Source of the DNA: an uncultured Acidimicrobiales bacterium
GTDB lineage: Bacteria; Actinomycetota; Acidimicrobiia; Acidimicrobiales; Bin134
Length of the DNA stretch: 64,000 bases
Direction of reading: 5' to 3'
NCBI GenBank assembly: GCA_951813325.1
Contig: OX638350.1
Coordinates: forward strand, 2,027,954-2,091,953
The position numbers and the translations under genes were made by a program. The notes under the pieces are model-generated. The model was not told where the DNA came from, ran no database searches, and saw only the letters and a list, made by a program, of their open reading frames with translations. Positions 1 through 64,000 of the stretch are shown one piece after another; the first letter of the stretch is position 1, and the number at the start of each line of letters is the position of its first letter.

Positions 1-2
1 CC

Positions 3-698
3 CCGAGGCTGATCGCCGTGATCCCCGCCTACAACGAGGAATGCACTGTGGGAACAGTGATCGCCCAGGTGCGGCGGGCTTGCTCGGGTCCAGTAGAAGT
101 CGTGGTTGTGGACGACGGCTCGACCGACTCCACCGCCAAGACCGCGGCAGCCGCTGGAGCGATTGTTCTGCGGCTGCCAGTCAATTTGGGATACGGGGTC
201 GCCCTGCGCCTGGGATTCCGCTACGCCGCCAACCGTCATTGGGACCACGCGCTGGTACTCGACGCCGACGGCCAGCACATTGCCTCCGAGATCCCCGTCC
301 TGCTGGCCGCCTGCGACTCCGGGGCCGATTTGGTGCTGGGGAGCCGGTTCCACCCCGACTGCCCAAGCCCCTACCAGGTGTCTCTCACCCGGCGGATGGC
401 CATGCGCCTGGTCAGCAGGGTGATACGCCATCGCCGAGGGGTGGCGCTCACCGACCCCACATCTGGATTCTGGGCAATGTCCCGACCCTGCGTGGAGCTG
501 TTCTCCCAACAACTTCCCGCGGGGTACCTCGACAATCTGCTCGGCCTGTCGATCGCCGCTCGAGCCGGGCTGGCCATCAAAGAGGTCCCAGTGACCATGG
601 CCCCCCGCCAAGGAGGCCAACCCTCAGCCACGGGGGTCGCACTGGCCTATCACTACCTGCGAGCCACGCTCGCTGTCTTTATCGGAGGTCGATCATGA
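3..698 (+). CDS. GT2 family glycosyltransferase (5' end outside window)
   Basis: Transfers a sugar from a nucleotide-sugar to a lipid or glycan acceptor at the membrane; the exact substrate is unknown. The frame is open to the window edge and reads RLIAVIPAYNEE, the usual GT2 start, so the GTG at 18 is probably internal and the true start lies upstream. The nucleotide-binding VVVDDGSTD and the metal-binding DADGQH motifs are present, as in dolichyl-phosphate mannosyltransferase relatives. No C-terminal membrane helices are seen. The stop overlaps the next start (ATGA at 695-698), so the DUF2304 protein is translationally coupled and a likely partner. Confidence 0.85.
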   Translation, partial: PRLIAVIPAYNEECTVGTVIAQVRRACSGPVEVVVVDDGSTDSTAKTAAAAGAIVLRLPVNLGYGVALRLGFRYAANRHWDHALVLDADGQHIASEIPVLLAACDSGADLVLGSRFHPDCPSPYQVSLTRRMAMRLVSRVIRHRRGVALTDPTSGFWAMSRPCVELFSQQLPAGYLDNLLGLSIAARAGLAIKEVPVTMAPRQGGQPSATGVALAYHYLRATLAVFIGGRS

Positions 699-1090
699 GT
701 CTCACTGCCCGAATCGTCTCCGCCTTGTTGGCCGCAGTGGTGGTGGCCATCATTCTCCAACTCCAGCGGCGAGGCGGCATGGGCTCCAAATACGGGCTGC
801 TGTGGATGGCCACCTCGGTGGTGATGGTGGTGCTGGCCGCCGCCCCCGACGTGGCCGACACGGTGGGCGACTGGCTCGGGGTGGACTACACCCCGTCGCT
901 GGTGTTCATGGCCGCCCTGGGATTCGTGCTGATCGTGCTGGTGCAGTACTCGTGGGAGCTCAACCGCTCCGAGCAGCGCATCCAAGTCCTCATGGAAGAG
1001 GTGGCGCTCCTGCGCCGAGAGCTAGAGGAGCAGCGAACAGGCAACGGGCCAGCTGACGGGAGCGGAAGCAGCGAACAGGCAACGACCTAG
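695..1090 (+). CDS. DUF2304 family small membrane protein
   Basis: 131 aa with three predicted membrane helices (about residues 5-22, 32-48 and 65-85) followed by a charged coiled-coil-like tail (SEQRIQVLMEEVALLRRELEEQ). DUF2304 proteins are usual neighbours of GT2 glycosyltransferases in Actinobacteria and are presumed membrane partners. The ATG at 695 overlaps the GT2 stop. The last about 13 residues are encoded inside a 38-bp tandem repeat, so the C-terminus may vary in length between strains. Confidence 0.75.
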   Translation: MSLTARIVSALLAAVVVAIILQLQRRGGMGSKYGLLWMATSVVMVVLAAAPDVADTVGDWLGVDYTPSLVFMAALGFVLIVLVQYSWELNRSEQRIQVLMEEVALLRRELEEQRTGNGPADGSGSSEQATT

Positions 1091-1140
1091 CTGACGGGAG
1101 CGGAAGCAGCGAACAGGCAACGACCTAGCTGACGGGAGCG
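1031..1140. repeat. 38-bp tandem direct repeat spanning two convergent gene ends
   Basis: Copies of a 38-bp unit begin at 1051, 1089 and 1127 (the last is cut short); part of an extra copy lies at 1031-1050. Each unit junction contains CTAG, which is a TAG stop on both strands. The stop of the DUF2304 gene (1088-1090) falls at one junction and the stop of the minus-strand rhodanese-ThiF gene (1125-1127) falls at the next. Confidence 0.9.
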
Positions 1141-2288
1141 GGGGCGCAGAGGCCGTCTAGCTCTACTACCTGAATCTTGTCGCGGTTCTCCCAGGTGATG
1201 GGCTGGTCCGGGTCGGGCCGCAGCTTGTACTCCCGGAACGACACCTCGCTGGCGTCAAACGCCAGCAGCCGGCCCACCAGGGTGTCGCCGTGGCCCAAGA
1301 TCAGCTTGATGGCCTCCAGCGCCTGGATAGACCCCACGATCCCGGGCAGCACACCCAGCACCCCGGCCTCGGCGCAGCTTGGGGCCATCTCGGCGGGGGG
1401 CGGCTCGGGAATCATGTCCCGGTAGGTGGGGCCGTTGCGGGGGTCGAACACGGTGACCTGGCCCTCGAACCGGAAAATCGACCCGTGGACCACGGGGATG
1501 CCCAACTTCACCGAGGCGTCGTTGAGCATGTAGCGCACCGGGAAGTTGTCGGCGCCGTCCACGATCACGTCGTAGTCCTTGATGATGTCCACGATGTTGT
1601 CGGCCCCCAACCGCACGTCGTAGGCCACCACGTTCACGTCGGGATTCAGGGCGTTCAGCGTTTTCTTGGCCGAGTCCACCTTGCGCTCCCCCACCCGGTC
1701 CACGTTGTGCAGAATCTGGCGTTGGAGGTTGGAGGCATCCACCACGTCCATGTCCACGATGCCCACGGTTCCCACACCCGCGGCCGCCAAGTACAGGGCT
1801 GCGGGAGAGCCCAGCCCGCCGGCGCCCAAGCACAGGACCTTGGCCTCCAACAGCTTGATCTGCCCCTCGACGCCCACCTCGGGCAGCAGCAGATGGCGGT
1901 GGTAGCGGTTGCGCTGGTCTGGCGTGAGAGCCACCGGCAGAGCCCAATCCCGGCCCTCGTCCTTCCAGCGGTTGAACCCGCCGTCCATGGAAACCACGTC
2001 GCCATAGCCCATCTCCTGGAGGGTCTGGGCGGCGAATGCCGAGCGCACCCCACCCGCGCACATGACCACCATCGGGGCGTCTCTGTCGGGCAGGCGATTC
2101 TCCACATTGGGCTCGAGATTGCCTCGGGGAATGTGGACTGACCCCGGCACCGCCCCCTGTTCGAACTCGTCAGGCTCTCGCACGTCGAGCAGTACCGCGC
2201 CCTGGGCCAGCATCGCCTCGGCGCCAGCCGGATCGGTCTCCCGAATCTCAGCTTTGGCTTCTCTCAGCAGATCTCTGAATGTGGGCAT
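1125..2288 (-). CDS. Rhodanese-ThiF (MoeB/MoeZ-like) adenylyltransferase
   Basis: Activates the C-terminus of a small sulfur-carrier protein (MoaD/ThiS/CysO type) by adenylation and can supply sulfur through its rhodanese part. 387 aa from the ATG at 2288. Residues 8-115 are a rhodanese domain with active-site loop CAGGVRS (Cys77). Residues 125-360 are the ThiF domain with GAGGLG (155-160), the DMDVVDASNLQRQ segment and Cys305 in SCAEAGV. Domain order is the reverse of classical MoeZ, where the rhodanese is C-terminal. The two CxxC pairs that bind structural zinc in E. coli MoeB are not visible. Which carrier it serves is not shown; a CysM/Mec locus lies 42 kb away. Confidence 0.85.
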   Translation of the reverse strand: MPTFRDLLREAKAEIRETDPAGAEAMLAQGAVLLDVREPDEFEQGAVPGSVHIPRGNLEPNVENRLPDRDAPMVVMCAGGVRSAFAAQTLQEMGYGDVVSMDGGFNRWKDEGRDWALPVALTPDQRNRYHRHLLLPEVGVEGQIKLLEAKVLCLGAGGLGSPAALYLAAAGVGTVGIVDMDVVDASNLQRQILHNVDRVGERKVDSAKKTLNALNPDVNVVAYDVRLGADNIVDIIKDYDVIVDGADNFPVRYMLNDASVKLGIPVVHGSIFRFEGQVTVFDPRNGPTYRDMIPEPPPAEMAPSCAEAGVLGVLPGIVGSIQALEAIKLILGHGDTLVGRLLAFDASEVSFREYKLRPDPDQPITWENRDKIQVVELDGLCAPAPVS

Positions 2289-2370
2289 GGCGACGGTCAC
2301 CTCGGTGTTGGCGGGACATCGGGTCTGACGGGGAGATATTCCCCACAAATCCTACCGAATTAGTCTGCTT

Positions 2371-3153
2371 TTACCAATCTCCCGCCTGGACGATCAAGGG
2401 CAGCGCCTCGCTGATCGAGGCGGGTACCACCGCAGTGGCAAGACCGTCGAATGGGGTGGGCTCGGCGTTCACGATCACCACTGGGGCGCCGGCCTGGTGG
2501 GCGATGGGGACCACGTTGGCGATCGGGTACACCGCGAGGGTGGAGCCCACCGCCAGCATCACGTCGCAAGCCATGGCGGCCTGCTCCGCCCGGTGGAGGT
2601 CGGCCACCACCAGGTTTTGGCCGAAGGAGATGGTGGCCGACTTCAAGATCCCGCCGCAGAGTCGGCACGAAGGGTCGGCCTCCCCCGCCCTGACCCTCCC
2701 CAGGGCGCGCTCCATCGGGGCGGTGTCTCCGCAGCCGAGGCAGCGGACTTTGGCCGTGGTGCCGTGGATCTCCACCAACCGCTCCTCGGAGGTTCCCGCG
2801 GCCCGGTGCAGGCCATCGACATTCTGGGTGATCAGCGTGTGCAGTTTTCCCCGGCGCTCCAGCTCCACGAGCGCCCGATGGCCGGCATTGGGCTGCTTGC
2901 CCTCCCACATCGGCCCTTCGGCCAATCGCTGCCAGTTGCGCTGCCGCAATTCGGGGTCGGAGACATAGGACGACAGGGTGGCCGTCTTCTCGGCCTCGGG
3001 GTTCTTGGTCCACAGCCCCTCCGGTCCCCGGAAATCGGGGATGCCGCTGTCGGTGGAAATGCCCGCCCCGGTGAGCACCACAACTTGTTCGGCGCCTTTC
3101 AGCACCGCCCGGGCCGCCTCCACCTCGTTTCCCAGCTCTTCGACCGGCCGCAT
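2371..3153 (-). CDS. cobB: Sirtuin NAD-dependent protein deacylase
   Basis: Removes acyl groups from protein lysines using NAD+, giving nicotinamide and O-acyl-ADP-ribose; cytoplasmic. 260 aa, the usual length. GAGIS (29-33), the IPDFRG segment, TQNVDGLH (109-116), catalytic His130 in the HG motif, and two zinc Cys pairs (138/141 and 163/166) are all in place. It is divergent from the gene starting at 3264, with an AT-rich 110-bp gap between them that includes TTGACA at 3175-3180 (no convincing -10). In Actinobacteria these enzymes often regulate acetyl-CoA synthetase, but no such target gene is in this window. Confidence 0.92.
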   Translation of the reverse strand: MRPVEELGNEVEAARAVLKGAEQVVVLTGAGISTDSGIPDFRGPEGLWTKNPEAEKTATLSSYVSDPELRQRNWQRLAEGPMWEGKQPNAGHRALVELERRGKLHTLITQNVDGLHRAAGTSEERLVEIHGTTAKVRCLGCGDTAPMERALGRVRAGEADPSCRLCGGILKSATISFGQNLVVADLHRAEQAAMACDVMLAVGSTLAVYPIANVVPIAHQAGAPVVIVNAEPTPFDGLATAVVPASISEALPLIVQAGDW

Positions 3154-3263
3154 CAGAAAATGCCTATTCTGCCCTTGACAGATTTACATAACAAAACACA
3201 AAATACATTGAAAGCTTCCTCCTTCTATCGAGCTTGGCCACTGCCAGCAGAAACGATCCTTCC

Positions 3264-3689
3264 ATGACCACCCCCCTTTTGCATTCTTCCCTGTGGGTTG
3301 AACCGTGGCGCGACCTGATAACCGAGGAGAACGGACACGACCCCCGGTCGAGATACGTGGAGCAGTTCTGGCTGGGGGTCATCGGGCCCACCGCGGCCTG
3401 GCTCATGCGCTATGTGGCCCACGAGTTCGACAACTCCCCTGACGGCTTCGAGCTCTCGGTGGCCGAGATTGCCCTGCAACTGGGGATCAGCCCGAAGGCG
3501 GGACCCCGGGGCGGCCTCCATCGCACCCTGCACCGCTTGGTTATGTTCCGGCTGGCCGCAGAGGGCCACGCCAGCTTCGCCGTCCGTCGCCGCCTGCCCC
3601 CGCTCAACCATGCCCAGCTCCGCCGTCTGCCCGAGCATCTCCAGCGCTCCCACTCCTCTTACTATTCGCAGCCCAAGTCGGCCGCCTGA
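3264..3689 (+). CDS. Conserved hypothetical protein, possible winged-helix fold
   Basis: 141 aa from the ATG at 3264 (a longer start at 3234 is possible). I do not recognise a characterised family. The middle (VAEIALQLGISPKAGPRGGLHRTLHRL) reads like a helix-turn-helix or winged-helix core, followed by a basic segment (VRRRLPPLN). Aromatic-rich N-terminal part, no signal peptide and no membrane segment. This arrangement is compatible with a small DNA-binding regulator. It is transcribed away from the sirtuin and 38 bp ahead of the DUF1214-like gene. Confidence 0.6.
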   Translation: MTTPLLHSSLWVEPWRDLITEENGHDPRSRYVEQFWLGVIGPTAAWLMRYVAHEFDNSPDGFELSVAEIALQLGISPKAGPRGGLHRTLHRLVMFRLAAEGHASFAVRRRLPPLNHAQLRRLPEHLQRSHSSYYSQPKSAA

Positions 3690-3727
3690 GCCGAGGCCCG
3701 ACAGGGCCAAGCGGCTAGACATGGGGC

Positions 3728-4915
3728 GTGGAAAACGACCTGAGAGAATCCTGGAACGAGCTATGCGACTCCCTCAAGGAATCGGTCGATTACATCTTCG
3801 ATCCCAAGCTGGGAGTCGACGCCTCCGAGCAGGCCGAAGGCCTTCGCCATCACTTGCGGATGCTCTATTGGGCCGTCGACCGAACCCTTGAGAACAACGA
3901 CCCCGACCGCCCCGAGTTGGGCTGGGTGTACCCCTCCAAAGTGGGCCAGGACAACCCCGATGGGCTGTACATGTCGGCACCGCTGGACCTGAGCCGCACC
4001 TATCGACTCACCGGCCGTATGGACACCGTGCGCTATCTGGGGTTCTCGCTGATGGATCTCCGGTTCGGACGGGGCAGCATCACCCAGCTGCTCAACATCG
4101 GCACCCCCGAGCTGGTCGACATAGGCGAGAGCCGCTTCATCGTGGTGCTCAGCCCCGACCCCGCCCCCGACAACCACGTCGGCAACTGGTACCAGATGGC
4201 GCCCGGGACCTGCCGGATGCTCGTGCGGCAGTTCTTCTCCGATTGGACGAGCGAGAACCACGCCGAGCTGCACCTGGAATGCCTCGACCCGTCAGGGCCG
4301 CCCACCCGGCTCGACCCGGTTCGAACCGTGGCCGTGCTCGACGATCTGGCCAGCGAGATGGGCACCGTGCCCAAGTTCTGGACCGATTACGTCGTGGCCC
4401 AGCGCGACCGTGGCGAGGTCAATTCCTTTGACCACATAGCCGGCCGCAAGATCAGCGGTGTCGGCCTCGGGGGCAGCGACCAACAGGCCTACGGGGGTTG
4501 CTGGTATGAGGTTGGCGCCGACGAGGCCCTGCTCTTGGAGGTGACCCCGCCGAACTGCCTGTACTGGAACATCCAGGTGGGCGATACCTGGTTCCAAAGC
4601 CTCGACTATGTCAACCTCCCTGCCACCATGAACGATTCTCAAGCCCGCCTCGACCCCGACGGCGTGCTGCGAGTGGTTTTCTCCCACCGAGATCCCGGCA
4701 TCCAAAACTGGATTGCCCTGGGCGGCTGCCCCCAAGGCGGCATCACCTACCGCTGGAACAACCCCGACTCGGCGCCGGTTCCCTCCCTGAGCCTTTTTCC
4801 CGTTTCCGGGATCCATGGCCGCCTCCATCCCGACACCCCCCGGCTCAGCGCCGATGAGCGAGCCGCGCTGAACGCCGATCGCCGCCGCCATGCCCTTCGC
4901 CGGTTCATGAGATAG
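3728..4915 (+). CDS. DUF1214-like conserved protein
   Basis: 395 aa with a GTG start at 3728. The C-terminal half carries the aromatic pattern LYWNIQVGDTWFQSLDY and a later GNP/HRDPGIQNW-type segment that resemble DUF1214-containing proteins, which often accompany sulfotransferase or steroid/lipid genes in Actinobacteria. No signal peptide or membrane helix is seen. Function is unknown, and the family assignment rests on motif memory rather than an alignment. Only 3 nt separate it from the MauE-like gene, so the two are probably co-transcribed. Confidence 0.65.
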   Translation: MENDLRESWNELCDSLKESVDYIFDPKLGVDASEQAEGLRHHLRMLYWAVDRTLENNDPDRPELGWVYPSKVGQDNPDGLYMSAPLDLSRTYRLTGRMDTVRYLGFSLMDLRFGRGSITQLLNIGTPELVDIGESRFIVVLSPDPAPDNHVGNWYQMAPGTCRMLVRQFFSDWTSENHAELHLECLDPSGPPTRLDPVRTVAVLDDLASEMGTVPKFWTDYVVAQRDRGEVNSFDHIAGRKISGVGLGGSDQQAYGGCWYEVGADEALLLEVTPPNCLYWNIQVGDTWFQSLDYVNLPATMNDSQARLDPDGVLRVVFSHRDPGIQNWIALGGCPQGGITYRWNNPDSAPVPSLSLFPVSGIHGRLHPDTPRLSADERAALNADRRRHALRRFMR

Positions 4916-4918
4916 CCC

Positions 4919-5422
4919 ATGGAGTTTGCGGCCGCGGTCTATCTGATGGCCGCAGTCTTGTTGGGCGCGGCAGGATCGGCCAAGGCGGTGACCCCCGAGC
5001 CCGCCGCCGCCGCGATGGCCCGGTTGAGGCTCCCCCACCCCTTGTGGGCAGTCCGGCTGTTGGGAGTCGTGGAGTTGGCCGTGGCGGTAAGCGCCTTCGT
5101 GCTGGGCGGTATCGGGCCGGCCATCGCCCTCGCCGCCCTCTACGGCGCGTTCGCGCCGGCGGCCCGGGGATTGGCGCGGTTGGAGTCAGCGGTTCCCTGC
5201 GGATGCTTCGGCCGGGTGGAAATGCCCGCCACGTGGCGCCACTTGGTCGTGAACATCCTGGCACTGGCCGCTGGCGTGACAGCGGCCTCGTGGCCGGTGG
5301 AGTCCGTGGACAAGCTGTTCGACACCCGCCAGTGGCTGTTCGCCCCGTTCGCGGTCGTGGTGGTAGGCGGGGCCTATGGGGCGTTTGCGTGGCTCAGCCA
5401 GCCGAAGGCGGTTCGAAGTTGA
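4919..5422 (+). CDS. MauE/DoxX-like membrane protein
   Basis: 167 aa, with four predicted membrane helices (about 3-21, 42-68, 101-120 and 138-158). The loop VPCGCFG gives the paired-cysteine signature of MauE-type proteins, which act in redox or disulfide handling at the membrane. Its start is 3 nt after the preceding stop. Its last 29 bp overlap the 3' end of the convergent leucyl aminopeptidase gene (5394-5422). Confidence 0.75.
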   Translation: MEFAAAVYLMAAVLLGAAGSAKAVTPEPAAAAMARLRLPHPLWAVRLLGVVELAVAVSAFVLGGIGPAIALAALYGAFAPAARGLARLESAVPCGCFGRVEMPATWRHLVVNILALAAGVTAASWPVESVDKLFDTRQWLFAPFAVVVVGGAYGAFAWLSQPKAVRS

Positions 5423-6854
5423 CCAGGGCGTCGAGCAGCATCCGCACTCCGAAGCCGGTGCCCCCCTTGGCGGTCTCGCCGTCCTCGGAGTCGGTGAACG
5501 CCGGGCCGGCGATGTCGAGATGGGCCCAGGGGATGCCGTCGTCCACGAAGTTGGACAAGAACAGCCCGGCGGTCAGCGCCCCGCCGTGGGGACCGCCGAT
5601 GTTCTTCATGTCGGCCACCGACGAGTCGAGCTGGCTCTTGTAGTCGCCAGGCAAGGGCAGTCTCCACACCCGCTCCCCAGTGCGCTCGGCGGCGTCGGCC
5701 AGCTGGTCGACCCAGGCATCGTCGTTGCCCATGAGCCCGGCCACCTTGGGCCCCAGCGCCACCATGCACGCCCCGGTGAGGGTGGCCAGATCGACCACCG
5801 CGTCGGGCTCGGCCCGGCAGGCCAGCGACAAGGCGTCGGCCAGCACCAGCCGGCCCTCGGCGTCGGTGTTGAGCACTTCGACTGTTTTGCCGTTGGCCAT
5901 CGTCAGCACATCGCCGGGCCGGGTGGCGTCGCCCCCCAGCATGTTGTCGGTCATGGGTACGTAACCGGTGACCTTCACCGGCGGCGCCACCGCGGAGATG
6001 GCGGCCATAGCCCCCAGCACTGCCGCGCCCCCGCTCATGTCGCATTTCATGGTCATCATTCCAGCGGTGGTTTTGATAGACAGGCCGCCGGCGTCGAATG
6101 TCAACCCCTTGCCCACCAGCGCCACCGACCCTCGGCACTCGGCCTCCGGGTCGGGGGCATAGCACACCTCTACAAACCGAGGAGGCTGCTCCGACCCCCG
6201 GTTGACTCCCAAGAGCCCGCCCAGCTCAGCCTCGCGGACGCCGTCCAAGTCCAGCACCGATACCTCCAGGCCCTCCCGTTCGGCCATTTCTTCGGCGATC
6301 TCCGCGAACCGGGCGGGCGTGAGCGATCCACCGGGCTCGTTGACCAGATCGCGGGCGAAACACACCGCTTCGGCCACCCGTCGGCCCTGCTCCAGCGCTG
6401 CTGCGACCGCCCGGCCGCCCGGGCCGATGACGACAACCGTCTCCAGCTTGTTCGGCTTGTGCTCGGATTTGAACTCCCCGTACGAGTACGACCCCAGGAT
6501 CATCCCCTCGGCCATGGCCCCCAGCGCCTCCAATCGGTCGATGTCTTCAGGCACGGCATCCAATACCGACACCGAGATGCGCCGCAGCCGCTTGGCCGAC
6601 CGGGCCAGCGATCCCGCCGCCCGGCGGATCACCGCGGTGGTCATCTCGTCGGCCGGTCCGAGCCCGACCACCGCCACCGGACGGTCACCTCCCGACACGA
6701 ACTCCACCTGCCCGGCCTTGGCCTCGAATCCCCGGCCGTCCAAGACTCCCCAGTCCAGCTCCTCGGGCCGCTCGCCGGCGTGGCCTGAGCACACGCCCAC
6801 CGCATGCAACTCGGCGCCGGCCGGGATTTTTCTTCCGGTTCGAAACGTGATCAA
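5394..6854 (-). CDS. pepA: Leucyl aminopeptidase (M17)
   Basis: Cleaves N-terminal residues from peptides with two metal ions; a cytoplasmic hexamer in known relatives. 486 aa, full length. The C-terminal catalytic half holds the metal-binding Lys and Asp in GKGLTFDAGG, Asp in KCDMSGG, and the family signature NTDAEGRL. The N-terminal 150 residues are the variable macrodomain-like part. It is divergent from metH across a 71-bp gap that contains a perfect inverted repeat. Confidence 0.93.
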   Translation of the reverse strand: MITFRTGRKIPAGAELHAVGVCSGHAGERPEELDWGVLDGRGFEAKAGQVEFVSGGDRPVAVVGLGPADEMTTAVIRRAAGSLARSAKRLRRISVSVLDAVPEDIDRLEALGAMAEGMILGSYSYGEFKSEHKPNKLETVVVIGPGGRAVAAALEQGRRVAEAVCFARDLVNEPGGSLTPARFAEIAEEMAEREGLEVSVLDLDGVREAELGGLLGVNRGSEQPPRFVEVCYAPDPEAECRGSVALVGKGLTFDAGGLSIKTTAGMMTMKCDMSGGAAVLGAMAAISAVAPPVKVTGYVPMTDNMLGGDATRPGDVLTMANGKTVEVLNTDAEGRLVLADALSLACRAEPDAVVDLATLTGACMVALGPKVAGLMGNDDAWVDQLADAAERTGERVWRLPLPGDYKSQLDSSVADMKNIGGPHGGALTAGLFLSNFVDDGIPWAHLDIAGPAFTDSEDGETAKGGTGFGVRMLLDALVNFEPPSAG

Positions 6855-6880
6855 CGGGCCTCCTTGGTCGCGATGATGTT

Positions 6881-6894
6881 ATCTGGCACCAGAT
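6881..6894. promoter_or_regulatory. Inverted repeat between pepA and metH (possible operator)
   Basis: ATCTGG-CA-CCAGAT is a perfect 6-bp-arm inverted repeat in the gap between two divergent genes. A plausible metH -10 box (TATCCT, 6912-6917) lies 8 nt before the ATG at 6926, and the repeat's right arm (6889-6894) sits where the -35 region would be. A regulator binding there could block metH. The binding protein is unknown. Confidence 0.4.
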
Positions 6895-6925
6895 GCCCAC
6901 CCCTTGCCCGGTATCCTCGCAATCG

Positions 6926-9900
6926 ATGGGCTCTTATCAGGATGCGGCCCGCGAGCGCGTCCTCATCTACGACGGCGCCTTCGGCACCTACGTCCAAGAA
7001 CTGCCGCTGAGTGAGGACGACTTCGGCGGTCCCGATTTGGAGGGGTGCAACGAGCTCTTGTGCCTCACGCGGCCCGAGCTCATTGCAGGCATGCACGACC
7101 TGTACTTCGGCCTGGGGGTGGACGCGGTGGAGACCGCCACCTTCGGGGCATTCTCCGTGCCATTGGCCGAGTACGGCATCGCCGATCAGGCCTACGACAT
7201 CAATTTGGCTTCGGCTCGCATCGCCCGGGAGGCGGCCCACGGCTACGCCGCCGACGGTCGGCCCCGGTGGGTGGCCGGATCGGTTGGGCCGGGCACCAAA
7301 CTGGCGTCGCTGGGTCAGATCCGCTACGCCGAGCTGCGCGACGCCTTCGAGATCCAGGCCCGGGGCCTGCTGGACGGCGGGGTCGATCTGTTCATCATCG
7401 AGACCCAGTACGACCTGCTCGGGGCCAAGGCGGCCATCAACGGTTGCCGAAGGGCTATGGCCGCCGCCGGTCGGGAGCTGCCGCTGCAAGTGCAGGTCAC
7501 CATAGAGATGACCGGCCGGATGCTGCCCGGCACCGAGATCGGCGCCGCGCTGGCCGCCCTGGCCCCCCTCGGTCCCGCGGTGTTCGGGTTGAACTGCGCC
7601 ACCGGCCCGGCTGAGATGGGCGAGCACCTGCGGGTGCTGTCGGAGCAATGCCCGGTGCCGGTGGCCTGCATCCCCAACGCCGGGCTCCCCCAAGTGGTGG
7701 ACGGCCGCATGCACTACGACGTCGGCCCCGACGAGCTGGCCGACTACCTGGCCCGCTACGTCACCGAGCTGGGGGTCAGCGTGATCGGCGGCTGCTGCGG
7801 CACCACCTCGGAGCACCTGCGGGCGGTGATCGACCGCTGCGCCGATCTCATCCCCGGACCTCGGCCCGGTGAGCTGCCCCCATCGGCCACCTCGATTTAC
7901 ACCGCGGTGCCCTTTGCCCAAGACACGTCGTTTCTCATCGTGGGCGAGCGCACCAACGCCAACGGCTCCCGCAAGTTCCGCGACGCCATGTTGGAGGCCG
8001 ACTGGGACGGCTGCCTTCAGATTGCCCGCGACCAGGTGAGCGAGGGCGCCCACCTGCTTGACCTGTGCGTCGACTACGTGGGCCGCGACGGCGCCGCCGA
8101 CATGGACGAGCTGGCCCGGCGGTTCGCCACCGGGGTGGCTGCCCCGCTGGTGCTGGACTCCACCGAGCCCGATGTGATGCAGGCGGGGCTGGAGTGGATC
8201 GGCGGGCGAGCGGTACTCAACTCGGCCAATCTTGAAGACGGGGAGGCCGATGGATCGCGCTTGCACCGGGTGCTGTCGCTGGCCCGGGAGTACGGCGCCG
8301 CGGTGGTGTGCCTGCTCATCGACGAGGAGGGCCAGGCCCGCGACCTGGAGTGGAAGATGCGGGTGGCCCACCGCCTCTACCGCTTGGCGACCGAGCGCTA
8401 CGGGCTAGCTCCCTCTGATTTGATCTTCGACGCTTTGACTTTCCCGCTGTCGACCGGCGGCGACGATTTGCGCAAAGACGGCCTGGCCACCATCGAGGCC
8501 ATCCGGCGGATCAAGGCCGAGCTGCCCGGCGCCCACACCACGCTGGGGGTCTCCAATGTATCGTTCGGGCTGAAACCCGCCGCCCGCCACGTGCTCAACT
8601 CCATGTTCCTGCACGAGTGCTTGGAGGCCGGGCTGGACTCCGCCATCGTCCACGCCGGTCGGATCGTCCCGCTGAACCGGGTAGACCCCCACCATCGCGA
8701 CGTATGCCTGGACTTGATCTACGACCGGCGAGGCTCGGCCGGGATCGCGTCGGATGGCCGAGATGGCTACGACCCGCTGACCGAGCTGCTGGCCGCGTTC
8801 GAAAACGTGACCGCGACGGCCGCAGTGAAAGAAGACCGCTCCGGTTGGCCGGTGGAGCAGCGGCTGGAGCGGCGCATCGTCGACGGCGACCGAGACGGGC
8901 TGGAAGCCGATCTGGACGAGGCCCTGGCCGGCACCCCAGCGCTGGACATCGTCAACAACACGCTGCTGGCCGGCATGAAGGTGGTAGGCGACCTGTTCGC
9001 CTCCGGGGAGATGCAACTGCCGTTCGTGCTCCAGTCGGCCGAGACCATGAAGACCGCGGTGTCGTATCTGGAACCGCATATGGACAAGGCCGACGACGCC
9101 GGGGGCAAGGGCCGGATCGTGCTGGCCACCGTGAAGGGCGACGTCCACGATATCGGCAAGAACCTGGTGGACATCATCTTGACCAACAACGGCTACGAGG
9201 TTCACAACCTGGGAATCAAAGTGTCCATCAGCGAGATGATCGACCGGGCGTCAGAGGTGGATGCCCATGCCATCGGCATGAGCGGGCTCTTGGTGAAAAG
9301 CACTTTGATCATGCGGGACAACCTGGAGGAGCTGAACAGCCGCGATCTCCACCACCTTCCGGTTCTGTTGGGGGGTGCTGCTCTGACCCGCACGTATGTG
9401 GAGCGGGACATGCGGGAGACCTACCGGGGCCGGGTGTTCTACGGCAAAGACGCCTTCGAGGGCTTGGCGGTGATGGACCGGCTGGGCGAACTGCGCCGCA
9501 CCGGCATTGAAGACCCCGAATTCGGTCGCCGGCCCGGAGGTCGCGACCTGCCCCGCCGCCCCCGCCGCGACGCCGCCGGCACCACCATCGACGAACTGCC
9601 CCTACGGGCCCCGTCGGTGGAAACCGGCAACCGGGTGTTCGAGCCCCCGTTCACCGGCTCGCGGGTGGTCAAAGGCATCCCCGTGGCCGACATCGCCGAG
9701 TACGTGAACGAGACGGCGCTGTTCCGCAATCAGTGGCAATTCCGTCCCACCGACGGCGAGGACGACGCCGCCTTCAAAGAGCGCATCCGCCCCACCATGC
9801 GAGAACAGCTCACCTCGGCCACCGCCCAAGGCCTGCTGGTGCCCCAGGTGGTGTACGGCTATTACCCGGTGAGCGGGAGCGGGGACGACCTGGTGGTGTG

Positions 9901-10429
9901 GGACAGCCCCGACCGAAGCGCCGAGCTCTGCCGCTTCCGGTATCCCCGCCAGCCCAAGGACCCCTTTCTGTGCATCGCCGACTTCTTCCGGCCCGCCGAC
10001 GGCGACGAGGTGGACTACGCCGCGTTCCACATCGTCACCATGGGCGCCGAGGTGTCCAAGGCCGCCGCCAAGCTGTTCGCCGACAACCGCTACCAGGACT
10101 ACCTGCTGCTGCACGGCCTCGGCGTGGAGACGGCCGAGGCCCTGGCCGAGTACTGGCACCACCGCATCCGCACCGAATGGGGTTTCGCGAGCGAGGACGG
10201 CCCCACCCTGGTCGGCCTGTTCCGCCAGCAGTACCGAGGCGGCCGCTACTCCTGGGGCTACCCGGCCTGCCCCGACCTCGAGGACAACCTCACCGTCGCC
10301 CGACTGCTCGAAGCCCACCGCATCGGCATCGAGGTGGGCGAGGAGACCAGCTACCAATACCAGCCCGAGCAAACCACCTCGGCCCTCATCTGCCACCACC
10401 CCCAAGCCAAGTACTTCGTGGCCCGCTAG
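6926..10429 (+). CDS. metH: Cobalamin-dependent methionine synthase
   Basis: Methylates homocysteine to methionine using methyltetrahydrofolate and B12. 1167 aa from the ATG at 6926 (an ATG at 6893 would add 11 residues but overlaps the promoter region). Order: homocysteine-binding barrel (1-300; GLNC and GGCCGTT zinc cysteines), pterin-binding barrel (about 330-600; VGERTNANGSRKFR), B12 cap and Rossmann domain (about 630-840; DVHDIGKN with lower-axial His741), and AdoMet reactivation domain (about 920-1160). All four modules are present. It feeds the methionine/SAM cycle served later by ahcY. The stop codon shares CTAG with the convergent gene. Confidence 0.95.
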   Translation: MGSYQDAARERVLIYDGAFGTYVQELPLSEDDFGGPDLEGCNELLCLTRPELIAGMHDLYFGLGVDAVETATFGAFSVPLAEYGIADQAYDINLASARIAREAAHGYAADGRPRWVAGSVGPGTKLASLGQIRYAELRDAFEIQARGLLDGGVDLFIIETQYDLLGAKAAINGCRRAMAAAGRELPLQVQVTIEMTGRMLPGTEIGAALAALAPLGPAVFGLNCATGPAEMGEHLRVLSEQCPVPVACIPNAGLPQVVDGRMHYDVGPDELADYLARYVTELGVSVIGGCCGTTSEHLRAVIDRCADLIPGPRPGELPPSATSIYTAVPFAQDTSFLIVGERTNANGSRKFRDAMLEADWDGCLQIARDQVSEGAHLLDLCVDYVGRDGAADMDELARRFATGVAAPLVLDSTEPDVMQAGLEWIGGRAVLNSANLEDGEADGSRLHRVLSLAREYGAAVVCLLIDEEGQARDLEWKMRVAHRLYRLATERYGLAPSDLIFDALTFPLSTGGDDLRKDGLATIEAIRRIKAELPGAHTTLGVSNVSFGLKPAARHVLNSMFLHECLEAGLDSAIVHAGRIVPLNRVDPHHRDVCLDLIYDRRGSAGIASDGRDGYDPLTELLAAFENVTATAAVKEDRSGWPVEQRLERRIVDGDRDGLEADLDEALAGTPALDIVNNTLLAGMKVVGDLFASGEMQLPFVLQSAETMKTAVSYLEPHMDKADDAGGKGRIVLATVKGDVHDIGKNLVDIILTNNGYEVHNLGIKVSISEMIDRASEVDAHAIGMSGLLVKSTLIMRDNLEELNSRDLHHLPVLLGGAALTRTYVERDMRETYRGRVFYGKDAFEGLAVMDRLGELRRTGIEDPEFGRRPGGRDLPRRPRRDAAGTTIDELPLRAPSVETGNRVFEPPFTGSRVVKGIPVADIAEYVNETALFRNQWQFRPTDGEDDAAFKERIRPTMREQLTSATAQGLLVPQVVYGYYPVSGSGDDLVVWDSPDRSAELCRFRYPRQPKDPFLCIADFFRPADGDEVDYAAFHIVTMGAEVSKAAAKLFADNRYQDYLLLHGLGVETAEALAEYWHHRIRTEWGFASEDGPTLVGLFRQQYRGGRYSWGYPACPDLEDNLTVARLLEAHRIGIEVGEETSYQYQPEQTTSALICHHPQAKYFVAR

Positions 10430-11283
10430 TTGGCGTCCAACAACATCCGAGCCACCAAGTCCATCCCGAATCCAGTCAGGATGCCCAGATACAGCAGCCC
10501 TGTGGCCGCCATGACCGCGGAGTAGAACCGCTCTCGCAGAGCCGCCCGGGCCAAGATCACCAGCCCTGCCGTGGTCACCACGCACGCGGCCCAGAACCAG
10601 CCCAAAATCCCGTTGTACCCGTCGTCGATGCTCCCGCTGAGCACCGAAGCCATTCCGGTGGGCCACAGCATCACCACCAACTCGGGGAGCCACAGCAGCC
10701 CGGTCCAGCGGACCAGCTCCAACAGCGGCCCCCGGGCCAAGCCGGGCTGCACCAGGTACCAGTGGCCCAAGAGCATGGCGTCGGTGACCGCTCCCAAAAA
10801 GAACGCCCCCACCACCGTGCGGGCCACGGCCAACGCCGCCGGGTCGCCGGCGTCCAGCCCGCCGGCCACCACCCCGATGAGACCCACCGCGGGGCCGATC
10901 AGGTCCAACACCGGGGGGAATTCCGGCAGGCTGCGGTCGAAGCGCTGCTCCTCCCGGTCGATGCCGGTCATGGCTGCGATGTCGGCACTGCGCCGCTCCA
11001 CCCGCTCCCGCTGGCCGCTCACTCCGGCCCGCCGTCGGATAACCGACATCGCCAGCGCCAGGGCGGCGGCCGCTGCGGCGGCCGCCGCAGTCCAGTCCCT
11101 CAGCGCCAACGGGTCGGTGGCGAACCCCAGCCAGGCCCCGCCCGCGGCCATGAGCCCGAAAACGCTTCGCATGAGCCACCCGTAGCCCAACCCGGCCTCC
11201 CGCCGCCGGGTGGTGAGCCACGTGAACGCCAGACCGCCGACGGCCAGCTGCAACAGAAGCGTGGCCGGTTGAAGCTCGATCAC
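10426..11283 (-). CDS. Uncharacterised multi-pass membrane protein
   Basis: 285 aa from the GTG at 11283, which overlaps the upstream peptidase stop (GTGA), so translation is coupled. About eight hydrophobic segments are visible: near the N-terminus, an alanine-only-like helix (TAAAAAAAAALALAMSV), a loop of about 40 charged residues (RRRAGVSGQRERVERRSADI...), then a C-terminal helix bundle. No family is recognised. Its TAG stop lies on the same CTAG as the metH stop at 10426-10429. Confidence 0.75.
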   Translation of the reverse strand: MIELQPATLLLQLAVGGLAFTWLTTRRREAGLGYGWLMRSVFGLMAAGGAWLGFATDPLALRDWTAAAAAAAAALALAMSVIRRRAGVSGQRERVERRSADIAAMTGIDREEQRFDRSLPEFPPVLDLIGPAVGLIGVVAGGLDAGDPAALAVARTVVGAFFLGAVTDAMLLGHWYLVQPGLARGPLLELVRWTGLLWLPELVVMLWPTGMASVLSGSIDDGYNGILGWFWAACVVTTAGLVILARAALRERFYSAVMAATGLLYLGILTGFGMDLVARMLLDAN

Positions 11284-12386
11284 GCGTCGATCACGGCTAA
11301 GCGGTGATCGGAGTCGGTGAGGTTGTCGGGGCCGTCGGCGTTGGCCACCACGATGTCCTCCAGCCGCAGCCCCCATCGCCCGGGCAGGTAGATGCCGGGC
11401 TCGATGGAGAAGGCGTGGCCGGGGCGCAGCTCCAGGCAGTTGCCCTCCACGATGTAGGGATCCTCGTGGGCCTCGGTGCCGATGCCGTGCCCGGTGCGGT
11501 GTATGAAATTGCCTCCGAAGCCGGCCTCGGCGATCATGGCCCGCCCCACCCGGTCCACCTCCTGACAGGCCTGCCCGACCACCGCGGCGGCAACCTGGGC
11601 GGCCTGGGCCTCGAACAGCACGTCATACGCGTCGGCCAGATCGGCGGGGGGCTCGCCCACGTGCACACAGCGGGTGATATCGGAGCAATAGCCCACCCCG
11701 TCGGCGTCCATCATCGTCCCCCCGAAGTCGCACAGCACCACCTCGCCCGGTTGGATAACCCGCTCCCCCGGCTCGTGGTGGGGGCTGGCGGCGTTGTCCC
11801 CCGCGGCCACGATGGCGAAGTTCACCCGCTGGTGGCCCTCGGCCAGCAGCCGCCGGCCCAGCTCGGCCGACACCTGGGCCTCGGTCCGCCCCACCAGCTC
11901 GATGCCGCCCGCTTGGAGATCGGCGGCCACTCGATCGGCTGCGGCCGCCGCGGCCCGCAGCGACTCCACCTCGGCGGCATCTTTCACCGAGCGCAGCGGG
12001 CTGGTCAGCTCTGAGGCCCGGCGGAACTCGACCGCCGGCAGCACCTTCATGAGGTCCACCAGGAACCCGGCCCAGGTGTGGTCGCCGATGGCCGCGGTGG
12101 TGACAGAGCCGATGAGCGAGCGAGCCAGTTCGATGGGGTCGTCGGTCTCGTCCCAGGAGACGACATCGAACACGCTGGGACGCTCCACCACCCTGGGGGC
12201 CTCCAGCCGGGGAACGACAAGCCGGGCATCGCCGTCGCGGGATACCACCAACATGGTCAGCCGCTCCAAGGGCATGGCCTCGTACCCGCAGAAGTAGGGC
12301 AGGTCGGCGCCCACCGACAACAGCAGCACGTCCACCGCCTGCTCGGCCATGAGGCCCCGTACTCGGCTTAGCCGCTCGGTAAACAC
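11280..12386 (-). CDS. M24 family Xaa-Pro aminopeptidase/dipeptidase
   Basis: Metal-dependent hydrolase that acts on N-terminal Xaa-Pro bonds. 368 aa: N-terminal creatinase-like domain (1-135) and C-terminal pita-bread domain (140-368). Metal ligands are visible as CDFGG, YCSDITR, HRTGHGIG, EPGIYLP and RLEDIV. No signal peptide, so cytoplasmic. It is coupled to the downstream membrane protein by a 4-nt overlap. PepP and PepQ cannot be separated by reading alone. Confidence 0.88.
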   Translation of the reverse strand: MFTERLSRVRGLMAEQAVDVLLLSVGADLPYFCGYEAMPLERLTMLVVSRDGDARLVVPRLEAPRVVERPSVFDVVSWDETDDPIELARSLIGSVTTAAIGDHTWAGFLVDLMKVLPAVEFRRASELTSPLRSVKDAAEVESLRAAAAAADRVAADLQAGGIELVGRTEAQVSAELGRRLLAEGHQRVNFAIVAAGDNAASPHHEPGERVIQPGEVVLCDFGGTMMDADGVGYCSDITRCVHVGEPPADLADAYDVLFEAQAAQVAAAVVGQACQEVDRVGRAMIAEAGFGGNFIHRTGHGIGTEAHEDPYIVEGNCLELRPGHAFSIEPGIYLPGRWGLRLEDIVVANADGPDNLTDSDHRLAVIDA

Positions 12387-12502
12387 TGTGTCAGCTTACC
12401 TCGATGCTTTTCTGCTCTCGGAGACTCCCTCCTAGACCGAGCGCACCCAAGCAATCCCAGTATTTGGCTAGATTTTTTGTACAAAACTTGGTAGATTGGA
12501 GC

Positions 12503-12790
12503 ATGGCCAGAAAAGAGCGCACTATTCCTGCATCCCAGTTCAGGAATCAGTGTCTGCACCTGATGGATGAGATCAATGAGACCGGCGACACGCTGATCGT
12601 CACCAAGCACGGCAGACCTGTTGCCATCGTACGCCCCGCGAACCGCGACAAAGGCAGCCTATGGGGATTTATGCAAGGAACCACACGCGTTCTTGGCGAC
12701 ATAGATGGGCCAGCCATTCCGCCGGAGGATTGGGAAATCGTCAACAACCCCCAAAGGGTGCTCGACCCCGATCATGCGCCTTCATCGTGA
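12503..12790 (+). CDS. Phd/YefM-type antitoxin
   Basis: 95 aa. Binds DNA through its N-terminal half (PASQFRNQCLHLMDEINETG, then LIVTKHGRPVAIVRP) and neutralises the adjacent PIN toxin with its C-terminal tail. The ATG at 12503 was chosen because -10 box TAGATT (12492-12497) ends 5 nt before it, giving a leaderless transcript. The stop overlaps the toxin GTG (12787-12790). Antitoxins of this family usually repress their own promoter. Confidence 0.85.
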   Translation: MARKERTIPASQFRNQCLHLMDEINETGDTLIVTKHGRPVAIVRPANRDKGSLWGFMQGTTRVLGDIDGPAIPPEDWEIVNNPQRVLDPDHAPSS

Positions 12791-13206
12791 TTCTCCTTGA
12801 TACCGACGTCTTGTTGCGGATGACGGCCGGCGATTCCAAGATCAGTGTGCGCTCTCGACGGTTCATCGACGAAGCGATGCACAGCCACGGCATCGGCGTT
12901 CCCACGATTGTGTTTCTTGAAGCTGCCCGGCTCCACTGGGATGAGAGGGTGGATCTCGGAATGCCCCCGGAACAATGGCGCAAGGCCCACCTTCGCCGTG
13001 GTGTTCTCGAGCTCCCCCTGACGGGGAAGGTCGCCGTCCAAGCAGCTGACCTGTTTGCCCGACAAGGGTTCCACCGAGACCCCGGCGCCCAGATCATCGT
13101 CGCGACGGCAATAGCAGAGCAGAGCACCCTGGCGACCACCGACGGACGCATCCTGGACTGGGCGAGACAGACAGGGGCGCTGGCAGTGCTCGACGCAACC
13201 GAATAG
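12787..13206 (+). CDS. PIN-domain toxin (VapC family RNase)
   Basis: 139 aa from a GTG that overlaps the antitoxin stop. PIN acidic residues are visible: Asp5/Asp7 in LLDTDVLL, Glu45 in FLEAARL, Asp98 in RDPGAQIIVATA and a late TTDGRI. This fits a Mg-dependent ribonuclease held inactive by the upstream Phd-like protein. VapC relatives cut tRNA or rRNA; the target here is unknown. Confidence 0.85.
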   Translation: MILLDTDVLLRMTAGDSKISVRSRRFIDEAMHSHGIGVPTIVFLEAARLHWDERVDLGMPPEQWRKAHLRRGVLELPLTGKVAVQAADLFARQGFHRDPGAQIIVATAIAEQSTLATTDGRILDWARQTGALAVLDATE

Positions 13207-13238
13207 CCATCCCGGGCCGCTAGCGGCACTCCTGAGGG

Positions 13239-14888
13239 TTAGAGCGCTGAAACAGTTTGGGTGCGGGCATGCTGGGCGCGGTGGGAGCTTCGGGTCAGAG
13301 GACTGGCCTCTACATGGGCGATGCCCAATGACAGCCCAACAGACTGGTACTGCTCGAACTGGGCGGGCGGGACCCATCGGGCCACAGGGAGATGATTGGT
13401 GGTGGGCCGAAGGTATTGGCCCACGGTCACAATGTCTGTGCCAACCGCGGCCAGGTCGGCCATGGTCTGAGCCACCTCTTGGTCGGTCTCGCCCATGCCG
13501 ACGATGATCGACGACTTGGTGGTGAGACCAGCGGCCTTGGCTCGGGCCAGCACGGCCAGGCTGCGGGCGTAGCCCGCCGAGGGCCGAACCACCCGCTGGA
13601 GCCGGGCCACCGTCTCGATGTTGTGGTTCAGCACATCAGGCTGGGAATCGAAAATCACCCGCAGCGCGTTGGGGTCGCCCTTGCAGTCGGGAATGAGCAC
13701 CTCGGCCTGCGCCCCGGGAGTACGGCGGCGGATGGCGGCCACAGTGGCCGCGAAGCCGGCCGCGCCTCCGTCGGGCAGGTCGTCTCTAGCCACCGCGGTA
13801 ATCACGGCGTAGCCCAACCCCATAGCCTCGACCGCATCAGCCACCCGCTCGGACTCAGTCGGGTCGAGAGGCTCAGGACGCCGCGTGTCCACCAGGCAGA
13901 ACCCGCAGGCCCGGGTGCAGCGCTCGCCGTTGATCATGAACGTGGCCGTGCCCTCGTTCCAGCACTCGTAGATGTTGGGGCAGCCTGCCTCCTCGCACAC
14001 CGTAGCCAGATCCCGGCTGTGCACCACCGATCGCAGCCGCCGGAACTCGGGGCCGGTGCGCAGGGGCACCCTCATCCACTCCGGTTTGCGCCCGTTGATG
14101 GACAACCCCTGGTCCAGCCCCGCCTCGGCCATCCGGGATTTCAGGCGGACCGGCCGCCCGGGAACCTCGCCCGGTCCCAGTCCCCGGCTGAACGGGCTCA
14201 AATCCTCGGGCCTCTGACGCCAAGCCACGTCGGCCCGTTCCACTCCCCCGCTGCCCCAGCGATCGGCGGCCCGGACGGCCACCGCGTCCACCACCTCCCG
14301 CATGGTTGCCCTTGTCCCCTCGGCGGCCAGAGAGGTGACCGCCTTGTCGGGGATGCCGCAGGGCACGATGCGACCGAACCAGTCCAAGTCGCAGTCCACG
14401 TTCAGTGCGAATCCGTGCATGGAGCGGGTCCGGCTGAGGCGCACGCCGACGGCTGCGACCTTGCGGGGGTTCTCGCCGTCGGGGTCCACCCACACGCCGG
14501 GGTAGTCGTCCAGACGGCCACAGCCGGCCAGCCCCACATCGCTCAGCGCGTCGATCACCAGCTGTTCCACCGAGCGGACATAGGCCACTGTGTCGGCCAT
14601 GCCCCCGCCCCGCTTGCCGGGCACGGTCATCACCGGGTAGCCGACGAGCTGGCCGGGGCCGTGGTAGGTGACGTCGCCGCCCCGGTCGGTGTGCACCAAC
14701 TCCGCCCCCACCTCGGCCGGGTCCACCAGGATGTTGGCCTCGTCGCCCCGCAGTCCGAGGGTGAACACATGGGGATGCTCCAACAGCAGCAGGTAGTCGT
14801 CGTCCCGCTCGAACAGGGCCTGCTGGCAAGCGTGGGCGTCCCGGTAGGACACCCGCCCCAGCCAACGGATGCGCAACGGGCCAATCAC
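13239..14888 (-). CDS. LipB-LipA fusion: octanoyltransferase plus lipoyl synthase
   Basis: Makes lipoyl groups in two steps on one 549-aa chain. Residues 1-215 are LipB, moving octanoate from acyl carrier protein to the target lysine: RGGDVTYHGPGQ (69-80), Lys143 and Cys177 in CGIPDKAVTSL. A linker of about 45 residues follows. Residues about 265-549 are LipA, a radical SAM enzyme inserting two sulfurs: auxiliary-cluster Cys298/303/309, CTRACGFC radical-SAM Cys324/328/331, and the late RSSHR serine. Both active sites look intact. The GTG at 14888 overlaps the E2 stop, so the E2 and its lipoylation enzymes are coupled. I see no internal stop or obvious re-start separating the halves. Confidence 0.93.
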   Translation of the reverse strand: MIGPLRIRWLGRVSYRDAHACQQALFERDDDYLLLLEHPHVFTLGLRGDEANILVDPAEVGAELVHTDRGGDVTYHGPGQLVGYPVMTVPGKRGGGMADTVAYVRSVEQLVIDALSDVGLAGCGRLDDYPGVWVDPDGENPRKVAAVGVRLSRTRSMHGFALNVDCDLDWFGRIVPCGIPDKAVTSLAAEGTRATMREVVDAVAVRAADRWGSGGVERADVAWRQRPEDLSPFSRGLGPGEVPGRPVRLKSRMAEAGLDQGLSINGRKPEWMRVPLRTGPEFRRLRSVVHSRDLATVCEEAGCPNIYECWNEGTATFMINGERCTRACGFCLVDTRRPEPLDPTESERVADAVEAMGLGYAVITAVARDDLPDGGAAGFAATVAAIRRRTPGAQAEVLIPDCKGDPNALRVIFDSQPDVLNHNIETVARLQRVVRPSAGYARSLAVLARAKAAGLTTKSSIIVGMGETDQEVAQTMADLAAVGTDIVTVGQYLRPTTNHLPVARWVPPAQFEQYQSVGLSLGIAHVEASPLTRSSHRAQHARTQTVSAL

Positions 14889-16165
14889 GGCATCTCGGCG
14901 TGCCAGTCACGGGTTTCGATGATCGACCGCACATGGTCCAAGAAGGCGGCCACATAGGCCCCGTCGAACGCCCGATGGTCCCAGGCCAGGGCCAGCACTC
15001 CCACCGAGTGGATGGCGATGGCCTCGCCGCCGTCTTCAGAGGTTACGACCACCGGGCGGCGGCGAATCCCGTCGGTGGACAAAATGGCCACCTGGGGCTG
15101 GTTGATGATCGGGAACTGCATCATCGTGCCCCACTGGCCGGGGTTGGTGATGGTGAACGTGCCCCCGGAGATCTCATCGGCATTCAGCTTCTTGGCCCGA
15201 GCCCGCCGCGACAGGTCGGCTACCTCCTCGGCGATCGGCACCAGCCTCTTGCGGTCGGCGTCGACCACCACCGGAGCCAAGAGCCCCTGGAAGTCGAGGT
15301 CCACGGCGATGGCCAGGTTGACGTAGTTGTGGACTACCAACTCGCTGCCGCCCACGGTCGCGTTGATGTGGGGATAGGAGTGGATGGCGTCGCACACCGC
15401 CCGGGCGATGAACGGCAGATACGTGAGGCTGAAGCCGTGATCGGCTTTGAACGCCTCCCGCTGGACCCGGCGCACCTGCTCCACTTGCTCAAAATCCACT
15501 TCCACCGCGGTCAACACATGGGGCGACACCGACTTGGACCGCACCATGTGATCTCCGGTGATGCGGCGGATGTTGCTCAACGGGACGATCGTGTCCCGTC
15601 CGGCTGTTCGTGGCGGGGCAGCCGGTGCGGGCGGACCAGCCGGAGTCGGTGGAGCAGCCGGAGTCGGCAGGCTGGCGGTGGGGCGGTTCTGGGCGATGTG
15701 GACCTCCACATCGGAGCGGGTAATGCGCCCGCCTTTGCCGGTGCCGGTGATCTGCGTGGGGTCAAGCCCGTGCTCGGCGATGAGCCGGCGCACCACCGGC
15801 GACAACACGACGCTCTCGGCCGCGGCGGCTGGGGCGCTCGGCGCCGGTTCGGGAGCAGGCGGAGGCACAGGCGCCGGCTCTGGCGCCGCCTCGACCGGCG
15901 CCGGTGCGGGCGCGGGCTCGACGACAGCCCCGTCCTCGCTCAAGATGGCGATTACCGCTCCGACTTCCACGGTGTCGCCCTCGGCGGCCACGACCTCCAC
16001 CAACACGCCGGTCATGGGCGACGGCACCTCGGAATCCACCTTGTCGGTGGAAACCTCGAAGAGCGGCTCGTCCTCGGCCACTTGGTCCCCTACCCGCTTG
16101 AACCACTGGGTGATGGTCCCCTCCACCACCGTCTCCCCCAGCTGCGGCATCCTGACTTCAGACAT
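14885..16165 (-). CDS. 2-oxoacid dehydrogenase E2 acyltransferase
   Basis: Core of a pyruvate or 2-oxoglutarate dehydrogenase complex. 426 aa: one lipoyl domain (1-76, lipoyl Lys42 in STDKVDSE), a long Ala/Pro linker (about 78-120), a peripheral-subunit-binding domain (about 122-160; SPVVRRLIAEHGLD), and the catalytic domain with DHRAFDG (His397). Only one lipoyl domain is present, whereas actinobacterial PDH E2 often has two or three. The ATG at 16165 is preceded by a strong AGGAGG. That whole start region is repeated three times upstream. The flanking genes are E3 and LipBA. Confidence 0.93.
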   Translation of the reverse strand: MSEVRMPQLGETVVEGTITQWFKRVGDQVAEDEPLFEVSTDKVDSEVPSPMTGVLVEVVAAEGDTVEVGAVIAILSEDGAVVEPAPAPAPVEAAPEPAPVPPPAPEPAPSAPAAAAESVVLSPVVRRLIAEHGLDPTQITGTGKGGRITRSDVEVHIAQNRPTASLPTPAAPPTPAGPPAPAAPPRTAGRDTIVPLSNIRRITGDHMVRSKSVSPHVLTAVEVDFEQVEQVRRVQREAFKADHGFSLTYLPFIARAVCDAIHSYPHINATVGGSELVVHNYVNLAIAVDLDFQGLLAPVVVDADRKRLVPIAEEVADLSRRARAKKLNADEISGGTFTITNPGQWGTMMQFPIINQPQVAILSTDGIRRRPVVVTSEDGGEAIAIHSVGVLALAWDHRAFDGAYVAAFLDHVRSIIETRDWHAEMP

Positions 16166-16271
16166 CGAGCCTCCTCGTAGACCTGTGCCGTCTGACTTCA
16201 GACATCGAGCCTCCTCGTAGACCTGTGCCGTCTGACTTCAGACATCGAGCCTCCTCGTAGACCTGTGCCGT
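16152..16271. repeat. Three perfect copies of a 40-bp tandem repeat over the E2 start
   Basis: Units begin at 16152, 16192 and 16232 with no mismatch. On the minus strand each unit carries AGGAGG and ATGTCTGAAGTC, so the ribosome-binding site, start codon and first four codons of the E2 gene are triplicated. Since 40 is not a multiple of three, the two upstream copies start 15-codon reading frames (16245-16198 and 16205-16158). The TGA of each lies 5 nt into the next ATG unit (ATGTCTGA). Confidence 0.95.
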
Positions 16272-16293
16272 TGCTCCCCTGCCCGCATTGCGC

Positions 16294-17688
16294 TCAGTGC
16301 AGGGCTCGGCCGGTGAGCGACAGCACCGTCTCACCGAACAGCTCGCTCATCGTGGGATGGGGCTGGACGAACTCGGCGACCTCCGACACGGTGGCCTCCC
16401 AGTTCACCGCCAGATACCCCTGGCCGAGCTGCTCGGTCACCCATGGTCCCACCATGTGGACCCCGAGGATGCGCCCTCCGGTCCCATCATCTGAGCGGTC
16501 GGCGATCACCTTGACCAGCCCGTCGGTCTCCCCCACGATCATGGCCCGCCCGTTGCCCATGAACCGGTGCACCGAGGCCGTCACATCGAAACCGGCCTCT
16601 TTGGCCGTCGCCTCGGTGTGGCCCACGAAAGCCACCTCGGGGTGGCAGTAGATGGCCCACGGCACGTTGGCATAGTCCACCGGGGCCGGGGACTCCCCCA
16701 GCAGATGCTTCACCACCATGATGGCCTCGGCGAAGGCCACATGGGCCAGCTGGGGGGTGCGGACCACGTCGCCCACCGCGTAAACGCCTGGAGCGGTGGT
16801 TTGGCAAAACTCGCCGACTCTTATGCAGCCCCCCTCGTCCACCTCCACCCCGGCAGCGTCCAGTCCCAAGCCGTCGGTGAAGGGACGACGGCCCACGCAC
16901 ACCACTGCCGCGTCCACGGTCAGGGGGTTGTCGCCATCGATCTCCAGCTCCACGCGGTTGCCGGTGTTGCGACACCCGCTCACCTCAACGCCGGTCCTCA
17001 CCTCGATCTTGCGCTTCTTGAACGCCCGGACAAGCATTTTGACCACATCGTCGTCGGCGCCCATCAGGATCCGGGGCAGCGCCTCCAGCACCGTCACCTC
17101 CGACCCCAGATCAGCCAAAAGCGAGGCAAACTCCAGCCCGATGGCCCCGCCGCCGATGACCGCCGCCCGGTCGGGCAGGTCGGTGATGGACAGCAGCTCG
17201 TCGCTGGTCATGATCCGCTGGCCGTCCACCTCGAATCCGGGAAGCGTCCGGGGCACCGAGCCGGTGGCCAAGACCACATGGTCGGCAGCCAACGTGACAT
17301 CCCCCGACTCTCCGCCCGATACCGATACCGATCGGTCGGCTTCCAGCGTGCCCCGCCCGTCCAGCACCGTGACCTTTCGGCCCTCCAGCAGCTTGCCCAG
17401 CCCTTTGTGGAGCTGGTCCACGATCTTCAGCTTGCGAGCTTGGGCCGCCCCCATGTCCACCGTCGGCGGCCCGGCGGCAATGCCGAACTGGCCGGCGTGG
17501 GCCACGGTGCGGCACACCGACGCCGTCTCCAGCAGTTCTTTGGCCGGGATGCAGCCCACGTGAAGGCAAGTCCCGCCCAGCTTCTGCTTTTCCACCAAGG
17601 CGATGTCGAGACCGGCGGCGGCACCGTACAACGAGGCGGCGTAACCGCCGGGGCCACCCCCAACCACCACCACGTCATGACTGCTCAT
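16294..17688 (-). CDS. lpdA: Dihydrolipoyl dehydrogenase (E3)
   Basis: FAD flavoprotein that reoxidises dihydrolipoyl groups with NAD+. 464 aa: FAD motif GGGPGG near residue 10, redox disulfide GGTCLHVGCIPAK (Cys41/Cys46), NAD-binding VIGGGAIGLEFA, second FAD motif YAVGDVV, and C-terminal active-site HPTMSE (His about 444). It lies upstream of the E2 on the same strand, 128 bp away, with the 40-bp repeats in between. Confidence 0.94.
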   Translation of the reverse strand: MSSHDVVVVGGGPGGYAASLYGAAAGLDIALVEKQKLGGTCLHVGCIPAKELLETASVCRTVAHAGQFGIAAGPPTVDMGAAQARKLKIVDQLHKGLGKLLEGRKVTVLDGRGTLEADRSVSVSGGESGDVTLAADHVVLATGSVPRTLPGFEVDGQRIMTSDELLSITDLPDRAAVIGGGAIGLEFASLLADLGSEVTVLEALPRILMGADDDVVKMLVRAFKKRKIEVRTGVEVSGCRNTGNRVELEIDGDNPLTVDAAVVCVGRRPFTDGLGLDAAGVEVDEGGCIRVGEFCQTTAPGVYAVGDVVRTPQLAHVAFAEAIMVVKHLLGESPAPVDYANVPWAIYCHPEVAFVGHTEATAKEAGFDVTASVHRFMGNGRAMIVGETDGLVKVIADRSDDGTGGRILGVHMVGPWVTEQLGQGYLAVNWEATVSEVAEFVQPHPTMSELFGETVLSLTGRALH

Positions 17689-17713
17689 GGCATTCAGCCT
17701 ATAGGCGCATTGC

Positions 17714-17806
17714 TCAACGCAGGATGAGCACGGCTTGAACGGCGAACGCCACCAAGATGGCCACTCCGCAGAGCAGAGCCAGGAGTATCAGCCGGCGAGT
17801 GCTCAC
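17714..17806 (-). CDS. Possible 30-aa single-helix membrane peptide
   Basis: A short frame with a GTG start, 7 nt after the LapA-like stop on the same strand. It encodes one hydrophobic helix after a basic N-terminus (STRRLILLALLCGVAILVAF...) and ends before lpdA. The composition fits a real small membrane protein and the spacing fits an operon. The ribosome-binding site is weak and such frames can be chance. Confidence 0.4.
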   Translation of the reverse strand: MSTRRLILLALLCGVAILVAFAVQAVLILR

Positions 17807-17813
17807 AATGCGG

Positions 17814-18119
17814 TCAGCGACTGCGGCTGCGGCGCCGGCGGCCCATGTACCAGCCGACGATCTCCGTGCAGACCACGCTCAGAGCAATGGTGATCAACAG
17901 CAGCAGGAACAGCGGCAGGTCCCAGTCCCATCCCAGGAAGTCGACCCGGGTCTCATCGGTGTTCTGTGCGATGAACACAATCAACGCCACGCCCGCCAGG
18001 GCGCCCAGCACCATCCGGGCATTGATCTTGCGGAGCACATCGACCAACGTCCGGGGCTCTGCCTCAGCCCCGTCTTTGCCCTGATGATCAAGCGGCGGTC
18101 TCTGTTCGGGCTCAGACAT
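17814..18119 (-). CDS. LapA/DUF1049-type small membrane protein
   Basis: 101 aa: a charged N-terminus (1-33), two helices (about 36-52 and 70-92) with the short loop AQNTDETRVDFLGWDWDLP between them, and a very basic C-terminus (GRRRRSRSR). The FIAQN...V.F.. pattern between the helices is the LapA signature. LapA-type proteins are involved in lipopolysaccharide or envelope assembly in Gram-negatives; the role in Actinobacteria is unclear. It is divergent from the epimerase gene. Confidence 0.7.
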   Translation of the reverse strand: MSEPEQRPPLDHQGKDGAEAEPRTLVDVLRKINARMVLGALAGVALIVFIAQNTDETRVDFLGWDWDLPLFLLLLITIALSVVCTEIVGWYMGRRRRSRSR

Positions 18120-18177
18120 GGCCCCACGCTACCCGCGACCGTCGCAACCCATCCCGTGCACCCCTACACTGGGCCAC

Positions 18178-19074
18178 ATGAGAATTGCCGTTGCCGGAGC
18201 ATCGGGGCTGATCGGAACGGCGCTGGTCGGCCACCTCGAATCTGCTGGACACCAGGTGGTCCGGCTGGTCCGCGATCACCGGGCCCGGGGCTCCGATGCC
18301 CGCTATTGGAACCCGGCCACCGGAGACATCGACGACGACGCCTTCGACGGGGTCGACGGGGTGGTGAACCTGGCCGGCGCGGGGATCGGCGACCGCCGCT
18401 GGAGCGAGCGCCGCAAGCGGGAGCTGCGCCTCAGCCGGGTGGACGCCACCGAGCTGCTGGTGGAGGCCATGGGCGCGGCCGCTGCCCCGCCCTCAGTGCT
18501 GGTGGCCGGCTCGGCGGTCGGCTTCTACGGTGACCGGGGAGACGAGGTGCTCGACGAGCAGGCCGGCCCCGGCGCCGGGTTCCTGGCTGCCCTGACCGCT
18601 GACTGGGAGAGGGCCGCGATAGCCGCAGAGAGCGCCGGCATCCGGGTGGCCCTGGCCCGCACCGGGCTGGTGGTGGCCGACAACGCCCCCTTCCTCACCC
18701 GGATGCTGCCCCTCATCAAACTGGGGTTGGGGGGGCCGCTGGGCCGCGGCCGGCAGTGGTGGCCGTGGATCGCCTTGGAAGACGAGGTGCGGGCCCTGGC
18801 CTTCTTGCTGGAGTCCGACATCGCCGGCCCAGTGAATTTGTGCGCTCCCAATCCGGTCACCAACAAGGAGTTCACCCGGGCGCTGGCCTCGGCTCTGCGC
18901 CGTCCCGCGGCCCTGCCCGTACCCCGTTTCGGCCCCCGGCTGCTTTTGGGCAGGGAACTGGCCGATGGGCTCCTGTTCTCCAGCACCAAAGCCCATCCCC
19001 TAGCGTTGGCCAATGCGGGCTTCGAGTTCCGCCACCCCGATCTGCAACCTGTCTTGGAGGAGGCTCTGTCATGA
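18178..19074 (+). CDS. TIGR01777-family (YfcH-like) epimerase
   Basis: 298 aa NAD(P)-binding extended SDR: VAGASGLIGTAL at the N-terminus, the family motif NLAGAGIGDRRWSERRK (about 62-78), GSAVGFYGDRGDE with the active-site Tyr region, and a C-terminal DUF1731-type domain (RRPAALPVPRFGPRLLLG). The substrate is unknown. The ATG at 18178 was preferred over an earlier one at 18118 because TACACT (18165-18170) lies 7 nt upstream as a leaderless -10. The stop overlaps the next ATG. Confidence 0.88.
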   Translation: MRIAVAGASGLIGTALVGHLESAGHQVVRLVRDHRARGSDARYWNPATGDIDDDAFDGVDGVVNLAGAGIGDRRWSERRKRELRLSRVDATELLVEAMGAAAAPPSVLVAGSAVGFYGDRGDEVLDEQAGPGAGFLAALTADWERAAIAAESAGIRVALARTGLVVADNAPFLTRMLPLIKLGLGGPLGRGRQWWPWIALEDEVRALAFLLESDIAGPVNLCAPNPVTNKEFTRALASALRRPAALPVPRFGPRLLLGRELADGLLFSSTKAHPLALANAGFEFRHPDLQPVLEEALS

Positions 19075-19508
19075 GGCCGCGATTGATCAGCGACAGCCGA
19101 GTGGTCCCCGCGCCTGCCGGGGAGATCTTCGCCCTGCTGGCCGATCCGGCCCGCCATCCCGAGATAGACGGCTCGGGAACTGTGCGGCAGCTCTTGTCCG
19201 ATCCGGGGCCGATGCAGCTGGGATCGGAGTTCACAATGGCCATGAAGCTCTTCGGCCGCTCCTACAAGATGACCAACACCGTGGTGGAGTTCGAGGAGAA
19301 CCGCCTGATCGCCTGGCGCCACTGGGGCAGACACCGCTGGCGCTACCAACTCGAGCCGGTGGAAGGCGGCACCCTGGTAACCGAAACCGCCGATTACAGC
19401 AGGACCCGCTTCCGCCAGCTCGTCATGATCGTGCACACCCCCAAACGCCTCAAGGCCAGCATCGCCTCCACCCTCGACAACCTGGTCGCCCGCTTTAGCT
19501 CTGACTGA
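19071..19508 (+). CDS. SRPBCC superfamily (polyketide cyclase/dehydrase-like) protein
   Basis: 145 aa. The pattern ISDSRVVPAPAGEIFALLADPARHPEIDGSG is the standard beginning of a START/SRPBCC hydrophobic-pocket fold, ending in a long C-terminal helix (IASTLDNLVARF). Its ATG overlaps the epimerase stop (ATGA), suggesting a shared pathway. The ligand is unknown; these small proteins bind lipids or aromatic metabolites. Confidence 0.8.
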   Translation: MRPRLISDSRVVPAPAGEIFALLADPARHPEIDGSGTVRQLLSDPGPMQLGSEFTMAMKLFGRSYKMTNTVVEFEENRLIAWRHWGRHRWRYQLEPVEGGTLVTETADYSRTRFRQLVMIVHTPKRLKASIASTLDNLVARFSSD

Positions 19509-19515
19509 CTCAAAA

Positions 19516-19974
19516 TCAGAACAGCCGCTGTTCAGGCACCGGGTCTTGGGAGTCGGCGGCCTCGGTGGCCAGGCGGTCGGCCTCGTCGTTCCACCGGTCT
19601 CCGGCATGGCCCTTCACCCAGCGGAAGGCAATATCGCGCGACAACACCATCTCGATCAGCGGCGCCCACAGGTCGCGGTTGGCCACCGGCTTCTTCTGGC
19701 TGTTGCGCCAGCCCCGGCGAATCCACCCTTCCCACCACCGGTCTCGAAAGCAGTTGACCACATAGGTGGAGTCGCTGAACACCTCCAAAGGCCCTTCCAG
19801 CGACCTCACCGCTTCCAGCACTGCGGTCAGCTCCATGCGCTGATTGGTGGTCTGGGGCGCCCCTCCCGATGCCGACTGCCCGCCGGGCACGACCCAGCCC
19901 CATCCCCCCGGACCAGGATTTCCCCGGCAAGCGCCGTCGGTGTACACCACCGTGGTCTCTTGGGACTCGGTCAC
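19516..19974 (-). CDS. rnhA: Ribonuclease HI
   Basis: Cleaves RNA in RNA-DNA hybrids. 152 aa with a GTG start. The catalytic set is visible: Asp in YTDGACRGNPGPGGWG, Glu in RMELTAVLEA, Asp in VFSDSTYV, His in VKGHAGDRWND and the final Asp in NDEADRLA. Convergent with the SRPBCC gene (7-bp gap) and divergent from aceE (45-bp gap). Confidence 0.94.
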   Translation of the reverse strand: MTESQETTVVYTDGACRGNPGPGGWGWVVPGGQSASGGAPQTTNQRMELTAVLEAVRSLEGPLEVFSDSTYVVNCFRDRWWEGWIRRGWRNSQKKPVANRDLWAPLIEMVLSRDIAFRWVKGHAGDRWNDEADRLATEAADSQDPVPEQRLF

Positions 19975-20019
19975 CGTCTTATGGTGGCACGATCACCCCG
20001 GAGTTGAAAGCATGGTGCC

Positions 20020-22716
20020 GTGGCCGTGAACTTCTCAAACCAGCTGCCGGACACTGATCCGGACGAGACTCGGGAGTGGCTGGACAGCCTCGACGCCGTG
20101 GTCAGCGCCTCCGGCGGACAGCGAGGCCGGTACTTGCTGCGCCAGCTCCTGGACCGGGCCGACGAGCTGGGCATGGGCCTCTCCGGCACGGTGCAGACGC
20201 CGTATGTGAACACCATACCCACCGCCGACCAGCCGTTCTTCCCCGGCGACGAGAACATCGAGCGCCGGATCCGGGCCTTCATCCGGTGGAACGCGGCGAT
20301 GATGGTGGTCAAGGCCAACAAGCGGGCCGACGGCATCGGCGGCCACCTGTCCACCTTCGCCTCGTCCGCCTCCCTCTACGAGGTGGGGTTCAACCACTTC
20401 TTCCGGGGCAAAGAGGACGGGCTGCCCGGTGATGCCATCTACATCCAGGGGCATGCCGCGCCGGGCATCTACGCCCGGGCCTACCTGGAGGGCCGGCTGA
20501 GCGAGGAGCAGCTGGACAATTTCCGGATGGAGATCGGCGGAAGCGGGCTGTCCAGCTACCCCCACCCCCGGCTCATGCCCGACTTCTGGGAGTACCCCAC
20601 GGTGTCGATGGGCCTGGGGGCGATCAACTCCATCTACCAGGCCCGGTTCTACCGCTATCTGCACGACCGCCGTATCGAGGACACCAGCGAGTCGAAGGTG
20701 TGGTGCTTCGTGGGCGACGGCGAGTGCGACGAGCCCGAGACGCTGGGGTCGATCTCGCTGGCCGGCCGGGCCAAGCTGGGCAACCTCATCTGGGTGGTGA
20801 ACTGCAACCTCCAGCGCCTCGACGGCCCGGTGCGGGGCAACGGCAAGGTCATCCAGGAGTTGGAGGGCAACTTCCGGGGCTCGGGCTGGAACGTGATCAA
20901 GGTGATCTGGGGCTCGCGCTGGGACGAGCTGCTGGCCGCCGACGTCGACGGTGTGCTGCTGGAAAAGATGAGGACCACCGTTGACGGCGAGTACCAGCGC
21001 TACGCCACCGAGACCGGCGCCTACATCCGGGAGAACTTCTTCGGGCCCGATCCCCGGCTGCGCAAGATGGTGGCCCATCTGAGCGACCGGGAGCTCGAAG
21101 ACCTGCCCCGCGGCGGCCACGACTATCTGAAGCTGCACGCCGCCTACAAGGCCGCGATCGAGGCCGCCGACCGGCCCACGGTGATCTTGGCCAAGACCAT
21201 CAAGGGCTGGACGCTGGGCGAGGGGCTAGAGGCCCGCAACGCCACCCACCAGATCAAAAAGATGACCACCGCCCAGCTCATGGACCTGCGCTCCCGGCTC
21301 CACCTGGAAGAGGAGATTCCCGCGGAGGCCCTTCAAGACGACGCCAACCCCCCGTACTACAAGCCCCCGCCCGACTCCCCCGAGCACCAATACCTGATGG
21401 CCCGCCGCCGCGAGCTGGACGGGCCGCTGCCCACCCGGGTGGTGAACATCCGCCGGCCCATCAAGCTGCCCGACGACAAGCTGTTCACCGACTACGACGA
21501 GGGGTCCGACGGCCGCCCGGTGTCCACCACCATGGTGTTCACCCAGATGCTGCGCAACATGATGCGAGACGAGGAATTCGGATCCCGGGTGGTGCCCATC
21601 GTCCCCGACGAGGCTCGCACCTTCGGCATGGACTCCCTGTTCCGGGAGTTCAAGATCTATGCCTCTGAGGGCCAGCTCTACGAGCCGGTGGACCATGATC
21701 TGCTGCTGTCCTACGCCGAGGGGCAGGACGGCCAGCTCCTGGAAGAGGGCATCACCGAGGCCGGGTCGCTGGCCTCGTGGACCGCGGCGGCCACCAGCTA
21801 CGCCACCATGGGCGTGCCGATGGTGCCGTTCTACTCCTTCTACTCCATGTTCGGCTTCCAGCGGGTGGGCGACCTGATCTGGTCGGCGGCCGACTCCCGG
21901 GCCCGGGGCTTTTTGATGGGCGCCACCGCGGGGCGCACCACGCTGATGGGCGAGGGGTTGCAGCACCAGGACGGCCACAGCCACCTGCTGGCCTCCACCG
22001 TGCCGGCCTGCTGCGCCTACGACCCGGCGTTCGCCTACGAGCTGGGGGCCATTGTGCGGTCGGGGCTGGACCGGATGTACGGCAACGGCGGCGGGGAGGA
22101 CGTCTTCTATTACATCACCATCTACAACGAGAACTACCGCCAGCCCCGCCGGGCCGATTTCATAAGCGACGAGCACATCCTGTCGGGCCTCTACCAGTGG
22201 AACCACGCGCTGGGCGGCACCGCCCAGCAGGCCTCGATCGTCTTCTCGGGCGCCGCCCACCAGGCCGCCCGCAACGCCCAGGCCGAGCTGGCCGAGCGCT
22301 ACGGGATCGGGGTGGACCTGCTCAGCGCCCCCTCCTTCAAAGCAGCCCGCGAGGAGGCGCTGGAGGTGGAGCGGTGGAACCGTCTGCACCCCGATGAGCA
22401 ACCCCGGGTGCCCATGGTCACCCAGCGGCTCGCCGGAGGCCGCGGCCCGGTGGTGGCGGTCACCGACTACATGGCCCTGGTGCCCGACCAGATCGCCCGC
22501 TGGGTCCCCCGCCGCTTCATCTCGCTGGGCACCGACGGCTTCGGCCGATCCGACACCCGAGAGTCGCTGCGCCGCTTCTTCGAGACCGACGCCCCCAGCG
22601 TGACCTCCGCCGTTTTGAGCGCCCTGGCCGCCGACGGCACCCTCGACGACTCAGTGGCCAAAGACGCCGTCGCCCGCTACAACCTCAACCGCCCCCACTT
22701 CGACCCCACCAGATAG
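20020..22716 (+). CDS. aceE: Pyruvate dehydrogenase E1, homodimeric type
   Basis: Decarboxylates pyruvate with thiamine diphosphate and acetylates the E2 lipoyl group. 898 aa, full length, with a GTG start. The thiamine motif GDGECDEPE (about 232) is followed about 26 residues on by the N in VVNCNLQRLDGPV. Other AceE segments include GHLSTFASSASLYEVGFNHFF, DRKTIKGWTLGEG-like sequence and QHQDGHSH. In Actinobacteria this enzyme works with the nearby E2 and E3 types, encoded 2-6 kb away on the other strand. Confidence 0.95.
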   Translation: MAVNFSNQLPDTDPDETREWLDSLDAVVSASGGQRGRYLLRQLLDRADELGMGLSGTVQTPYVNTIPTADQPFFPGDENIERRIRAFIRWNAAMMVVKANKRADGIGGHLSTFASSASLYEVGFNHFFRGKEDGLPGDAIYIQGHAAPGIYARAYLEGRLSEEQLDNFRMEIGGSGLSSYPHPRLMPDFWEYPTVSMGLGAINSIYQARFYRYLHDRRIEDTSESKVWCFVGDGECDEPETLGSISLAGRAKLGNLIWVVNCNLQRLDGPVRGNGKVIQELEGNFRGSGWNVIKVIWGSRWDELLAADVDGVLLEKMRTTVDGEYQRYATETGAYIRENFFGPDPRLRKMVAHLSDRELEDLPRGGHDYLKLHAAYKAAIEAADRPTVILAKTIKGWTLGEGLEARNATHQIKKMTTAQLMDLRSRLHLEEEIPAEALQDDANPPYYKPPPDSPEHQYLMARRRELDGPLPTRVVNIRRPIKLPDDKLFTDYDEGSDGRPVSTTMVFTQMLRNMMRDEEFGSRVVPIVPDEARTFGMDSLFREFKIYASEGQLYEPVDHDLLLSYAEGQDGQLLEEGITEAGSLASWTAAATSYATMGVPMVPFYSFYSMFGFQRVGDLIWSAADSRARGFLMGATAGRTTLMGEGLQHQDGHSHLLASTVPACCAYDPAFAYELGAIVRSGLDRMYGNGGGEDVFYYITIYNENYRQPRRADFISDEHILSGLYQWNHALGGTAQQASIVFSGAAHQAARNAQAELAERYGIGVDLLSAPSFKAAREEALEVERWNRLHPDEQPRVPMVTQRLAGGRGPVVAVTDYMALVPDQIARWVPRRFISLGTDGFGRSDTRESLRRFFETDAPSVTSAVLSALAADGTLDDSVAKDAVARYNLNRPHFDPTR

Positions 22717-22848
22717 CCGCGATCAATGGAGGCATTGGTTACATCGTGCCCGCCGCCGACGAAGCCAGACCACGACTCGAAGCAGCCGAGCGGCTCGCCG
22801 GGATCCGCCGATGAATGACCATCCCCCACACCGCCCCAAAGCGGCCCC

Positions 22849-23487
22849 GTGACGCGACTCGCCATCGCGGCCGCCACCGCAATCGCCCTGTTGTCAGCCT
22901 GCTCTTCACCCGACCCCGACCCCGCCGACAACCCCACAGCGACGCCACCCGACGCGGCCAACGATCAACCAACCCCACCCGAAGCAACGCCGACGCCGCC
23001 CTCACCCGAAGCCGGAGCAACGCCGACATCTGCGGGTTCACCGCTCGGCGATCCGACCTCAACGCCAATATCCCCCTGGGAACACGCGATGCAACTCATT
23101 GCCGCTATCGAGTCCATCGGCCTCACCGACATCGGTCTAACCAGCACCGGCGGCCCATCCGACGCGGGCGTTTGGGCCAGCACGCCCGACGGCGCCATCA
23201 CCTACCAAATCAGCCTCAATATCTACGGTGTCTTCGGCCCCCTGCCCGAGAGGCTCGAGCCATTCGGAACCTTCGAGCAAACTGGCACAGACACAATCGC
23301 CGGGATCGATCTGAGGATCCTCGACCGCAACGGCTCCGACGTCGCCTGGTTCCAATGCACCCACGATCGAGCGATCGAGGTACGGGCAATCCAGTCGTTC
23401 AGCTCCTCCTCCATCCCCATCGGAACGCTCGACGACGTCAAAGAGCTGGTGCCGGTGCTGTTCTCCGCCCTTGGCTGCACCACATAG
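22849..23487 (+). CDS. Small secreted lipoprotein with Pro/Thr-rich linker
   Basis: 212 aa from a GTG. Signal sequence with lipobox LLSAC (Cys18), then about 60 residues of Pro/Thr/Ala-rich spacer, then a globular domain (about 80-212) containing PWEHAMQLIAAIESIGLTD and four late aromatic/cysteine positions (WFQCTH, LGCTT). The two cysteines may form a disulfide. Family not recognised. It opens the accessory stretch that includes a DsbB-like protein. Confidence 0.7.
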   Translation: MTRLAIAAATAIALLSACSSPDPDPADNPTATPPDAANDQPTPPEATPTPPSPEAGATPTSAGSPLGDPTSTPISPWEHAMQLIAAIESIGLTDIGLTSTGGPSDAGVWASTPDGAITYQISLNIYGVFGPLPERLEPFGTFEQTGTDTIAGIDLRILDRNGSDVAWFQCTHDRAIEVRAIQSFSSSSIPIGTLDDVKELVPVLFSALGCTT

Positions 23488-23784
23488 ACAACAGACGCCC
23501 GCCCCGCGGCAGCCTTTGTTGCGGCCGCCTGTGGTGCCCGCAGCAGCGGGCACCAACACGACCACAGCGATTGGGCTCGTCTATGCCGCCGGCCTCGACG
23601 ACAGCCAACTCCAGCCACCCACCACACCAGCAGACGCCACCACCACCTTGATCACCGCACAACTCACCAGCTTGGAAAACCGCTGGAACCCCGCATAACC
23701 GCCCATCCGCTAGACCCCCCTTATAGAGGAAGTCTCTACGAAAAGGGGGGGGAGCTTCTTGCCTGTTTTGGGTATGCTGATGGT
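23488..23784. other. Intergenic stretch with hairpin and -10 box
   Basis: No convincing gene. A short frame at 23471-23698 has atypical composition and no start signal. The right half holds the hairpin described next and then TATGCT (23773-23778), 6 nt before the dsbB-like GTG, fitting a leaderless -10. Confidence 0.5.
23715..23750. terminator. Large hairpin upstream of the dsbB-like gene
   Basis: CCCCCCTT (23715-23722) pairs with AAGGGGGG (23743-23750). Nested inside is TAGAG-GAAGT-CTCTA. There is no T-run directly after the outer stem on the plus strand, so terminator versus regulatory RNA structure is undecided. It contains homopolymer C and G runs that could slip. Confidence 0.45.
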
Positions 23785-24315
23785 GTGGGTGTTTATGAGG
23801 TTTCAGTTCTTTTTGCTTTGCTGTCTTTGGGGGCTTTGCTTGTGGGTGTCTTGGGTTTGCTAGTTGCTTTGTCTAGCGGTTTTAGGGTTCGGGTTCGGCG
23901 ACTACAGCCAGTGTTGTTGCCCGTGGCTTTGTTGGTGGCGACAGTGGCGACTACCGGAAGCTTGTACTATTCAGAGGTTGCCGGCTACCCGCCTTGCGAG
24001 TTGTGCTGGTACCAGCGGATCTGCATGTACCCGCTTGTCTTGGTCTTGGGGGCAGCGTGGTGGCGGCGCAAGAATTCTAGTGGTTTGTATGCGTTGCCTT
24101 TTGCCGTCGCCGGTCTGGGCGTCTCGGTGTACCATTACCAGCTTCAGTTGTTTCCCGGCCAGAGCTCGTCCCACAACACTGTCGTGTCATGTGCGTTCCA
24201 GTACGTGGATGTCTTCGGGTTTGCCTCTATTCCCTTCATGGCCGGTAGCGGTTTTATCGCCATCACCGGCTTGGTCATCTTATCGTCGCGACTAGCGCGG
24301 CCCGCGCACGGCTGA
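23785..24315 (+). CDS. DsbB-like disulfide bond formation protein
   Basis: 176 aa with four predicted helices (about 8-30, 42-62, 82-92/103-117 and 142-166). The periplasmic/exoplasmic loop has CELCWYQR (Cys71/Cys74), the quinone-linked pair of DsbB. The second loop keeps only Cys136 (VVSCAFQY); the usual partner Cys before it is not visible, so electron transfer to a DsbA partner may differ. No DsbA-like gene is adjacent. Third codon positions are unusually T-rich compared with flanking genes, suggesting acquired DNA. Downstream lipoproteins contain several cysteines. Confidence 0.82.
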   Translation: MGVYEVSVLFALLSLGALLVGVLGLLVALSSGFRVRVRRLQPVLLPVALLVATVATTGSLYYSEVAGYPPCELCWYQRICMYPLVLVLGAAWWRRKNSSGLYALPFAVAGLGVSVYHYQLQLFPGQSSSHNTVVSCAFQYVDVFGFASIPFMAGSGFIAITGLVILSSRLARPAHG

Positions 24316-24422
24316 TCCGCGCCGCTTGTTGTCGCCAACCCGGATCTTTGACAGGAACGGAAGCGCCGGCCCTGCCACCGGCCCTGCGCCGGGTTGGCTT
24401 GTCGCTTTGCCGGATCTGATCC

Positions 24423-25526
24423 TCAAAGCTGTTGTCGCGCCGGAAGGTAGGTATCGACGAGGCCGCCGAACCGGTTGCGGAGCCATTGGGGATCAAGCGA
24501 TGACCCGTTGTCGAGCCCGAGCCCGGCGCGTATGTGGGCTATCGTCACATGCGCGACCAGCGGCCACAATTCGACGGGGTCGGTGTCTTCAGGCAAACAG
24601 CCGCACTCAGCCAGCTCCAAAAACCACCGGCTCACACCGAGCTCGTCGGTTTGGTGCAACAGATCGGCTTGTTGCATCAGACCGCCCTGGTCGCGAATAG
24701 CAACGCACGCGTCGCTGAAGCTGCTGTGCCCAGCACCAGACAGAACCACCAACGCGACCGGCGGGTCCGCCGAGGCCACGAAACTCCGCACGCCCTCTAT
24801 GGGCACGGCCACATCGCCGTCAGCAGCTACTATCAACCCAGGCACGCTCGGGCCGGTGCTTTGCCCATCGAGCACCGGCGCCCAGCCCACCCAAGCCACA
24901 ACCCCTTCCCGCAAAGCAGCCTGCTGAGCGGTCACAGCCCCAGCCGAGTGCCCCAAAGCGGCCAGCGGGCTGTCGGGGCCCACGAGGCCGGCCAACGGGT
25001 CAGTGCAAGCAGCCATGGCCCGCATCAGCTCGACCGCGGCGAACAAATCGTCCACGCTAATAGCAGAGATCAGCTCTGCTGACTTGCGGCCATGGACTGC
25101 TATCCGGTCCCGTTCGTGATGGTCTGGCGCCACCACCGCGAACCCCCACGACGCCAGCCTGATCATGAGCTCAGAGCAATCGGTGGGATACCCGCCAAAG
25201 CCGTGGCTGAACATCACAACCGGAACCGGGCCAGAGACCGGGGCCGGATCGGCAAAAACACCGTCAAAGCCGAACACTCCCACCGGGCCACCAGCGCTAC
25301 CGGCAACCTCGGCAACAGGCGGGCGCATCGCCTCATCAAAAGCGTCCAAACCTGAATACGTCCACGGAACCGCCGCCTCAACCGGGCTGACCTCAGCCGG
25401 ATAATAGATGTAGACAACCCGATCGGCCACATCCCGGCCGACCAGCCGCCGAGTGGCAACCCCAACCGAATGCGCGCCACGCCCGCCATAATCAAAAACC
25501 CCAACCGGCCCACCAGACCCAACCAT
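24423..25526 (-). CDS. Alpha/beta hydrolase, PAF-acetylhydrolase/dienelactone hydrolase-like
   Basis: 367 aa from the ATG at 25526. Oxyanion-loop SHGFGG (107-112), nucleophile LGHSAGA (Ser194), a late Asp in AADGDVAVP and His in GAGHSSF give a complete catalytic triad. The substrate is unknown. The frame stays open to 25706 and reads a hydrophobic Gly/Cys-rich stretch just before Met1 (HLGLLFGLGCFGCG); a non-ATG start there would create a lipoprotein-like signal. This would fit export, but I see no ribosome-binding site that decides it. Coding strand is G/T-rich. Confidence 0.78.
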   Translation of the reverse strand: MVGSGGPVGVFDYGGRGAHSVGVATRRLVGRDVADRVVYIYYPAEVSPVEAAVPWTYSGLDAFDEAMRPPVAEVAGSAGGPVGVFGFDGVFADPAPVSGPVPVVMFSHGFGGYPTDCSELMIRLASWGFAVVAPDHHERDRIAVHGRKSAELISAISVDDLFAAVELMRAMAACTDPLAGLVGPDSPLAALGHSAGAVTAQQAALREGVVAWVGWAPVLDGQSTGPSVPGLIVAADGDVAVPIEGVRSFVASADPPVALVVLSGAGHSSFSDACVAIRDQGGLMQQADLLHQTDELGVSRWFLELAECGCLPEDTDPVELWPLVAHVTIAHIRAGLGLDNGSSLDPQWLRNRFGGLVDTYLPARQQL

Positions 25527-25881
25527 CACCCAAACGCTCCCACAACCAAAACAACCCAAGCCGAACAACAGCCCGAGATGACACCACAGCCACCACCCGT
25601 CCGGCAAACAACCGAACCGCTCCCACAACCCCGACCCAACACAGAGGCGAAAAACACGGAAACCATCACCCCACCAAAATACACCAAAACAGCGGACACC
25701 GCCCAACCAACCGCTGGCGGCGATCCGCTAGAGTTCACCGGGAAACACATCGCAAACAGATCTCGGTCATCCTCACTTGACCCACATAGGAGGGCAAGCT
25801 CTACCAGTGGCCGCGACAAAGACCATTGCAGACGGTTTGGGCTGAGTCCCGCCGGTGGAATTCGCCGTGCTTCTGCGGTTT
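25527..25881. other. Strand-skewed intergenic stretch
   Basis: 355 bp of A/C-rich (plus strand) sequence between the hydrolase and the end of the paralog array. No gene is supported on either strand; the possible N-terminal extension of the hydrolase covers 25527-25706. The skew continues from the hydrolase and changes sharply at the array border near 25886. Confidence 0.5.
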
Positions 25882-26406
25882 CTAAGAAAACTCGACGGCC
25901 AGTTCAGGAATTGGCTTCGCCCTCCTCAACCGCATCGACAGACACAGGGACGGCACTGTCGGGCTCGCCGGCCAGCCCCCAATACCGGCGAGGGTTTCCG
26001 CTCTTTTGGCCAGTCTTTCATCTCGCTGCTCAAGCATCGTTTCCCAACAGCCTGCCCGAAACAACAGAACACGAACTGAGAAGACATTCACGAACGTCAA
26101 CACCCATAAGGCCACGAATACCAGAAAAGAAATCACCCCCGGCGAAAAAGTAAGAAAACCCAAAGCAGCAATCCCAGACAGACTGCCAAATAGCCAAATG
26201 GCCCAGAATCGCCAAGCCGGCTTGAACGGGTCTTCGGTATACACGTCTATGAGCCATTTCTTGACCCGCCCGTAGTGCTCGGGCGGTGTGATCTCCATGG
26301 AAGGAATCATGCAGTACCAGGTTTCGGCGATTATCTGCCGCCAGCTCAGAGCTGCGGCGTAGTCGGCTCGCGATGGAAAGTCTTGCTCCCTGACTTTTTT
26401 CATCAT
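25882..26406 (-). CDS. TPPEHYG-family membrane protein, copy A1
   Basis: 174 aa from ATGATG at 26406. Unrecognised family, named here for its shared motif. Layout: cytosolic N-terminus MMKKVREQDFPSRADYAAAL, ITPPEHYGRVKKWL (about 50-60), two adjacent hydrophobic helices (about 72-92 and 96-116), then LLFRAGCWETMLEQRDERLAKR and a charged tail. Its start overlaps by 4 nt the stop of a leftover lipoprotein C-terminus (C1). Nearly identical to copy A2, differing by about two residues over the shared length. Last gene of the array. Confidence 0.75.
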   Translation of the reverse strand: MMKKVREQDFPSRADYAAALSWRQIIAETWYCMIPSMEITPPEHYGRVKKWLIDVYTEDPFKPAWRFWAIWLFGSLSGIAALGFLTFSPGVISFLVFVALWVLTFVNVFSVRVLLFRAGCWETMLEQRDERLAKRAETLAGIGGWPASPTVPSLCLSMRLRRAKPIPELAVEFS

Positions 26407-26601
26407 CCGACTGTCTCCACGCAATAGTCGATTCTGTGCTCGATGATAGTGGTGTAGCCGCTATCTTCAAATATCTCTGAGACGATTGCTGTTTGCTTTG
26501 TCCACTTCGTGTCGGTGGCGCTCAGCCAGGGGGGCGCCAAGCAGCTTGTGACGCCGGAGATGCTCAACAACACGTCGTCATCTTGGCTGTTGAGCCACGC
26601 G
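26403..26601 (-). pseudogene. C1: orphan C-terminal fragment of the array lipoprotein
   Basis: Encodes 66 residues about 90% identical to the last 66 residues of the full-length protein at 28880-30480 (AWLNSQDDDVLLSISGVTS... to HRIDYCVETVG). Homology stops at 26601. There is no signal sequence or own start beyond a chance ATG at 26609. The stop keeps the same ATGA overlap with the following A gene as in the intact locus. It is a by-product of tandem duplication, though it might be expressed by read-through. Confidence 0.75.
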
Positions 26602-26661
26602 GCACCCACACCGACGGCGTTCGCCGGGGAAGCTCATGCCGTTTCCCTGCGGCAACAATTT

Positions 26662-27090
26662 CTATGACATCTCCTCTTGTCTTCGCGGGCCGACCGACTT
26701 CTGATCCCGCTTCTCCAAAGCCAGCTCCCAACCACCCGCCCGAAACCACATCACCTGCGCCAGTACAGTAACGAGAATAAGCGGAATCAAGCCCACAATC
26801 ACCCCGGGCCTAGCGGCCCACATACCAAAATAGCTCTGGAATGCATAACTCACTACTGTTGCCGGGCCAAGACCCAATGGGATCAGCCACAACCAAGTAC
26901 CACCTATCGTGCCGTCAGGCTTGGCAGCATAGGCAGCGCGTGCAAGCCAGCGTTTGAATGGACCGTAATGCTCAGGTGGTGTCACCCCTCTCATACGAGT
27001 TAAAAATAAAGTACCTCTGCATATCTCCCACCAGTTGAGGACGGCTGCGAACTCGGCCCTCGTGGGATAGTCCTGCTCCTGTTTTCTCAT
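26662..27090 (-). CDS. TPPEHYG-family membrane protein, copy B1
   Basis: 142 aa. N-terminus MRKQEQDYPTRAEFAAVLNWW and C-terminus WFRAGGWELALEKRDQK match B2 closely and match the A proteins at the motifs YPTRAEFAA, TPPEHYGPFKRWL and FRAGxWE. The two-helix core (about 75-120) is diverged from B2. Starts 2 nt after the A2 stop, so it is co-translated. Function unknown; both ends are probably cytosolic. Confidence 0.75.
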   Translation of the reverse strand: MRKQEQDYPTRAEFAAVLNWWEICRGTLFLTRMRGVTPPEHYGPFKRWLARAAYAAKPDGTIGGTWLWLIPLGLGPATVVSYAFQSYFGMWAARPGVIVGLIPLILVTVLAQVMWFRAGGWELALEKRDQKSVGPRRQEEMS

Positions 27091-27092
27091 CG

Positions 27093-27644
27093 CTACCCCA
27101 CCGCTCGATGCCGCACACAATGGGAAAACTCGACGGCTAGCTCAAGAATTGGCTTCGCCCTCCTCAACCGCATCGACAGACACAGGGACGGCACTGTCGG
27201 GCTCGCCAGCCAGCCCCCAATACCGGCGAGGGTTTCCGCTCTTTTGGCCAGCCTTTCATCTCGCTGCTCAAGCATCGTTTCCCAACAGCCTGCCCGAAAC
27301 AACAGAACACGAACTGAGAAGACATTCACGAACGTCAACACCCATAAGGCCACGAATACCAGAAAAGAAATCACCCCCGGCGAAAAAGTAAGAAAACCCA
27401 AAGCAGCAATCCCAGACAGACTGCCAAATAGCCAAATGGCCCAGAATCGCCAAGCCGGCTTGAACGGGTCTTCGGTATACACGTCTATGAGCCATTTCTT
27501 GACCCGCCCGTAGTGCTCGGGCGGTGTGATCTCCATGGAAGGAATCATGCAGTACCAGGTTTCGGCGATTATCTGCCGCCAGCTCAGAGCTGCGGCGTAG
27601 TCGGCTCGCGATGGAAAGTCTTGCTCCCTGACTTTTTTCATCAT
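27093..27644 (-). CDS. TPPEHYG-family membrane protein, copy A2
   Basis: 183 aa, from ATGATG at 27644. Same layout as A1 and nearly identical in sequence, but it runs nine residues longer (…EFSHCVRHRAVG) and ends 2 nt before the B1 start. The start overlaps the stop of the orphan fragment C2. Nucleotide identity with A1 is almost complete over at least 750 bp including non-coding DNA, so the duplication is recent or kept uniform by gene conversion. Confidence 0.75.
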   Translation of the reverse strand: MMKKVREQDFPSRADYAAALSWRQIIAETWYCMIPSMEITPPEHYGRVKKWLIDVYTEDPFKPAWRFWAIWLFGSLSGIAALGFLTFSPGVISFLVFVALWVLTFVNVFSVRVLLFRAGCWETMLEQRDERLAKRAETLAGIGGWLASPTVPSLCLSMRLRRAKPILELAVEFSHCVRHRAVG

Positions 27645-27839
27645 CCGACTGTCTCCACGCAATAGTCGATTCTGTGCTCGATGATAGTGGTGTAGCCGCT
27701 ATCTTCAAATATCTCTGAGACGATTGCTGTTTGCTTTGTCCACTTCGTGTCGGTGGCGCTCAGCCAGGGGGGCGCCAAGCAGCTTGTGACGCCGGAGATG
27801 CTCAACAACACGTCGTCATCTTGGCTGTTGAGCCACGCG
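27641..27839 (-). pseudogene. C2: second orphan C-terminal fragment of the array lipoprotein
   Basis: A copy of C1, displaced by 1238 bp. It encodes the same 66 residues of the lipoprotein tail, lacks the upstream signal, FN3-like and glycine-rich parts, and ends in a 4-nt overlap with the A2 start. It lies between the B2 stop and A2. Confidence 0.75.
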
Positions 27840-27899
27840 GCACCCACACCGACGGCGTTCGCCGGGGAAGCTCATGCCGTTTCCCTGCGGCAACAATTT

Positions 27900-28328
27900 C
27901 TATGACATCTCCTCTTGTCTTCGCGGGCCGACCGACTTCTGATCCCGCTTCTTTAAAACCTGCTCCCAACCACCCGCCCGAAACCACATCACCTGCGCGG
28001 TAATCGAGATGGCCAGAAGCGGGATCCCACCCACAACAGCGCCGGGCATTGCCGCCCAAATGCCGAGAAATCTGCCACAAGCGACACCTGCTGGTACTAT
28101 TGTTGCAAGACCCAGTGGAATAGCCCACAGATGAGTGCCGCTGGGTTTACCATCCGGCTTAAAGGGACACCCGGCGCGCACAAGCAAGCGTTTGAATGGA
28201 CCGTAATGCTCAGGTGGTGTCACCCCCCTCAAGCCAGTGAAAACAAAAGTAGCTTTAGATATCTCCCACCAGTTAAAAGCGGCGGCGAACTCGGCCCTCG
28301 TGGGATAGTCCTGCTCCTGTTTTCTCAT
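27900..28328 (-). CDS. TPPEHYG-family membrane protein, copy B2
   Basis: 142 aa, same length as B1. The first about 20 and last about 30 residues are almost identical to B1, while the middle (about 23-115), including both helices, differs at many positions (for example FNWWEISKATFVF against LNWWEICRGTLFL). This pattern of conserved ends and a variable membrane core is what diversifying selection or recombination would leave. It follows A3 by 51 bp. Confidence 0.75.
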   Translation of the reverse strand: MRKQEQDYPTRAEFAAAFNWWEISKATFVFTGLRGVTPPEHYGPFKRLLVRAGCPFKPDGKPSGTHLWAIPLGLATIVPAGVACGRFLGIWAAMPGAVVGGIPLLAISITAQVMWFRAGGWEQVLKKRDQKSVGPRRQEEMS

Positions 28329-28361
28329 CGCTGTCCCACCGCTCAATGCTACACACAATGG

Positions 28362-29078
28362 GAAAACTCGACGGCGGGTTCAGGAATTGGCTTCGCCCTC
28401 CTCAACCGCATCGACAGACACAGGGACGGCATTGTCGGGTTCGCCGGCCAGCCCCCCAATACCGGCGAGGGTTTCCGCTCTTTTGGCCAGCCTTTCATCT
28501 CGCTGCTCAAGCATCGTTTCCCAACAGCCTGCCCGAAACAACAGAACACGAAGTGAGAAGACATTCACGAACGTCAACACCCATAAGGCCACAAATACCA
28601 GAAAAGAGATCACCCCTGGCGAAAGAACAAGAAAACCAAAAGCAGCAAGCACAGATAGACTGCCGAATAGACAAATGGTCCAGAATCGCCAAGCCGGCTT
28701 GAACGGGTCTTCGGTAAACACGTCTATGAGCCATTTCTTGACCCGCCCGTAGTGCTCGGGCGGTGTGATCTCCGTCGAAGGAATCATGCAGTACCAGGTT
28801 TCGGCGATTATCTGCCGCCAGCTCAGAGCTGCGGCGTAGTCGGCTCGCGATGGAAAGTCTTGCTCCCTGACTTTTTTCATCATCCAACTGTCTCCACACA
28901 ATGGTCGATCTCGTGCTCGATGATAGTGGTGTAGCCGCTATCTTCAAATGTCTCTGAGACGATTGCTGTTTCCTTTGTCCACTTCGTGTCGGTGGCGCTC
29001 AGCCAGGGGGGCGCCAAGCAGCTTGTGACGCCGGAGATGCTCAACAACACGTCGTCATCTTGGTTGTTGAGCCACGCG
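28362..29078. repeat. Partial unit R3 at the head of the array
   Basis: Carries A3 and the true C-terminal codons of the full-length lipoprotein. Homology to R1/R2 ends at 29078 (R1 26601), where the intact gene continues upstream. This makes R3 the likely parental copy. Confidence 0.85.
28380..28883 (-). CDS. TPPEHYG-family membrane protein, copy A3 (frameshifted C-terminus)
   Basis: 167 aa; the ATG at 28883 overlaps the lipoprotein stop (ATGA). N-terminal 140 residues match A1/A2 apart from scattered changes in the helices (SLSVLAAFGFLVLSPG against SLSGIAALGFLTFSPG). A run of six C at 28452-28457 replaces five in A1/A2 and shifts the frame, so the tail reads LAGEPDNAVPVSVDAVEEG instead of the A1/A2 tail. 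With five C it would end at 28349, close to the B2 start. Confidence 0.72.
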   Translation of the reverse strand: MMKKVREQDFPSRADYAAALSWRQIIAETWYCMIPSTEITPPEHYGRVKKWLIDVFTEDPFKPAWRFWTICLFGSLSVLAAFGFLVLSPGVISFLVFVALWVLTFVNVFSLRVLLFRAGCWETMLEQRDERLAKRAETLAGIGGLAGEPDNAVPVSVDAVEEGEANS

Positions 29079-30480
29079 ACGCCCATAGCGGCGGCGACCC
29101 CCAAAGCAGCCCCGACCACAGTCCCCACGAGCCCCAGAGATGACCCTACAGTCGCGCCGGTTCGTACCATCACATACGCAGACACGCTAACCGCGCCGGT
29201 GACTGTCGCACCGACGATGATGCTGACTCCATTTTCTTCTAGTGCGTTGTCCCACCATGTGTCGCCGGCTTCGGGCAGCGGCTGGTGCCATGGCAGGTCG
29301 GGGATGTCGGATTGGTCGGAGCAAGTGCCGTCGGTTGTGTGGTCTCCGCAGTGACGGTGGGCCTCAACGCTGGCGTTGCCGGTGGCTGTCTCGTGCAGAT
29401 GCGGCTCGTCGGCTCCGTGGGTCCGGCCCGTGCCGTGCTGGAAGTACTCGAGCACCTTGTCGTCGTCGATCTCCACATCCAAGTGCTCAGTCCAATAGAT
29501 GGTGCAAGTGCGGGTCCAGCCAGTGTCAGCCGCGTTTCTGACGGTAGGCGAGCAATTGTCGCTGCCTAGCTCAGGGTCTATGCTTTCGCTCAAGACATAG
29601 CGTTCCAGGCCGGGATTCACCCATATGTGGGCACAGACGCCCAGCATGCATCCCGACTCCCATTCTCCATTGGGACTTGTCCAGTCGGGATCATCGGGAT
29701 TGTCGGGGTCGAGGGGGTCGCAGTCCACGGACGCGGTTGGGGAGGGGTCGCCCCAGTCACCAGCGGTGTGGGCTTGGACCTGGAAGGCGTAGGTTTGGCC
29801 TTCTTGTCTTTGGGCGTGGACCCGGCGTTGGCTGCCGGTTCCGCCGAGGCCGGTGTAGATGATGCCGATGGTCTGGTAGTTGTCGGCTCCGGCCATGTGG
29901 TCCCATTCCAGGGTGACCACGCCGTGGCTGTTGCACGACGCGGACACGCTCTGGGGAACCCACCTCGGACAGTACTCGGAGGTCTCAGCCCACGCGGAGA
30001 ACTCGGTGTTCCCTGCGACTACGACGTCGGACCGCTCCCTTATCCTGATCTCGTGGGTGTGGTGGGGGGTCGGATTATTGTACGTGTAGGCTGCCGGCGG
30101 ATTCGCAGGAGCATATTCAGCGTTTGCAACATGCTCGCCGTTGATCTCCACTTCGAAGAGTCTCAGCGGCACATAGATGCCGGGGATCGGGTCAGTGTTC
30201 CAAGTGATAACCAGCTCTCCGCTGACAGCGCAATCAGCTTGCAAACCAGTGGGCGCGGGCAACGCTGCCGGCACCGGGGTCGCTATCGGGGGGGGGGGGG
30301 GGGTGGCGGAGGGGGTGGCGGGGGCGCCGATGTCGGGGTGGGCGCCGATGTCGGGGTGGGCGCCGATGTCGGGGTGGGCGTCGGGCTCGGCGTTCCGCAA
30401 TCGAAGAGGCAGCCTGAGGCGAAGACAGCGCCGACAACGAAAATGGCCATCGCGACCAGGCCGCGGCGGTGCTTGTTCAT
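28880..30480 (-). CDS. Array lipoprotein, out of frame at a poly-C tract (candidate phase-variable gene)
   Basis: Begins MNKHRRGLVAMAIFVVG with lipobox FASGC (Cys24), then PTPTSA repeats and polyproline encoded by a C-run. With the 16 C seen, this frame stops at 30283 (TAG). The downstream frame is open from above the tract to 28880. Seventeen or 14 C would join them into one protein (533 aa with 17). Downstream parts: two FN3-like beta domains (about 77-165 and 175-260), a Cys/His-rich region, a long Gly-rich hydrophobic segment (about 415-470; GSSLGLVGTVVGAALGV), and a 66-residue tail that is also found as orphan copies C1/C2. It is surface-anchored by prediction; function unknown. It overlaps A3 by 4 nt. 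A sequencing error in the tract must be excluded. Confidence 0.7.
30288..30303. repeat. Homopolymer run of 16 G (poly-C in the coding strand)
   Basis: Lies inside the lipoprotein reading frame, between the PTPTSA repeats and the FN3-like domains. Runs this long are prone to slipped-strand mispairing. Gain of one or loss of two bases restores the frame; the present length leaves the gene off. Confidence 0.9.
30324..30377. repeat. Three perfect 18-bp tandem repeats
   Basis: Units at 30324, 30342 and 30360. In the lipoprotein frame (minus strand) they encode PTPTSA repeats, a flexible stalk after the lipobox. Being a multiple of three, copy changes alter stalk length without shifting frame. Confidence 0.85.
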
Positions 30481-30545
30481 CCCAGCACCCGGGGGGCGAA
30501 GCCCGCGGCAACACTGGCAACCGCAACGACCAGACGGCGTTTCAT
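30477..30545 (-). CDS. 22-aa leader peptide before the array lipoprotein
   Basis: ATG at 30545 reads MKRRLVVAVASVAAGFAPRVLG and its TGA overlaps the lipoprotein ATG (ATGA). The lipoprotein ATG has only a weak ribosome-binding site of its own, so initiation may depend on this short frame. The peptide looks like half of a signal sequence and could also be a decayed earlier start. Confidence 0.4.
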   Translation of the reverse strand: MKRRLVVAVASVAAGFAPRVLG

Positions 30546-30553
30546 GGTCTATC

Positions 30554-30582
30554 TCACTACTTTTCTTTTTTGGCCTTGTCAA
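30554..30582 (-). promoter_or_regulatory. Predicted promoter of the lipoprotein/paralog array
   Basis: On the minus strand TTGACA (30582-30577) is followed after 17 nt by TAGTGA (30559-30554). The -35 is a perfect consensus, the -10 is weak. It sits about 10 bp upstream of the leader peptide ATG, consistent with a short 5' leader. No other promoter of comparable quality is seen between the array genes. Confidence 0.5.
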
Positions 30583-31047
30583 GCCCTTGCCGAAAAAACC
30601 CGACCCCACACACCCCGCCCCTCACCGCGCCACCCGTCAAAACCCTCCAGATGGCCAGACGAATCGCCGCCCGAAACAACACCCAGGCGGCGTTTGCCGG
30701 CGCGGCGGCTGAGGCTGACGTGGCCCGTCGGATCACCGTCGACGCAGGAGCGGCCAACCAGGAAGCCTGTGCCGGCGCCCGCACCGTCTGCGTGCAGTCG
30801 GGCCCCGGCCCCTGCTGGACTCGAACGGCTCCACCGACTGGGCAGGCTTGTCTTCGAGCAGACACAGGCCGTGCCAGCCCATGTGAGCACCCCGGCCCGG
30901 CGATTCGGCCGCGACCTGCGAGATTGCATTGAGGCCAGCCGTCTGGCCGAAGGCTGGCACCGGGTGATCGGCGCCGCTGGTGAGAACAGCGCCAACGCCA
31001 GGAAACGCCTCATACCAGTTTGAGGACAGCGCCAACGCCAAAAAGCG
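30583..31047. other. Gene-poor stretch with decayed coding fragments
   Basis: No intact gene. A plus-strand frame from ATG 30651 starts plausibly (MARRIAARNNTQAAFAG) but then runs into Cys/Pro-rich noise. A second plus frame to 31023 ends KRLIPV. An imperfect direct repeat (CAGCGCCAACGCCA at about 30988 and 31027) lies just before the amidohydrolase stop. Probably remnants at an island junction. Confidence 0.4.
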
Positions 31048-32247
31048 TCAGGCCGGTTGGAGCTGGTTCAACCCGGTGGTGTTGTCGAGCAGGATCTTCT
31101 TTTTGGCAGCGTCGTCGAAGCCCTTGTCCTTGAGCTCCACCAGGTAGTCCAGGGGCTGGGGCATGCCCTCGATGTGGGGCCAGTCGCTGCCGAAGATCAC
31201 CCGGTCGGCGCCCATGTAGTGGACCACCTCGGCCACGTCGTCCTCCCAGAAGGGGTTGATCCACACGTGCTGGCGGAACAGCTCGGCGGGATCCTCGCCG
31301 AACCACCCGATGTTCTTCTTGGCGGCCTGGCCCAGCTTGCGGAACAGGTCGCCCAGGAACTGCGACCCGTTCTCCACCGAGGCCACCCGAAGGTTGGCGA
31401 ACCGCTCGAAGAGCTTCTCCAGCGCCAGGGTGATCAGGTAGTCGTAGGCGGCCCGCTCGATGTTGTAGGCCTTGATGCTGGGCTTGTACTTGCGCTGCTT
31501 GGCCATCCCCGACGAGGCGAATCCGTCCACGTCATAGCCCTGGGTGGTGTAGCCGCTGTCTCCGGCGTGGACCACCGCGCAGATGCCGGCCTCGTTGACC
31601 CGGGCCCAGAACGGGTCGAAGTGCTCGTCGGCCGGCGACTTGAACCCATCAGCAGTCCATACCGCGGCAGGGCGCATCACGATGGTGCGGGCGCCCTTGT
31701 CCAAAACCCACTCCAGCTCCTGGCAGGCCCAGTCCACGTCGCCCAAAGCGATGTAGGGAGCGGCAAAGATGGTGTCGCGGTAGGCGAAGCCCCACTGCTC
31801 GTCCAGCCAGCGGTTGAACCCGCCGAACAGGGCGCACACTGCTTCGATGTCTTCTTTGACGAGCTCCTCGTAGAGCACGCCCAGCGTGGGGAACAGCCAC
31901 ACCGACTGGAGCCCCTGCTCGGCCACCTTGTCAACCCGGGCATCCCGGTCGTCCACGTAGAAGCGGGGCAGCCGCTCCCGCTTGCTCAGCATGTCAGCCG
32001 GATTCCGCCCCTCGGGGTTGCCCCGGAAGTAGTCGTGCAAGGCGCCGGGCAAAGCGATCGGATCCCAGGTGGGGTTTACCACGGCGTGGCTGATGGCGCC
32101 GCCCACCAGGTGGTAGCGGCGGCCGTTCACCTCGGCCCACTGCACGCAGCGGGGCTGCATGGCCGGGTCCACGTGACGGGTGAAGGCGTCCACCGCCTCG
32201 TAGTAGTGGTTGTCGCAGTCGAAGGGGATGTAACCAAGCTCGTCCAC
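31048..32247 (-). CDS. Amidohydrolase-2 family metal-dependent hydrolase
   Basis: 399 aa TIM-barrel hydrolase/decarboxylase-like protein. N-terminal metal motif DCDNHYYE, central His in AVVHAGDSG, and the late FGSDWPHIEGM Asp/His pair fit the amidohydrolase-2 (ACMSD-like) family common in mycobacteria and other Actinobacteria. The natural substrate is unknown, probably an aromatic or cyclic acid. No signal peptide. It stands between the array and the TA cluster. Confidence 0.85.
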   Translation of the reverse strand: MDELGYIPFDCDNHYYEAVDAFTRHVDPAMQPRCVQWAEVNGRRYHLVGGAISHAVVNPTWDPIALPGALHDYFRGNPEGRNPADMLSKRERLPRFYVDDRDARVDKVAEQGLQSVWLFPTLGVLYEELVKEDIEAVCALFGGFNRWLDEQWGFAYRDTIFAAPYIALGDVDWACQELEWVLDKGARTIVMRPAAVWTADGFKSPADEHFDPFWARVNEAGICAVVHAGDSGYTTQGYDVDGFASSGMAKQRKYKPSIKAYNIERAAYDYLITLALEKLFERFANLRVASVENGSQFLGDLFRKLGQAAKKNIGWFGEDPAELFRQHVWINPFWEDDVAEVVHYMGADRVIFGSDWPHIEGMPQPLDYLVELKDKGFDDAAKKKILLDNTTGLNQLQPA

Positions 32248-32309
32248 GAAACCAGGCTACCGCTGGGCCCTTGGCTGTGCCTGCTTGGACGACGGCTCGG
32301 GGGGCACAG

Positions 32310-32502
32310 CGACATATCCGCGGCCAACAAGGCCATCGGCAACAAAGCCCTCGAGCTGATGGGCCGCACCATGGCCCAAGGGCTGGCCCGAGAGCACAAC
32401 GTGATCGCCCACCAGTCCCCCGCCGCCCAAGAATTCGGCCGCCTCATCCGCACAGAGGGCTTCAAAACCGCCGTCGCCTGGCAAGCCGAGCAATTCGGCT
32501 AG
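32310..32502 (+). pseudogene. C-terminal fragment resembling enoyl-CoA hydratase
   Basis: About 63 residues (DISAANKAIGNKALELMGRT... LIRTEGFKTAVAWQAEQFG) that read like the last helices of a crotonase-family protein, with no start, active site or N-terminal 200 residues. Composition is coding-like. The family assignment is tentative. It supports past rearrangement next to the amidohydrolase. Confidence 0.4.
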
Positions 32503-32551
32503 GGGGCGCCTTCGGCCGCACGCATCGCGCCATGCGGAGCACTGCTCCCGA

Positions 32552-32974
32552 CTATTCCGACTGCCCCTTCTCCTCCTTATGGGCCCAGACCAATTCCACG
32601 TCGTACTGGTCAAACACCGAGTCGGAGGTCATCAGGGGAATGTCCAAGTCTCTGGACTGAGCGATCAATAGGCGGTCAAACGGATCGCGATGGTTCAGGG
32701 GCAGCGCGCCGGCTTGCAGGGTGTGCGTGTGCTCGATGGCTATTGCCGTCAGGCCGGCGCCGGCGATCCTGCTGGGAACATACGCGGCTGGACGTTCCGG
32801 AAGGTCGAGGCGTCCCAAAGCGTGTTTGATGGCGATCTCCCATGACGACACCGCAGAGAACAGCACGTCTCGGGTTGGATCGACGAGTATCGACTGGGCC
32901 GTTGGGGAAAGCCTCTGCGGTGCGGCGTGCATCCACAAGAAGACCTGCGTATCCAACAGGACAGCCAAAGTCAC
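32552..32974 (-). CDS. PIN-domain toxin
   Basis: 140 aa. PIN residues: Asp8 in VLLDTQVFLW, Glu in SSWEIAIKHALGRL, Asp in HRDPFDRLLIAQS and MTSDSVFD near the end. This SSWEIAIK/RDPFDR subtype is the usual partner of Phd-like antitoxins. The start overlaps the antitoxin stop (32971-32974). It probably cleaves RNA when released; the target is unknown. Confidence 0.88.
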   Translation of the reverse strand: MTLAVLLDTQVFLWMHAAPQRLSPTAQSILVDPTRDVLFSAVSSWEIAIKHALGRLDLPERPAAYVPSRIAGAGLTAIAIEHTHTLQAGALPLNHRDPFDRLLIAQSRDLDIPLMTSDSVFDQYDVELVWAHKEEKGQSE

Positions 32975-33204
32975 CGCCCCTCAAAGGCGTCGAGCAGATC
33001 GTCGGGAAGGGGGTCGTTGAAGTCATCCGGCACGTCAAAGCGCCCGACATCTCGCCCCAGCTGGCGCGGCCCTCCCGATATTGCGCTCACCAGCTTCGCC
33101 ACCGGCGTCCCAGAGTTGGTGATCACCACTTCTTCTCCCGCATGCGCCTTCTGGATCAGCTTGGAGAGCGTTGTCTTCGCCTCGTGTATCCCCACGGTCA
33201 CCAT
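32971..33204 (-). CDS. Phd-type antitoxin
   Basis: 77 aa: VGIHEAKTTLSKLIQKAHAGEEVVITNSGTPVAKLV is the complete Phd DNA-binding and dimer domain, followed by a short acidic tail that would bind the toxin. -10 box TATGCT (33216-33211, minus) lies 6 nt before the ATG, so the transcript is probably leaderless. A palindrome just upstream is a candidate autoregulatory operator. Confidence 0.88.
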   Translation of the reverse strand: MVTVGIHEAKTTLSKLIQKAHAGEEVVITNSGTPVAKLVSAISGGPRQLGRDVGRFDVPDDFNDPLPDDLLDAFEGR

Positions 33205-33235
33205 GCCACGAGCATACCAGCGTCTGGCGCATTGC

Positions 33236-33253
33236 TAGCTAACTAATTAGCTA
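33236..33253. promoter_or_regulatory. Palindrome upstream of the Phd/PIN operon
   Basis: TAGCTAA-CTAA-TTAGCTA, perfect 7-bp arms, 32 bp before the antitoxin start, in the otherwise GC-rich region. Spacing places it over the -35 of the proposed promoter. Phd dimers bind such sites in known systems. Confidence 0.5.
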
Positions 33254-33289
33254 AACAAAGAACGCCCTTCCAACCCTTCCCGACAGCCG

Positions 33290-33500
33290 AACCAGACTGA
33301 CCCCTAACAGCCGGCACACGAGCACCGGCCGGTCTCCGCCCGGGGCGTCGGCAAACCAGATCTCACCTCGCGGCATCAAGGCAGTCAAACCAGTCAGGCC
33401 AGTCTTCAGCCGGCCCCCAATACTGGGCCGCGCTCATAGCCAACTCCCGTTCAGTCAGCGGCATCGCCTGGTAGATCTCAGCACCGCGTTCCATCAGAGC
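33290..33500 (-). pseudogene. Decayed MazF/antitoxin pair
   Basis: The minus strand reads RGEIWFADAPGGDRPVLV, matching the start of the intact MazF-type toxin (RGEVWFAQTPSGDRPVLV). Next to it, AEIYQAMPLTERELAM...YWGPAEDWPDW matches the C-terminus of its antitoxin. The toxin is truncated after about 25 residues and the antitoxin lacks its DNA-binding half. It is a partial duplicate of 33756-34308. Confidence 0.65.
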
Positions 33501-33582
33501 AGGCTGTCCAGTGCTTGGTGGAAGTGGATCAGGGCCACCTCGTGACGGCCGACCAGGGTCTCGGTGACCGGGCCTGTCGTCC
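33494..33582 (-). pseudogene. Duplicate of the Rieske oxygenase C-terminus
   Basis: Encodes VTETLVGRHEVALIHFHQALDSLL, close to the end of the intact Rieske gene (VTETLVGRHEVALVHFHRALDELL). It directly adjoins the decayed antitoxin tail, so the whole 33290-33582 block is a shortened copy of the 33756-34480 neighbourhood. Confidence 0.65.
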
Positions 33583-33755
33583 GCTCCGGCAGGTGGTGGG
33601 CAATCAAGGCTAACAACCTGCCCGGTCGCCACTCCCAGGCGAGGCGCCGCGCCAAAATCGAGTCAACTGCCCGAGACGCCATCGCATGGTGGTTCGGCGC
33701 CGACGAAACCGAAGTAGGCCCGCTAGTCGTGAACTCCGTAGAGGCAGACTGATTC

Positions 33756-34067
33756 TCAGCACCCAGTGGCGGCCTTGAGCGCCTGACAGGCCTCGTCCAT
33801 GCGGGCGGGGCTGAGCTGAGCCACCCGGCGACGAAAGGCGTGGCGTGGCGTGGTGTGGATGTTGTCGAAGTTGACCACGCATTCCACGGGCACGCCGTCG
33901 TCAGGGGTCAAAGGCAGTTCAGAGGCAATGCCCCGAATCGTTCGGGTCAGCCCAGCGACGACCACACCGCCGATGCGGGCGGCAACGGGGTCGCGGGTGA
34001 GCACGAGCACCGGCCTGTCGCCACTCGGGGTTTGGGCGAACCAAACCTCACCCCGCTGAGTCATCAT
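33756..34067 (-). CDS. MazF/PemK-type endoribonuclease toxin
   Basis: 103 aa from ATGATG at 34067. MTQRGEVWFAQTPSGDRPVLVLTRD is the MazF beginning with the catalytic Arg, LTRTIRG supplies the second conserved basic loop, and NFDNIHTTPR follows. A sequence-specific mRNA or rRNA cleaver when freed from its antitoxin. Its start overlaps the antitoxin end by 20 bp. Confidence 0.86.
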   Translation of the reverse strand: MMTQRGEVWFAQTPSGDRPVLVLTRDPVAARIGGVVVAGLTRTIRGIASELPLTPDDGVPVECVVNFDNIHTTPRHAFRRRVAQLSPARMDEACQALKAATGC

Positions 34068-34308
34068 CAACACCCCAGTCAGACCAGTCTTCCGCCGGCC
34101 CCCAATATTCAATGACGTTCAAGGCCATTTCTTCCTCGGTAACCGGCATCGCCTCGTAGATTTCGGCATCGCGCACCGCCAAGATGGCGTTGATGTGACG
34201 ACGAAGCGCCTCGCGGAACAACTCCGAGAGGGCGACTTCCATGTATTCGGCTGTCTCCCTGGCTCTTTCCGCCTCTTCGGGAGACACCCGGAAGCTGAGC
34301 ATCGTCAT
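34048..34308 (-). CDS. Ribbon-helix-helix antitoxin of the MazF pair
   Basis: 86 aa: MLSFRVSPEEAERARETAEYMEVALSELFREALRRHI is a ribbon-helix-helix DNA-binding domain, followed by the toxin-binding tail VRDAEIYEAMPVTEEEMAL...YWGPAEDWSDW. The tail motif recurs in the decayed copy at 33363-33500. The promoter below gives a leaderless mRNA. Confidence 0.82.
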   Translation of the reverse strand: MTMLSFRVSPEEAERARETAEYMEVALSELFREALRRHINAILAVRDAEIYEAMPVTEEEMALNVIEYWGPAEDWSDWGVDDDSAG

Positions 34309-34316
34309 ACAACAGG

Positions 34317-34345
34317 ATGCTAATGTATGACAATTGCAGAGACAA
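34317..34345 (-). promoter_or_regulatory. Promoter of the RHH/MazF operon
   Basis: TTGTCT (34345-34340), 17-nt spacer, TAGCAT (34322-34317), then 8 nt to the antitoxin ATG at 34308. Good sigma-70-type spacing and an implied leaderless transcript. The region also contains CATAC/GTATG half-sites (34306-34311 and 34324-34329) that an RHH dimer could bind. Confidence 0.55.
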
Positions 34346-34363
34346 GTCCCTTTTGCCCATCAA

Positions 34364-35536
34364 TTAGGGATTTTGCCTCTCCCTGATTCGCCAGCTCTTG
34401 TCGTCTAGCAGCTCGTCTAGAGCTCGGTGGAAGTGAACGAGGGCTACTTCGTGGCGGCCGACCAGGGTCTCGGTGACCAGGCCCGAGTCGAGGGACTGCT
34501 GGATCTTCACCGCTTGGGGGAAGTCCTCGCCGGCGCCCACTCGCTGGTGAAGCTCCAGGGTGCGCTCGTAGTGGGGGCGGGTGCAGTCGGTAACCGGCTC
34601 GGGGGTGTACAGGGTCATGATGACATCGGTGTGGTCGACGGCGGTGGGCAGGAACTGGTACACCGCGAAGTGGTCCACGCTGTGGCTCAAGATGGTGTTG
34701 GGGGCGATCAGATACTCCACGGTGGCCCGGCTGAGCAGGTCCCACTCGTCCTCAGGCACCTCGGCCAGCTCCAAAATCGACTTCTGGCAGGTCTGGAACC
34801 GCAGGTTGGGGCCGTACCCCTTGTAGGTCATCGGTTGGGACAGGTAGTAGCGCCCCACCGTCGCGCGATGCAGCGAGAACACGTGGTACGACTCCAAGAA
34901 CGTGTCCACCAGCAGCTTCCAGTTGCAGGGCCAGCTCGACTCCCACCGGTCGAACGGGACGTAGCCGCCCACGCCGAAATCGCCGAGATCGACGGCGGCG
35001 TCGCCAACCAGTCTGCTGGCGTCAATCGGCTCGTCGCCCTCGGCCCTCACGAATACCAGCCCACAGGCCTCGCCCACCGCCACCGGTACCAGCCCCAGAT
35101 CTGACTCGTCGGTCCCGGCAAACCCCTCCCCCGCCTGGGGTCGGGCCAGCAGCGACCCGTCGAGCCGGTAGGTCCAGGCGTGGAACGGGCACCGCAGCGA
35201 CGCCGCCCCCGACCCGCACCCGCTCACCACCGAGGAGGCCCGATGGCGGCACACGTTGCGAAACCCCCGCAGAACCCCGTCGTCGCCCCGCACCACCACT
35301 ACGGGCACCCCTCCGGCAGTGAGCGACACGTAGTCGCCCGGCATGGCCACAGCCCCCGACAAACAGGCCACCACCGGGCGGCGGCGGAACAGCGCCTCCT
35401 GCTCGGCCCGCCAATGGCCTTGGCCGATGTACACCTCGGCCGGCAGCGCCAGCACGTCGTCGGCCAGCTGGGTGGTGCCCGCGGCGTGGTGGGCCAGCAG
35501 CTCCCGGATCAACTCCATCTGGGTCTGTTGCCGCAC
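34364..35536 (-). CDS. Rieske [2Fe-2S] ring-hydroxylating oxygenase, alpha subunit
   Basis: 390 aa. Rieske domain (about 50-150) with Cys96, His98, Cys116 and His119 (CRHR...CPFHAW). The catalytic domain has the mononuclear-iron pattern DTFLESYHVFSLH with its two His. No beta subunit or reductase is adjacent, so partners must lie elsewhere or it is a single-component KshA/phthalate-type enzyme. The substrate is unknown. Part of its 3' end is duplicated at 33494-33582. Confidence 0.88.
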   Translation of the reverse strand: MRQQTQMELIRELLAHHAAGTTQLADDVLALPAEVYIGQGHWRAEQEALFRRRPVVACLSGAVAMPGDYVSLTAGGVPVVVVRGDDGVLRGFRNVCRHRASSVVSGCGSGAASLRCPFHAWTYRLDGSLLARPQAGEGFAGTDESDLGLVPVAVGEACGLVFVRAEGDEPIDASRLVGDAAVDLGDFGVGGYVPFDRWESSWPCNWKLLVDTFLESYHVFSLHRATVGRYYLSQPMTYKGYGPNLRFQTCQKSILELAEVPEDEWDLLSRATVEYLIAPNTILSHSVDHFAVYQFLPTAVDHTDVIMTLYTPEPVTDCTRPHYERTLELHQRVGAGEDFPQAVKIQQSLDSGLVTETLVGRHEVALVHFHRALDELLDDKSWRIRERQNP

Positions 35537-35727
35537 GACCGCAGCCTATGCCCCCGATGGGCCCACCACTCGACGGGACGTCCCCCGCGCTTCAGGGCTT
35601 CTCCTCGCTGGCTTGGACGTCAAGATCCCCTCGCATCAGACCAACCTAGACCTGAGCAACAAATCCTGACCCGGGACATCAGCCCATTGGAGCCTAGTGG
35701 CCGTATCCCCATGGCTATGGTCAAGTT

Positions 35728-35755
35728 TTGCATCGTGACAAATTTTCGCTACACT
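35728..35755 (+). promoter_or_regulatory. Promoter of the AbiE operon
   Basis: TTGCAT (35728-35733), 16-nt spacer, TACACT (35750-35755), 8 nt before the ATG at 35764, giving a nearly leaderless mRNA. AbiEi proteins repress such promoters in known systems. Confidence 0.55.
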
Positions 35756-35763
35756 TTTCTTTC

Positions 35764-36387
35764 ATGAAGGGTTCGGCCTCCTCGGTGGTGGAAGACTACG
35801 TAGCACAGTTGCCACCGCGATCGTTTGTAACGGCCGCAGACATCGACAGACCCCGCGGCCCGGTTGACACCGCGCTGTTTCGAATGTGCCGAGCGGGCAA
35901 ACTTCTGCGCGTCCGCAAGGGTCTTTACTGGAAGGGAACCACTACCCGCTTTGGCATGACAAGGCCGAAGGCCGAAGAGGTCGCGATCAGGGTCGCAGGC
36001 CCTGGCTCAGGCCCCTCTGGCGTAGCAGCCGCTCACTGGCTTGGCCTGACAACCCAGGTCCCCGCGACATTTACCACAGCCGTGCCGATCCGAGCCCCAA
36101 ATCCGTGGGGGTCAGTGCGATTCACAGAAAGATCGCTCGGCCGACGTCTCAGAGGCCTGCGTCCTACTGAAGTCGCCATAGTTGAAGTGTTGCGGGCTGG
36201 GCCATCAGTAGTAGAAAAAGACTGGTCGCATGTCGCAAAGGTGGCTTGTGACCTCGTGGAAGATGGCGAGGTCCGCCTTGATCTGATTGGCGAGCAGGTC
36301 CACGAGGAACACCACATCGCCACTCGGGACCGATGGACCGAGCTTTTGGAAGCAACCCCTGCTCTCAGCAGGATGCTGTCGGAATGA
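35764..36387 (+). CDS. AbiEi-type antitoxin/transcriptional regulator
   Basis: 207 aa. N-terminal winged helix (about 15-60; FVTAADIDRPRGPVDTALFRMCRAGKLLRVRKGLYW) and a C-terminal domain of the AbiEi family. It represses its own operon and counters the AbiEii nucleotidyltransferase (type IV TA, anti-phage abortive infection). The stop overlaps the AbiEii start (36384-36387). Confidence 0.85.
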   Translation: MKGSASSVVEDYVAQLPPRSFVTAADIDRPRGPVDTALFRMCRAGKLLRVRKGLYWKGTTTRFGMTRPKAEEVAIRVAGPGSGPSGVAAAHWLGLTTQVPATFTTAVPIRAPNPWGSVRFTERSLGRRLRGLRPTEVAIVEVLRAGPSVVEKDWSHVAKVACDLVEDGEVRLDLIGEQVHEEHHIATRDRWTELLEATPALSRMLSE

Positions 36388-37337
36388 CCTGGCGACTACG
36401 CGATGACCCTGAAGCGCTAAGCGTCGCCGCGGCGCGAATCGAAGAGGCAACAGGAATTCCGGCATCCCATCTCGAGAAGGACTTCTGGGTAACAGAGGTT
36501 CTACGCGCCGTAGCAGCCTACGCAGCATCTGAGTCCACAACAGTTGTGTTCAAAGGCGGAACGAGCCTGTCCAAGGCCTACCGCCTCATTCACCGGTTCT
36601 CCGAAGACGTGGATCTGATTGTGGTCACCCCGGGCGAGTCCAAAGGCGCTGCCCATCGTTGTCTGAAGAGCATCGCCACCGCGGTAGAAGACGCAATCGG
36701 GGTGATGGGGTCGGTAGACGAAGCGTCTGCGACGCGAGGGGTGAAGCGGACAGTGGCTTATGAATATCCCGGGCGGCACCACCCCTATCCCGCGACCTTG
36801 CGACGCGGCGTGCTTATGGAGCTCGGGGCACGAGGTGGGACACTCCCTGTTCAGACCAAGAGCATCTGTTCGCTCATTGCCGAACACGGGCCGGAGGCTG
36901 GCATTGAAGCGGATTTCCGGGAGGCATCAGCCTTCGAATTTCGAGTACTCGACCCCATTCGCACGCTTGTCGAAAAGCTGATGATCCTTCATCACGCAGC
37001 GGTTGCGGGACATGAGGACGACCGGGTTCGACACGCCCGCCACTACTACGACCTGTGGTGTCTGCTGACCGACGTGGAAACCACAGCCGCATTCTCCAAG
37101 TGGCCATGCGACGCGCTCTCCCGGGAGGTTGAAACTTTTTCTACTGTTGCCAAACGGGATTCATCACCACGTCCGCCTGGAGGTTTTGCCAAATCCCCAG
37201 CATTCGTTACACCGTCACAGGCGGTTCGCGATGCATACCAACAAAAGGTTGTTGGAGAGCTGCTATGGAACGGCTCCCACCAGCCGACCTTCGATGAGTG
37301 CTGTGGAGCAGTTATCGGGAGCGCACCGCTGCTCTAG
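36384..37337 (+). CDS. AbiEii-type nucleotidyltransferase toxin
   Basis: 317 aa. Nucleotidyltransferase core: VVFKGGTSLSKAY (Lys57 region) and FSEDVDLIV with Asp75/Asp77, then FEFRVLDPIRTLVEKLMILHHA and HYYDLWCLL, the usual AbiEii signatures. Relatives add nucleotides to tRNA acceptor ends and arrest growth during phage infection. Full length; coupled to AbiEi. Confidence 0.87.
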   Translation: MTWRLRDDPEALSVAAARIEEATGIPASHLEKDFWVTEVLRAVAAYAASESTTVVFKGGTSLSKAYRLIHRFSEDVDLIVVTPGESKGAAHRCLKSIATAVEDAIGVMGSVDEASATRGVKRTVAYEYPGRHHPYPATLRRGVLMELGARGGTLPVQTKSICSLIAEHGPEAGIEADFREASAFEFRVLDPIRTLVEKLMILHHAAVAGHEDDRVRHARHYYDLWCLLTDVETTAAFSKWPCDALSREVETFSTVAKRDSSPRPPGGFAKSPAFVTPSQAVRDAYQQKVVGELLWNGSHQPTFDECCGAVIGSAPLL

Positions 37338-37447
37338 CGGCTGAATTGCAATGGTCTTGCCGCAGGGGACTGAGTCGGGTGTCCTTTAGTGCCCGCCAAG
37401 TATCGTCAGCGGATGCGCCAGAGTCGCAATAACCCAGGAGCCCAAAC

Positions 37448-38038
37448 ATGAACCGAGACCTGTACCTCTACGAGGTGGTCGACATCATCGGGCAGGGCCA
37501 GTACGACTACATGGAGCACCTGTGGCAAGACCCGGTGCTGCGCATGCCGGAGATGTTCGGGCTCCAGGGCGCGTTCTACATCCTGGGCTCAGGCGGCGGC
37601 CGCTGGCCCCAGGTCGTCAACATCTGGGATGTCGGATCCGACGGTTGGAAACGGCAGGCCAAGAACCTGGACCGGCTCAACCTGAAGCGGCGCAAGGCGT
37701 TCTACGGCGACTGGTGGGACAAGGCCGCCCAATGGCGCACCGGCGGGTTCGACCGGCTGTGCGGCGGCGTGCCCGGCAGCCCGAGCACCTCTGAGATCGC
37801 TGAGGCGGGCATCACCGGAACGCTGTTCTTGAATGAGATCCTCACCGTGCGGCCGGGCACTCCGCTGGAGTTCTTGGCCGCGGTGGTACAGGAGCGGGTT
37901 CCCCTCATGGCCGACTACGTCACCGGCGGCGACACCCACCTGATGACCCCGCTGCCCCGCACGGTGTACGGCCCCGACGACTGGGAGGACGCCAGCCTCG
38001 AGAATTTGCCGGCTGCTCAAGAACAGGATGAGAAATGA
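37448..38038 (+). CDS. Conserved hypothetical protein
   Basis: 196 aa, no signal or membrane segment. Aromatic-rich N-terminal half (YLYEVVDIIGQGQYDYMEHLW...WPQVVNIWDVGSDGW) suggests a ferredoxin-like alpha/beta barrel fold of the NIPSNAP type, but I cannot prove that. The stop overlaps the ATG of the following SDR by 4 nt (38035-38038), so the two likely serve the same pathway. Confidence 0.65.
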   Translation: MNRDLYLYEVVDIIGQGQYDYMEHLWQDPVLRMPEMFGLQGAFYILGSGGGRWPQVVNIWDVGSDGWKRQAKNLDRLNLKRRKAFYGDWWDKAAQWRTGGFDRLCGGVPGSPSTSEIAEAGITGTLFLNEILTVRPGTPLEFLAAVVQERVPLMADYVTGGDTHLMTPLPRTVYGPDDWEDASLENLPAAQEQDEK

Positions 38039-38802
38039 CCTTGGATAGATTCGACCTCAGCGGGCGGGTGGCCATCGTCACCGGGGCCTCTCGGGGGATC
38101 GGCCACGCCTTGGCCCTGGGGCTGGCCGAAGCCGGGGCCAAAGTGGTGGCCGCCAGCCGCACGCTGGACGCCTGCCAGGCCCTGGCCGACCAGATCGCCG
38201 CCGCGGGCGGCGAGGCCATGGCCGCCGAACTCGACGTGGGCCGCCTCGAGCAGCATGAGCCGCTGCTCGGCGCCGTAGCGGAGCGCTTCGGACGCCTGGA
38301 CATCCTGGTGAACAACGCCGGCGTGCTGCGCCCCCATCTCACCACCCGGGTCTACCCTGAAGAGCTGGACGACATCTTGGCCGTGAACCTCAAGGGACCG
38401 CTGTTCTTGTCGCAGGCCGCGCTCGACCACCTGGCGGCCGACGGGGGAGGGTCGATCGTCAACATCGGCGCGCTGGGCGCCTTCCAGCCGATGGAGGGCA
38501 TCGGGGCGTACTGCGCGGTGAAGGCGGCCATGGCCAACTGGACCACGACCATGGCCCGGGAATGGGCCGGGCGGGGGGTGCGGGTGAACCTGCTGGTGCC
38601 GGGGCCGGTGGCCACCGACATGATCCTGCCCCGCGACCTCGAGGCCCGGGCCCGCTTCGAGGACGAGGTGGCCGCCGAGACCATCTTCGGCCGCCTGGGC
38701 GTCCCCGAAGATCTCGTGGGCGCGGCGGTGTTCCTGGCCAGCGACGCCTCGGCGTTCATGAGCGGCCGCCCCGTGTTCGTGGACGGCGGAATGCTGCGCT
38801 GA
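38035..38802 (+). CDS. Short-chain dehydrogenase/reductase
   Basis: 255 aa classical SDR: TGASRGIG cofactor loop, LVNNAG, the active-site YCAVK pair (Tyr about 163, Lys about 167) and PGPVATDM. The usual catalytic Ser before Tyr is replaced (VNIGALGAF where NISS is expected), so activity may be altered. FabG-like in overall sequence; the substrate is unknown. Coupled to the preceding gene. Confidence 0.85.
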   Translation: MTLDRFDLSGRVAIVTGASRGIGHALALGLAEAGAKVVAASRTLDACQALADQIAAAGGEAMAAELDVGRLEQHEPLLGAVAERFGRLDILVNNAGVLRPHLTTRVYPEELDDILAVNLKGPLFLSQAALDHLAADGGGSIVNIGALGAFQPMEGIGAYCAVKAAMANWTTTMAREWAGRGVRVNLLVPGPVATDMILPRDLEARARFEDEVAAETIFGRLGVPEDLVGAAVFLASDASAFMSGRPVFVDGGMLR

Positions 38803-38868
38803 GCAGCCCGAACCGCGCGAACCGCAAAGGTGCGCTTCTCGCGCGCCGGTACCGGGTAGGGTCGGGGC

Positions 38869-39540
38869 ATGGCCTCTGAGGTCTTGATCGCGCCTTCAGT
38901 GCTGCCCGCTGATTTCGCCCGTTTGGGCGAGGAGTGCATCGGCCTGGAGAAGGCCGGGGCCGACCGGATCCACTGGGATGTGATGGACGGGCGGTTCGTG
39001 CCCAACCTCACGTTCGGACCCGATGTGATCGCCTCGATCCGGCCCCTGGTGTCGCTGCCGTTCGAGGCCCACCTGATGGTCGAAGAGCCCCACGAGCCGG
39101 CTCCCCGCTACGCCGAGGCCGGCTGCGAGCTGCTCATCGTCCACGCCGAAGCCTGCCCCCACCTGCACCGCACGCTGGGGGCGATCCGAGAACTGGGGAT
39201 GGACGCTGGCGTCGCCCTCAACCCGGCCACTCCGGCCTCTGCGGTGGCCCATGTGCTGGATCTGTGCCGGCTGGTTCTGGTGATGACCGTCAACCCCGGC
39301 TGGGGCGGCCAGTCCTACATTGCGTCGATGGAGTCCAAGGTGGCCCAAGTCCGGGCGATGATCGACCAGGGCGGCCACGAGGTCGAGTTGGAGGTGGACG
39401 GCGGCATCGGCCGGTCCACCATCGGGGCCGCGGCCCAAGCCGGAGCCGGGGTGTTCGTAGCCGGCAGTGCGGTGTTCTCCGACGAGCTGGGGTTCAACCA
39501 CGCCATCGGTGAGTTGCGAGAAGCAGCCGCCTACTCCTGA
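38869..39540 (+). CDS. rpe: Ribulose-phosphate 3-epimerase
   Basis: 223 aa TIM barrel of the pentose phosphate pathway, interconverting ribulose-5-P and xylulose-5-P. IAPSVLPADFARL, HWDVMDGRFVPNLTFG (metal His and Asp), HLMVEEP, VMTVNPGWGGQ and VDGGI are all present. -10-like TAGGGT (38857-38862) ends 6 nt before the ATG. Nearby carbon-metabolism genes are not obviously in the same operon. Confidence 0.94.
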   Translation: MASEVLIAPSVLPADFARLGEECIGLEKAGADRIHWDVMDGRFVPNLTFGPDVIASIRPLVSLPFEAHLMVEEPHEPAPRYAEAGCELLIVHAEACPHLHRTLGAIRELGMDAGVALNPATPASAVAHVLDLCRLVLVMTVNPGWGGQSYIASMESKVAQVRAMIDQGGHEVELEVDGGIGRSTIGAAAQAGAGVFVAGSAVFSDELGFNHAIGELREAAAYS

Positions 39541-39541
39541 G

Positions 39542-40000
39542 ATGCGACAGCCGACTGCGGCTGCACTGGCGCTGCTGCTCGGGGCCTTGGCCCTCACCGC
39601 CTGCGGGAATGGCGATCAGCCCAGCTTGGAGGTCTTCTGCCAACGGCTGGAGGCTGCGTTTGGACCGGAGGGTGCCTTGGCGGCCGACTACTCCGATGAT
39701 CCGAGCGCAGCCGAGGCAGTGGTGGGCGAACTGGAGGCCATTCGCCAAGTGTCACCGTTGGAGATCGAACCATCGCTGGCCGCGATCAACGAAACCGCCA
39801 GTCTCATCATTGCGGCATTGAGCGGCACCGAGAGCACAGGGCTTGACGCAGAGCAGCTCGAAGAGAGTGCCCTGGCCGCCGCTGAGTTGGCCCGCTACTC
39901 CGCCGAGCACTGCGGCCTGGAGCTGGACTGGGAGAGCCCCGCTGCCTTCGTTGATCCCGACAGGATTCCCGGCGAGGTGAAATTGGACGTCCGAGGCTGA
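39542..40000 (+). CDS. Small secreted lipoprotein, unknown function
   Basis: 152 aa. Signal peptide with lipobox LALTAC (Cys21). The mature part is acidic and helical (SLEVFCQRLEAAFGPEG...AAAELARYSAEHCGLE) with two further Cys that could pair. Starts 1 nt after the rpe stop, so it is co-transcribed with it. Family not recognised. Confidence 0.72.
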   Translation: MRQPTAAALALLLGALALTACGNGDQPSLEVFCQRLEAAFGPEGALAADYSDDPSAAEAVVGELEAIRQVSPLEIEPSLAAINETASLIIAALSGTESTGLDAEQLEESALAAAELARYSAEHCGLELDWESPAAFVDPDRIPGEVKLDVRG

Positions 40001-40030
40001 TCGGAACTCTGGACCTGGGGCCGACCAGCC

Positions 40031-40621
40031 TTAGAGCATCTCGCCGCGCTTGACGATCACGTGGTCGATGATGCCGTACTGCTTGGCCTCTTCGGCGGTG
40101 AACCAGCGGTCGCGGTCGGAGTCGGCCTCCACCTGCTCCGTCGTCTGGCCGGTGTGGTGGGCGATGCGCTCGGCCAACAGCGACTTCACGTAGGCGTGCT
40201 GCTCGGCCTGGATGGCGATGTCGGAGGCCTGGCCCCGAACGCCGCCGAGAGGCTGGTGCATCATGATCCGGGCATGGGGCAGGGCATAGCGCTTGCCGGA
40301 AGCGCCGGCGCACAGCAGGAACTGGCCCATGGATGCGCCCAAGCCCATGCAGATGGTTCCCACGTCGGGGGCGATGAACTGCATGGTGTCGTAGATGGCC
40401 ATTCCCGAGGTGACCGATCCGCCCGGGGAATTGATGTAGAGCCAGATGTCCTTTTCCTGGTCCTCCCCTTCCAAGTACAGGAGCTGGGCGGTGATGTAGT
40501 TGGCGATGTCGTCGTCCACATCGGTTCCCAAGAACACGATGCGGTTCTTCAAGAGCCGGTTGTAGATCTCGAATGCGCCGCGCTCCGGGCTGCCCGGCTC
40601 GAACATGGCGGGGTTGGTCAT
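40031..40621 (-). CDS. clpP: ATP-dependent Clp protease proteolytic subunit
   Basis: 196 aa, forms the tetradecameric peptidase chamber fed by ClpX/ClpC. Catalytic triad: Ser97 (GLGASMGQ), His122 (MMHQPLGG) and Asp171 (DSDRDRWF). [16 protein letters not shown] is the family signature. Only one copy here; Actinobacteria often have a clpP1P2 pair, so the partner is elsewhere or absent. Confidence 0.94.
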
Positions 40622-40700
40622 GGCCCCAATCGTACCGGCCCGCGGCCGCTACCCGGCTACCCGGTCAGACAAGAGCAGCAAATGACAAGCGACAAAAAAG

Positions 40701-40785
40701 TGCGCCAGGTGGGATTTGAACCCACACGGGCTTGCGCCCACAGGGACCTAAACCCTGCGCGTCTGCCTAGTTCCGCCACTGGCGC
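40701..40785 (-). tRNA. tRNA-Leu (anticodon UAG)
   Basis: 85 nt on the minus strand. Acceptor stem GCGCCAG/CTGGCGC, anticodon stem CAGGG/CCCTG with loop TTTAGGT (anticodon TAG), a long variable arm (TGGGCGCAAGCCCG) as in class II tRNA, and T-loop GTTCAAATC. CCA is not encoded. A run of six T (40694-40699 in reverse) follows directly and probably ends transcription. Confidence 0.95.
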
Positions 40786-40797
40786 GGCGAGACAAGG

Positions 40798-41397
40798 CTA
40801 CAGGCCCAGTTGCTCAGCCAACGCCCGGAATGCCCGGCCCCGGTGGGAGACCGCGTTCTTCTCGGCGGTCGACATCTCGGCGAACGTCCGCCCGTCTTCA
40901 CCGTCGGGAACGAACACCGGGTCGTAGCCGAACCCCCGATCTCCCCGGGGGACCGCGGCGATGATTCCGGACGTCGTGCCCTCGGCCTGCACCTCGGTGC
41001 CGTCGGGGAACACCACCACCGCCACCGTTCGGAAGCGGGCTGACCGGTCGGCCACTCCCACCAGCACTTCCAGCAGCAGGGCCCGGTTGTCGGCGTCGTC
41101 GGCGCTCTCTCCGGCATAGCGGGCCGACCGCACACCCGGAGCTCCCCCCAGAGCAGCCACTTCCAATCCAGTGTCGTCGGCCACCGCCGCCTGTCCGGTG
41201 TGCCCGCACACCGCGCCTGCCTTCAAGCAGGCGTTGGCCTCCAGGGTGTCGCCGTCTTCGGCTACCTCGCCCAGATCGGCGGGTCGGGCCAGCAGCTCTA
41301 CCGCCGACCCCAGGATGGCGGCGATCTCACTCAGCTTGTGAGGATTGGCGGTTGCCGCCACCAAGCGCAGCCGCTCCGTTCGCTCACCCCCGACCAC
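40798..41397 (-). CDS. rdgB: XTP/dITP (non-canonical purine NTP) pyrophosphatase
   Basis: Hydrolyses inosine/xanthosine triphosphates to keep them out of nucleic acids. 199 aa from a GTG at 41397, 5 nt after the rph stop. ATANPHKLSEI, ADDTGLEV, YAGESADDADN and GFGYDPVF are the Ham1/RdgB motifs. rph-rdgB is a common actinobacterial pairing. Exact start uncertain (GTG/TTG alternatives about 11-13 codons in). Confidence 0.9.
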   Translation of the reverse strand: MVGGERTERLRLVAATANPHKLSEIAAILGSAVELLARPADLGEVAEDGDTLEANACLKAGAVCGHTGQAAVADDTGLEVAALGGAPGVRSARYAGESADDADNRALLLEVLVGVADRSARFRTVAVVVFPDGTEVQAEGTTSGIIAAVPRGDRGFGYDPVFVPDGEDGRTFAEMSTAEKNAVSHRGRAFRALAEQLGL

Positions 41398-41402
41398 CGG
41401 GC

Positions 41403-42134
41403 TCAACGCGGCTGAGGCGGATCGCCCAGCAGCTGGTTCTGCAAGTTGATGATCTGCTCGATCCCCGAAGTGGCCAAATCCAGCAACGCATCCAGCTGGT
41501 CTCTGCGGAACGGCCAGCCCTCGGCGGTGCCCTGCACCTCCACGAATCGGCCCGACTCGGTCATGACCACGTTCATGTCCACCTCGGCAGCCACATCTTC
41601 CTCGTAGGGGAGGTCGAGCGACGGCGTGCCGTCGACGATCCCGACCGACACCGCGGCACACGCCTCCAGAATCGGGTGCTGGTCGATCTCGCCTGCGGTC
41701 AGCAGCCGGGTGAAAGCATCGTGCAGAGCGACGTAGGCGCCGCTGATGGCGGCAGTGCGGGTGCCGCCGTCTGCTTGCAGCACATCGCAGTCGCAGATCA
41801 CCTGGCGCTCACCGAGCTTGGCGGCATCGGTCACCGCCCGCAGCGAGCGTCCGATCAGCCGCTGGATCTCCTGGGTGCGGCCTGACTGGCGGCCCCGGGC
41901 CGCTTCCCGATTCACCCGCTCGGGTGACGAGCCCGGAAGCATGGAGTACTCGGCTGTGACCCAGCCCTTTCCCCGGCCCCTCATCCACCGGGGCACGTCG
42001 GGGTCTACCGACGCAGTGCACAGCACCCGGGTACGGCCAAACGAAACCAGCGCTGAGCCGTCGGCCATCTCGGTGAAATCCCGCTCGAAGCCGATGGGCC
42101 GCAGCTCGTCGGGCGCTCGGCCATAGCTCCTCAT
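41403..42134 (-). CDS. rph: Ribonuclease PH
   Basis: Phosphorolytic 3'-5' exoribonuclease trimming tRNA precursors. 243 aa from the ATG at 42134: [21 protein letters not shown], the [19 protein letters not shown] signature, [13 protein letters not shown] and a complete C-terminus. Just upstream lies a degenerate GAGGTxx heptad repeated three times (about 42145-42165, minus), which supplies several Shine-Dalgarno-like cores. Confidence 0.93.
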
Positions 42135-42144
42135 GCCCCGCACC

Positions 42145-42885
42145 TCATACCTCGTACCTCCGGTCCTGTTGCACGACATCGGCCGGTCGACCGAACGATT
42201 CTGAAGCCTCGCGCGCCATGGCATCGGCATTCGAGCCGGGCGCCAGATGGGTGAGGAGCAGCCGCTGGGCTCCGGCTGTGCTCGCCATCGCACCAGCTTC
42301 TCGGGCAGTCAAATGGGACGCACCAAGATGGCGGTCGGCTTCCAGGAAGGTGGCCTCGCACAGGGCCAGATGAATGCCCTGGCCCAACTGGTCGATTGAC
42401 CAGCCCGAGGCGGTGTCGGCCGAGTAGGCAAAGCTGCGCCCGCCAGAATCCACTCTCGGCGCCAGGGTTTCCACTGGGTGGTCCGTGCGGGAGAAGCGCC
42501 ACCGCTGGTCGCCGATTTCTGTCTGGTCGCCAGCTGAGACCTGATGCCAAGCGAAGGTCGGGGCCAGGTCGTCCTTGCGGAGCAGGGCACCGGCCAGCGA
42601 TCTGGTGCCGGAGGTGCCGTACACCGGCAGATGGCTGCGTCGCTCATAGTGGCGAAACGCGGAGAACACGACAGCCAAGTCGGTCCAGTGGTCGACGTGC
42701 TCGTGGCTGATGACCACGGCGTCCAAATCGGCCAGGTCGCAGTGCCGCTGAAGGTTGCCCAGGGTTCCCGGCCCAGCCTCTAGCCACACCCGAGCGCCAG
42801 GGGATTCCACGAGGTATCCGCTACACGCCCCGCCGGGTGCGGAGTATGAGCCTGAGCAGCCCAAAACGGTGACGCCTAAACCCAT
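42145..42885 (-). CDS. MBL-fold metallohydrolase (RNase Z-like)
   Basis: 246 aa metallo-beta-lactamase fold with zinc motif HEHVDH (61-66), later His in RTDHPVET, Asp in YSADTAS and His in LLLTHLAPG. The small size and [19 protein letters not shown] start fit cyclic-nucleotide phosphodiesterase/RNase Z relatives. It lies 10 bp upstream of rph on the same strand, so a role in tRNA or RNA processing is possible but unproven. Confidence 0.85.
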
Positions 42886-42905
42886 TGGCGGAACCCTACA
42901 AGAGG

Positions 42906-42963
42906 AACGGCCTCGACTCGGGCGGGATGAGTCGAGGCCGTTCGGCTGGAGCTGTGCTCCAGC
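42906..42963. terminator. Twin perfect hairpins between cysM and the MBL gene
   Basis: First stem: 14 bp perfect, 42906-42919 with 42929-42942, 9-nt loop. Second stem: GCTGGAGC (42945-42952) with GCTCCAGC (42956-42963), 3-nt loop. Neither has a T-run. They lie after the minus-strand cysM and before the MBL start, so they may be U-tract-less terminators or processing sites of a small RNA. Confidence 0.55.
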
Positions 42964-43064
42964 TTGGTGGTGTGGTTTGGGTGCCTGACTTTAGCAGCGG
43001 GAGGGTTTTATAGCACATCATGGAGAAGAAAACCTGCCCGGATACCAATTTTCAAGAACTGGTT

Positions 43065-44015
43065 TCAGAAGTAGATGATCGACTCGGCTCGGGCGGTCAC
43101 CTGGTCGATCGGGTCGGTCCACGCCCCGGTGGACAGGTACTTCCAGCCGCCGTCGGCCGACACCACCACCACCGTGCCCTCATCGGTTCGGTCGGCCACC
43201 CGGGCAGCCCCGGCCAGTGCTGCCCCGGTGGAGATGCCGGCGAAAATTCCCGCCTCCTCAGACAGGCGCCGAGTCCACTCGATCGACTCCCGGGGACGCA
43301 CAATGCGCTTGCCGTCCAGGAGCTGATCGCCGCCCCACTTCTCATAGACCGGAGGGATGAACCCGTCGTCGAGGCTGCGGAGGCCGTCCACCATCTCCCC
43401 GGCCGGGGGCTCCACCGCCAGCACCTGCACCGAGGGCTTGCGCTCTTTGAGGTAGGCCCCCACCCCCATGAGGGTTCCGCTGGTGCCCAGGCCGGACACG
43501 AAATGGGTTACCTCGGGGCAGTCGGCGTAGATCTCCGGACCAGTGGTGTTGTAGTGGGCCCGGGGGTTGGCCTCGTTGCCGTATTGGTAGAGGAACGCCC
43601 ACTCCGGGTTGTCGTCGGCCAGCTTCTGGGCCAGGCGGACGGCCCCGTTGGACCCCTCGGCCCCCGGCGACCAGATGATCTCGGCCCCGAAAACCTCGAG
43701 GAGCTGGCGGCGCTCGGCCGAGACGTTCTCGGGCATGACGATCTTGATGGGGTGTCCCCGGAGGCGGGCGATCATGGCCAGGGCTATCCCGGTGTTGCCC
43801 GACGACGGCTCGAGGATGGTGCGGCCCGGTTCCAGCGTTCCGTCGGCCTCGGCTTCGATGATCATCTGGCGGGCAACCCGGTCTTTCACCGATCCGGCCG
43901 GGTTGACCCCCTCCAACTTGACGTGGATGGCCACCGAGGGGTTCGGAGACAGCCCGGTGATATCCACCATCGGGGTGTTCCCGATCAGATCCAAGACCGA
44001 GTTGTGGGCCGCCAC
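43065..44015 (-). CDS. cysM: CysM-type cysteine synthase
   Basis: 316 aa PLP enzyme, Lys44 in GSVKDR, SGNTGI loop, and GGWKYLSTGAW at the C-terminus as in mycobacterial CysM. That form uses O-phosphoserine and the thiocarboxylated carrier CysO rather than acetylserine and sulfide. The assignment is strengthened by the adjacent Mec-type protease 10 bp upstream. No CysO gene is visible between them. Confidence 0.85.
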   Translation of the reverse strand: MAAHNSVLDLIGNTPMVDITGLSPNPSVAIHVKLEGVNPAGSVKDRVARQMIIEAEADGTLEPGRTILEPSSGNTGIALAMIARLRGHPIKIVMPENVSAERRQLLEVFGAEIIWSPGAEGSNGAVRLAQKLADDNPEWAFLYQYGNEANPRAHYNTTGPEIYADCPEVTHFVSGLGTSGTLMGVGAYLKERKPSVQVLAVEPPAGEMVDGLRSLDDGFIPPVYEKWGGDQLLDGKRIVRPRESIEWTRRLSEEAGIFAGISTGAALAGAARVADRTDEGTVVVVSADGGWKYLSTGAWTDPIDQVTARAESIIYF

Positions 44016-44025
44016 AGGCTTCAGA

Positions 44026-44442
44026 TTACCCCTCGACTGCCACCGGCTCTTCGGTTATCTCACCGTCGAGAACGCGGTAGCAGCGCAGTGCGGGCTCGGG
44101 ATCCTTCAACGACACGATCACATAGAGCAGCGCGCCGAACGGGTCGAACGCCGAGGCGTCGCGCACGTCGGTGGGCGACGGATAGGCCGAGGTGTGGGTG
44201 TGGGAGTGCATCACCGCCACCAGCGCCAGTCCCTCGGCATCCGCGGTGCGCTCTACCTGGAGGTACTCGGCATCGTCGAGCCGGTAGATCTGGCTGGACT
44301 CCGCGGCATTCCGCACCGGAAAGAACCGGGAGACCCGCCCTCCCCCCGCCGGAGCCGCCAAGAGCCCACACGCCTCATTGGGCAACTCCGAAAGAGCATG
44401 GGCAATGACCTCCGCGTAAACCCCATCGCGCAACCGCAGCAC
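44026..44442 (-). CDS. Mec-type JAMM metalloprotease
   Basis: 138 aa from a GTG at 44442. JAMM zinc motif: Glu in ELPNEACGLL, then HSHTHTSAYPSPTD (H-x-H-x7-S-x2-D). In mycobacteria Mec cleaves the CysO-cysteine adduct made by CysM, releasing cysteine. The position directly before cysM supports that role; the sulfur carrier itself must be encoded elsewhere. Confidence 0.85.
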   Translation of the reverse strand: MLRLRDGVYAEVIAHALSELPNEACGLLAAPAGGGRVSRFFPVRNAAESSQIYRLDDAEYLQVERTADAEGLALVAVMHSHTHTSAYPSPTDVRDASAFDPFGALLYVIVSLKDPEPALRCYRVLDGEITEEPVAVEG

Positions 44443-44471
44443 CTGCTTACGATACCCGCCCTTGTGGCCCT

Positions 44472-45173
44472 TCAGTCGCTCTTCGAGCGCAGGCGTTGGT
44501 CGGGGGTGAGGCCGGTGAGGGCAGCAACTGGAACTGGTGGGGCGGCGCTTCCAGTGAAGTCGACGGAGGTAGTGGGGGCCTCGAATCGGGTGGTGACGGG
44601 GACCACTCCAGCCCACCAGGGACCAGTGATGTCCTCGGGCTCGTCGACGGGATCGCCAGAGCGGACCTTGGCCGACGCCTCCGATAGAGGCACTTCCAGC
44701 ACCAGTGTCTTGCGCAGCTCAGATTGCGATGGCGGGCGTCCGGCATCCCAATTCTCGACGACGTGGTCGGTAACCAGTTTGAGGGCGTGGAGCTTGCGCG
44801 CATCGTCGCCGATGCGCCGAGCCCGCCCCCGCACTACAAGTGAGCGGTAGTTCATCGAGTTATGGAACGGAGACCGGGCCATCACCAGCCCATCCAGACA
44901 GGTGACGGTGACGCACACCTCGTGACCTGCACCCGTACCCAACAGATGGTTGGCCGCCGCGCCGTGAAGGAAGAGGCTTTCGCCGTCGTGCCCGTAGGCC
45001 ATCGGCAACACCAGCGGTCCCTCGGGAGTGGACACCCCCATGTGGGCGATCAGCCCGACATCGAGAATGCCCCGAACATCTGCCTCGTTGTATAGAGCCC
45101 GTTTGGCAGCGCGCCGCACCCTGACTCGCCCCGACGGAGCCTCAGCTCTATTTTGTGATTCGATTTGGCTCAT
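44472..45173 (-). CDS. Pyridoxamine 5'-phosphate oxidase-like flavin-binding protein
   Basis: 233 aa split-barrel FMN-binding protein. LYNEADVRGILDVGLIAHMG, YGHDGESLFLHGAAANHLL and SMNYRSLVVRGRAR follow the pattern of the nitroimidazole-reductase-like (NimA/PNPOx) group. Substrate unknown; the N-terminal 20 residues are basic and low complexity. It lies 30 bp upstream of the Mec start. Confidence 0.78.
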   Translation of the reverse strand: MSQIESQNRAEAPSGRVRVRRAAKRALYNEADVRGILDVGLIAHMGVSTPEGPLVLPMAYGHDGESLFLHGAAANHLLGTGAGHEVCVTVTCLDGLVMARSPFHNSMNYRSLVVRGRARRIGDDARKLHALKLVTDHVVENWDAGRPPSQSELRKTLVLEVPLSEASAKVRSGDPVDEPEDITGPWWAGVVPVTTRFEAPTTSVDFTGSAAPPVPVAALTGLTPDQRLRSKSD

Positions 45174-45238
45174 ATCCCGCGAAGTTATCGTGATGGTTCG
45201 ACTGTCAATAGCTGTATTCCCAGGGCAGAGGCCGCCAG

Positions 45239-45406
45239 CTAGTGGTGTGTCGTGGGTTTAGCGCCGTGGATTGCGACGGCAGCGGCGTTCCTCGCAAGGC
45301 GCACCGACGCAGCCATACTTCCAGCGTACGGCAAGGAGGGGCAACGCCGCGAGGGGCGTCGATGCCTAGCAGGACACGCGCGAATAAACCCACGACACAC
45401 CACTAG
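45239..45406. repeat. 168-bp element with perfect 22-bp terminal inverted repeats
   Basis: The left arm 45239-45260 is perfectly complementary to the right arm 45385-45406, starting and ending with CTAG. Inner complementary stretches (GCGGCGTT 45282-45289 with AACGCCGC 45343-45350) extend the folding. The interior encodes no protein and no target-site duplication is evident. It resembles a miniature inverted-repeat element or a long structured RNA. It fills most of the 410-bp gap between the PNPOx-like and HigA genes; the rest looks empty. Confidence 0.7.
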
Positions 45407-45584
45407 CCCCACGGGACCAGTAGCCAGACAACTCATCCAAGTCGCAGCATTCGGAACGGCACGTTAGGGGGAATTGATGCTGACAGCGGCCCCTGACCAT
45501 GCAGTCGAAGCGACAGGTGGCAGGCCTGGGACAACACCATCTGTTGCGCGGGACGACCCGCAGACCTCTACTCAGCCCTTGCAA

Positions 45585-46676
45585 TCATGAGAGAAGCCCT
45601 GCGCCTTGCAGTTCGGGGCGGACCTTGGGAATCCGGTTGCGATAGAGGCTGTACTTCTCAGTGACGTGCTGAATACGTCCTATGACCACGCTCGGATGCA
45701 CGTTGTGCAGCGTTGCTGCTTGCACGATTGCCGGCACCGAAACCACCGTGACCTCGAATCCTCTGGGAAACAGCCACTCGACTGCCTGTTGGTTGGCTGC
45801 TAGCTCGTCGGGATCGCTCTGGGGTCCTATCAGATCGTCATCAAGTATCGCTCCTGAATGTGCCGTGATGTGACCCAGGGTTAGATGGGCACACTCGTGC
45901 AGCAGTGCAAAGAGCAGGCTGTCGAATCTGTTGCCTCGCGTAGTCAGGCCGATAACGGGTCGTCCATCGGGAAGGAAAGTCACCGCGCCGTCGAGCTTGC
46001 CGCCCCGCAGCCCCTCTGCAAACACCAGGCAGACACCACGCTCTCCGAGCAGATGCGGCAGCCTTGACAGCTCACTGGGTCCATCCTTGAGGATCCCGGG
46101 AAGGCTCTCTGCGAACTGTCCCAGCCCATCGATATCGAACGCTGCGACGTTCTGAGAGTCCGCTACCCTCCGGACATACGCAAGCCAAGCAACCTGCTCG
46201 ATTGTGATTGGATCAGCAGAATTGGAGCGCTTCGCCGCCACAGCAAACTGAGGACTGTCATCCAGGTTGCTGATTTCCAGTAGATCGCATACGACCGACT
46301 CGGTGGCCTCAAGGTCATCGGTCTCAGGGATCCACCCCCGAGACCGCACCTGGGCCAGCGGAATCACCTGGCGTAGCCGAGCCCGCCGAGCAACAGGAGT
46401 AAGTTCATCTTGGCTCGTGACTGAGCGCTGCTCGTACAAGCGATATGCAGTCTGGAGGTTCAGCCAAAGCTCAGGCGTGGTGCCGAGCGCCTCTGAGAAA
46501 GAAAGCGCAGTCTCGGTAGTGATTTCCTTCTTTCCGTTCAGAATCTCGGAAACTGCCTGAATAGGCCGACCGATGATCTCTGCGAACTCAGTGACTGTCC
46601 ACTTGCGCTCGTCCAACTCATCACGGAGATACTCGCCAGCCGGAAAAACCTCAGCAGGAGTGTAGGTTCTAGCCAT
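45585..46676 (-). CDS. HigA-type antitoxin fused to ImmA/IrrE-like peptidase domain
   Basis: 363 aa. N-terminal XRE helix-turn-helix (about 25-70; WTVTEFAEIIGRPIQAVSEILNGKKEI), linker, and a C-terminal metallopeptidase-like domain with LLHECAHLTLGH (HExxH about 260-264). Such fusions are long HigA antitoxins; whether the peptidase is active is unknown. It follows the HigB-type toxin by 17 bp on the same strand. Confidence 0.85.
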   Translation of the reverse strand: MARTYTPAEVFPAGEYLRDELDERKWTVTEFAEIIGRPIQAVSEILNGKKEITTETALSFSEALGTTPELWLNLQTAYRLYEQRSVTSQDELTPVARRARLRQVIPLAQVRSRGWIPETDDLEATESVVCDLLEISNLDDSPQFAVAAKRSNSADPITIEQVAWLAYVRRVADSQNVAAFDIDGLGQFAESLPGILKDGPSELSRLPHLLGERGVCLVFAEGLRGGKLDGAVTFLPDGRPVIGLTTRGNRFDSLLFALLHECAHLTLGHITAHSGAILDDDLIGPQSDPDELAANQQAVEWLFPRGFEVTVVSVPAIVQAATLHNVHPSVVIGRIQHVTEKYSLYRNRIPKVRPELQGAGLLS

Positions 46677-46693
46677 AGTGACGAATCTCCTCC

Positions 46694-46993
46694 CTAGTGG
46701 TAGTCGACGACCTCGACGATGACCAGCAAGCGGCCTTCGGCATCGGTCTCAACCCGTAAGATGAGCCTCCACCGACGATTGAGTCGGATCGAATGCTGGC
46801 CAGCACGCCCTCCCCGGAGTTTCTCAAAGTGCAGCGCCTTGTAGTTCCGAAGATCGATTTCGGGCTCCGCCTGCGCGAGAAATCCCAATTTCTTCCGGAA
46901 GGCCTTCACAACATCCGAGCCGAGTCTGGGCAGCGCGAAGTCGCGTTCCTCGTACAGTCGCCGCAGATCGCCGTCCTCGAATTCCAGCTTCAT
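46694..46993 (-). CDS. HigB/RelE-type toxin
   Basis: 99 aa. DVVKAFRKKLGFLAQAEPEIDLRN...HFEKLRGGRAGQHSIRLNRRWRLILRV is the RelE-fold HigB pattern, including the SIRLNxxWRLIFRV-like strand with catalytic basic residues. A ribosome-dependent mRNA interferase by family. The toxin gene precedes the antitoxin, as usual for higBA. Confidence 0.87.
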   Translation of the reverse strand: MKLEFEDGDLRRLYEERDFALPRLGSDVVKAFRKKLGFLAQAEPEIDLRNYKALHFEKLRGGRAGQHSIRLNRRWRLILRVETDAEGRLLVIVEVVDYH

Positions 46994-47002
46994 ACTTCAT
47001 GC

Positions 47003-47027
47003 TTTCACCCCAGAGGTGAAAATTCTA
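47003..47027 (-). promoter_or_regulatory. Operator and -10 box of the higBA operon
   Basis: TTTCACC-CCAGA-GGTGAAA (47003-47021) is a perfect 7-bp-arm inverted repeat just upstream of higB. TAGAAT (47027-47022, minus) adjoins it as a -10 box, placing the start site inside the repeat. HigA binding here would repress the operon. Confidence 0.55.
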
Positions 47028-47156
47028 TCACGCAAGTACCTTTTCTGGGTTCATTCCCTGACGAAGCCGAACCCATTCATGAATCAACCTATTCCCTCTG
47101 CCGACAAACTTGTGGAGCACCACGATTGCCGTGACGTTCGCACTCTCCCTGCGCTG

Positions 47157-47660
47157 ATGGCTCGGCTGTTCTTGGCAGTATTTCCACCGATTGCCGTCAT
47201 TGGTCGGCTGGGCGAATTGGAGCGGGCAGAGATTGAGGGGTTGCGATGGACGGGGCGGGAGCAGTGGCACATCACGCTGAGGTTTCTGGGGGAAGCGGAG
47301 CAAGGTGAGGTGGAAGACAGCTTGCAGGGGCTTCGGGGATCAGCCAGTACGGTGCGGCTTGGGCCGGCCACCAGACGGCTGGGGGGGCGGGTGCTGGTGC
47401 TGTCGGCGGATGGGTTGGGTGAGTTGGCGGCCGAAGTGCGAAGCCGAACCGAGGGCATCGGTCAGCCGCCTGAACGCCGAGACTTCACCGGGCACCTGAC
47501 GCTGGCCCGGGCTCGAAAGCGGGTGCCGGGGGCGACGGTCGGGCTGCCCTTTGAGGCTGAGTTCCAGGCCACCGAGCTGTGGCTGGTGTCCAGCAAGCTC
47601 CACCCCGACGGAGCTCGCTACACCCGGCTGAGCCATTGGCCGCTGGAGGGAGCGGGCTGA
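47157..47660 (+). CDS. thpR: RNA 2',3'-cyclic phosphodiesterase (2H family)
   Basis: 167 aa from the ATG at 47157. Two HxTx motifs, HITL (His38) and HLTL (His about 121), are the 2H phosphoesterase catalytic pair. Opens 2',3'-cyclic phosphate RNA ends. It is convergent with pcm, 12 bp apart. Confidence 0.9.
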   Translation: MARLFLAVFPPIAVIGRLGELERAEIEGLRWTGREQWHITLRFLGEAEQGEVEDSLQGLRGSASTVRLGPATRRLGGRVLVLSADGLGELAAEVRSRTEGIGQPPERRDFTGHLTLARARKRVPGATVGLPFEAEFQATELWLVSSKLHPDGARYTRLSHWPLEGAG

Positions 47661-47672
47661 GCGTAGTCCTGC

Positions 47673-48329
47673 TCAAGACTCATCGACGAGGGGGACGAAT
47701 CTCACGGGACAGAACGGTTTGGAGGTGGTCTCGTCCCCCATTCGGGTTATGAGGGTCAGGTTCTGGGACAGAGACGGGGGGCCCACGGGGATGACCAGCC
47801 GTCCGCCCTCGGCGAGCTGGTCTATTAGCGCCGGTGGGATGGAAGAGGCTGCCGCGGTAACCACCACTGCGTCATAGGGGGCGCCGGGTGGATGGCCCTG
47901 CGAGCCGTCGCCGCACACCACGGTGGCGTTGGCATACTCCAGCTCGGACAGCACTCGGGCCGCGGAGTCGGCCAACTTCCGGTGGCGCTCCACGGAAACC
48001 ACCGAGACCGCCAGCTCAGCCAGCACCGCAGCCCCGTAGCCGGAACCGGTCCCAACCTCTAGTACTCGGTCGTCGGGCCCGACCGCCGCAGCCTCGGCCA
48101 TCAAAGCCACGATGTAGGGCTGCGAGATTGTCTGGCCCGCCGAGATGGGCAGCGGGTGATCCTCGTAGGCGTCGCCGGCCAGCGTCCAGGATACGAATCG
48201 GTGGCGGGGAACCGACCTCATGGCGGCCAGAACTCGCGGGTCGCAAACCCCCCGGCCCTGCACCTGGCGGCGCACCATGGCCAATCGCCGCTCTCGGTGC
48301 CGGACTTCAGCTGCCCCGACCATGGCCAA
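47673..48329 (-). CDS. pcm: Protein-L-isoaspartate O-methyltransferase
   Basis: 218 aa SAM-dependent repair enzyme for isoaspartyl residues. RHRFVSWTLAGDAYEDHPLPISAGQTISQPYIVALM and VLEVGTGSGYGAAVLA (SAM motif I) are standard; the C-terminal region has ALIDQLAEGGRLVIPVG. Full length. It produces SAH, which the ahcY product at 59 kb would remove. Confidence 0.92.
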   Translation of the reverse strand: MAMVGAAEVRHRERRLAMVRRQVQGRGVCDPRVLAAMRSVPRHRFVSWTLAGDAYEDHPLPISAGQTISQPYIVALMAEAAAVGPDDRVLEVGTGSGYGAAVLAELAVSVVSVERHRKLADSAARVLSELEYANATVVCGDGSQGHPPGAPYDAVVVTAAASSIPPALIDQLAEGGRLVIPVGPPSLSQNLTLITRMGDETTSKPFCPVRFVPLVDES

Positions 48330-48368
48330 TGATGCCCCAACCGCACCTACTCGGGTGCGGAGAAACCG

Positions 48369-48761
48369 CTAAGGCCTTGCTGCGGGGTACGCGCTGGTCT
48401 CCTCGAAGATCGCTTGCAGGGCGTCGGCGTCGCGGGTGAAATCCCTGTCCCGCTCGGCAGCCGCATCCCATGGTGGCGCCGGCGCCCACCACGGCGGCAT
48501 CTCAGAAGCCCCGTCGGAGGTCTTCTCGGGGATGAAGGCCAAGCACCACTGCCAGGAGCCCGCTTCATCGCCGTTGCCTTCATCGGGATGGCCTCCAGGG
48601 GGAACCAGAGCGTAGGTGAAACCCGGGCCAGGACCCGATTTGTTGATTTCACGGGACTCGGGCCGGATGGAACGCGGTAGCCGGGCGGCGGCGAACGGGA
48701 GTGCCAGCAGCAGCACGACGATGATCGAGGTAACGACCGTTGTCAGGTTAAGTTCAGGCAT
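48369..48761 (-). CDS. Membrane-anchored hypothetical protein
   Basis: 130 aa from the ATG at 48761 (a start at 48803 is possible). One N-terminal helix (about 8-26), then a soluble Pro/Trp-rich domain (GFTYALVPPGG...WWAPAPPWD) and a C-terminal acidic helix. Family not recognised; no conserved catalytic motif. Confidence 0.6.
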   Translation of the reverse strand: MPELNLTTVVTSIIVVLLLALPFAAARLPRSIRPESREINKSGPGPGFTYALVPPGGHPDEGNGDEAGSWQWCLAFIPEKTSDGASEMPPWWAPAPPWDAAAERDRDFTRDADALQAIFEETSAYPAARP

Positions 48762-48899
48762 GTCGGGTGCCTCCGTCGAGAGCAGGCTCGATGGCCTACT
48801 CAAGCCTCACTGGCCCCTTTTGCCCCACCCGCAACAACAAAGGATACCCATGCACCCCGAAGACGTCAATCGGTAATGCGCCCTTCGGCAATCCAAAGC

Positions 48900-49982
48900 T
48901 CAGATCACCACTACTGAGCGAAGCACCTCGCCCCGTTCCATGCGGTGAAACGCCTCTTCCACATCCTCCAGCGAAATGGTCTCCGACACGAACCGCTCCA
49001 GGTTCAGCCGCCCCTGGAGATGCAGGTCGATCAGCATGGGAAAGTCCCTCGACGGCAGGCAGTCGCCGTACCACGACGACTTGAGTACGCCGCCCCGGCC
49101 GAAAATCTCGATCATGGGCAGTTCGATGCGCATCTCCGGGTTGGGCACTCCCACCAGCACCACCACCCCGGCCAGATCCCGGGCGTAGAAGGCCTGCTCG
49201 TAGGTCTGGGGCAGGCCGATGGCCTCGATGGCCACATCCACCCCGTTCCCGCCGGTCAGCTCCCGGATCCGCTCCACCGGATCCTCTCGGGCAGAGTTGA
49301 CCGTGTGGGTGGCGCCGAACTCCCGCGCCCATTCCAGCTTGGTGTCGTCGATGTCCACCCCGATGATGGTATGGGCCCCGGCCAGACGCGATCCCTCGAT
49401 AGCCGCGTCGCCGACCCCGCCGCAGCCGAACACGGCCACCGAGTCGCCCCGGCCTACCCCGCCGGTGTTCATGGCCGCGCCCAAACCGGCCATGACCCCG
49501 CAGCCGATCAGCCCGGCCACCTCGGGACGGGCCTCGGGATTGACCTTGGTGGCCTGGCCCGCGGCCACCAGCGTCTTCTCGGCGAAGGCCCCGATGCCCA
49601 GAGCGGGGGATAGCGCCTGGCCGTCCAGCGTCATCTTCTGGGTGGCGTTGTGGGTGGCAAAGCAGTACCACGGGCGTCCCCGAAGACAAGACCGGCACTG
49701 GCCGCACACCGCCCGCCAGTTGAGGATCACGAAGTCGCCGGGGGCCACGTTGGTCACGCCGGCGCCCACCGACTCCACCACCCCGGCTGCCTCATGGCCG
49801 AGGAGAAACGGGAATTCGTCGTTGATGGCTCCCTCTCGATAGTGCAGGTCGGTATGGCACACGCCGCAGGCCTGCACGGCTACGAGAGCCTCCCCGGGTC
49901 CGGGGTCGGGCACCTCGATGGTCTCGATGCTGACCGGCGCCCCCTCGGCTTTGGCGATCACTGCTCGTACCTGCTGGGCCAT
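48900..49982 (-). CDS. S-(hydroxymethyl)mycothiol dehydrogenase-type alcohol dehydrogenase
   Basis: 360 aa zinc MDR enzyme. Catalytic Cys39 in CGVCHTD, GHEAAG, and four structural-zinc Cys in [15 protein letters not shown]. Many stretches ([39 protein letters not shown]-like) closely follow mycobacterial AdhE2/MscR, which detoxifies formaldehyde as its mycothiol adduct. Points to a mycothiol-using actinobacterium. Confidence 0.87.
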
Positions 49983-50084
49983 CTACTGCTCCTTTCGCCC
50001 GGCCATCGGCCTCCGAGGCCACGGCCACCTGCCCGAACCTACTACGCGCCGAGAGCCGCTATCTCTGAGCCGGCGCGGAGCCTC

Positions 50085-50975
50085 TCAGGTGTCCAGAAAG
50101 CGGCTGACGGCGATGCCCGAGCCCACCGTGCCCACGATCGCGCCGAGCCCCATCATCTGGAAGCCCAGCGCCCAGACCCGGGAGGAATCGACGGTGAAAT
50201 CCCTCAGCAGCGACAGCGAGTCGTCATTGATCACGCTGAAGTAGTCGTTGGTCAGCCAGATAAGCGGAATGGCGATCACTCCGCCGATGAGTCCCTGGAT
50301 GAGTCCCTCGAACATGAACGGCACCCGGATGAACCAGTTGGTGGCCCCCACCAGCTTCATCACCTCGATGTCCCGGCGGCGGGAGAACAGCGCCATGCGG
50401 ATGGTGTTCAAGATCAGCCCTGACGCAGCCACCAGCAGGATGATGGCGATGATGATCACCCGCTGGCGCAGCCCGCTGGACAGATCCTCGATCTGGCGGA
50501 TGGTCTTGCTGGCCGTGACCACGTTGGCCACCCCCGGCTGGGTGCGAAAGGCGGCGGCCAGCTCGTCGACTCGCTCCGGCAAGGTGTCGGTGGGCTTGAC
50601 CCGGAATGAGGCCGGCAGCCGCTCGGGGGTGATGACGTCCACAAATTCGGGAGAGTCGCGAAAAATATCTTGGAACTCGGCGTAAGCCTCGTCTTTGTCG
50701 ACGTAGATGAACCCGCGGACCTCGGGTGACTCCTCCAGCTGTCGGCGGATGTCGGCCTCCAACTCAGGGCTGATGTCATGGTCGACGAAAACGATGAACT
50801 CCACTCCGTCCTTCCAGCGGACGGTGGCGTTGTCCACCGCGTCGCCGAACAAGAGCGCCGCCCCCAACAGCGTCAGCGAGATGGTGACCGTGATGACGGT
50901 GGCCAGTGTGAGGGTGACGTTGCGGCGGAAGTTGCCGGCCGTCTCCCGCAGGACATAGTCCAACTTGAGGCTCAT
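50085..50975 (-). CDS. ftsX: Cell-division ABC transporter permease
   Basis: 296 aa, four membrane helices (about 20-42, 170-192, 215-240 and 268-290) with a large external loop between the first two, the domain that activates peptidoglycan hydrolases. N-terminal YVLRETAGNFRRN is typical. It lies 53 bp after ftsE on the same strand. Confidence 0.92.
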   Translation of the reverse strand: MSLKLDYVLRETAGNFRRNVTLTLATVITVTISLTLLGAALLFGDAVDNATVRWKDGVEFIVFVDHDISPELEADIRRQLEESPEVRGFIYVDKDEAYAEFQDIFRDSPEFVDVITPERLPASFRVKPTDTLPERVDELAAAFRTQPGVANVVTASKTIRQIEDLSSGLRQRVIIIAIILLVAASGLILNTIRMALFSRRRDIEVMKLVGATNWFIRVPFMFEGLIQGLIGGVIAIPLIWLTNDYFSVINDDSLSLLRDFTVDSSRVWALGFQMMGLGAIVGTVGSGIAVSRFLDT

Positions 50976-51028
50976 CGGCTCGCGTCCGCCGATCTACCCC
51001 CGTCGCCGAGAGCACATAAGCCCATCGG

Positions 51029-51706
51029 CTATTCGTACACGCCTCGGGACTGGTCCCGGACGATCTGGCCCCGGTCCAATTCCACAACTCGGCGGCGCAT
51101 CTTGTCGACGATGCTGCGGTCGTGGGTGGCCATCACCACTGTGGTGCCGGTGCGATTGATGCGGTCCAGCAGCGTCATGATGCCCAGCGAGGTGTTCGGG
51201 TCGAGGTTCCCGGTGGGCTCATCGGCCAACAGGATAAGCGGGCGATTCACAAAGGCCCGGGCGATAGACACCCGCTGCTGCTCGCCACCCGACAGCTCGT
51301 CAGGATAGTTGTGCACCTTCTTGGACAGGCCCACCAGCTCCAAGATGGCCGGGACCTTGGTCTTGATCACGCTTCGGGGACGACCGATCACCTCCAACGC
51401 GAAGGCCACGTTCTGCACCACGGTCTTGTTGGGCAGCAGCTTGAAATCCTGGAAGACGCAGCCGATGTTGCGGCGCAAGAAGGGCACCTTCCAGCTCGAC
51501 AGGTCGCCGATGTCCCGCCCGGCCACGAACACCCGACCCCGGTCGGGCTTTTCCTCTTTGTTGAGCAGGCGCATGAACGTGGACTTGCCCGAACCAGACG
51601 GACCCACCAGGAACACGAACTCCCCCCGCTGAACCTCACATGAGGCGTTCTGGAGGGCGAGCACCTCGCCCTTGTACACCTTGGTGACGTTTTCCAATCT
51701 GATCAT
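51029..51706 (-). CDS. ftsE: Cell-division ATP-binding protein
   Basis: 225 aa ABC ATPase powering FtsX. Walker [10 protein letters not shown] (35-43), signature LSGGEQQR, Walker [12 protein letters not shown], and MATHD. The ATG at 51706 was chosen over one six codons upstream because MIRLENVTK is the canonical FtsE start. The operon continues to ftsX; prfB-ftsE-ftsX is a standard actinobacterial order. Confidence 0.93.
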
Positions 51707-51842
51707 GCGATGTGATCTCCGCACTGCAATCCGGGCACGACCCCCCCATTGGCGGCCCAGAAAGCCCTACTAACGCTATCACCGCCACCTGGCACCGAAT
51801 GCGCATCCTTCTCCTCAGTTCCTGCGAAGAGTCTTGCAAGAC

Positions 51843-52943
51843 TCACGACATTCGCCTCCACCGCAGATAGGCCTCGATCAGCATGTCGAGGTCTCCGGCC
51901 AGCACAGCCTCTACGTTGCCGATGGTCACGCCGGTGCGGTCGTCTTTGACCTGCTGATAGGGGTGCAGCACGTAGGAGCGGATCTGGCTGCCCCACTCCG
52001 CCTTCATGTAGTCGCCGGCCAGGCCGGCCAGCTCGGCCTCCCGCTCGGCTCGCTTCAGGGCGGCCAGGCGGGCGGCCAGGATCTGCATAGCCCGGTCTTT
52101 GTTCTGATGCTGGCTGCGCTCGTTTTGGCACGACACCACGATTCCGGTGGGCAAATGGGTGATCCGCACCGCCGAGTCGGTTACGTTCACGTGCTGCCCG
52201 CCCGCGCCCGACGAGCGGAACGTGTCGATCCGCAGGTCTTTGTCGTCGATCTCCACCTCGTCGGAAACGTCGTCAAAGAACGGGACCACCTTGAACTGGG
52301 CGAACGCGGTGTGCCGGCGAGCGTCGGAGTCGAACGGCGAGATGCGCACCAACCGGTGCACCCCCCGCTCCGATTGGAGCAGGCCGAAGACATTTCGACC
52401 GGAGATGGTGAACTCGGCCGAGGAGATACCGGCCCCCTGGCCCTCAGACACCGAGTCGACCTTGAACTCGAAGCCGCGGCGCTCAGCCCACCCCTGGTAC
52501 ATACCCAGCAACATCTCGGCCCAGTCCTGGGCATCGGTGCCCCCCGCGCCGCTGTGGAGCTCGCATACCGCGTCGGAATCGTCGTGCTCGCCGCCCAGCA
52601 GCGACCGAAGCTCCAGATCGTCCACCTTGGCCACCAGAGTGTCGAGCATCTGGGCGATTTCCGGGGCCAACGACTCGTCGCCCTCCTCGGTCGCCAGCTG
52701 GTGCAGGGTGTCGGCATCCTCCAGCGAGGATTCCAGCCCGGCGAACAGCTCCAAGTCCTCGAGCAGCTCCGACAGATCTCTGGTCACCTTCCGGGCTCGG
52801 TCGGGGTCGTCCCACAGCCCGGGCGCGGCCGCGGCGTTCTCCAGCTCGGGGCGGCGGGCGATCAGGTCATCGATGTGCAGGTAGCGCCGGGCCTCTTCCA
52901 GCTTGGAGCGGAGCAGGGCAAGGTCGCCGGTGAAGTCAGGCAC
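51843..52943 (-). CDS. prfB: Peptide chain release factor 2
   Basis: 366 aa. RISPFD carries the SPF anticodon-mimic tripeptide for UGA/UAA, and SSGAGGQHVN holds the GGQ that triggers peptide release. The gene is one continuous frame, so the +1 programmed frameshift found in many bacteria is absent. It lies 22 bp after secA on the same strand. Confidence 0.94.
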   Translation of the reverse strand: MPDFTGDLALLRSKLEEARRYLHIDDLIARRPELENAAAAPGLWDDPDRARKVTRDLSELLEDLELFAGLESSLEDADTLHQLATEEGDESLAPEIAQMLDTLVAKVDDLELRSLLGGEHDDSDAVCELHSGAGGTDAQDWAEMLLGMYQGWAERRGFEFKVDSVSEGQGAGISSAEFTISGRNVFGLLQSERGVHRLVRISPFDSDARRHTAFAQFKVVPFFDDVSDEVEIDDKDLRIDTFRSSGAGGQHVNVTDSAVRITHLPTGIVVSCQNERSQHQNKDRAMQILAARLAALKRAEREAELAGLAGDYMKAEWGSQIRSYVLHPYQQVKDDRTGVTIGNVEAVLAGDLDMLIEAYLRWRRMS

Positions 52944-52965
52944 GGGGTCTCCCGGAAAAGAGCGG

Positions 52966-55692
52966 TCAGCGCCCGTGGCACTGTTTGAACTTGCGGCCGG
53001 ACCCGCACGGACAGGGGGCGTTTCGAGGGGTCTTCTCGAAGTCCGACTTCACCACCGGCACCTTTGACTTGGGCGCCGACTCCTGCACAACCGCTGGCGC
53101 GGCCGACGTACTGGCCAGGGCCGCCTGGGCTCCGGCTCGGGCCAGAGACGGCTGGGTGGACGGATCGGCCGGGCCCGACTCGGTGACGTTGCTGGTGCCG
53201 GCATCTTCCGTGCGGGCCGGGGTCTCCACGTTGATCTCCACGTGCATGATGTAGGTGACGAAATCCCGGGCCACCCCGGCCATCATCTGGCCGAACATCT
53301 CGAACCCCTCGCGCTGCCACTCGGTCAGGGGGTCCTTTTGGCCCAGGGCTCGCAGGTTGATGCCCTCTTTCAGGTAGTCCATCTCGTAGAGGTGCTCGCG
53401 CCAGCGCTGGTCGATGATGCGCAGCATGATCTGGCGCTCCACCTCCCGCATGGCCTCGGCGCCGACCTGCTCCTCCCGCTGCTCGTAGTGCGCCACCGCC
53501 TCGCCCACCAGCAGGTCGTAGAGATCGTCGGTGGAGGTGGCCGCGCCCAGCTGACCGGCGCCCAGCTGGGAGGGCCACAGCACCCGGCTCTCGGTCTCCA
53601 GCTGTTCCAGATCCCAGTCGGCAGGATCCTCCGACGTGCAGTGCCCAGCGATCACCGTGTCAACCGCTTCGCCCAAGTGCTCCAGGGCCTCGGCCCGCAA
53701 ATCACTCCCCCTCAGGATCTGGGCCCGACGTTTGTAGATCACCTTGCGCTGCTCGTTGAGCACCTCGTCGTACTTGAGCACGTTCTTGCGGGCTTCGGCG
53801 TTCTTCTGCTCCACCGTTCCTTGAGCCCGCTCGATGGCCTTGGTAACCATCTTGGCCTCGATGGGCACATCCTCGGGCAGGGCCCTGTCCATGACCCAGT
53901 TCATGGCCCCGGTGGCGAAGATCCGCATCAGGTCGTCTTCCAGCGACAGGTAGAACCGGCTCTCGCCGGGATCGCCTTGTCGCCCGGAGCGGCCTCGGAG
54001 CTGGTTGTCGATACGCCGGCTGTCGTGGCGCTCGGTGCCCAGCACGTAGAGACCGCCCAGCTCCCGCACCTTCTCACCCTCGGCGCCGCATTCGGCTTCG
54101 TATTTCTCCAGCAGCTCGGCCGCCCGGGCCTGGCCCTCGGCGCTGGCGGGGTCGAGCCCCTCGGCGGCTGCGTCTCGGCGGGCCATGGCCTCGGGATTGC
54201 CCCCCAGCACGATGTCCACCCCCCGCCCGGCCATGTTGGTGGCCACGGTGATGGCGTGCAGCCTTCCGGCCTGGGCCACGATCTCGGCCTCCCGGAAGTG
54301 CTGCTTGGCGTTGAGCACCTCATGGTGGATGCCCCGCTTGTTCAGCACGTCGGCCAATTTCTCGGAATTCTCCACCGAGACCGTGCCCACCAGCACCGGC
54401 TGGCCCCGCTCATAGCGCGCCACCAAGTCATCCACCAGGGCGTTGAACTTGCCGTCCTCGCTCTTGTAGATGAGGTCGCCCTGGTCGGCCCGGATCACCG
54501 GCAGGTTGGTGGGGATCGGCACCACGTGCAGTCCATAGGTGCCGAAAAGCTCGTTGGCCTCGCTCACCGCGGTACCGGTCATCCCGGCCAGCTTGTCGTA
54601 GAGCCTGAAGTAGTTCTGAAGGGTGATGGTGGCCAGGGTCTGGTTCTCCTCTTTGATCTTCACCCCCTCTTTGGCTTCCACTGCCTGGTGCAAACCCTCC
54701 GACCAGCGGCGACCGTCCAGGATCCGCCCGGTGAACTCGTCGACGATCTTCACCTCGCCCCGTTGCACGATGTAGTCCTTGTCGCGGTGGTACAGCTCCT
54801 TGGCCCGCAGGGCCGCCTGGAGCTGGTGCACCAGATTGGCGCTGACCGAGTCGTAGAGGTTCTCCACCCCCAGCGCCCGCTCCACCGCGTGGACCCCTTC
54901 TTCGGTGGGGGCCACGATGCGCTTCTCCTCGTCCACGTCGTAGTGGACGTCGCGTCGCAGTCCCCGCACGACGCTGGCGAACTTGTAGTACATCTTGGCC
55001 GCGTCGGCCAGGCGCCCGCTGATGATAAGGGGCGTCCGGGCCTCGTCAATGAGGATGGAGTCGATCTCGTCGACGATGCAGTAGTTGTGGCCCCGCTGCA
55101 CCCGGCGGTCGGCCGACATCGCCATGTTGTCCCGCAGGTAGTCGAAGCCCATCTCGTTGTTGGTGCCGTAGGTGATGTCGCTGCCGTATTGCTCGCGCTT
55201 GAACTCCGAGCCCCGCTCCCCGGGAACCACCAGACCCACGGTGAGGCCCAGCCACCGGTGGATCGCCCCCATCCAGTCGGCGTCTCGAGCGGCCAGGTAG
55301 TCGTTCACCGTGACCACGTGCACGCCCTTGCCGCCCAAGCCGTTCAGATACACGGGAAGCGTCGACACCAGGGTCTTGCCCTCACCGGTACGCATCTCGG
55401 CCACCCAGCCGAAGTGGAGGGCCGCTCCCCCCATCAGCTGCACGTCGTAGTGGCGCTGGCCGATCACCCGCCAGGCCGCCTCCCGCACCACCGCGAAGGC
55501 CTCGATGAGCAGGTCGTGGAGGTCTTCCCCGTTCTCCAAGCGCTGGCGGAACTCTCCGGTACGGGCCCGCAGCGCGTCGTCGGACAGCGCTTTGGTCGCG
55601 GGTTCGAGCGCGTTGATGTCGGGCACCAGGTCTTCGAGTGCCTTGAGCTTCTTGCCCTCTCCGGTGTTCAGGATCTTCTGAAACACGCTCAT
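52966..55692 (-). CDS. secA: Preprotein translocase ATPase
   Basis: 908 aa, motor of Sec export. Walker A TGEGKT (about 100-105), DEIDSILIDEARTP (about 205-218), helicase-like QQLRGRSGRQGDPG, and a C-terminal zinc motif CPCGSGRKFKQCHG. The linker before the zinc tail is Ala/Ser/Pro-rich and variable. Full length; the SEC-C domain form. Genes for other Sec components are not in this window. Confidence 0.96.
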   Translation of the reverse strand: MSVFQKILNTGEGKKLKALEDLVPDINALEPATKALSDDALRARTGEFRQRLENGEDLHDLLIEAFAVVREAAWRVIGQRHYDVQLMGGAALHFGWVAEMRTGEGKTLVSTLPVYLNGLGGKGVHVVTVNDYLAARDADWMGAIHRWLGLTVGLVVPGERGSEFKREQYGSDITYGTNNEMGFDYLRDNMAMSADRRVQRGHNYCIVDEIDSILIDEARTPLIISGRLADAAKMYYKFASVVRGLRRDVHYDVDEEKRIVAPTEEGVHAVERALGVENLYDSVSANLVHQLQAALRAKELYHRDKDYIVQRGEVKIVDEFTGRILDGRRWSEGLHQAVEAKEGVKIKEENQTLATITLQNYFRLYDKLAGMTGTAVSEANELFGTYGLHVVPIPTNLPVIRADQGDLIYKSEDGKFNALVDDLVARYERGQPVLVGTVSVENSEKLADVLNKRGIHHEVLNAKQHFREAEIVAQAGRLHAITVATNMAGRGVDIVLGGNPEAMARRDAAAEGLDPASAEGQARAAELLEKYEAECGAEGEKVRELGGLYVLGTERHDSRRIDNQLRGRSGRQGDPGESRFYLSLEDDLMRIFATGAMNWVMDRALPEDVPIEAKMVTKAIERAQGTVEQKNAEARKNVLKYDEVLNEQRKVIYKRRAQILRGSDLRAEALEHLGEAVDTVIAGHCTSEDPADWDLEQLETESRVLWPSQLGAGQLGAATSTDDLYDLLVGEAVAHYEQREEQVGAEAMREVERQIMLRIIDQRWREHLYEMDYLKEGINLRALGQKDPLTEWQREGFEMFGQMMAGVARDFVTYIMHVEINVETPARTEDAGTSNVTESGPADPSTQPSLARAGAQAALASTSAAPAVVQESAPKSKVPVVKSDFEKTPRNAPCPCGSGRKFKQCHGR

Positions 55693-55851
55693 GGTGCGCC
55701 CACTCTACCGCCGCGCCGGCGCGAACGAGTCAGCAGGGCATTCGTCGGTGATAGCCGACGCCACCAGGCAAAAGGGATATAACCGAGCGAAAAGGGCTCC
55801 ACCCGCCCCTGGGACTTGCTTTCGCTCGCTCGAACCCCTGTGTTGCCGGTG

Positions 55852-56184
55852 CTAGCTGGCTCGGCGCTCCCGGGCGTGGTGCTGGCGATCCGTCCGGCGG
55901 GTCTTGGTCCGGCGCAGCTGGCGCTCCAGCTTGGCGATCGCCCGGTCCAGGGCGGCGAAAGGCGTGGGGCCGTTCACCCGGCTGCGAATGTGGTAACCGT
56001 GGCCCTCCAGGGTGACCTCGCAGATATCGGGGTCGGGAATGCGGGGGTTCTTCTCCTCGCTGAACCGAACGGTGGCGTGATCGATGCCCGCCAAATAGCG
56101 GCTCAGCTTGCCCACCTTTGTTCGGGTGGTCTCCCCCAGTTTCTGCGACACCTGAATCCCGCTGCTGCTGATGGTCACATCCAT
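55852..56184 (-). CDS. Ribosome hibernation factor, short form
   Basis: 110 aa HPF/YfiA-like domain: ISSSGIQVSQKLGETTRTKVGKLSRYLAG and AALDRAIAKLERQLRR are the core helices and basic patch. Actinobacteria usually carry the long form with a C-terminal dimerisation domain; here the frame ends in a short basic tail (KTRRTDRQHHARERRAS). Might stabilise resting ribosomes without making 100S dimers itself. Overlaps comF by 10 bp. Confidence 0.85.
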   Translation of the reverse strand: MDVTISSSGIQVSQKLGETTRTKVGKLSRYLAGIDHATVRFSEEKNPRIPDPDICEVTLEGHGYHIRSRVNGPTPFAALDRAIAKLERQLRRTKTRRTDRQHHARERRAS

Positions 56185-56837
56185 GGCGGCTCCCTTTCGG
56201 CTGGGGTTGTGTTGTGGCTTCTCATGGTAACTCCACCGGGCGGCCGTCGTGAGGAAGGCAGCGGCGTGGCTCCGGCAGCCACGGCATCAACCCGCTCGGC
56301 ACCCGCTCTGATAAGGGACTTTGCTGCGGCCTGAAGGGTGGCCCCGGTGGTGATGATGTCGTCCACCACCAGCACTTTCGGCGGCGGGGGGCGGGGAGAA
56401 TCGAACACCGGGGCGCGAGAGCGCTGGCTGCGGTTCCGGCCGGTCTGGCCCGCGGCGTCGACTCGCCTCAGCAGGGACGCAACCGACCAGCCGGCCTCTC
56501 GTCCCAACGCCCGAGCCAGCAGTTCAGCTTGGTCGAATCCCCGTCGGCGGCGGCGCTGGGGGGACGTCGGCGCCCATGTCACCGCGTCGACAGCCAAGCC
56601 CGGCGGCAGAGCTGCCGCCATGGCCGCCGCCAGCCACCTCACGCTCGACCGTTGGTTGCGGTACTTGAGCCGGGCCAGCAGCTCCCGGCCCGTCCCGGTA
56701 TAGGCAAACGCAGCCCACATCCCGGCCAGGGGCTCGGTTGGGGACATCTCCCCCACCGCCCGCATTTCGGCCGTGCAGCGCTGACAGGGAGACGGCCCCG
56801 GCCCTCCGCATCCAGCACAAACCCGCAGCAACAACAT
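56175..56837 (-). CDS. ComF family phosphoribosyltransferase-like protein
   Basis: 220 aa. N-terminal zinc cysteines (CAGCGG...CQRC) and the PRPP-binding VLVVDDIITTGATL near residue 150. The RRRRGFDQAELLARALG segment is family-typical. Role in DNA uptake is known in naturally competent bacteria; in Actinobacteria it is unclear. Co-transcribed with the hibernation factor that follows. Confidence 0.87.
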   Translation of the reverse strand: MLLLRVCAGCGGPGPSPCQRCTAEMRAVGEMSPTEPLAGMWAAFAYTGTGRELLARLKYRNQRSSVRWLAAAMAAALPPGLAVDAVTWAPTSPQRRRRRGFDQAELLARALGREAGWSVASLLRRVDAAGQTGRNRSQRSRAPVFDSPRPPPPKVLVVDDIITTGATLQAAAKSLIRAGAERVDAVAAGATPLPSSRRPPGGVTMRSHNTTPAEREPPWM

Positions 56838-56932
56838 GGCTGAACACTAAGAACGACCGGTGACAGTTCAGGCCGGGGTGAACGCGGCTTGGGTTGGCGA
56901 AATTGGATCTAGCGCGTTTTGTCATAACTACA

Positions 56933-56938
56933 TATGAT
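56933..56938 (+). promoter_or_regulatory. -10 box of the RHH/PIN pair
   Basis: TATGAT, 6 nt before the antitoxin ATG at 56945, implying a leaderless mRNA. The flanking TCATA-N6-TATGA (56922-56937) is an inverted repeat and a candidate antitoxin binding site. No clear -35. Confidence 0.45.
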
Positions 56939-56944
56939 GATTGT

Positions 56945-57259
56945 ATGCCGAAAGTACGCATCACTGTCTCGGTGGAAGTTGACCTTCTCAACCATGCCCA
57001 AGCAGCCGTTCAAGCAGGTGTCTGCCGGTCGTTGAGCGAATGGATCGGACAGGCCATGGCGGAACAGATGGCTAAAGACGCGCGCCAGGCCGCATTGGAT
57101 GAGCTGCTCGCAGAATTCGAAACCGAGTATGGCCCCATCACCGACGAGGAGATCGCCGAGCAAAGGCAGCGAGACCGAGACGCTTCGGCGGCATTGAGGC
57201 AGGAGGGTGAGAGAAGGCTGGCCGAGTGGCAGCGTCAGGCGGCCCAGCAAGCCGAATGA
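56945..57259 (+). CDS. Antitoxin-like protein paired with a PIN toxin
   Basis: 104 aa from the ATG at 56945. N-terminal VRITVSVEVDLLNHAQAAVQAGVCRSLSEWIGQAMAEQM is a ribbon-helix-helix DNA-binding domain. The long acidic C-terminal helix (LDELLAEFETEYGPITDEEIAEQRQR) would wrap the toxin. The stop overlaps the toxin ATG. Confidence 0.78.
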   Translation: MPKVRITVSVEVDLLNHAQAAVQAGVCRSLSEWIGQAMAEQMAKDARQAALDELLAEFETEYGPITDEEIAEQRQRDRDASAALRQEGERRLAEWQRQAAQQAE

Positions 57260-57636
57260 GCGCCATCTTCGACGCAGGGGTGTTCATTGCCATAGAGAAC
57301 GGCGACCAGGTGATGAGACGGCGGCTTGAAGACGCCCGACGGTCAGGGATCCCGCTAAAGACCCACGGGGGGGTGGTCGCCCAGGTGTGGCGCGGGGGGA
57401 CCCGAGGCCGAGCCCGACTTGCCCGGGTGTTGCAATCGGTTGAGACAGTCCCACTGGATGAGGAGTTGGGGCGACGAGCCGGAATACTGCTCGCCCGCTG
57501 CGGCATGTCGGACGCCATCGACGCCGCACTGGTGGCCATGGCCATTCACGGCGACGAGATCATCACCTCGGATCCCCACGACCTCATCACTCTGGTAGCC
57601 GCCAGCCAGCGCAGGATCAACATCACTGCAATCTGA
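57256..57636 (+). CDS. PIN-domain toxin
   Basis: 126 aa. FDAGVFIAIENGD (first Asp), SDAIDAALVAMA and TSDPHDL give the PIN acidic set. The fold is short but complete. Forms a VapBC-type pair with the preceding RHH protein. Predicted Mg-dependent RNase; target unknown. Confidence 0.8.
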   Translation: MSAIFDAGVFIAIENGDQVMRRRLEDARRSGIPLKTHGGVVAQVWRGGTRGRARLARVLQSVETVPLDEELGRRAGILLARCGMSDAIDAALVAMAIHGDEIITSDPHDLITLVAASQRRINITAI

Positions 57637-57682
57637 ACCACCGCTCGGAGCACAGCAGAGTCAAAGCCGGGCCAACCGGCGG

Positions 57683-58654
57683 TCAGCCAACGCTCGTGCT
57701 GATGCCTTCTTCGGTGATGTAGCCGGTGACGAGGTCGGTGGGGGTGACGTCGAAGGCCCAGTTCTGCGCGGGCACACCCTCCGGGGCGAGCCGCACCCCG
57801 CCTATCTCGACCACCTCGGCGTCGGGTCGCAGTTCCACCACAATGCGGGCGCCCGACGGGGTGGCCGAGTCGATGGTGGAGGTGGGGGCGGCCACATAGA
57901 AGGGCACATCGTGGTACCGGGCCAGCACCGCCAGCGAGTACGTGCCGATCTTGTTGGCCACGTCGCCATTGGCGGCGATGCGATCGGCGCCCACGATGGC
58001 CAAGTCCACCTCACCGGCCGCCATCAGCGATCCGGCCATGGAGTCCACCACCAGCGTGGCGGGGATGCCGAGCTGTTGAAGCTCCCAGGCGGTGAGCCGG
58101 GCGCCCTGGAGCACCGGGCGGGTCTCGTCCACCCACACCGACGGCTGCCGCCCGGCCTCATGGGCCGACCGGATGACCCCCAGCGCAGTTCCCCACCCCA
58201 CGCAGGCCAGCGATCCGGTGTTGCAATGGGTCAGCACCCGGGCGCCGTCGGGCACCACCGCGGTGCCGTGGCCTCCGATGGCCTGGTTGGCGGCCACGTC
58301 GTCGGCTGCGATCCGCACCGCCTCGGCCACTGGGTCGGCCGCGGCCAGGGCCCGGTCGACACCCCAGGCCAAGTTCACTGCCGTGGGCCGAGTGGCCTTC
58401 AGCAGCGAAGCCGCCTCGGCCAAATCCCGGCCCTGAACCGAGGCCAGGGCCACCCCCATGGCCCCGGCTGCGCCCAGCGCGGGCGCGCCCCGGATGGCCA
58501 GTGCGAAGATGAGCTCGCACAGCTTCTCGATGCTGTGCACCTCCAACAACACCAGATCCTCGGGCAGCCGCCGCTGGTCGATCAGCCGGATGTGGCCTCC
58601 CATCCACTCGATGGTGGGCGGAATGGGAGAGTCCTCAAGCAGCGGCAGCGGCAT
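57683..58654 (-). CDS. mtnA: Methylthioribose-1-phosphate isomerase
   Basis: 323 aa. Methionine salvage step: isomerises 5-methylthioribose-1-phosphate to the ribulose form. IRGAPALGAAGAMGVALA, THCNTGSLA with active Cys (about 145) and VGADRIAANGDVANKIGTYSLA with active Asp (about 225). Ends 18 bp after the ahcY gene on the same strand, so methionine and SAH recycling are co-transcribed. Confidence 0.93.
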   Translation of the reverse strand: MPLPLLEDSPIPPTIEWMGGHIRLIDQRRLPEDLVLLEVHSIEKLCELIFALAIRGAPALGAAGAMGVALASVQGRDLAEAASLLKATRPTAVNLAWGVDRALAAADPVAEAVRIAADDVAANQAIGGHGTAVVPDGARVLTHCNTGSLACVGWGTALGVIRSAHEAGRQPSVWVDETRPVLQGARLTAWELQQLGIPATLVVDSMAGSLMAAGEVDLAIVGADRIAANGDVANKIGTYSLAVLARYHDVPFYVAAPTSTIDSATPSGARIVVELRPDAEVVEIGGVRLAPEGVPAQNWAFDVTPTDLVTGYITEEGISTSVG

Positions 58655-58672
58655 CGCTCCAACCCAGGCGGA

Positions 58673-60115
<1,443 letters not shown>

Positions 60116-60191
60116 CGCGACCCTCCCTTGCTGTCTAGGTTTCCCCGCGGGATTTCCCGTTGGAATCTATGGAGTTTCCCCGTCGAAGCCG

Positions 60192-61223
60192 TCATCGGGT
60201 GCGGCCGGCCAGCACCTGTCGAGCGGCCACGATGGCCGGCACCGGGCCGGGATCGAGGCCCACCGCGGCGGCCATCTCCAAAGAGGTGATAGAGCCCTGG
60301 TACATGAGATCGAAAATCTGGGCCACCGGCCCCTCACCGGCCGCCTCCACGGTGTGGACCGCTCCCACCACCTCGTCCATCAGGTCGATCATGATGTCGA
60401 AGCCCCGCATCACCTCCGGATGCTCGTGATCGTGGCGCAGCACCACCATGCTGAACACCTGCCGGGTCAGATCGCCGTGCTGGCCCCATCCGGCGATCTC
60501 GTTGTGCAGCATGTCGGGCACCCCGGCGCTGAACGCCGGGGCCTTGGCACTGGTGTTGATCATGTTCTTCCAGTGCCGGGCAGCCACCGATCCGAGCCCT
60601 CCCCCGCCGTAGACCAGCGGTACCGTGCCGGCGAGGCGGCGGGCCAGGGCGGCGGCCGGCTCCCGGGCCGAATCCCGGCGGCTTCGGAGCTGATCCACGG
60701 CAAACCGCACCCATTGGGCGGCGCCGGGGAACAACCCCATTTGCTCGAGGATGATCATTGGGGCGACGGCCAGCACGCTCAGCCCGGCCCGGGGCGGGTA
60801 CAGCATCGGATCGACTTCGACCAGTGGGGCGCCCCAGGCGGTGGCCATCTGGGCCAACTGGCCGCCGCCGGTCACCGCCACCACCCGACCCCCGGCCTCG
60901 GCAGCCTGGGCGGCAGCTTGGACGATCTCCGGAGTGTCGCCGCTGGCGGAGAGAGCGAACACCAGGGTCTGCTCATCCACATACGAAGGCGGCTGGTAGC
61001 TCCTGACCACCACGATGGGCAGGGGCATGAACGGCCCCGCGGTCACCGACAGCAGGTCGCCGGAGAAACCGCCCGGGCCCATGCCCAGAACCAAGACGTT
61101 GGCGATCTCCGACCGGTCGGGCAGCCCGCGCAGATCCTTGGTCCGGTCCAGGGCGTCCAGCATCTGCTCGGGCAGCCGGTTGACCGCCGGCCACACGCCC
61201 AGTGTGTCCGCCCGCTCGCTCAC
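60192..61223 (-). CDS. Bifunctional phosphoglucose/phosphomannose isomerase-like SIS protein
   Basis: 343 aa, two SIS domains. VLGMGPGGFSGDLL, ALSASGDTPE (sugar-phosphate Ser loop), VYGGGGLGSVAARHWKN and NEIAGW with the catalytic Glu. Interconverts glucose-6-P/fructose-6-P and mannose-6-P in relatives. Next to manA, so hexose phosphate supply for mannose-containing envelope glycans is likely. Confidence 0.87.
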   Translation of the reverse strand: MSERADTLGVWPAVNRLPEQMLDALDRTKDLRGLPDRSEIANVLVLGMGPGGFSGDLLSVTAGPFMPLPIVVVRSYQPPSYVDEQTLVFALSASGDTPEIVQAAAQAAEAGGRVVAVTGGGQLAQMATAWGAPLVEVDPMLYPPRAGLSVLAVAPMIILEQMGLFPGAAQWVRFAVDQLRSRRDSAREPAAALARRLAGTVPLVYGGGGLGSVAARHWKNMINTSAKAPAFSAGVPDMLHNEIAGWGQHGDLTRQVFSMVVLRHDHEHPEVMRGFDIMIDLMDEVVGAVHTVEAAGEGPVAQIFDLMYQGSITSLEMAAAVGLDPGPVPAIVAARQVLAGRTR

Positions 61224-61257
61224 CAGCTGCCCTGATCCCCGTAACGCGCGGAGGCTC

Positions 61258-61494
61258 TCACGGGGTGAAGGTGAAGGGAACGGACTCAGACTCGGCCCTG
61301 GCCATCAGGCGCTGGTGCTCGGCCTCGTCCACGGTCTCGGCCTCGTCGATGAGCATGTTGGGGATGTCCTCGTCCACCAGATAGCGACGATGCAGGCGGG
61401 GGTTGTACAGCGCATCCTCGTCGGGGAAATACAGCAGCGGCCCCTTGTCATCGGGACAAGCCAGAATCTCGAGCAGTCGGGGGTCCAGCGCCAT
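61258..61494 (-). CDS. Trm112-like small protein
   Basis: 78 aa. LDPRLLEILACPDDKGPLLYF...YNPRLHRRYLV is the Trm112/YcaR pattern, with one Cys only, so zinc binding is incomplete. In Actinobacteria this gene commonly sits between manA and the SIS isomerase. Function unknown; helper of methyltransferases in other organisms. Confidence 0.82.
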   Translation of the reverse strand: MALDPRLLEILACPDDKGPLLYFPDEDALYNPRLHRRYLVDEDIPNMLIDEAETVDEAEHQRLMARAESESVPFTFTP

Positions 61495-61533
61495 GGCCCC
61501 AGTCTTGCCGATTCGCTGCCCTATGCCCTATCT

Positions 61534-62694
61534 CTATCTCCGCTGGTTGGTTTGAGCCCGGAACACCAGCCCGGATCCCGCGATCTCGTATTCACCGGTC
61601 CCGGCCGGCAGCCATACAGCCCCACCGCCTTTGACCTCGTGGCCGGCTGCGCTCACCTCTCCCGATGCGCACAGCGCGATCTCCGGTCCCGCGGTACGGC
61701 ATCGCACCGTGTCGGTCACCTCGATGCGGGTGAGGCAGAAGTCGGGCACCGGGGTCTGGAACGTGAAAATCGGTCTGTTGGGGACTTGGACCAGCACATC
61801 CTCGCTACGGCAGTCAACCACCTCCAACAGGGCGGGGGCATCCACATGCTTGACGGTGAGACCGCCCCTCAGCACATTGTCGCTGTTGGCCATGATCTCC
61901 ACCGCCGCCCCGTGGAGGTACACGTGCAGATTGCCTGCCCCCAGAAAGAGGGCTTGGCCCGGATCCAACTTCACCAGGTTCAGCATCAGGGCGATGGCCA
62001 CGCCGATGTCGCCAGGATGCTGTTCCCCGATCCGCACCCCCCACTGCCGCTCGTCGGGAAACGGGCCCGGCTGGGCGCATGCTGCCACCACTCCTTGGGC
62101 TATCTCGGCTCTGGTCGGCGGGGACCGTTCCAACAGCCACCGAAGCGCCCGGCCAGTCTCGCCCTCCCGCAAAAGGCCGGCAGCGGGGGCCAACTCGGGA
62201 ATTCTCAGCGAATGGAGCACTTCCGCCGCGCGGCTCGGAGGACGGAACCCGCAAAAAGCGGTGACCGGCTCCAGCGCGCAGATCAGCTCCGGCTTGTGAT
62301 TGCGGTCCCGGTACAGCCGATGGTCGGCATCGATGGGGATGCCCTGCTCCTGTTCGGCATCGAACCCCGTCTGGGCCTGCCGACGGGTGGGGTGGGCCTG
62401 GAGCGACAGCGGCTGGGCTACAGCCAGGATCTTGAGCAGAAACGGCAGTTCATCGCCGAACGAGCGGGCTGCATCCGCGCCCAACTCGCCCACCGGGTCG
62501 GCGGCAATCACCTGGTCGAGCGGCCGGTCTACCCCGTCGCGCCTCAGCAACGACGGCGCCCGGGGATGGGCGCCCAACCAGAGCTCGGCCTGGGGATCGC
62601 CGGTGGGGGGCACCCCCATGATCTTCGGCAGCGCCTCAAGCGAGCCCCACGCATAGGGCTGCACCGTCCCGCGCAATATGCCCGGTTCGCTCAC
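61534..62694 (-). CDS. manA: Mannose-6-phosphate isomerase
   Basis: 386 aa zinc enzyme converting fructose-6-P and mannose-6-P. PFLLKILAVAQPLSLQAHP (zinc Gln/His), HKPELICALEPVTAFCGF (zinc Glu) and NLHVYLHGAAVEIMANSDNVLRGGLT (zinc His) are all in place. Full-length type I enzyme. Likely operon with the two downstream genes. Confidence 0.93.
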   Translation of the reverse strand: MSEPGILRGTVQPYAWGSLEALPKIMGVPPTGDPQAELWLGAHPRAPSLLRRDGVDRPLDQVIAADPVGELGADAARSFGDELPFLLKILAVAQPLSLQAHPTRRQAQTGFDAEQEQGIPIDADHRLYRDRNHKPELICALEPVTAFCGFRPPSRAAEVLHSLRIPELAPAAGLLREGETGRALRWLLERSPPTRAEIAQGVVAACAQPGPFPDERQWGVRIGEQHPGDIGVAIALMLNLVKLDPGQALFLGAGNLHVYLHGAAVEIMANSDNVLRGGLTVKHVDAPALLEVVDCRSEDVLVQVPNRPIFTFQTPVPDFCLTRIEVTDTVRCRTAGPEIALCASGEVSAAGHEVKGGGAVWLPAGTGEYEIAGSGLVFRAQTNQRR

Positions 62695-62719
62695 AGCCTC
62701 AAGATAGGCGACACTGCGC

Positions 62720-63502
62720 TCACTCCACCCAGATCAGATTGATCACTGCGGCCAGATTGAAGCCGACGTGAGCCCAGATCGCCGGTCCCAGCCGCTTGTA
62801 GCGCTTGACCAGCAAAGCGGCGATGATCCCGAAGGCCATCAGAGCGGGGAACTGGAGCAGTTGGAGGTGCACGGCGCCAAAGATCGCCGAGGAGGCGAGC
62901 ACCCCCACCACCGCTCCCCATTTCCTCTCGAACGCCCGCAGGGTCAGCCCGCGGAAGAACAGCTCTTCGAAGATCGGCGCCCCCACCACCACCCCCAGCA
63001 TCACCATGGCGATATCGCCCGGAGTGGCAGCCCGGTCGGTGATCTGACGCGCGGCCTCGCTCACGTCGAAGTCGAATAACTGCTGGAACGGTGCATAGAT
63101 GAGAAACACCACAACCATCTGGGCGAACACGCCGAACAACAGCCCTACGGGAACATCCGACGCCTTCATCGACAAACCGAAGTCGCGCCGCATACCGGTC
63201 CCACGGAAAATGCCGGCCACCACCGTAACGAGGGCAAAACCGCCCCACAGCCCGATCTGGCCTGCCGGCAGGGTCCAAAGGGGGAGCGCCGGGTCGCTGC
63301 GATCCACTTCGAAGGAGTCGCTCAGTCCGTAGCGTCCAACATACGAGCCGGTCCCGGTCTCTGCCCCGGTTTCCAGCCCGAATGCGGCCAAGACGGCCAC
63401 CAGCACCACCACCGCAGCCACCCAGGACACCGCCATGCCGATGAACACATCGGGCAGACCCCATCGGATCTCTCGCACCCTCGCTTTTCGAACAGCCGCC
63501 AC
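62720..63502 (-). CDS. CPBP family intramembrane metalloprotease
   Basis: About 260 aa; start uncertain (GTG at 63502 or 63478). About seven helices. The CPBP signature is visible: EELFFRGLTLRAFER (Glu-Glu and Arg), a second His in GAVHLQ and HVGFN near the C-terminus. Function in Actinobacteria unknown; relatives process prenylated or secreted peptides. Divergent from ftsH, gap of about 62 bp. Confidence 0.8.
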   Translation of the reverse strand: MAAVRKARVREIRWGLPDVFIGMAVSWVAAVVVLVAVLAAFGLETGAETGTGSYVGRYGLSDSFEVDRSDPALPLWTLPAGQIGLWGGFALVTVVAGIFRGTGMRRDFGLSMKASDVPVGLLFGVFAQMVVVFLIYAPFQQLFDFDVSEAARQITDRAATPGDIAMVMLGVVVGAPIFEELFFRGLTLRAFERKWGAVVGVLASSAIFGAVHLQLLQFPALMAFGIIAALLVKRYKRLGPAIWAHVGFNLAAVINLIWVE

Positions 63503-63564
63503 CGGCCCGCAGCGTAGGCCAGCGGAATGCTGAATTTGTCGCCGCCCGCTCGTAGAATTGACCA

Positions 63565-64000
63565 ATGGCCTCTCCCCCGCCACCGCCGCCACCGCCGCCT
63601 GAGCGGCAAGACCCCGAGCGCGGGCCGGGCCAGCAGGCCCCTCAGGGCCGCATGCCCCGCTGGGTGTGGTTCATCGTGCTCGGGCTCTTGGCCGCGCTGC
63701 TGTTCTCCAACGTGTTCCGCAGCGAGGACAAAGGCGAGGAGATCTCCTTCAGGGCATTCGTCGACTCTGCCGAGTTCAACGAGGTCGAAGAAGCGGAGTA
63801 CAACAACAACACCGGCGAGATCAAGGGCAAGAAGGCGGATGGCTCCAAGTTCCACACCACAGGACCGGTACCGCTGAGCGAACAAGTCGAAGCCGGCCTG
63901 CGAAGCAGCATCCCCACGTTCGAGTTCCACACGCCCCGCAGCAGCATCTGGGCCAGCATCCTGCCGCTGCTCATCCCGGTCGCCCTGATCTTTTTGATCT
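63565..64000 (+). CDS. ftsH: ATP-dependent zinc metalloprotease FtsH, N-terminal part
   Basis: Open to the window end. Residues 1-13 are Ala/Ser/polyproline, then a first helix (about 33-48; WFIVLGLLAALLFSNVF), the external domain with EISFRAFVDSAEFNEVEEAEYN and IKGKKADGSKFHTTGP, and the start of the second helix (WASILPLLIPVALIFLI). ATPase and protease domains lie beyond the window. TAGAAT (63553-63558) ends 6 nt before the ATG, so it is probably leaderless. Confidence 0.88.
   Translation, partial: MASPPPPPPPPPERQDPERGPGQQAPQGRMPRWVWFIVLGLLAALLFSNVFRSEDKGEEISFRAFVDSAEFNEVEEAEYNNNTGEIKGKKADGSKFHTTGPVPLSEQVEAGLRSSIPTFEFHTPRSSIWASILPLLIPVALIFLI

Follow-up and report, generated by a model that had tools for sequence, protein, structure and literature searches.

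Why does an uncultured Acidimicrobiales bacterium carry five small, similar membrane protein genes in a row behind a single surface lipoprotein gene? A preliminary description of the 64,000-nucleotide stretch that was analysed (the window; contig OX638350.1) took the five for tightly spaced paralogues without a known family, and suggested that dose or diversity matters. We found that the array is made up of copies, some leftover and some active, of a partner gene that is always found behind a surface protein whose tail is exchanged among related bacteria, and that the biologically meaningful unit is the pair of lipoprotein tail and small protein, which occurs across six species. The locus looks like a weapon-and-antidote system of a kind so far undescribed in this actinobacterial group. 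The features are as follows (window positions).

20020-22716: 2-oxoacid dehydrogenase E1-like gene, insert flank
22717..31047: 8.3-kb insert, flanked by two housekeeping genes in convergent orientation
25882..26406, minus strand: A1
25886..29096, minus strand: tandem repeat, period 1238, in the order tail piece-A-B, tail piece-A-B, tail piece-A
26403..26609, minus strand: displaced tail remnant 1, matching remnant 2 exactly over the 61 codons compared
26662..27090, minus strand: B1, with ends identical to those of B2 but a diverged middle (as few as 19/45 bases identical)
27093..27644, minus strand: A2, same as A1 over 140 aa, C-terminus altered
27641..27847, minus strand: displaced tail remnant 2, the lipoprotein's last 68 codons without a proper start, followed by A2
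27900..28328, minus strand: B2, 142-aa paralogue, putative orphan immunity protein, no matching tail in the same genome
28380..28883, minus strand: A3, 167-aa partner with two transmembrane (TM) helices, putative cognate immunity protein
28880..30480, minus strand: FN3-type surface lipoprotein gene (signal peptide with ASGC lipobox, Pro/Thr-rich repeats, FN3 region, conserved pre-tail domain, variable tail)
28880..29251, minus strand: variable tail (CT), a Gly/Ala-rich hydrophobic hairpin with glycine-zipper motifs and a ~45-aa tail between two conserved Cys
29252..29677, minus strand: conserved pre-tail domain, SPNG...GWTRTC...DLPWH..LP..D..W, retained where tails are exchanged
31048-32247: amidohydrolase-like gene, insert flank

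Composition and origin of the array

The insert is an accessory island: in at least 12 congeners the same two flanking genes are 23-106 bp apart and the insert is absent at that site. No terminal repeats were seen in the island. All five open reading frames are present on the minus strand and are real, but they are not independent, as they comprise three near-identical copies of a gene A (A3 is 93% identical) and two copies of a gene B, derived from a duplicated 1238-bp unit. This unit holds the ~70 final codons of the upstream lipoprotein gene followed by gene A and gene B. The copies arose by tandem duplication, which carried pieces of the lipoprotein 3' end along. Dose amplification was rejected as the chief explanation in favour of cassette duplication, whereas the diversity half of the suggestion stands, since B1, B2 and their relatives differ sharply in the middle. 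The spacing is likewise only partly tight: the lipoprotein stop and the A3 start overlap by 4 bases (ATGA) and the A2-B1 gap is 2 bp, but 51 bp separate A3 from B2, and the B2-A2 and B1-A1 gaps are both 255 bp, each with a start-less copy of the lipoprotein 3' end. Besides these tail remnants, the preliminary description overlooked that cassettes are exchanged and that the locus is an island. The C-terminus of A2 is altered because its G-run is G5, versus G6 in A3. Gene B shows a mosaic like that of the cassette exchange between the species G013 and G005 (see below): the ends of B1 and B2 are identical and their dS is 0.61 overall, while the rest of the tandem unit is mostly 90-100% identical. 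A promoter scan gave a promoter-like site within the tail 3' end, 36 bases 5' of each A start; as these are three copies of one repeat, with 1.5 expected by chance, the site is only a lead.

Profile matches between 1e-53 and 1e-70, together with dN/dS below 1 (0.035/0.064 for A3-A2, 0.22/0.61 for B1-B2, 0.32/0.93 for A3 against its G014 homologue), show that these are real coding genes; dN/dS is below 1 for the tail remnants as well. The motifs EQD(F/Y)P(S/T)RA(D/E), TPPEHYG and FRAGxWE do not vary among the five window proteins. TPPEHYG is nevertheless no family hallmark, given that it reads TPPERYG in G014 and is missing in G005, G013 and G017; common to all eight aligned proteins are an N-terminal EQDxxxR...A(A)...W..I and FR(A/V)G(G/C)WE near the C-terminus. 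The partner protein is conserved at its ends and variable in its middle. Topology prediction also supports the two-helix membrane core, with two TM helices and both termini inside.

The lack of a known family held up in searches of Pfam, NCBIfam, PADLOC, PHROGs, PDB sequences and phage or plasmid records, none of which gave a match to A or B. Nothing rose above cut-off in four profile libraries, so that the proteins were placed in no described family with an unrelated role; weak matches to MtrD (1e-4), CobD and 8xMP involved one member each, covered hydrophobic stretches only and stayed below gathering scores. There was no fold match either. A phage or plasmid origin was rejected, as IMG/VR and the records of phages and plasmids contained no relatives. 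Judged by their sequences, A and B are a new family. Their relatives occur in one Acidimicrobiia genus only (397 genomes of the order and ~395 each of the class and the phylum were searched), and a search of contig collections led back to the same four MAG contigs, one of which bears the title Sva0996. The host group is marine and probably sponge-associated.

Tail and partner pairs across six species

FN3 surface proteins in six species of this genus end in a Gly/Ala-rich hydrophobic segment and a two-cysteine tail, and each tail-bearing gene is followed by one gene for a small two-helix protein, usually with overlapping stop and start codons. Ten such pairs were identified. Their tails fall into four types with a single common architecture, each paired with its own, sequence-unrelated partner type (alpha to delta), and every partner type is predicted as a two-TM hairpin with K/R-rich ends and a loop with 0-1 K/R. 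In all five alpha pairs, the tail and partner genes overlap at stop/start or nearly touch. A genome-wide search, for the alpha family only, found no partner orphans remote from surface-protein genes. G014 carries another array of tails and partners and G017 a partner remnant; the genome of the window has the locus a second time, at 665 kb, in degenerate form.

A comparison of two of the species, G013 and G005, shows how these pairs change. The flanking DNA is mostly 90-99% identical, and identity drops abruptly to ~40-50% over ~740 bp of tail and partner; this block starts directly after the pre-tail motif and ends within the 3' end of the partner gene, where identity is again above 90%. For the tail dS is saturated and for the partner it is 1.39, against 0.33 for the pre-tail domain. 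This is allele replacement and not merely rapid evolution. Polymorphic toxin systems have a conserved carrier whose C-terminal region is exchangeable and paired with a cognate downstream gene; here this is seen in the four tail types with four partner types and in the abrupt G013/G005 boundary. Such systems also have displaced C-terminal fragments and orphan immunity genes downstream, which correspond here to remnants 1 and 2, to B1 and B2 without a tail of their own, and to the array in G014.

Resemblance to known systems

Several described systems share parts of this layout. One is TspA/TsaI of Staphylococcus aureus, in which a type VII secreted depolarising toxin with a membrane-acting C-terminus (here putative) is directly followed by a string of non-identical DUF443 membrane immunity genes, with a toxin 3'-end fragment between two of them (PMC7456083, PMC9484751). 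Unlike TsaI, A and B have no Pfam match to DUF443 and two TM helices instead of the five expected, and no family match links both; instead of a type VII substrate, the carrier here is a lipoprotein of the FN3 type that bears a signal peptide. Conserved ends and a variable middle are known from TipC (PMC9484751). In the CDI ionophores (CdiA-CT/CdiI), a hyper-diverse class of membrane-acting tails at the tip of a large surface protein is likewise swapped as a unit, and cognate pairs are ~30% identical (PMC11630599). In contrast to CDI, neither a two-partner secretion domain nor a VENN-delimited CT was found in the carrier, and the tail has no family match. The actinobacterial host also has no classical outer membrane.

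SitA/SitI of myxobacteria, whose alleles decide kin compatibility, combines a lipoprotein toxin carrier and a variable C-terminus with a downstream immunity gene (PMC5562445), as do the ASGC lipobox, variable tail and downstream partner gene here. However, general scans with Pfam, NCBIfam and PADLOC gave no hit, the outer-membrane exchange and the nuclease tails of SitA were not seen, and delivery by outer-membrane exchange is unlikely. The glycine-zipper type VII toxins EsxX/ExiCD, with a membrane immunity pair, and TelE/TipE have a hydrophobic glycine-zipper C-terminus that some of our tails may share, and their membrane-integrated immunity proteins occur as orphan clusters that can be likened to the array (PMC12744356, PMC10434224). 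In our tails the extended motif (G/A/S)xxxGxxxG occurs in all six tested, with enrichment above shuffles in three (P 0.0005, 0.009, 0.04; the others 0.10-0.26), and the LXG carrier and DUF5085 proteins were not found. By analogy, the best explanation would be a system that works like TspA/TsaI or the CDI ionophores yet is a member of neither family.

A proposed effector and immunity locus and its alternatives

We slightly favour a polymorphic effector locus, displayed at the surface and acting on membranes, of which the array forms the immunity side, with A as cognate and B as orphan two-helix immunity proteins. Support comes from features read from the sequences (the coupled pairs of tail and partner, their replacement as cassettes, the displaced tail fragments, the duplicated unit, the mosaic B genes, the island and, as a prediction, the two-TM topology) and from the like genetics described for TspA/TsaI, TipC, the CDI ionophores and EsxX/ExiCD. 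The lipoprotein would be the effector carrier, with a lipid-anchored FN3 stalk, the pre-tail domain and the C-terminal tail, whose glycine-rich hydrophobic hairpin would depolarise a neighbouring cell by inserting into its membrane. Inside the membrane, A would block the tail, and B1 and B2 would be spares against other tails. New tail and partner cassettes may enter by homologous recombination through conserved stretches, namely the pre-tail domain and both ends of the partner gene, shifting older cassettes downstream as tail fragment plus partner. Toxicity, depolarisation, immunity and delivery by contact are what we infer. Against this reading, scans of carrier and tail with Pfam, NCBIfam and PADLOC detected neither a known toxin domain nor a module for trafficking (LXG, WXG, Rhs, PAAR, filamentous haemagglutinin/VENN), all tails have one architecture where classical polymorphic systems swap unrelated toxin folds, zipper enrichment is clear in some tails only, the search for alpha partners remote from surface-protein genes found none, and the conserved partner termini could mean a shared intracellular function. 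In addition, the carrier is out of frame in this assembly, where a C16 tract splits the signal-peptide frame from the body frame, and the tail model (pLDDT 36) lends no structural support.

The hydrophobic segment might also just be a membrane anchor, fixing a fibre or adhesin of the cell surface to the cytoplasmic membrane, with the two-TM protein as dedicated assembly or anchoring partner, the two diversifying jointly because their helices must match. This is a rather unlikely alternative, to which several observations nonetheless lend weight: hydrophobic segments occur in all tails and two TM helices in all partners, translational coupling is tight, one architecture is common to all tails, and the signal peptides of the surface proteins in G013, G005 and G017 lack an obvious lipobox, so that the tail could be the sole anchor there. 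The window carrier, however, has its own lipid anchor signal, and gamma and delta tails are only modestly hydrophobic (~1.2-1.4 Kyte-Doolittle, versus mostly ~1.7-2.8 for partner helices). Nor does anchoring predict that the part buried in the membrane is abruptly exchanged while the exposed part stays the same, that orphan B copies lack a surface protein of their own, or that tail fragments are retained.

Matched polymorphism of tail and partner, and the variable middle of the partner between conserved ends, would also suit a non-lethal ligand and receptor that report kin, with the A/B ends contacting a common cytoplasmic partner. Proteus IdsD/IdsE is a polymorphic kin identity pair of the ligand/receptor type. 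Recognition by matched variable regions has been described (PMC6682164). We regard this as improbable, as each genome has only one surface protein with the full alpha tail, their genome offers the B orphans no tail for recognition, and there is no adjacent regulator. A little less probable still is a plain tandem duplication of a surface-protein accessory gene, of little functional consequence, in a decaying island, as the broken carrier frame, the start-less tail debris, the altered C-termini of A1 and A2 and the degenerate second locus would suggest; the dN/dS below 1 of A, B and tail remnants, the pair architecture retained in six species and the maintained B1/B2 diversity speak against it.

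The effector reading may extend, more tentatively, to a new class of antagonism by contact, or of kin discrimination, among uncultured marine Acidimicrobiia, in which FN3 surface proteins bear one hyper-diverse membrane-inserting tail architecture, sequence-unrelated but topologically identical two-TM proteins confer immunity, cassettes are the unit of spread, and there is no known secretion or toxin module. If the effector reading is right, it would add one type of carrier, one tail architecture and several families of immunity proteins, none of them modelled in current databases. The hosts are uncultured, marine and probably sponge-associated actinobacteria, for which scarcely any antagonism genes have been described. 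With four tail/partner types, and exposed stalk and membrane tail oppositely conserved, the specificity of cognate pairs is directly testable in a laboratory host, and the tandem array with its tail remnants offers a clear snapshot of how an immunity array grows.

Carrier-partner pairs and their distribution

Reading the neighbourhoods of all relatives of the FN3 surface protein yielded ten pairs in six species, each made of a carrier (the surface-protein gene) and a partner, a small gene for a two-helix (2-TM) membrane protein behind it. They are given here by tail/partner type, as genome:contig.

Alpha: the window (carrier with A3), G014:C71, G005:C38, G013:C26 and G017:C108
Beta: G014:C71 (second locus on the contig) and G017:C505 (frameshift and internal stop)
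Gamma: G014:C69
Delta: G020:C284 and G005:C232

In all five alpha pairs, the partner ATG overlaps the carrier stop or lies at most 6 bases after it; the beta partner in G014 also overlaps its carrier, and in delta pairs the partner start is at most about 50 bases from the carrier. Alpha and gamma tails are homologous, the alignment covering pre-tail domain and tail (hhalign probability 99.9), and profile comparison of alpha, beta and delta tails with each other, as of partners of differing types, gave no significant similarity. All types nevertheless have a common tail layout, a hydrophobic segment followed by a stretch of about 45 residues with a cysteine at either boundary, the second cysteine lying 5-10 residues from the C-terminal end, and the tail is predicted to form a hairpin. 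In all partners both termini are basic and the loop has 0-1 K/R, from which the positive-inside rule predicts an N-in/C-in topology. The two-helix core proposed in the preliminary description is predicted in every partner, in agreement with the AlphaFold model of A3 (pLDDT 70; helices 62-86 and 91-142).

On one G014 contig (L032, 1-4426), surface-protein tails that differ from one another form a tandem array with likewise differing 2-TM partners. The array opens with a beta tail and the beta partner (1305-1571); these are followed by a second 2-TM gene (1701-2018), a truncated carrier of alpha type, an A-like gene and the first part of one more FN3 protein. The surface proteins of L050, L051 and L052 carry short N-terminal repeats (VRVAPFT..., VFNYE...) upstream of the FN3 part, whose number varies between species, some being masked as N in G017.

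A-like genes occur in 5 of the 22 genus genomes (G000, the genome of the window, G005, G013, G014 and G017). In every case the gene lies immediately downstream of an FN3 surface-protein gene, its 3' fragment or another A-like gene. No relative was found for the pre-tail domain in a sample of 397 order genomes, for the A/B profile in samples of 395 class and 396 phylum genomes, or in viral, phage and plasmid collections. Based on MAG names and general knowledge, we take the genus group to be sponge-associated.

The tandem array behind the window carrier

The five open reading frames reported at 25882-28883 (minus strand) are present with the motifs ascribed to them, and their coding nature is borne out by profile matches and dN/dS below 1. 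That description had, however, overlooked two lipoprotein fragments without a proper start codon, and self-comparison identifies the region as a tandem repeat with a period of 1238 bp, in the order tail end-A3-B2, tail end-A2-B1, tail end-A1.

28880-30480, minus: carrier (pre-tail domain 29252-29677, variable tail 28880-29251)
28380-28883, minus: A3
27641-27847, minus: lipoprotein fragment
27093-27644, minus: A2
26403-26609, minus: lipoprotein fragment
25882-26406, minus: A1

The tail fragment and A of unit 2 are nearly identical to those of unit 1; compared with those of unit 3, they show differences of up to about 10% per 60-bp block. B1 and B2 are mosaic, identical at both ends with the middle falling to 19/45 identical bases; this contrast inside one repeat means that the B middle was replaced or diversified separately. 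Given dN/dS of 0.22/0.61 (B1-B2), 0.035/0.064 (A3-A2) and 0.036/0.081 (tail fragment versus parent), the A, B and tail-fragment frames are apparently constrained as coding sequence.

Near the 3' ends of the A genes, a run of G6 in A3 versus G5 in A2 and A1 leads to different C-termini, and the acidic tail of A3 resembles that of the G014 homologue. A promoter-like site (TTGAAG-16-TATCAT) lies within the tail 3' end at 28920, 27681 and 26443 (minus strand), so each tail remnant could hold the promoter of the next A gene. In the carrier, for which a signal peptide and lipobox are predicted, a C16 tract (30288-30303, minus strand), the sole homopolymer of at least 9 bases in the 64-kb window, parts the signal-peptide frame from the body frame in the assembly; it is possibly a phase-variation switch or a homopolymer/assembly error. 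Elsewhere in the window, tandem repeats (perfect 40-bp x 3, near-perfect 38-bp x 3) lie at 16152-16271 and 1029-1141.

Accessory island and exchange of tail together with partner

The locus is an accessory island. In at least 12 congeners, its flanking genes (2-oxoacid dehydrogenase E1-like, 20020-22716; amidohydrolase-like, 31048-32247) are adjacent and converge, with 23-106 bp between them (e.g., G007 3002980/3003010; G019 322846/322907), whereas in G000 8.3 kb between them hold the whole system, a hydrolase and a DsbB-like gene. A 1.96-kb piece of the insert (23734-25696), with the alpha/beta hydrolase and DsbB-like genes, has a second copy at 99.7% identity in the same genome, at about 663-665 kb of G000:C1 (L046). 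An FN3 surface-protein gene stands beside each copy, the one at 663-665 kb being a degenerate sister carrier.

G013 and G005 have the locus in common with its neighbours on both sides. Their DNA identity, mostly 90-99% in the stalk and about 92% even immediately ahead of the tail, drops to about 40-50% for ~740 bp, from right after the PDL(P/A)WHxxLPxxDDNFW motif into the 3' portion of the partner gene, and then returns to about 90-97%. Protein identity is 83% for the pre-tail, 41% for the tail and 48% for the partner, with dS of 0.33, saturated and 1.39, respectively. As such a dS jump is unexpected from protein selection alone, the tail-partner block most likely represents a recombinational replacement. 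Between G013 and G017, of the same tail class, no such jump is observed (dS 0.68, 0.93, 0.61).

Effector and immunity versus anchor and assembly

The main rival explanation is that the tail anchors the carrier in the membrane and the 2-TM protein is its assembly partner, which accounts for the coupling of carrier and partner and for the topology common to partners. It leaves unexplained, however, why a buried part would be replaced as a block with the exposed part unchanged, why orphan B genes exist and why tail fragments are retained. We favour a surface-displayed membrane effector with immunity proteins, in which the delivered tail would act on a neighbour's membrane, A would neutralise it within the membrane, B1 and B2 would be spare immunities, and the tail fragments may be footprints of earlier exchange or duplication.

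Comparable arrangements have been described for TspA/TsaI, with 11 genes for membrane immunity proteins, two of which are separated by a toxin fragment (PMC9484751, PMC7456083), for TipC genes, with conserved ends and a variable, recombining middle (PMC9484751), for CDI ionophores, whose cognate pairs are about 30% identical (PMC11630599), for EsxX, a glycine-zipper protein whose membrane immunity pair occurs as orphans (PMC12744356), and for SitA, a lipoprotein toxin carrier (PMC5562445). Since none of the defining sequence features of these families was found in the present system, it is assigned to none of them, but by analogy it would work like them, and the genetics of the locus mirrors that of documented effector systems.

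Follow-up and report, generated by a model that had tools for sequence, protein, structure and literature searches.

The window, a stretch of 64,000 nucleotides, belongs to a genome assembled as a single contig of 3.59 Mb. Its minus strand carries, in the direction of transcription, a lipoprotein-like gene followed by A3, B2, C2, A2, B1, C1, and A1 (Table 1). These genes form an array with a repeat unit of 1238/1239 nt and sharp boundaries. The 81-nt junction between a B gene and the stub behind it was found at its two known places and nowhere else in the genome, and an Rfam scan of positions 25400-30900 gave no match to known structured-RNA families. The neighbourhood of the array is mobile: the segment 23734-25696 is copied elsewhere in the same genome, about 1.4 Mb away (L032, 5029-6990; 99.7% identical), and this copy likewise adjoins a disrupted relative of the lipoprotein gene. 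A small lipoprotein-like gene at 22849-23487 has relatives at L033 (about 90% nucleotide identity) and at L032. Diverged direct repeats (73-83%) are present at 33317-34483, and near them, at 32552-33204, there are small ORFs that were judged by eye to be toxin-antitoxin-like.

Table 1. Genes and repeat features of the array (positions in the window).
Feature	Position	Strand	Remarks
Lipoprotein-like gene, FN3-containing	28880..30480	-	Signal peptide ATG at 30480
A3, hydrophobic small protein of two-TM type, putative immunity gene	28380..28883	-	Start overlaps the stop of the intact tail
B2, homologue of A	27900..28328	-	32% identity to A3
C2, headless tail stub	27641..27847	-	No Shine-Dalgarno
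A2, near-identical to A1	27093..27644	-	C-terminus altered by a 1-nt G-run difference versus A3 and G014
B1, homologue of A	26662..27090	-	Mosaic relative to B2
C1, headless tail stub	26403..26609	-	Identical to C2
A1, last A gene	25882..26406	-	Repeat homology stops at 25886
700-nt identical block	26015-26714 = 27253-27952		A1/C1/3' end of B1 versus A2/C2/3' end of B2

A preliminary description of this DNA had claimed that C1 and C2 encode only the last 66 residues of the lipoprotein, that they are identical to each other and about 10% different from the intact tail, and that each shares 4 nt with the A gene that follows. All of this was borne out: the 66 residues match the lipoprotein end, both stubs lie inside a 700-nt block free of mismatches, they depart from the intact tail at 6 of 66 homologous residues (9%), and each TGA stop overlaps an ATG as ATGA. 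The same overlap joins the intact tail to A3 and is also found in a relative, G014. Since C1 and C2 lie within one identical block, they were counted as one independent observation and not as two. Each stub is an open frame of 68 codons starting from GTG, and 10 of 69 codons (12 nt) differ from the intact tail. In a simulation, the probability that no stop arises was 0.62 after 12 random substitutions and 0.79 after six, so an open frame is expected by chance and its openness is no evidence of selection; selection for the open frame of the stub was rejected on these grounds. The preliminary description had held that absence or decay of the fragments in close relatives, together with a lack of translation, would count against it, and comparable stubs were indeed found in none of 21 congeners (other genomes of the genus), a comparison made at genus level.

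The lipoprotein (~530 residues) consists of a lipobox signal peptide, a poly-C tract, an FN3 region, a His/Cys-rich domain, a Gly/Ala-rich hydrophobic stretch, and the 66-residue tail, in this order. The fn3 match is weak (E 0.00097, under Pfam's cut-off). Two hydrophobic stretches precede the tail, in which both cysteines (C230 and C270) are invariant. A GxxxGxxxG pattern is present in five of six family members and also in 7-32% of shuffles of those five, so support for a glycine zipper is modest. A and B are homologous to each other (32-37% identity), and each of these proteins contains one or two long hydrophobic segments by hydropathy. An AlphaFold model of A consists of two long helices (pLDDT 66), and modelling of the lipoprotein end gave a poor result (pLDDT 40). 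Searches for toxin or immunity families in Pfam, NCBIfam, PADLOC, and PHROGs gave no match at trusted score, the sub-threshold fn3 being the only one. Searches of the PDB gave nothing under E 0.088 by sequence and no relative by fold (best E 3.2, for a query model of pLDDT 66). A viral origin of the family was considered and rejected, two scans of viral contigs having given 19 and 33 pattern matches and 0 confirmed relatives.

As assembled, the lipoprotein gene is not intact, since its signal and its body are in different frames. The two frames are left unjoined at a run of 16 C on the coding strand (16 G on the plus strand, 30288-30303) located between the signal peptide and the lipoprotein body. 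The lipobox (...FASGC, judged by eye) lies in the signal and is thus out of frame with the body. The whole genome contains four C/G runs of at least nine, with lengths of 9, 10, 16, and 16, against about 208 runs of at least nine and 0.08 of at least 16 expected from a base-frequency model. The second 16-C run (in the region L057, 7230-7930; G000:C1 near 1797914) has no further counterpart of its length in the genome. It lies immediately within what seems to be the start of a secreted, small Gly/Ala-rich protein, and a small TM gene follows. This second secreted protein has relatives in G001, G007, and G012 with differing small TM neighbours. In the G001 counterpart, a similar start (TTGACA...TACAGT...ATGACA) is likewise followed by a C run in this position, a shorter one. 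For each of the three C-tract genes, the frame is closed with the run as assembled and would be open at one in three run lengths. To judge from their sequence, the poly-C tracts suggest phase variation, homopolymer errors in the assemblies being an alternative.

A-type genes were detected in five of 99 genomes, our own included (the others being G005, G013, G014, and G017), which makes 4 of the 21 congeners, and a profile of the lipoprotein C-terminal domain run on the 22 genomes of the genus found the same five. Two identical sets of 4 in 21 have a chance of 1/5985 when the relatedness of the genomes is ignored. A follows the lipoprotein gene directly in each of the four relatives. Among 395 genomes of the class the A family was found in two (G000 and G013) and in none outside the genus, and the C-terminal domain was found in 4 of 397 genomes of the order, all of one genus; a match in G055, outside the genus, spans only residues 56-260, the FN3 part. 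In G014 the lipoprotein and A genes are joined by the ATGA overlap and there is no stub. The A-linked lipoprotein of this genome is itself headless at its 5' end, without a signal peptide, and is one of a row of FN3 genes that are interspersed with small TM genes of other kinds; by analogy, this row has the layout of orphan-module arrays. FN3 genes at three places (G014 C71, G014 C69, and G017 C505) have differing tails and differing small TM neighbours. As far as their sequences tell, the A-linked tails are too alike for toxin swapping to show directly.

We consider it probable that both stubs derive from the 3' end of the lipoprotein gene, truncated and carried along as passengers of a tandemly amplified and partly homogenised unit in a polymorphic-toxin-like locus. 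Of the three options offered by the preliminary description, this agrees with passive scars, the best supported one. A module consisting of the tail 3' end, A, and B would have been amplified in tandem behind the main gene, and the copies would then have been partly homogenised by recombination. The surface lipoprotein, with its Gly-zipper stretch and tail, would be a membrane-acting effector, and A and B would be its small membrane immunity proteins. C1-A1 and C2-A2 would then be headless orphan modules, with A as the part retained and expressed, and we infer that the stub protein is dispensable. This interpretation has to accommodate that neither a recognised toxin or immunity family nor a PDB relative was found. 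The main rival is a non-toxin reading, which we regard as possible, at a clearly lower probability: A and B would serve as membrane partners, either anchor or chaperone, for an adhesion lipoprotein with FN3, which may be used in life with a host. It is consistent with the weakly matched FN3 domain, with the lack of a recognised toxin domain, and with one congener record that corresponds to the marine group Sva0996, which some papers treat in a sponge context. However, immunity is the better fit for a single effector followed by several divergent paralogues, and for other tails followed by small TM genes of other kinds. The stubs would remain duplication scars under this rival too.

The start signals point to how the tail ends may have come to accompany A. 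A GGAG-type Shine-Dalgarno sequence lies at -12, inside the tail codons, for A1, A2, A3, and the A gene of G014; it is missing at the A genes of G005, G013, and G017, and the B genes also lack a Shine-Dalgarno. With this signal inside the last tail codons, A copies that can be expressed retain the tail end and the ATGA overlap; being inherited with the start of A, the overlap requires no separate selection. Under the passenger reading, a copied A would thus bring the tail end along with its ribosome-binding site. The earlier proposal that the stubs serve as translation entry points therefore holds in a narrow sense, as regards the position of A's own signal; it fails for the stub itself, which starts about 50 nt past the B stop with no Shine-Dalgarno, signal peptide, or hydrophobic stretch. 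A broader version, that the stub has been retained as the segment that makes expression of every A copy independent of the main gene, is in our view rather unlikely. Its last ~65 nt would combine a promoter-like pair (TTGAAG-16-TATCAT) with A's Shine-Dalgarno; the pair is present in 3/3 tails, ending 36 nt upstream of A's ATG, and, in addition to the Shine-Dalgarno within the tail, every extra A copy is preceded by a tail stub. Nevertheless, the three promoter-like sites are copies of one, their number (three) compares with 1.5 (sd 1.2) expected, the ~65 nt needed fall far short of the 207 nt of the stub, and conservation of the segment in the intact gene is accounted for by coding constraint.

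The passenger reading was further examined by polarising the changes with G014 as reference. On the orphan branch there were 8 changes in the 207 nt of the tail versus 4 in the 420 nt of A (Fisher p 0.024; p 0.10 once three ambiguous sites are assigned to that branch), and on the intact branch 5 in 207 versus 10 in 420 (p 1.0); a direct 2x2 comparison of the branches gave p 0.13. Based on this contrast, and on few changes, constraint on the tail may be looser than on A within the orphan modules; as a support of the passenger reading, the contrast loses significance when the ambiguous sites are moved. Compared with A3 and G014, both A1 and A2 have lost 1 nt from a G run, and their last residues are altered by this loss. 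Between intact and orphan copies, the dS of tail and A is 0.08-0.10. The B1 and B2 genes are near-identical at their ends (dS 0.2-0.35), and their middle has a dS of 1.97 and ~55-60% nucleotide identity. This value misfits one simple duplication and, set against that of A and the tail, indicated that a single clean duplication cannot produce the array: either a diverged B piece entered, or recombination homogenised the C-A blocks.

Judging by the 700-nt identical block and the mosaic B genes, the array recombines, and this would be compatible with the stubs acting as gene-conversion templates through which the intact tail is varied, in antigenicity or in specificity, as would the stub-derived Tyr of the last I-x-Y-C motif, which is also found in a distant G014 tail. 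A role of the stubs as conversion donors had also been put forward in the preliminary description. It was rejected, since the 13 differing sites (stub derived at 8, intact tail at 5) are scattered and form no tract; moreover, two identical stubs would hold one stored variant only, and we regard such a template function as very unlikely. That the stub peptide is made and acts in the cytosol, as a decoy or as a co-factor for A, would agree with the frame being open in both stubs (one observation) but is hardly credible, given that an open frame is expected by chance, that the stub has no start signal, and that on the orphan branch the stub has accumulated more changes than A.

The stubs in themselves are ordinary. 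Tentatively, and with a probability well below that of the passenger reading itself, the locus may represent a new actinobacterial (Acidimicrobiia) antibacterial system, in which a phase-variable surface lipoprotein, attacking membranes through its Gly-zipper stretch, would be combined with an amplified immunity array whose start signals lie in the stubs, and a second Gly-rich/immunity pair would follow the same tract logic. If so, immunity would stay on while the poly-C tract switches the effector off, and the same would apply to the second, unrelated secreted Gly-rich protein and its immunity partner elsewhere in the genome. The poly-C tracts would offer a testable case for phase-variable weapons with non-variable immunity.

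Our reading of the function, with an effector at the surface, immunity genes coding for membrane proteins, and headless orphan modules, is drawn by analogy with CDI/Rhs orphan modules, SitA, and Cdz. Tandem paralogous immunity-type genes in the same orientation and with short gaps, as observed here, are also found in homogeneous polyimmunity loci, which according to PMC3482391 typically lack toxin genes or cassettes. Unlike those loci, the extra units here carry an effector stub and an effector gene lies upstream. Like the Cdz proteins of Caulobacter, which PMC5380434 describes as surface-associated Gly-zipper proteins of 84-86 aa exported by type I secretion and paired with a small transmembrane immunity protein, the candidate effector would combine a Gly-zipper stretch with small membrane partners. 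In contrast to Cdz, it is a lipoprotein-like protein of ~530 residues, and no type I genes were noticed by eye among the ORFs of 20000-34000. SitA of myxobacteria resembles the present case in being a lipoprotein effector with its cognate gene directly downstream (PMC5562445); unlike in SitA, no nuclease-type toxin domain was recognised here and the partner genes code for small membrane proteins.

A close resemblance in layout is to the orphan cdiA-CT/cdiI and rhs-CT/rhsI modules, in which, according to PMC3150448, a main effector gene is followed on the same strand by a headless 3' end and an immunity-type gene. Here too a headless 3' fragment lies directly upstream of A, the putative immunity gene, behind the main gene. 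There are also differences: the stubs share the sequence type of the main tail, are 66 residues long, and contain no hydrophobic stretch, and, unlike in CDI, the effector is actinobacterial and lipoprotein-like, at a locus known from its sequence and not as a two-partner system. The VENN motif of CDI is absent from 6/6 C-terminal halves, and for this reason we consider that the locus would work like CDI and do not file it as a member. PMC3150448 also reports that orphan cdiA-CT fragments are generally devoid of initiation signals, yet the orphan immunity protein is produced. This trait is matched here by A genes with GGAG at -12 and C stubs without any such signal. If our reading is right, the orphan-module logic of CDI/Rhs would extend to a lineage and a protein class, its family unnamed, for which no description was found in the literature searched, and the location of the immunity ribosome-binding site within the last codons of the effector would be a plain reason why stubs accompany copied immunity genes.
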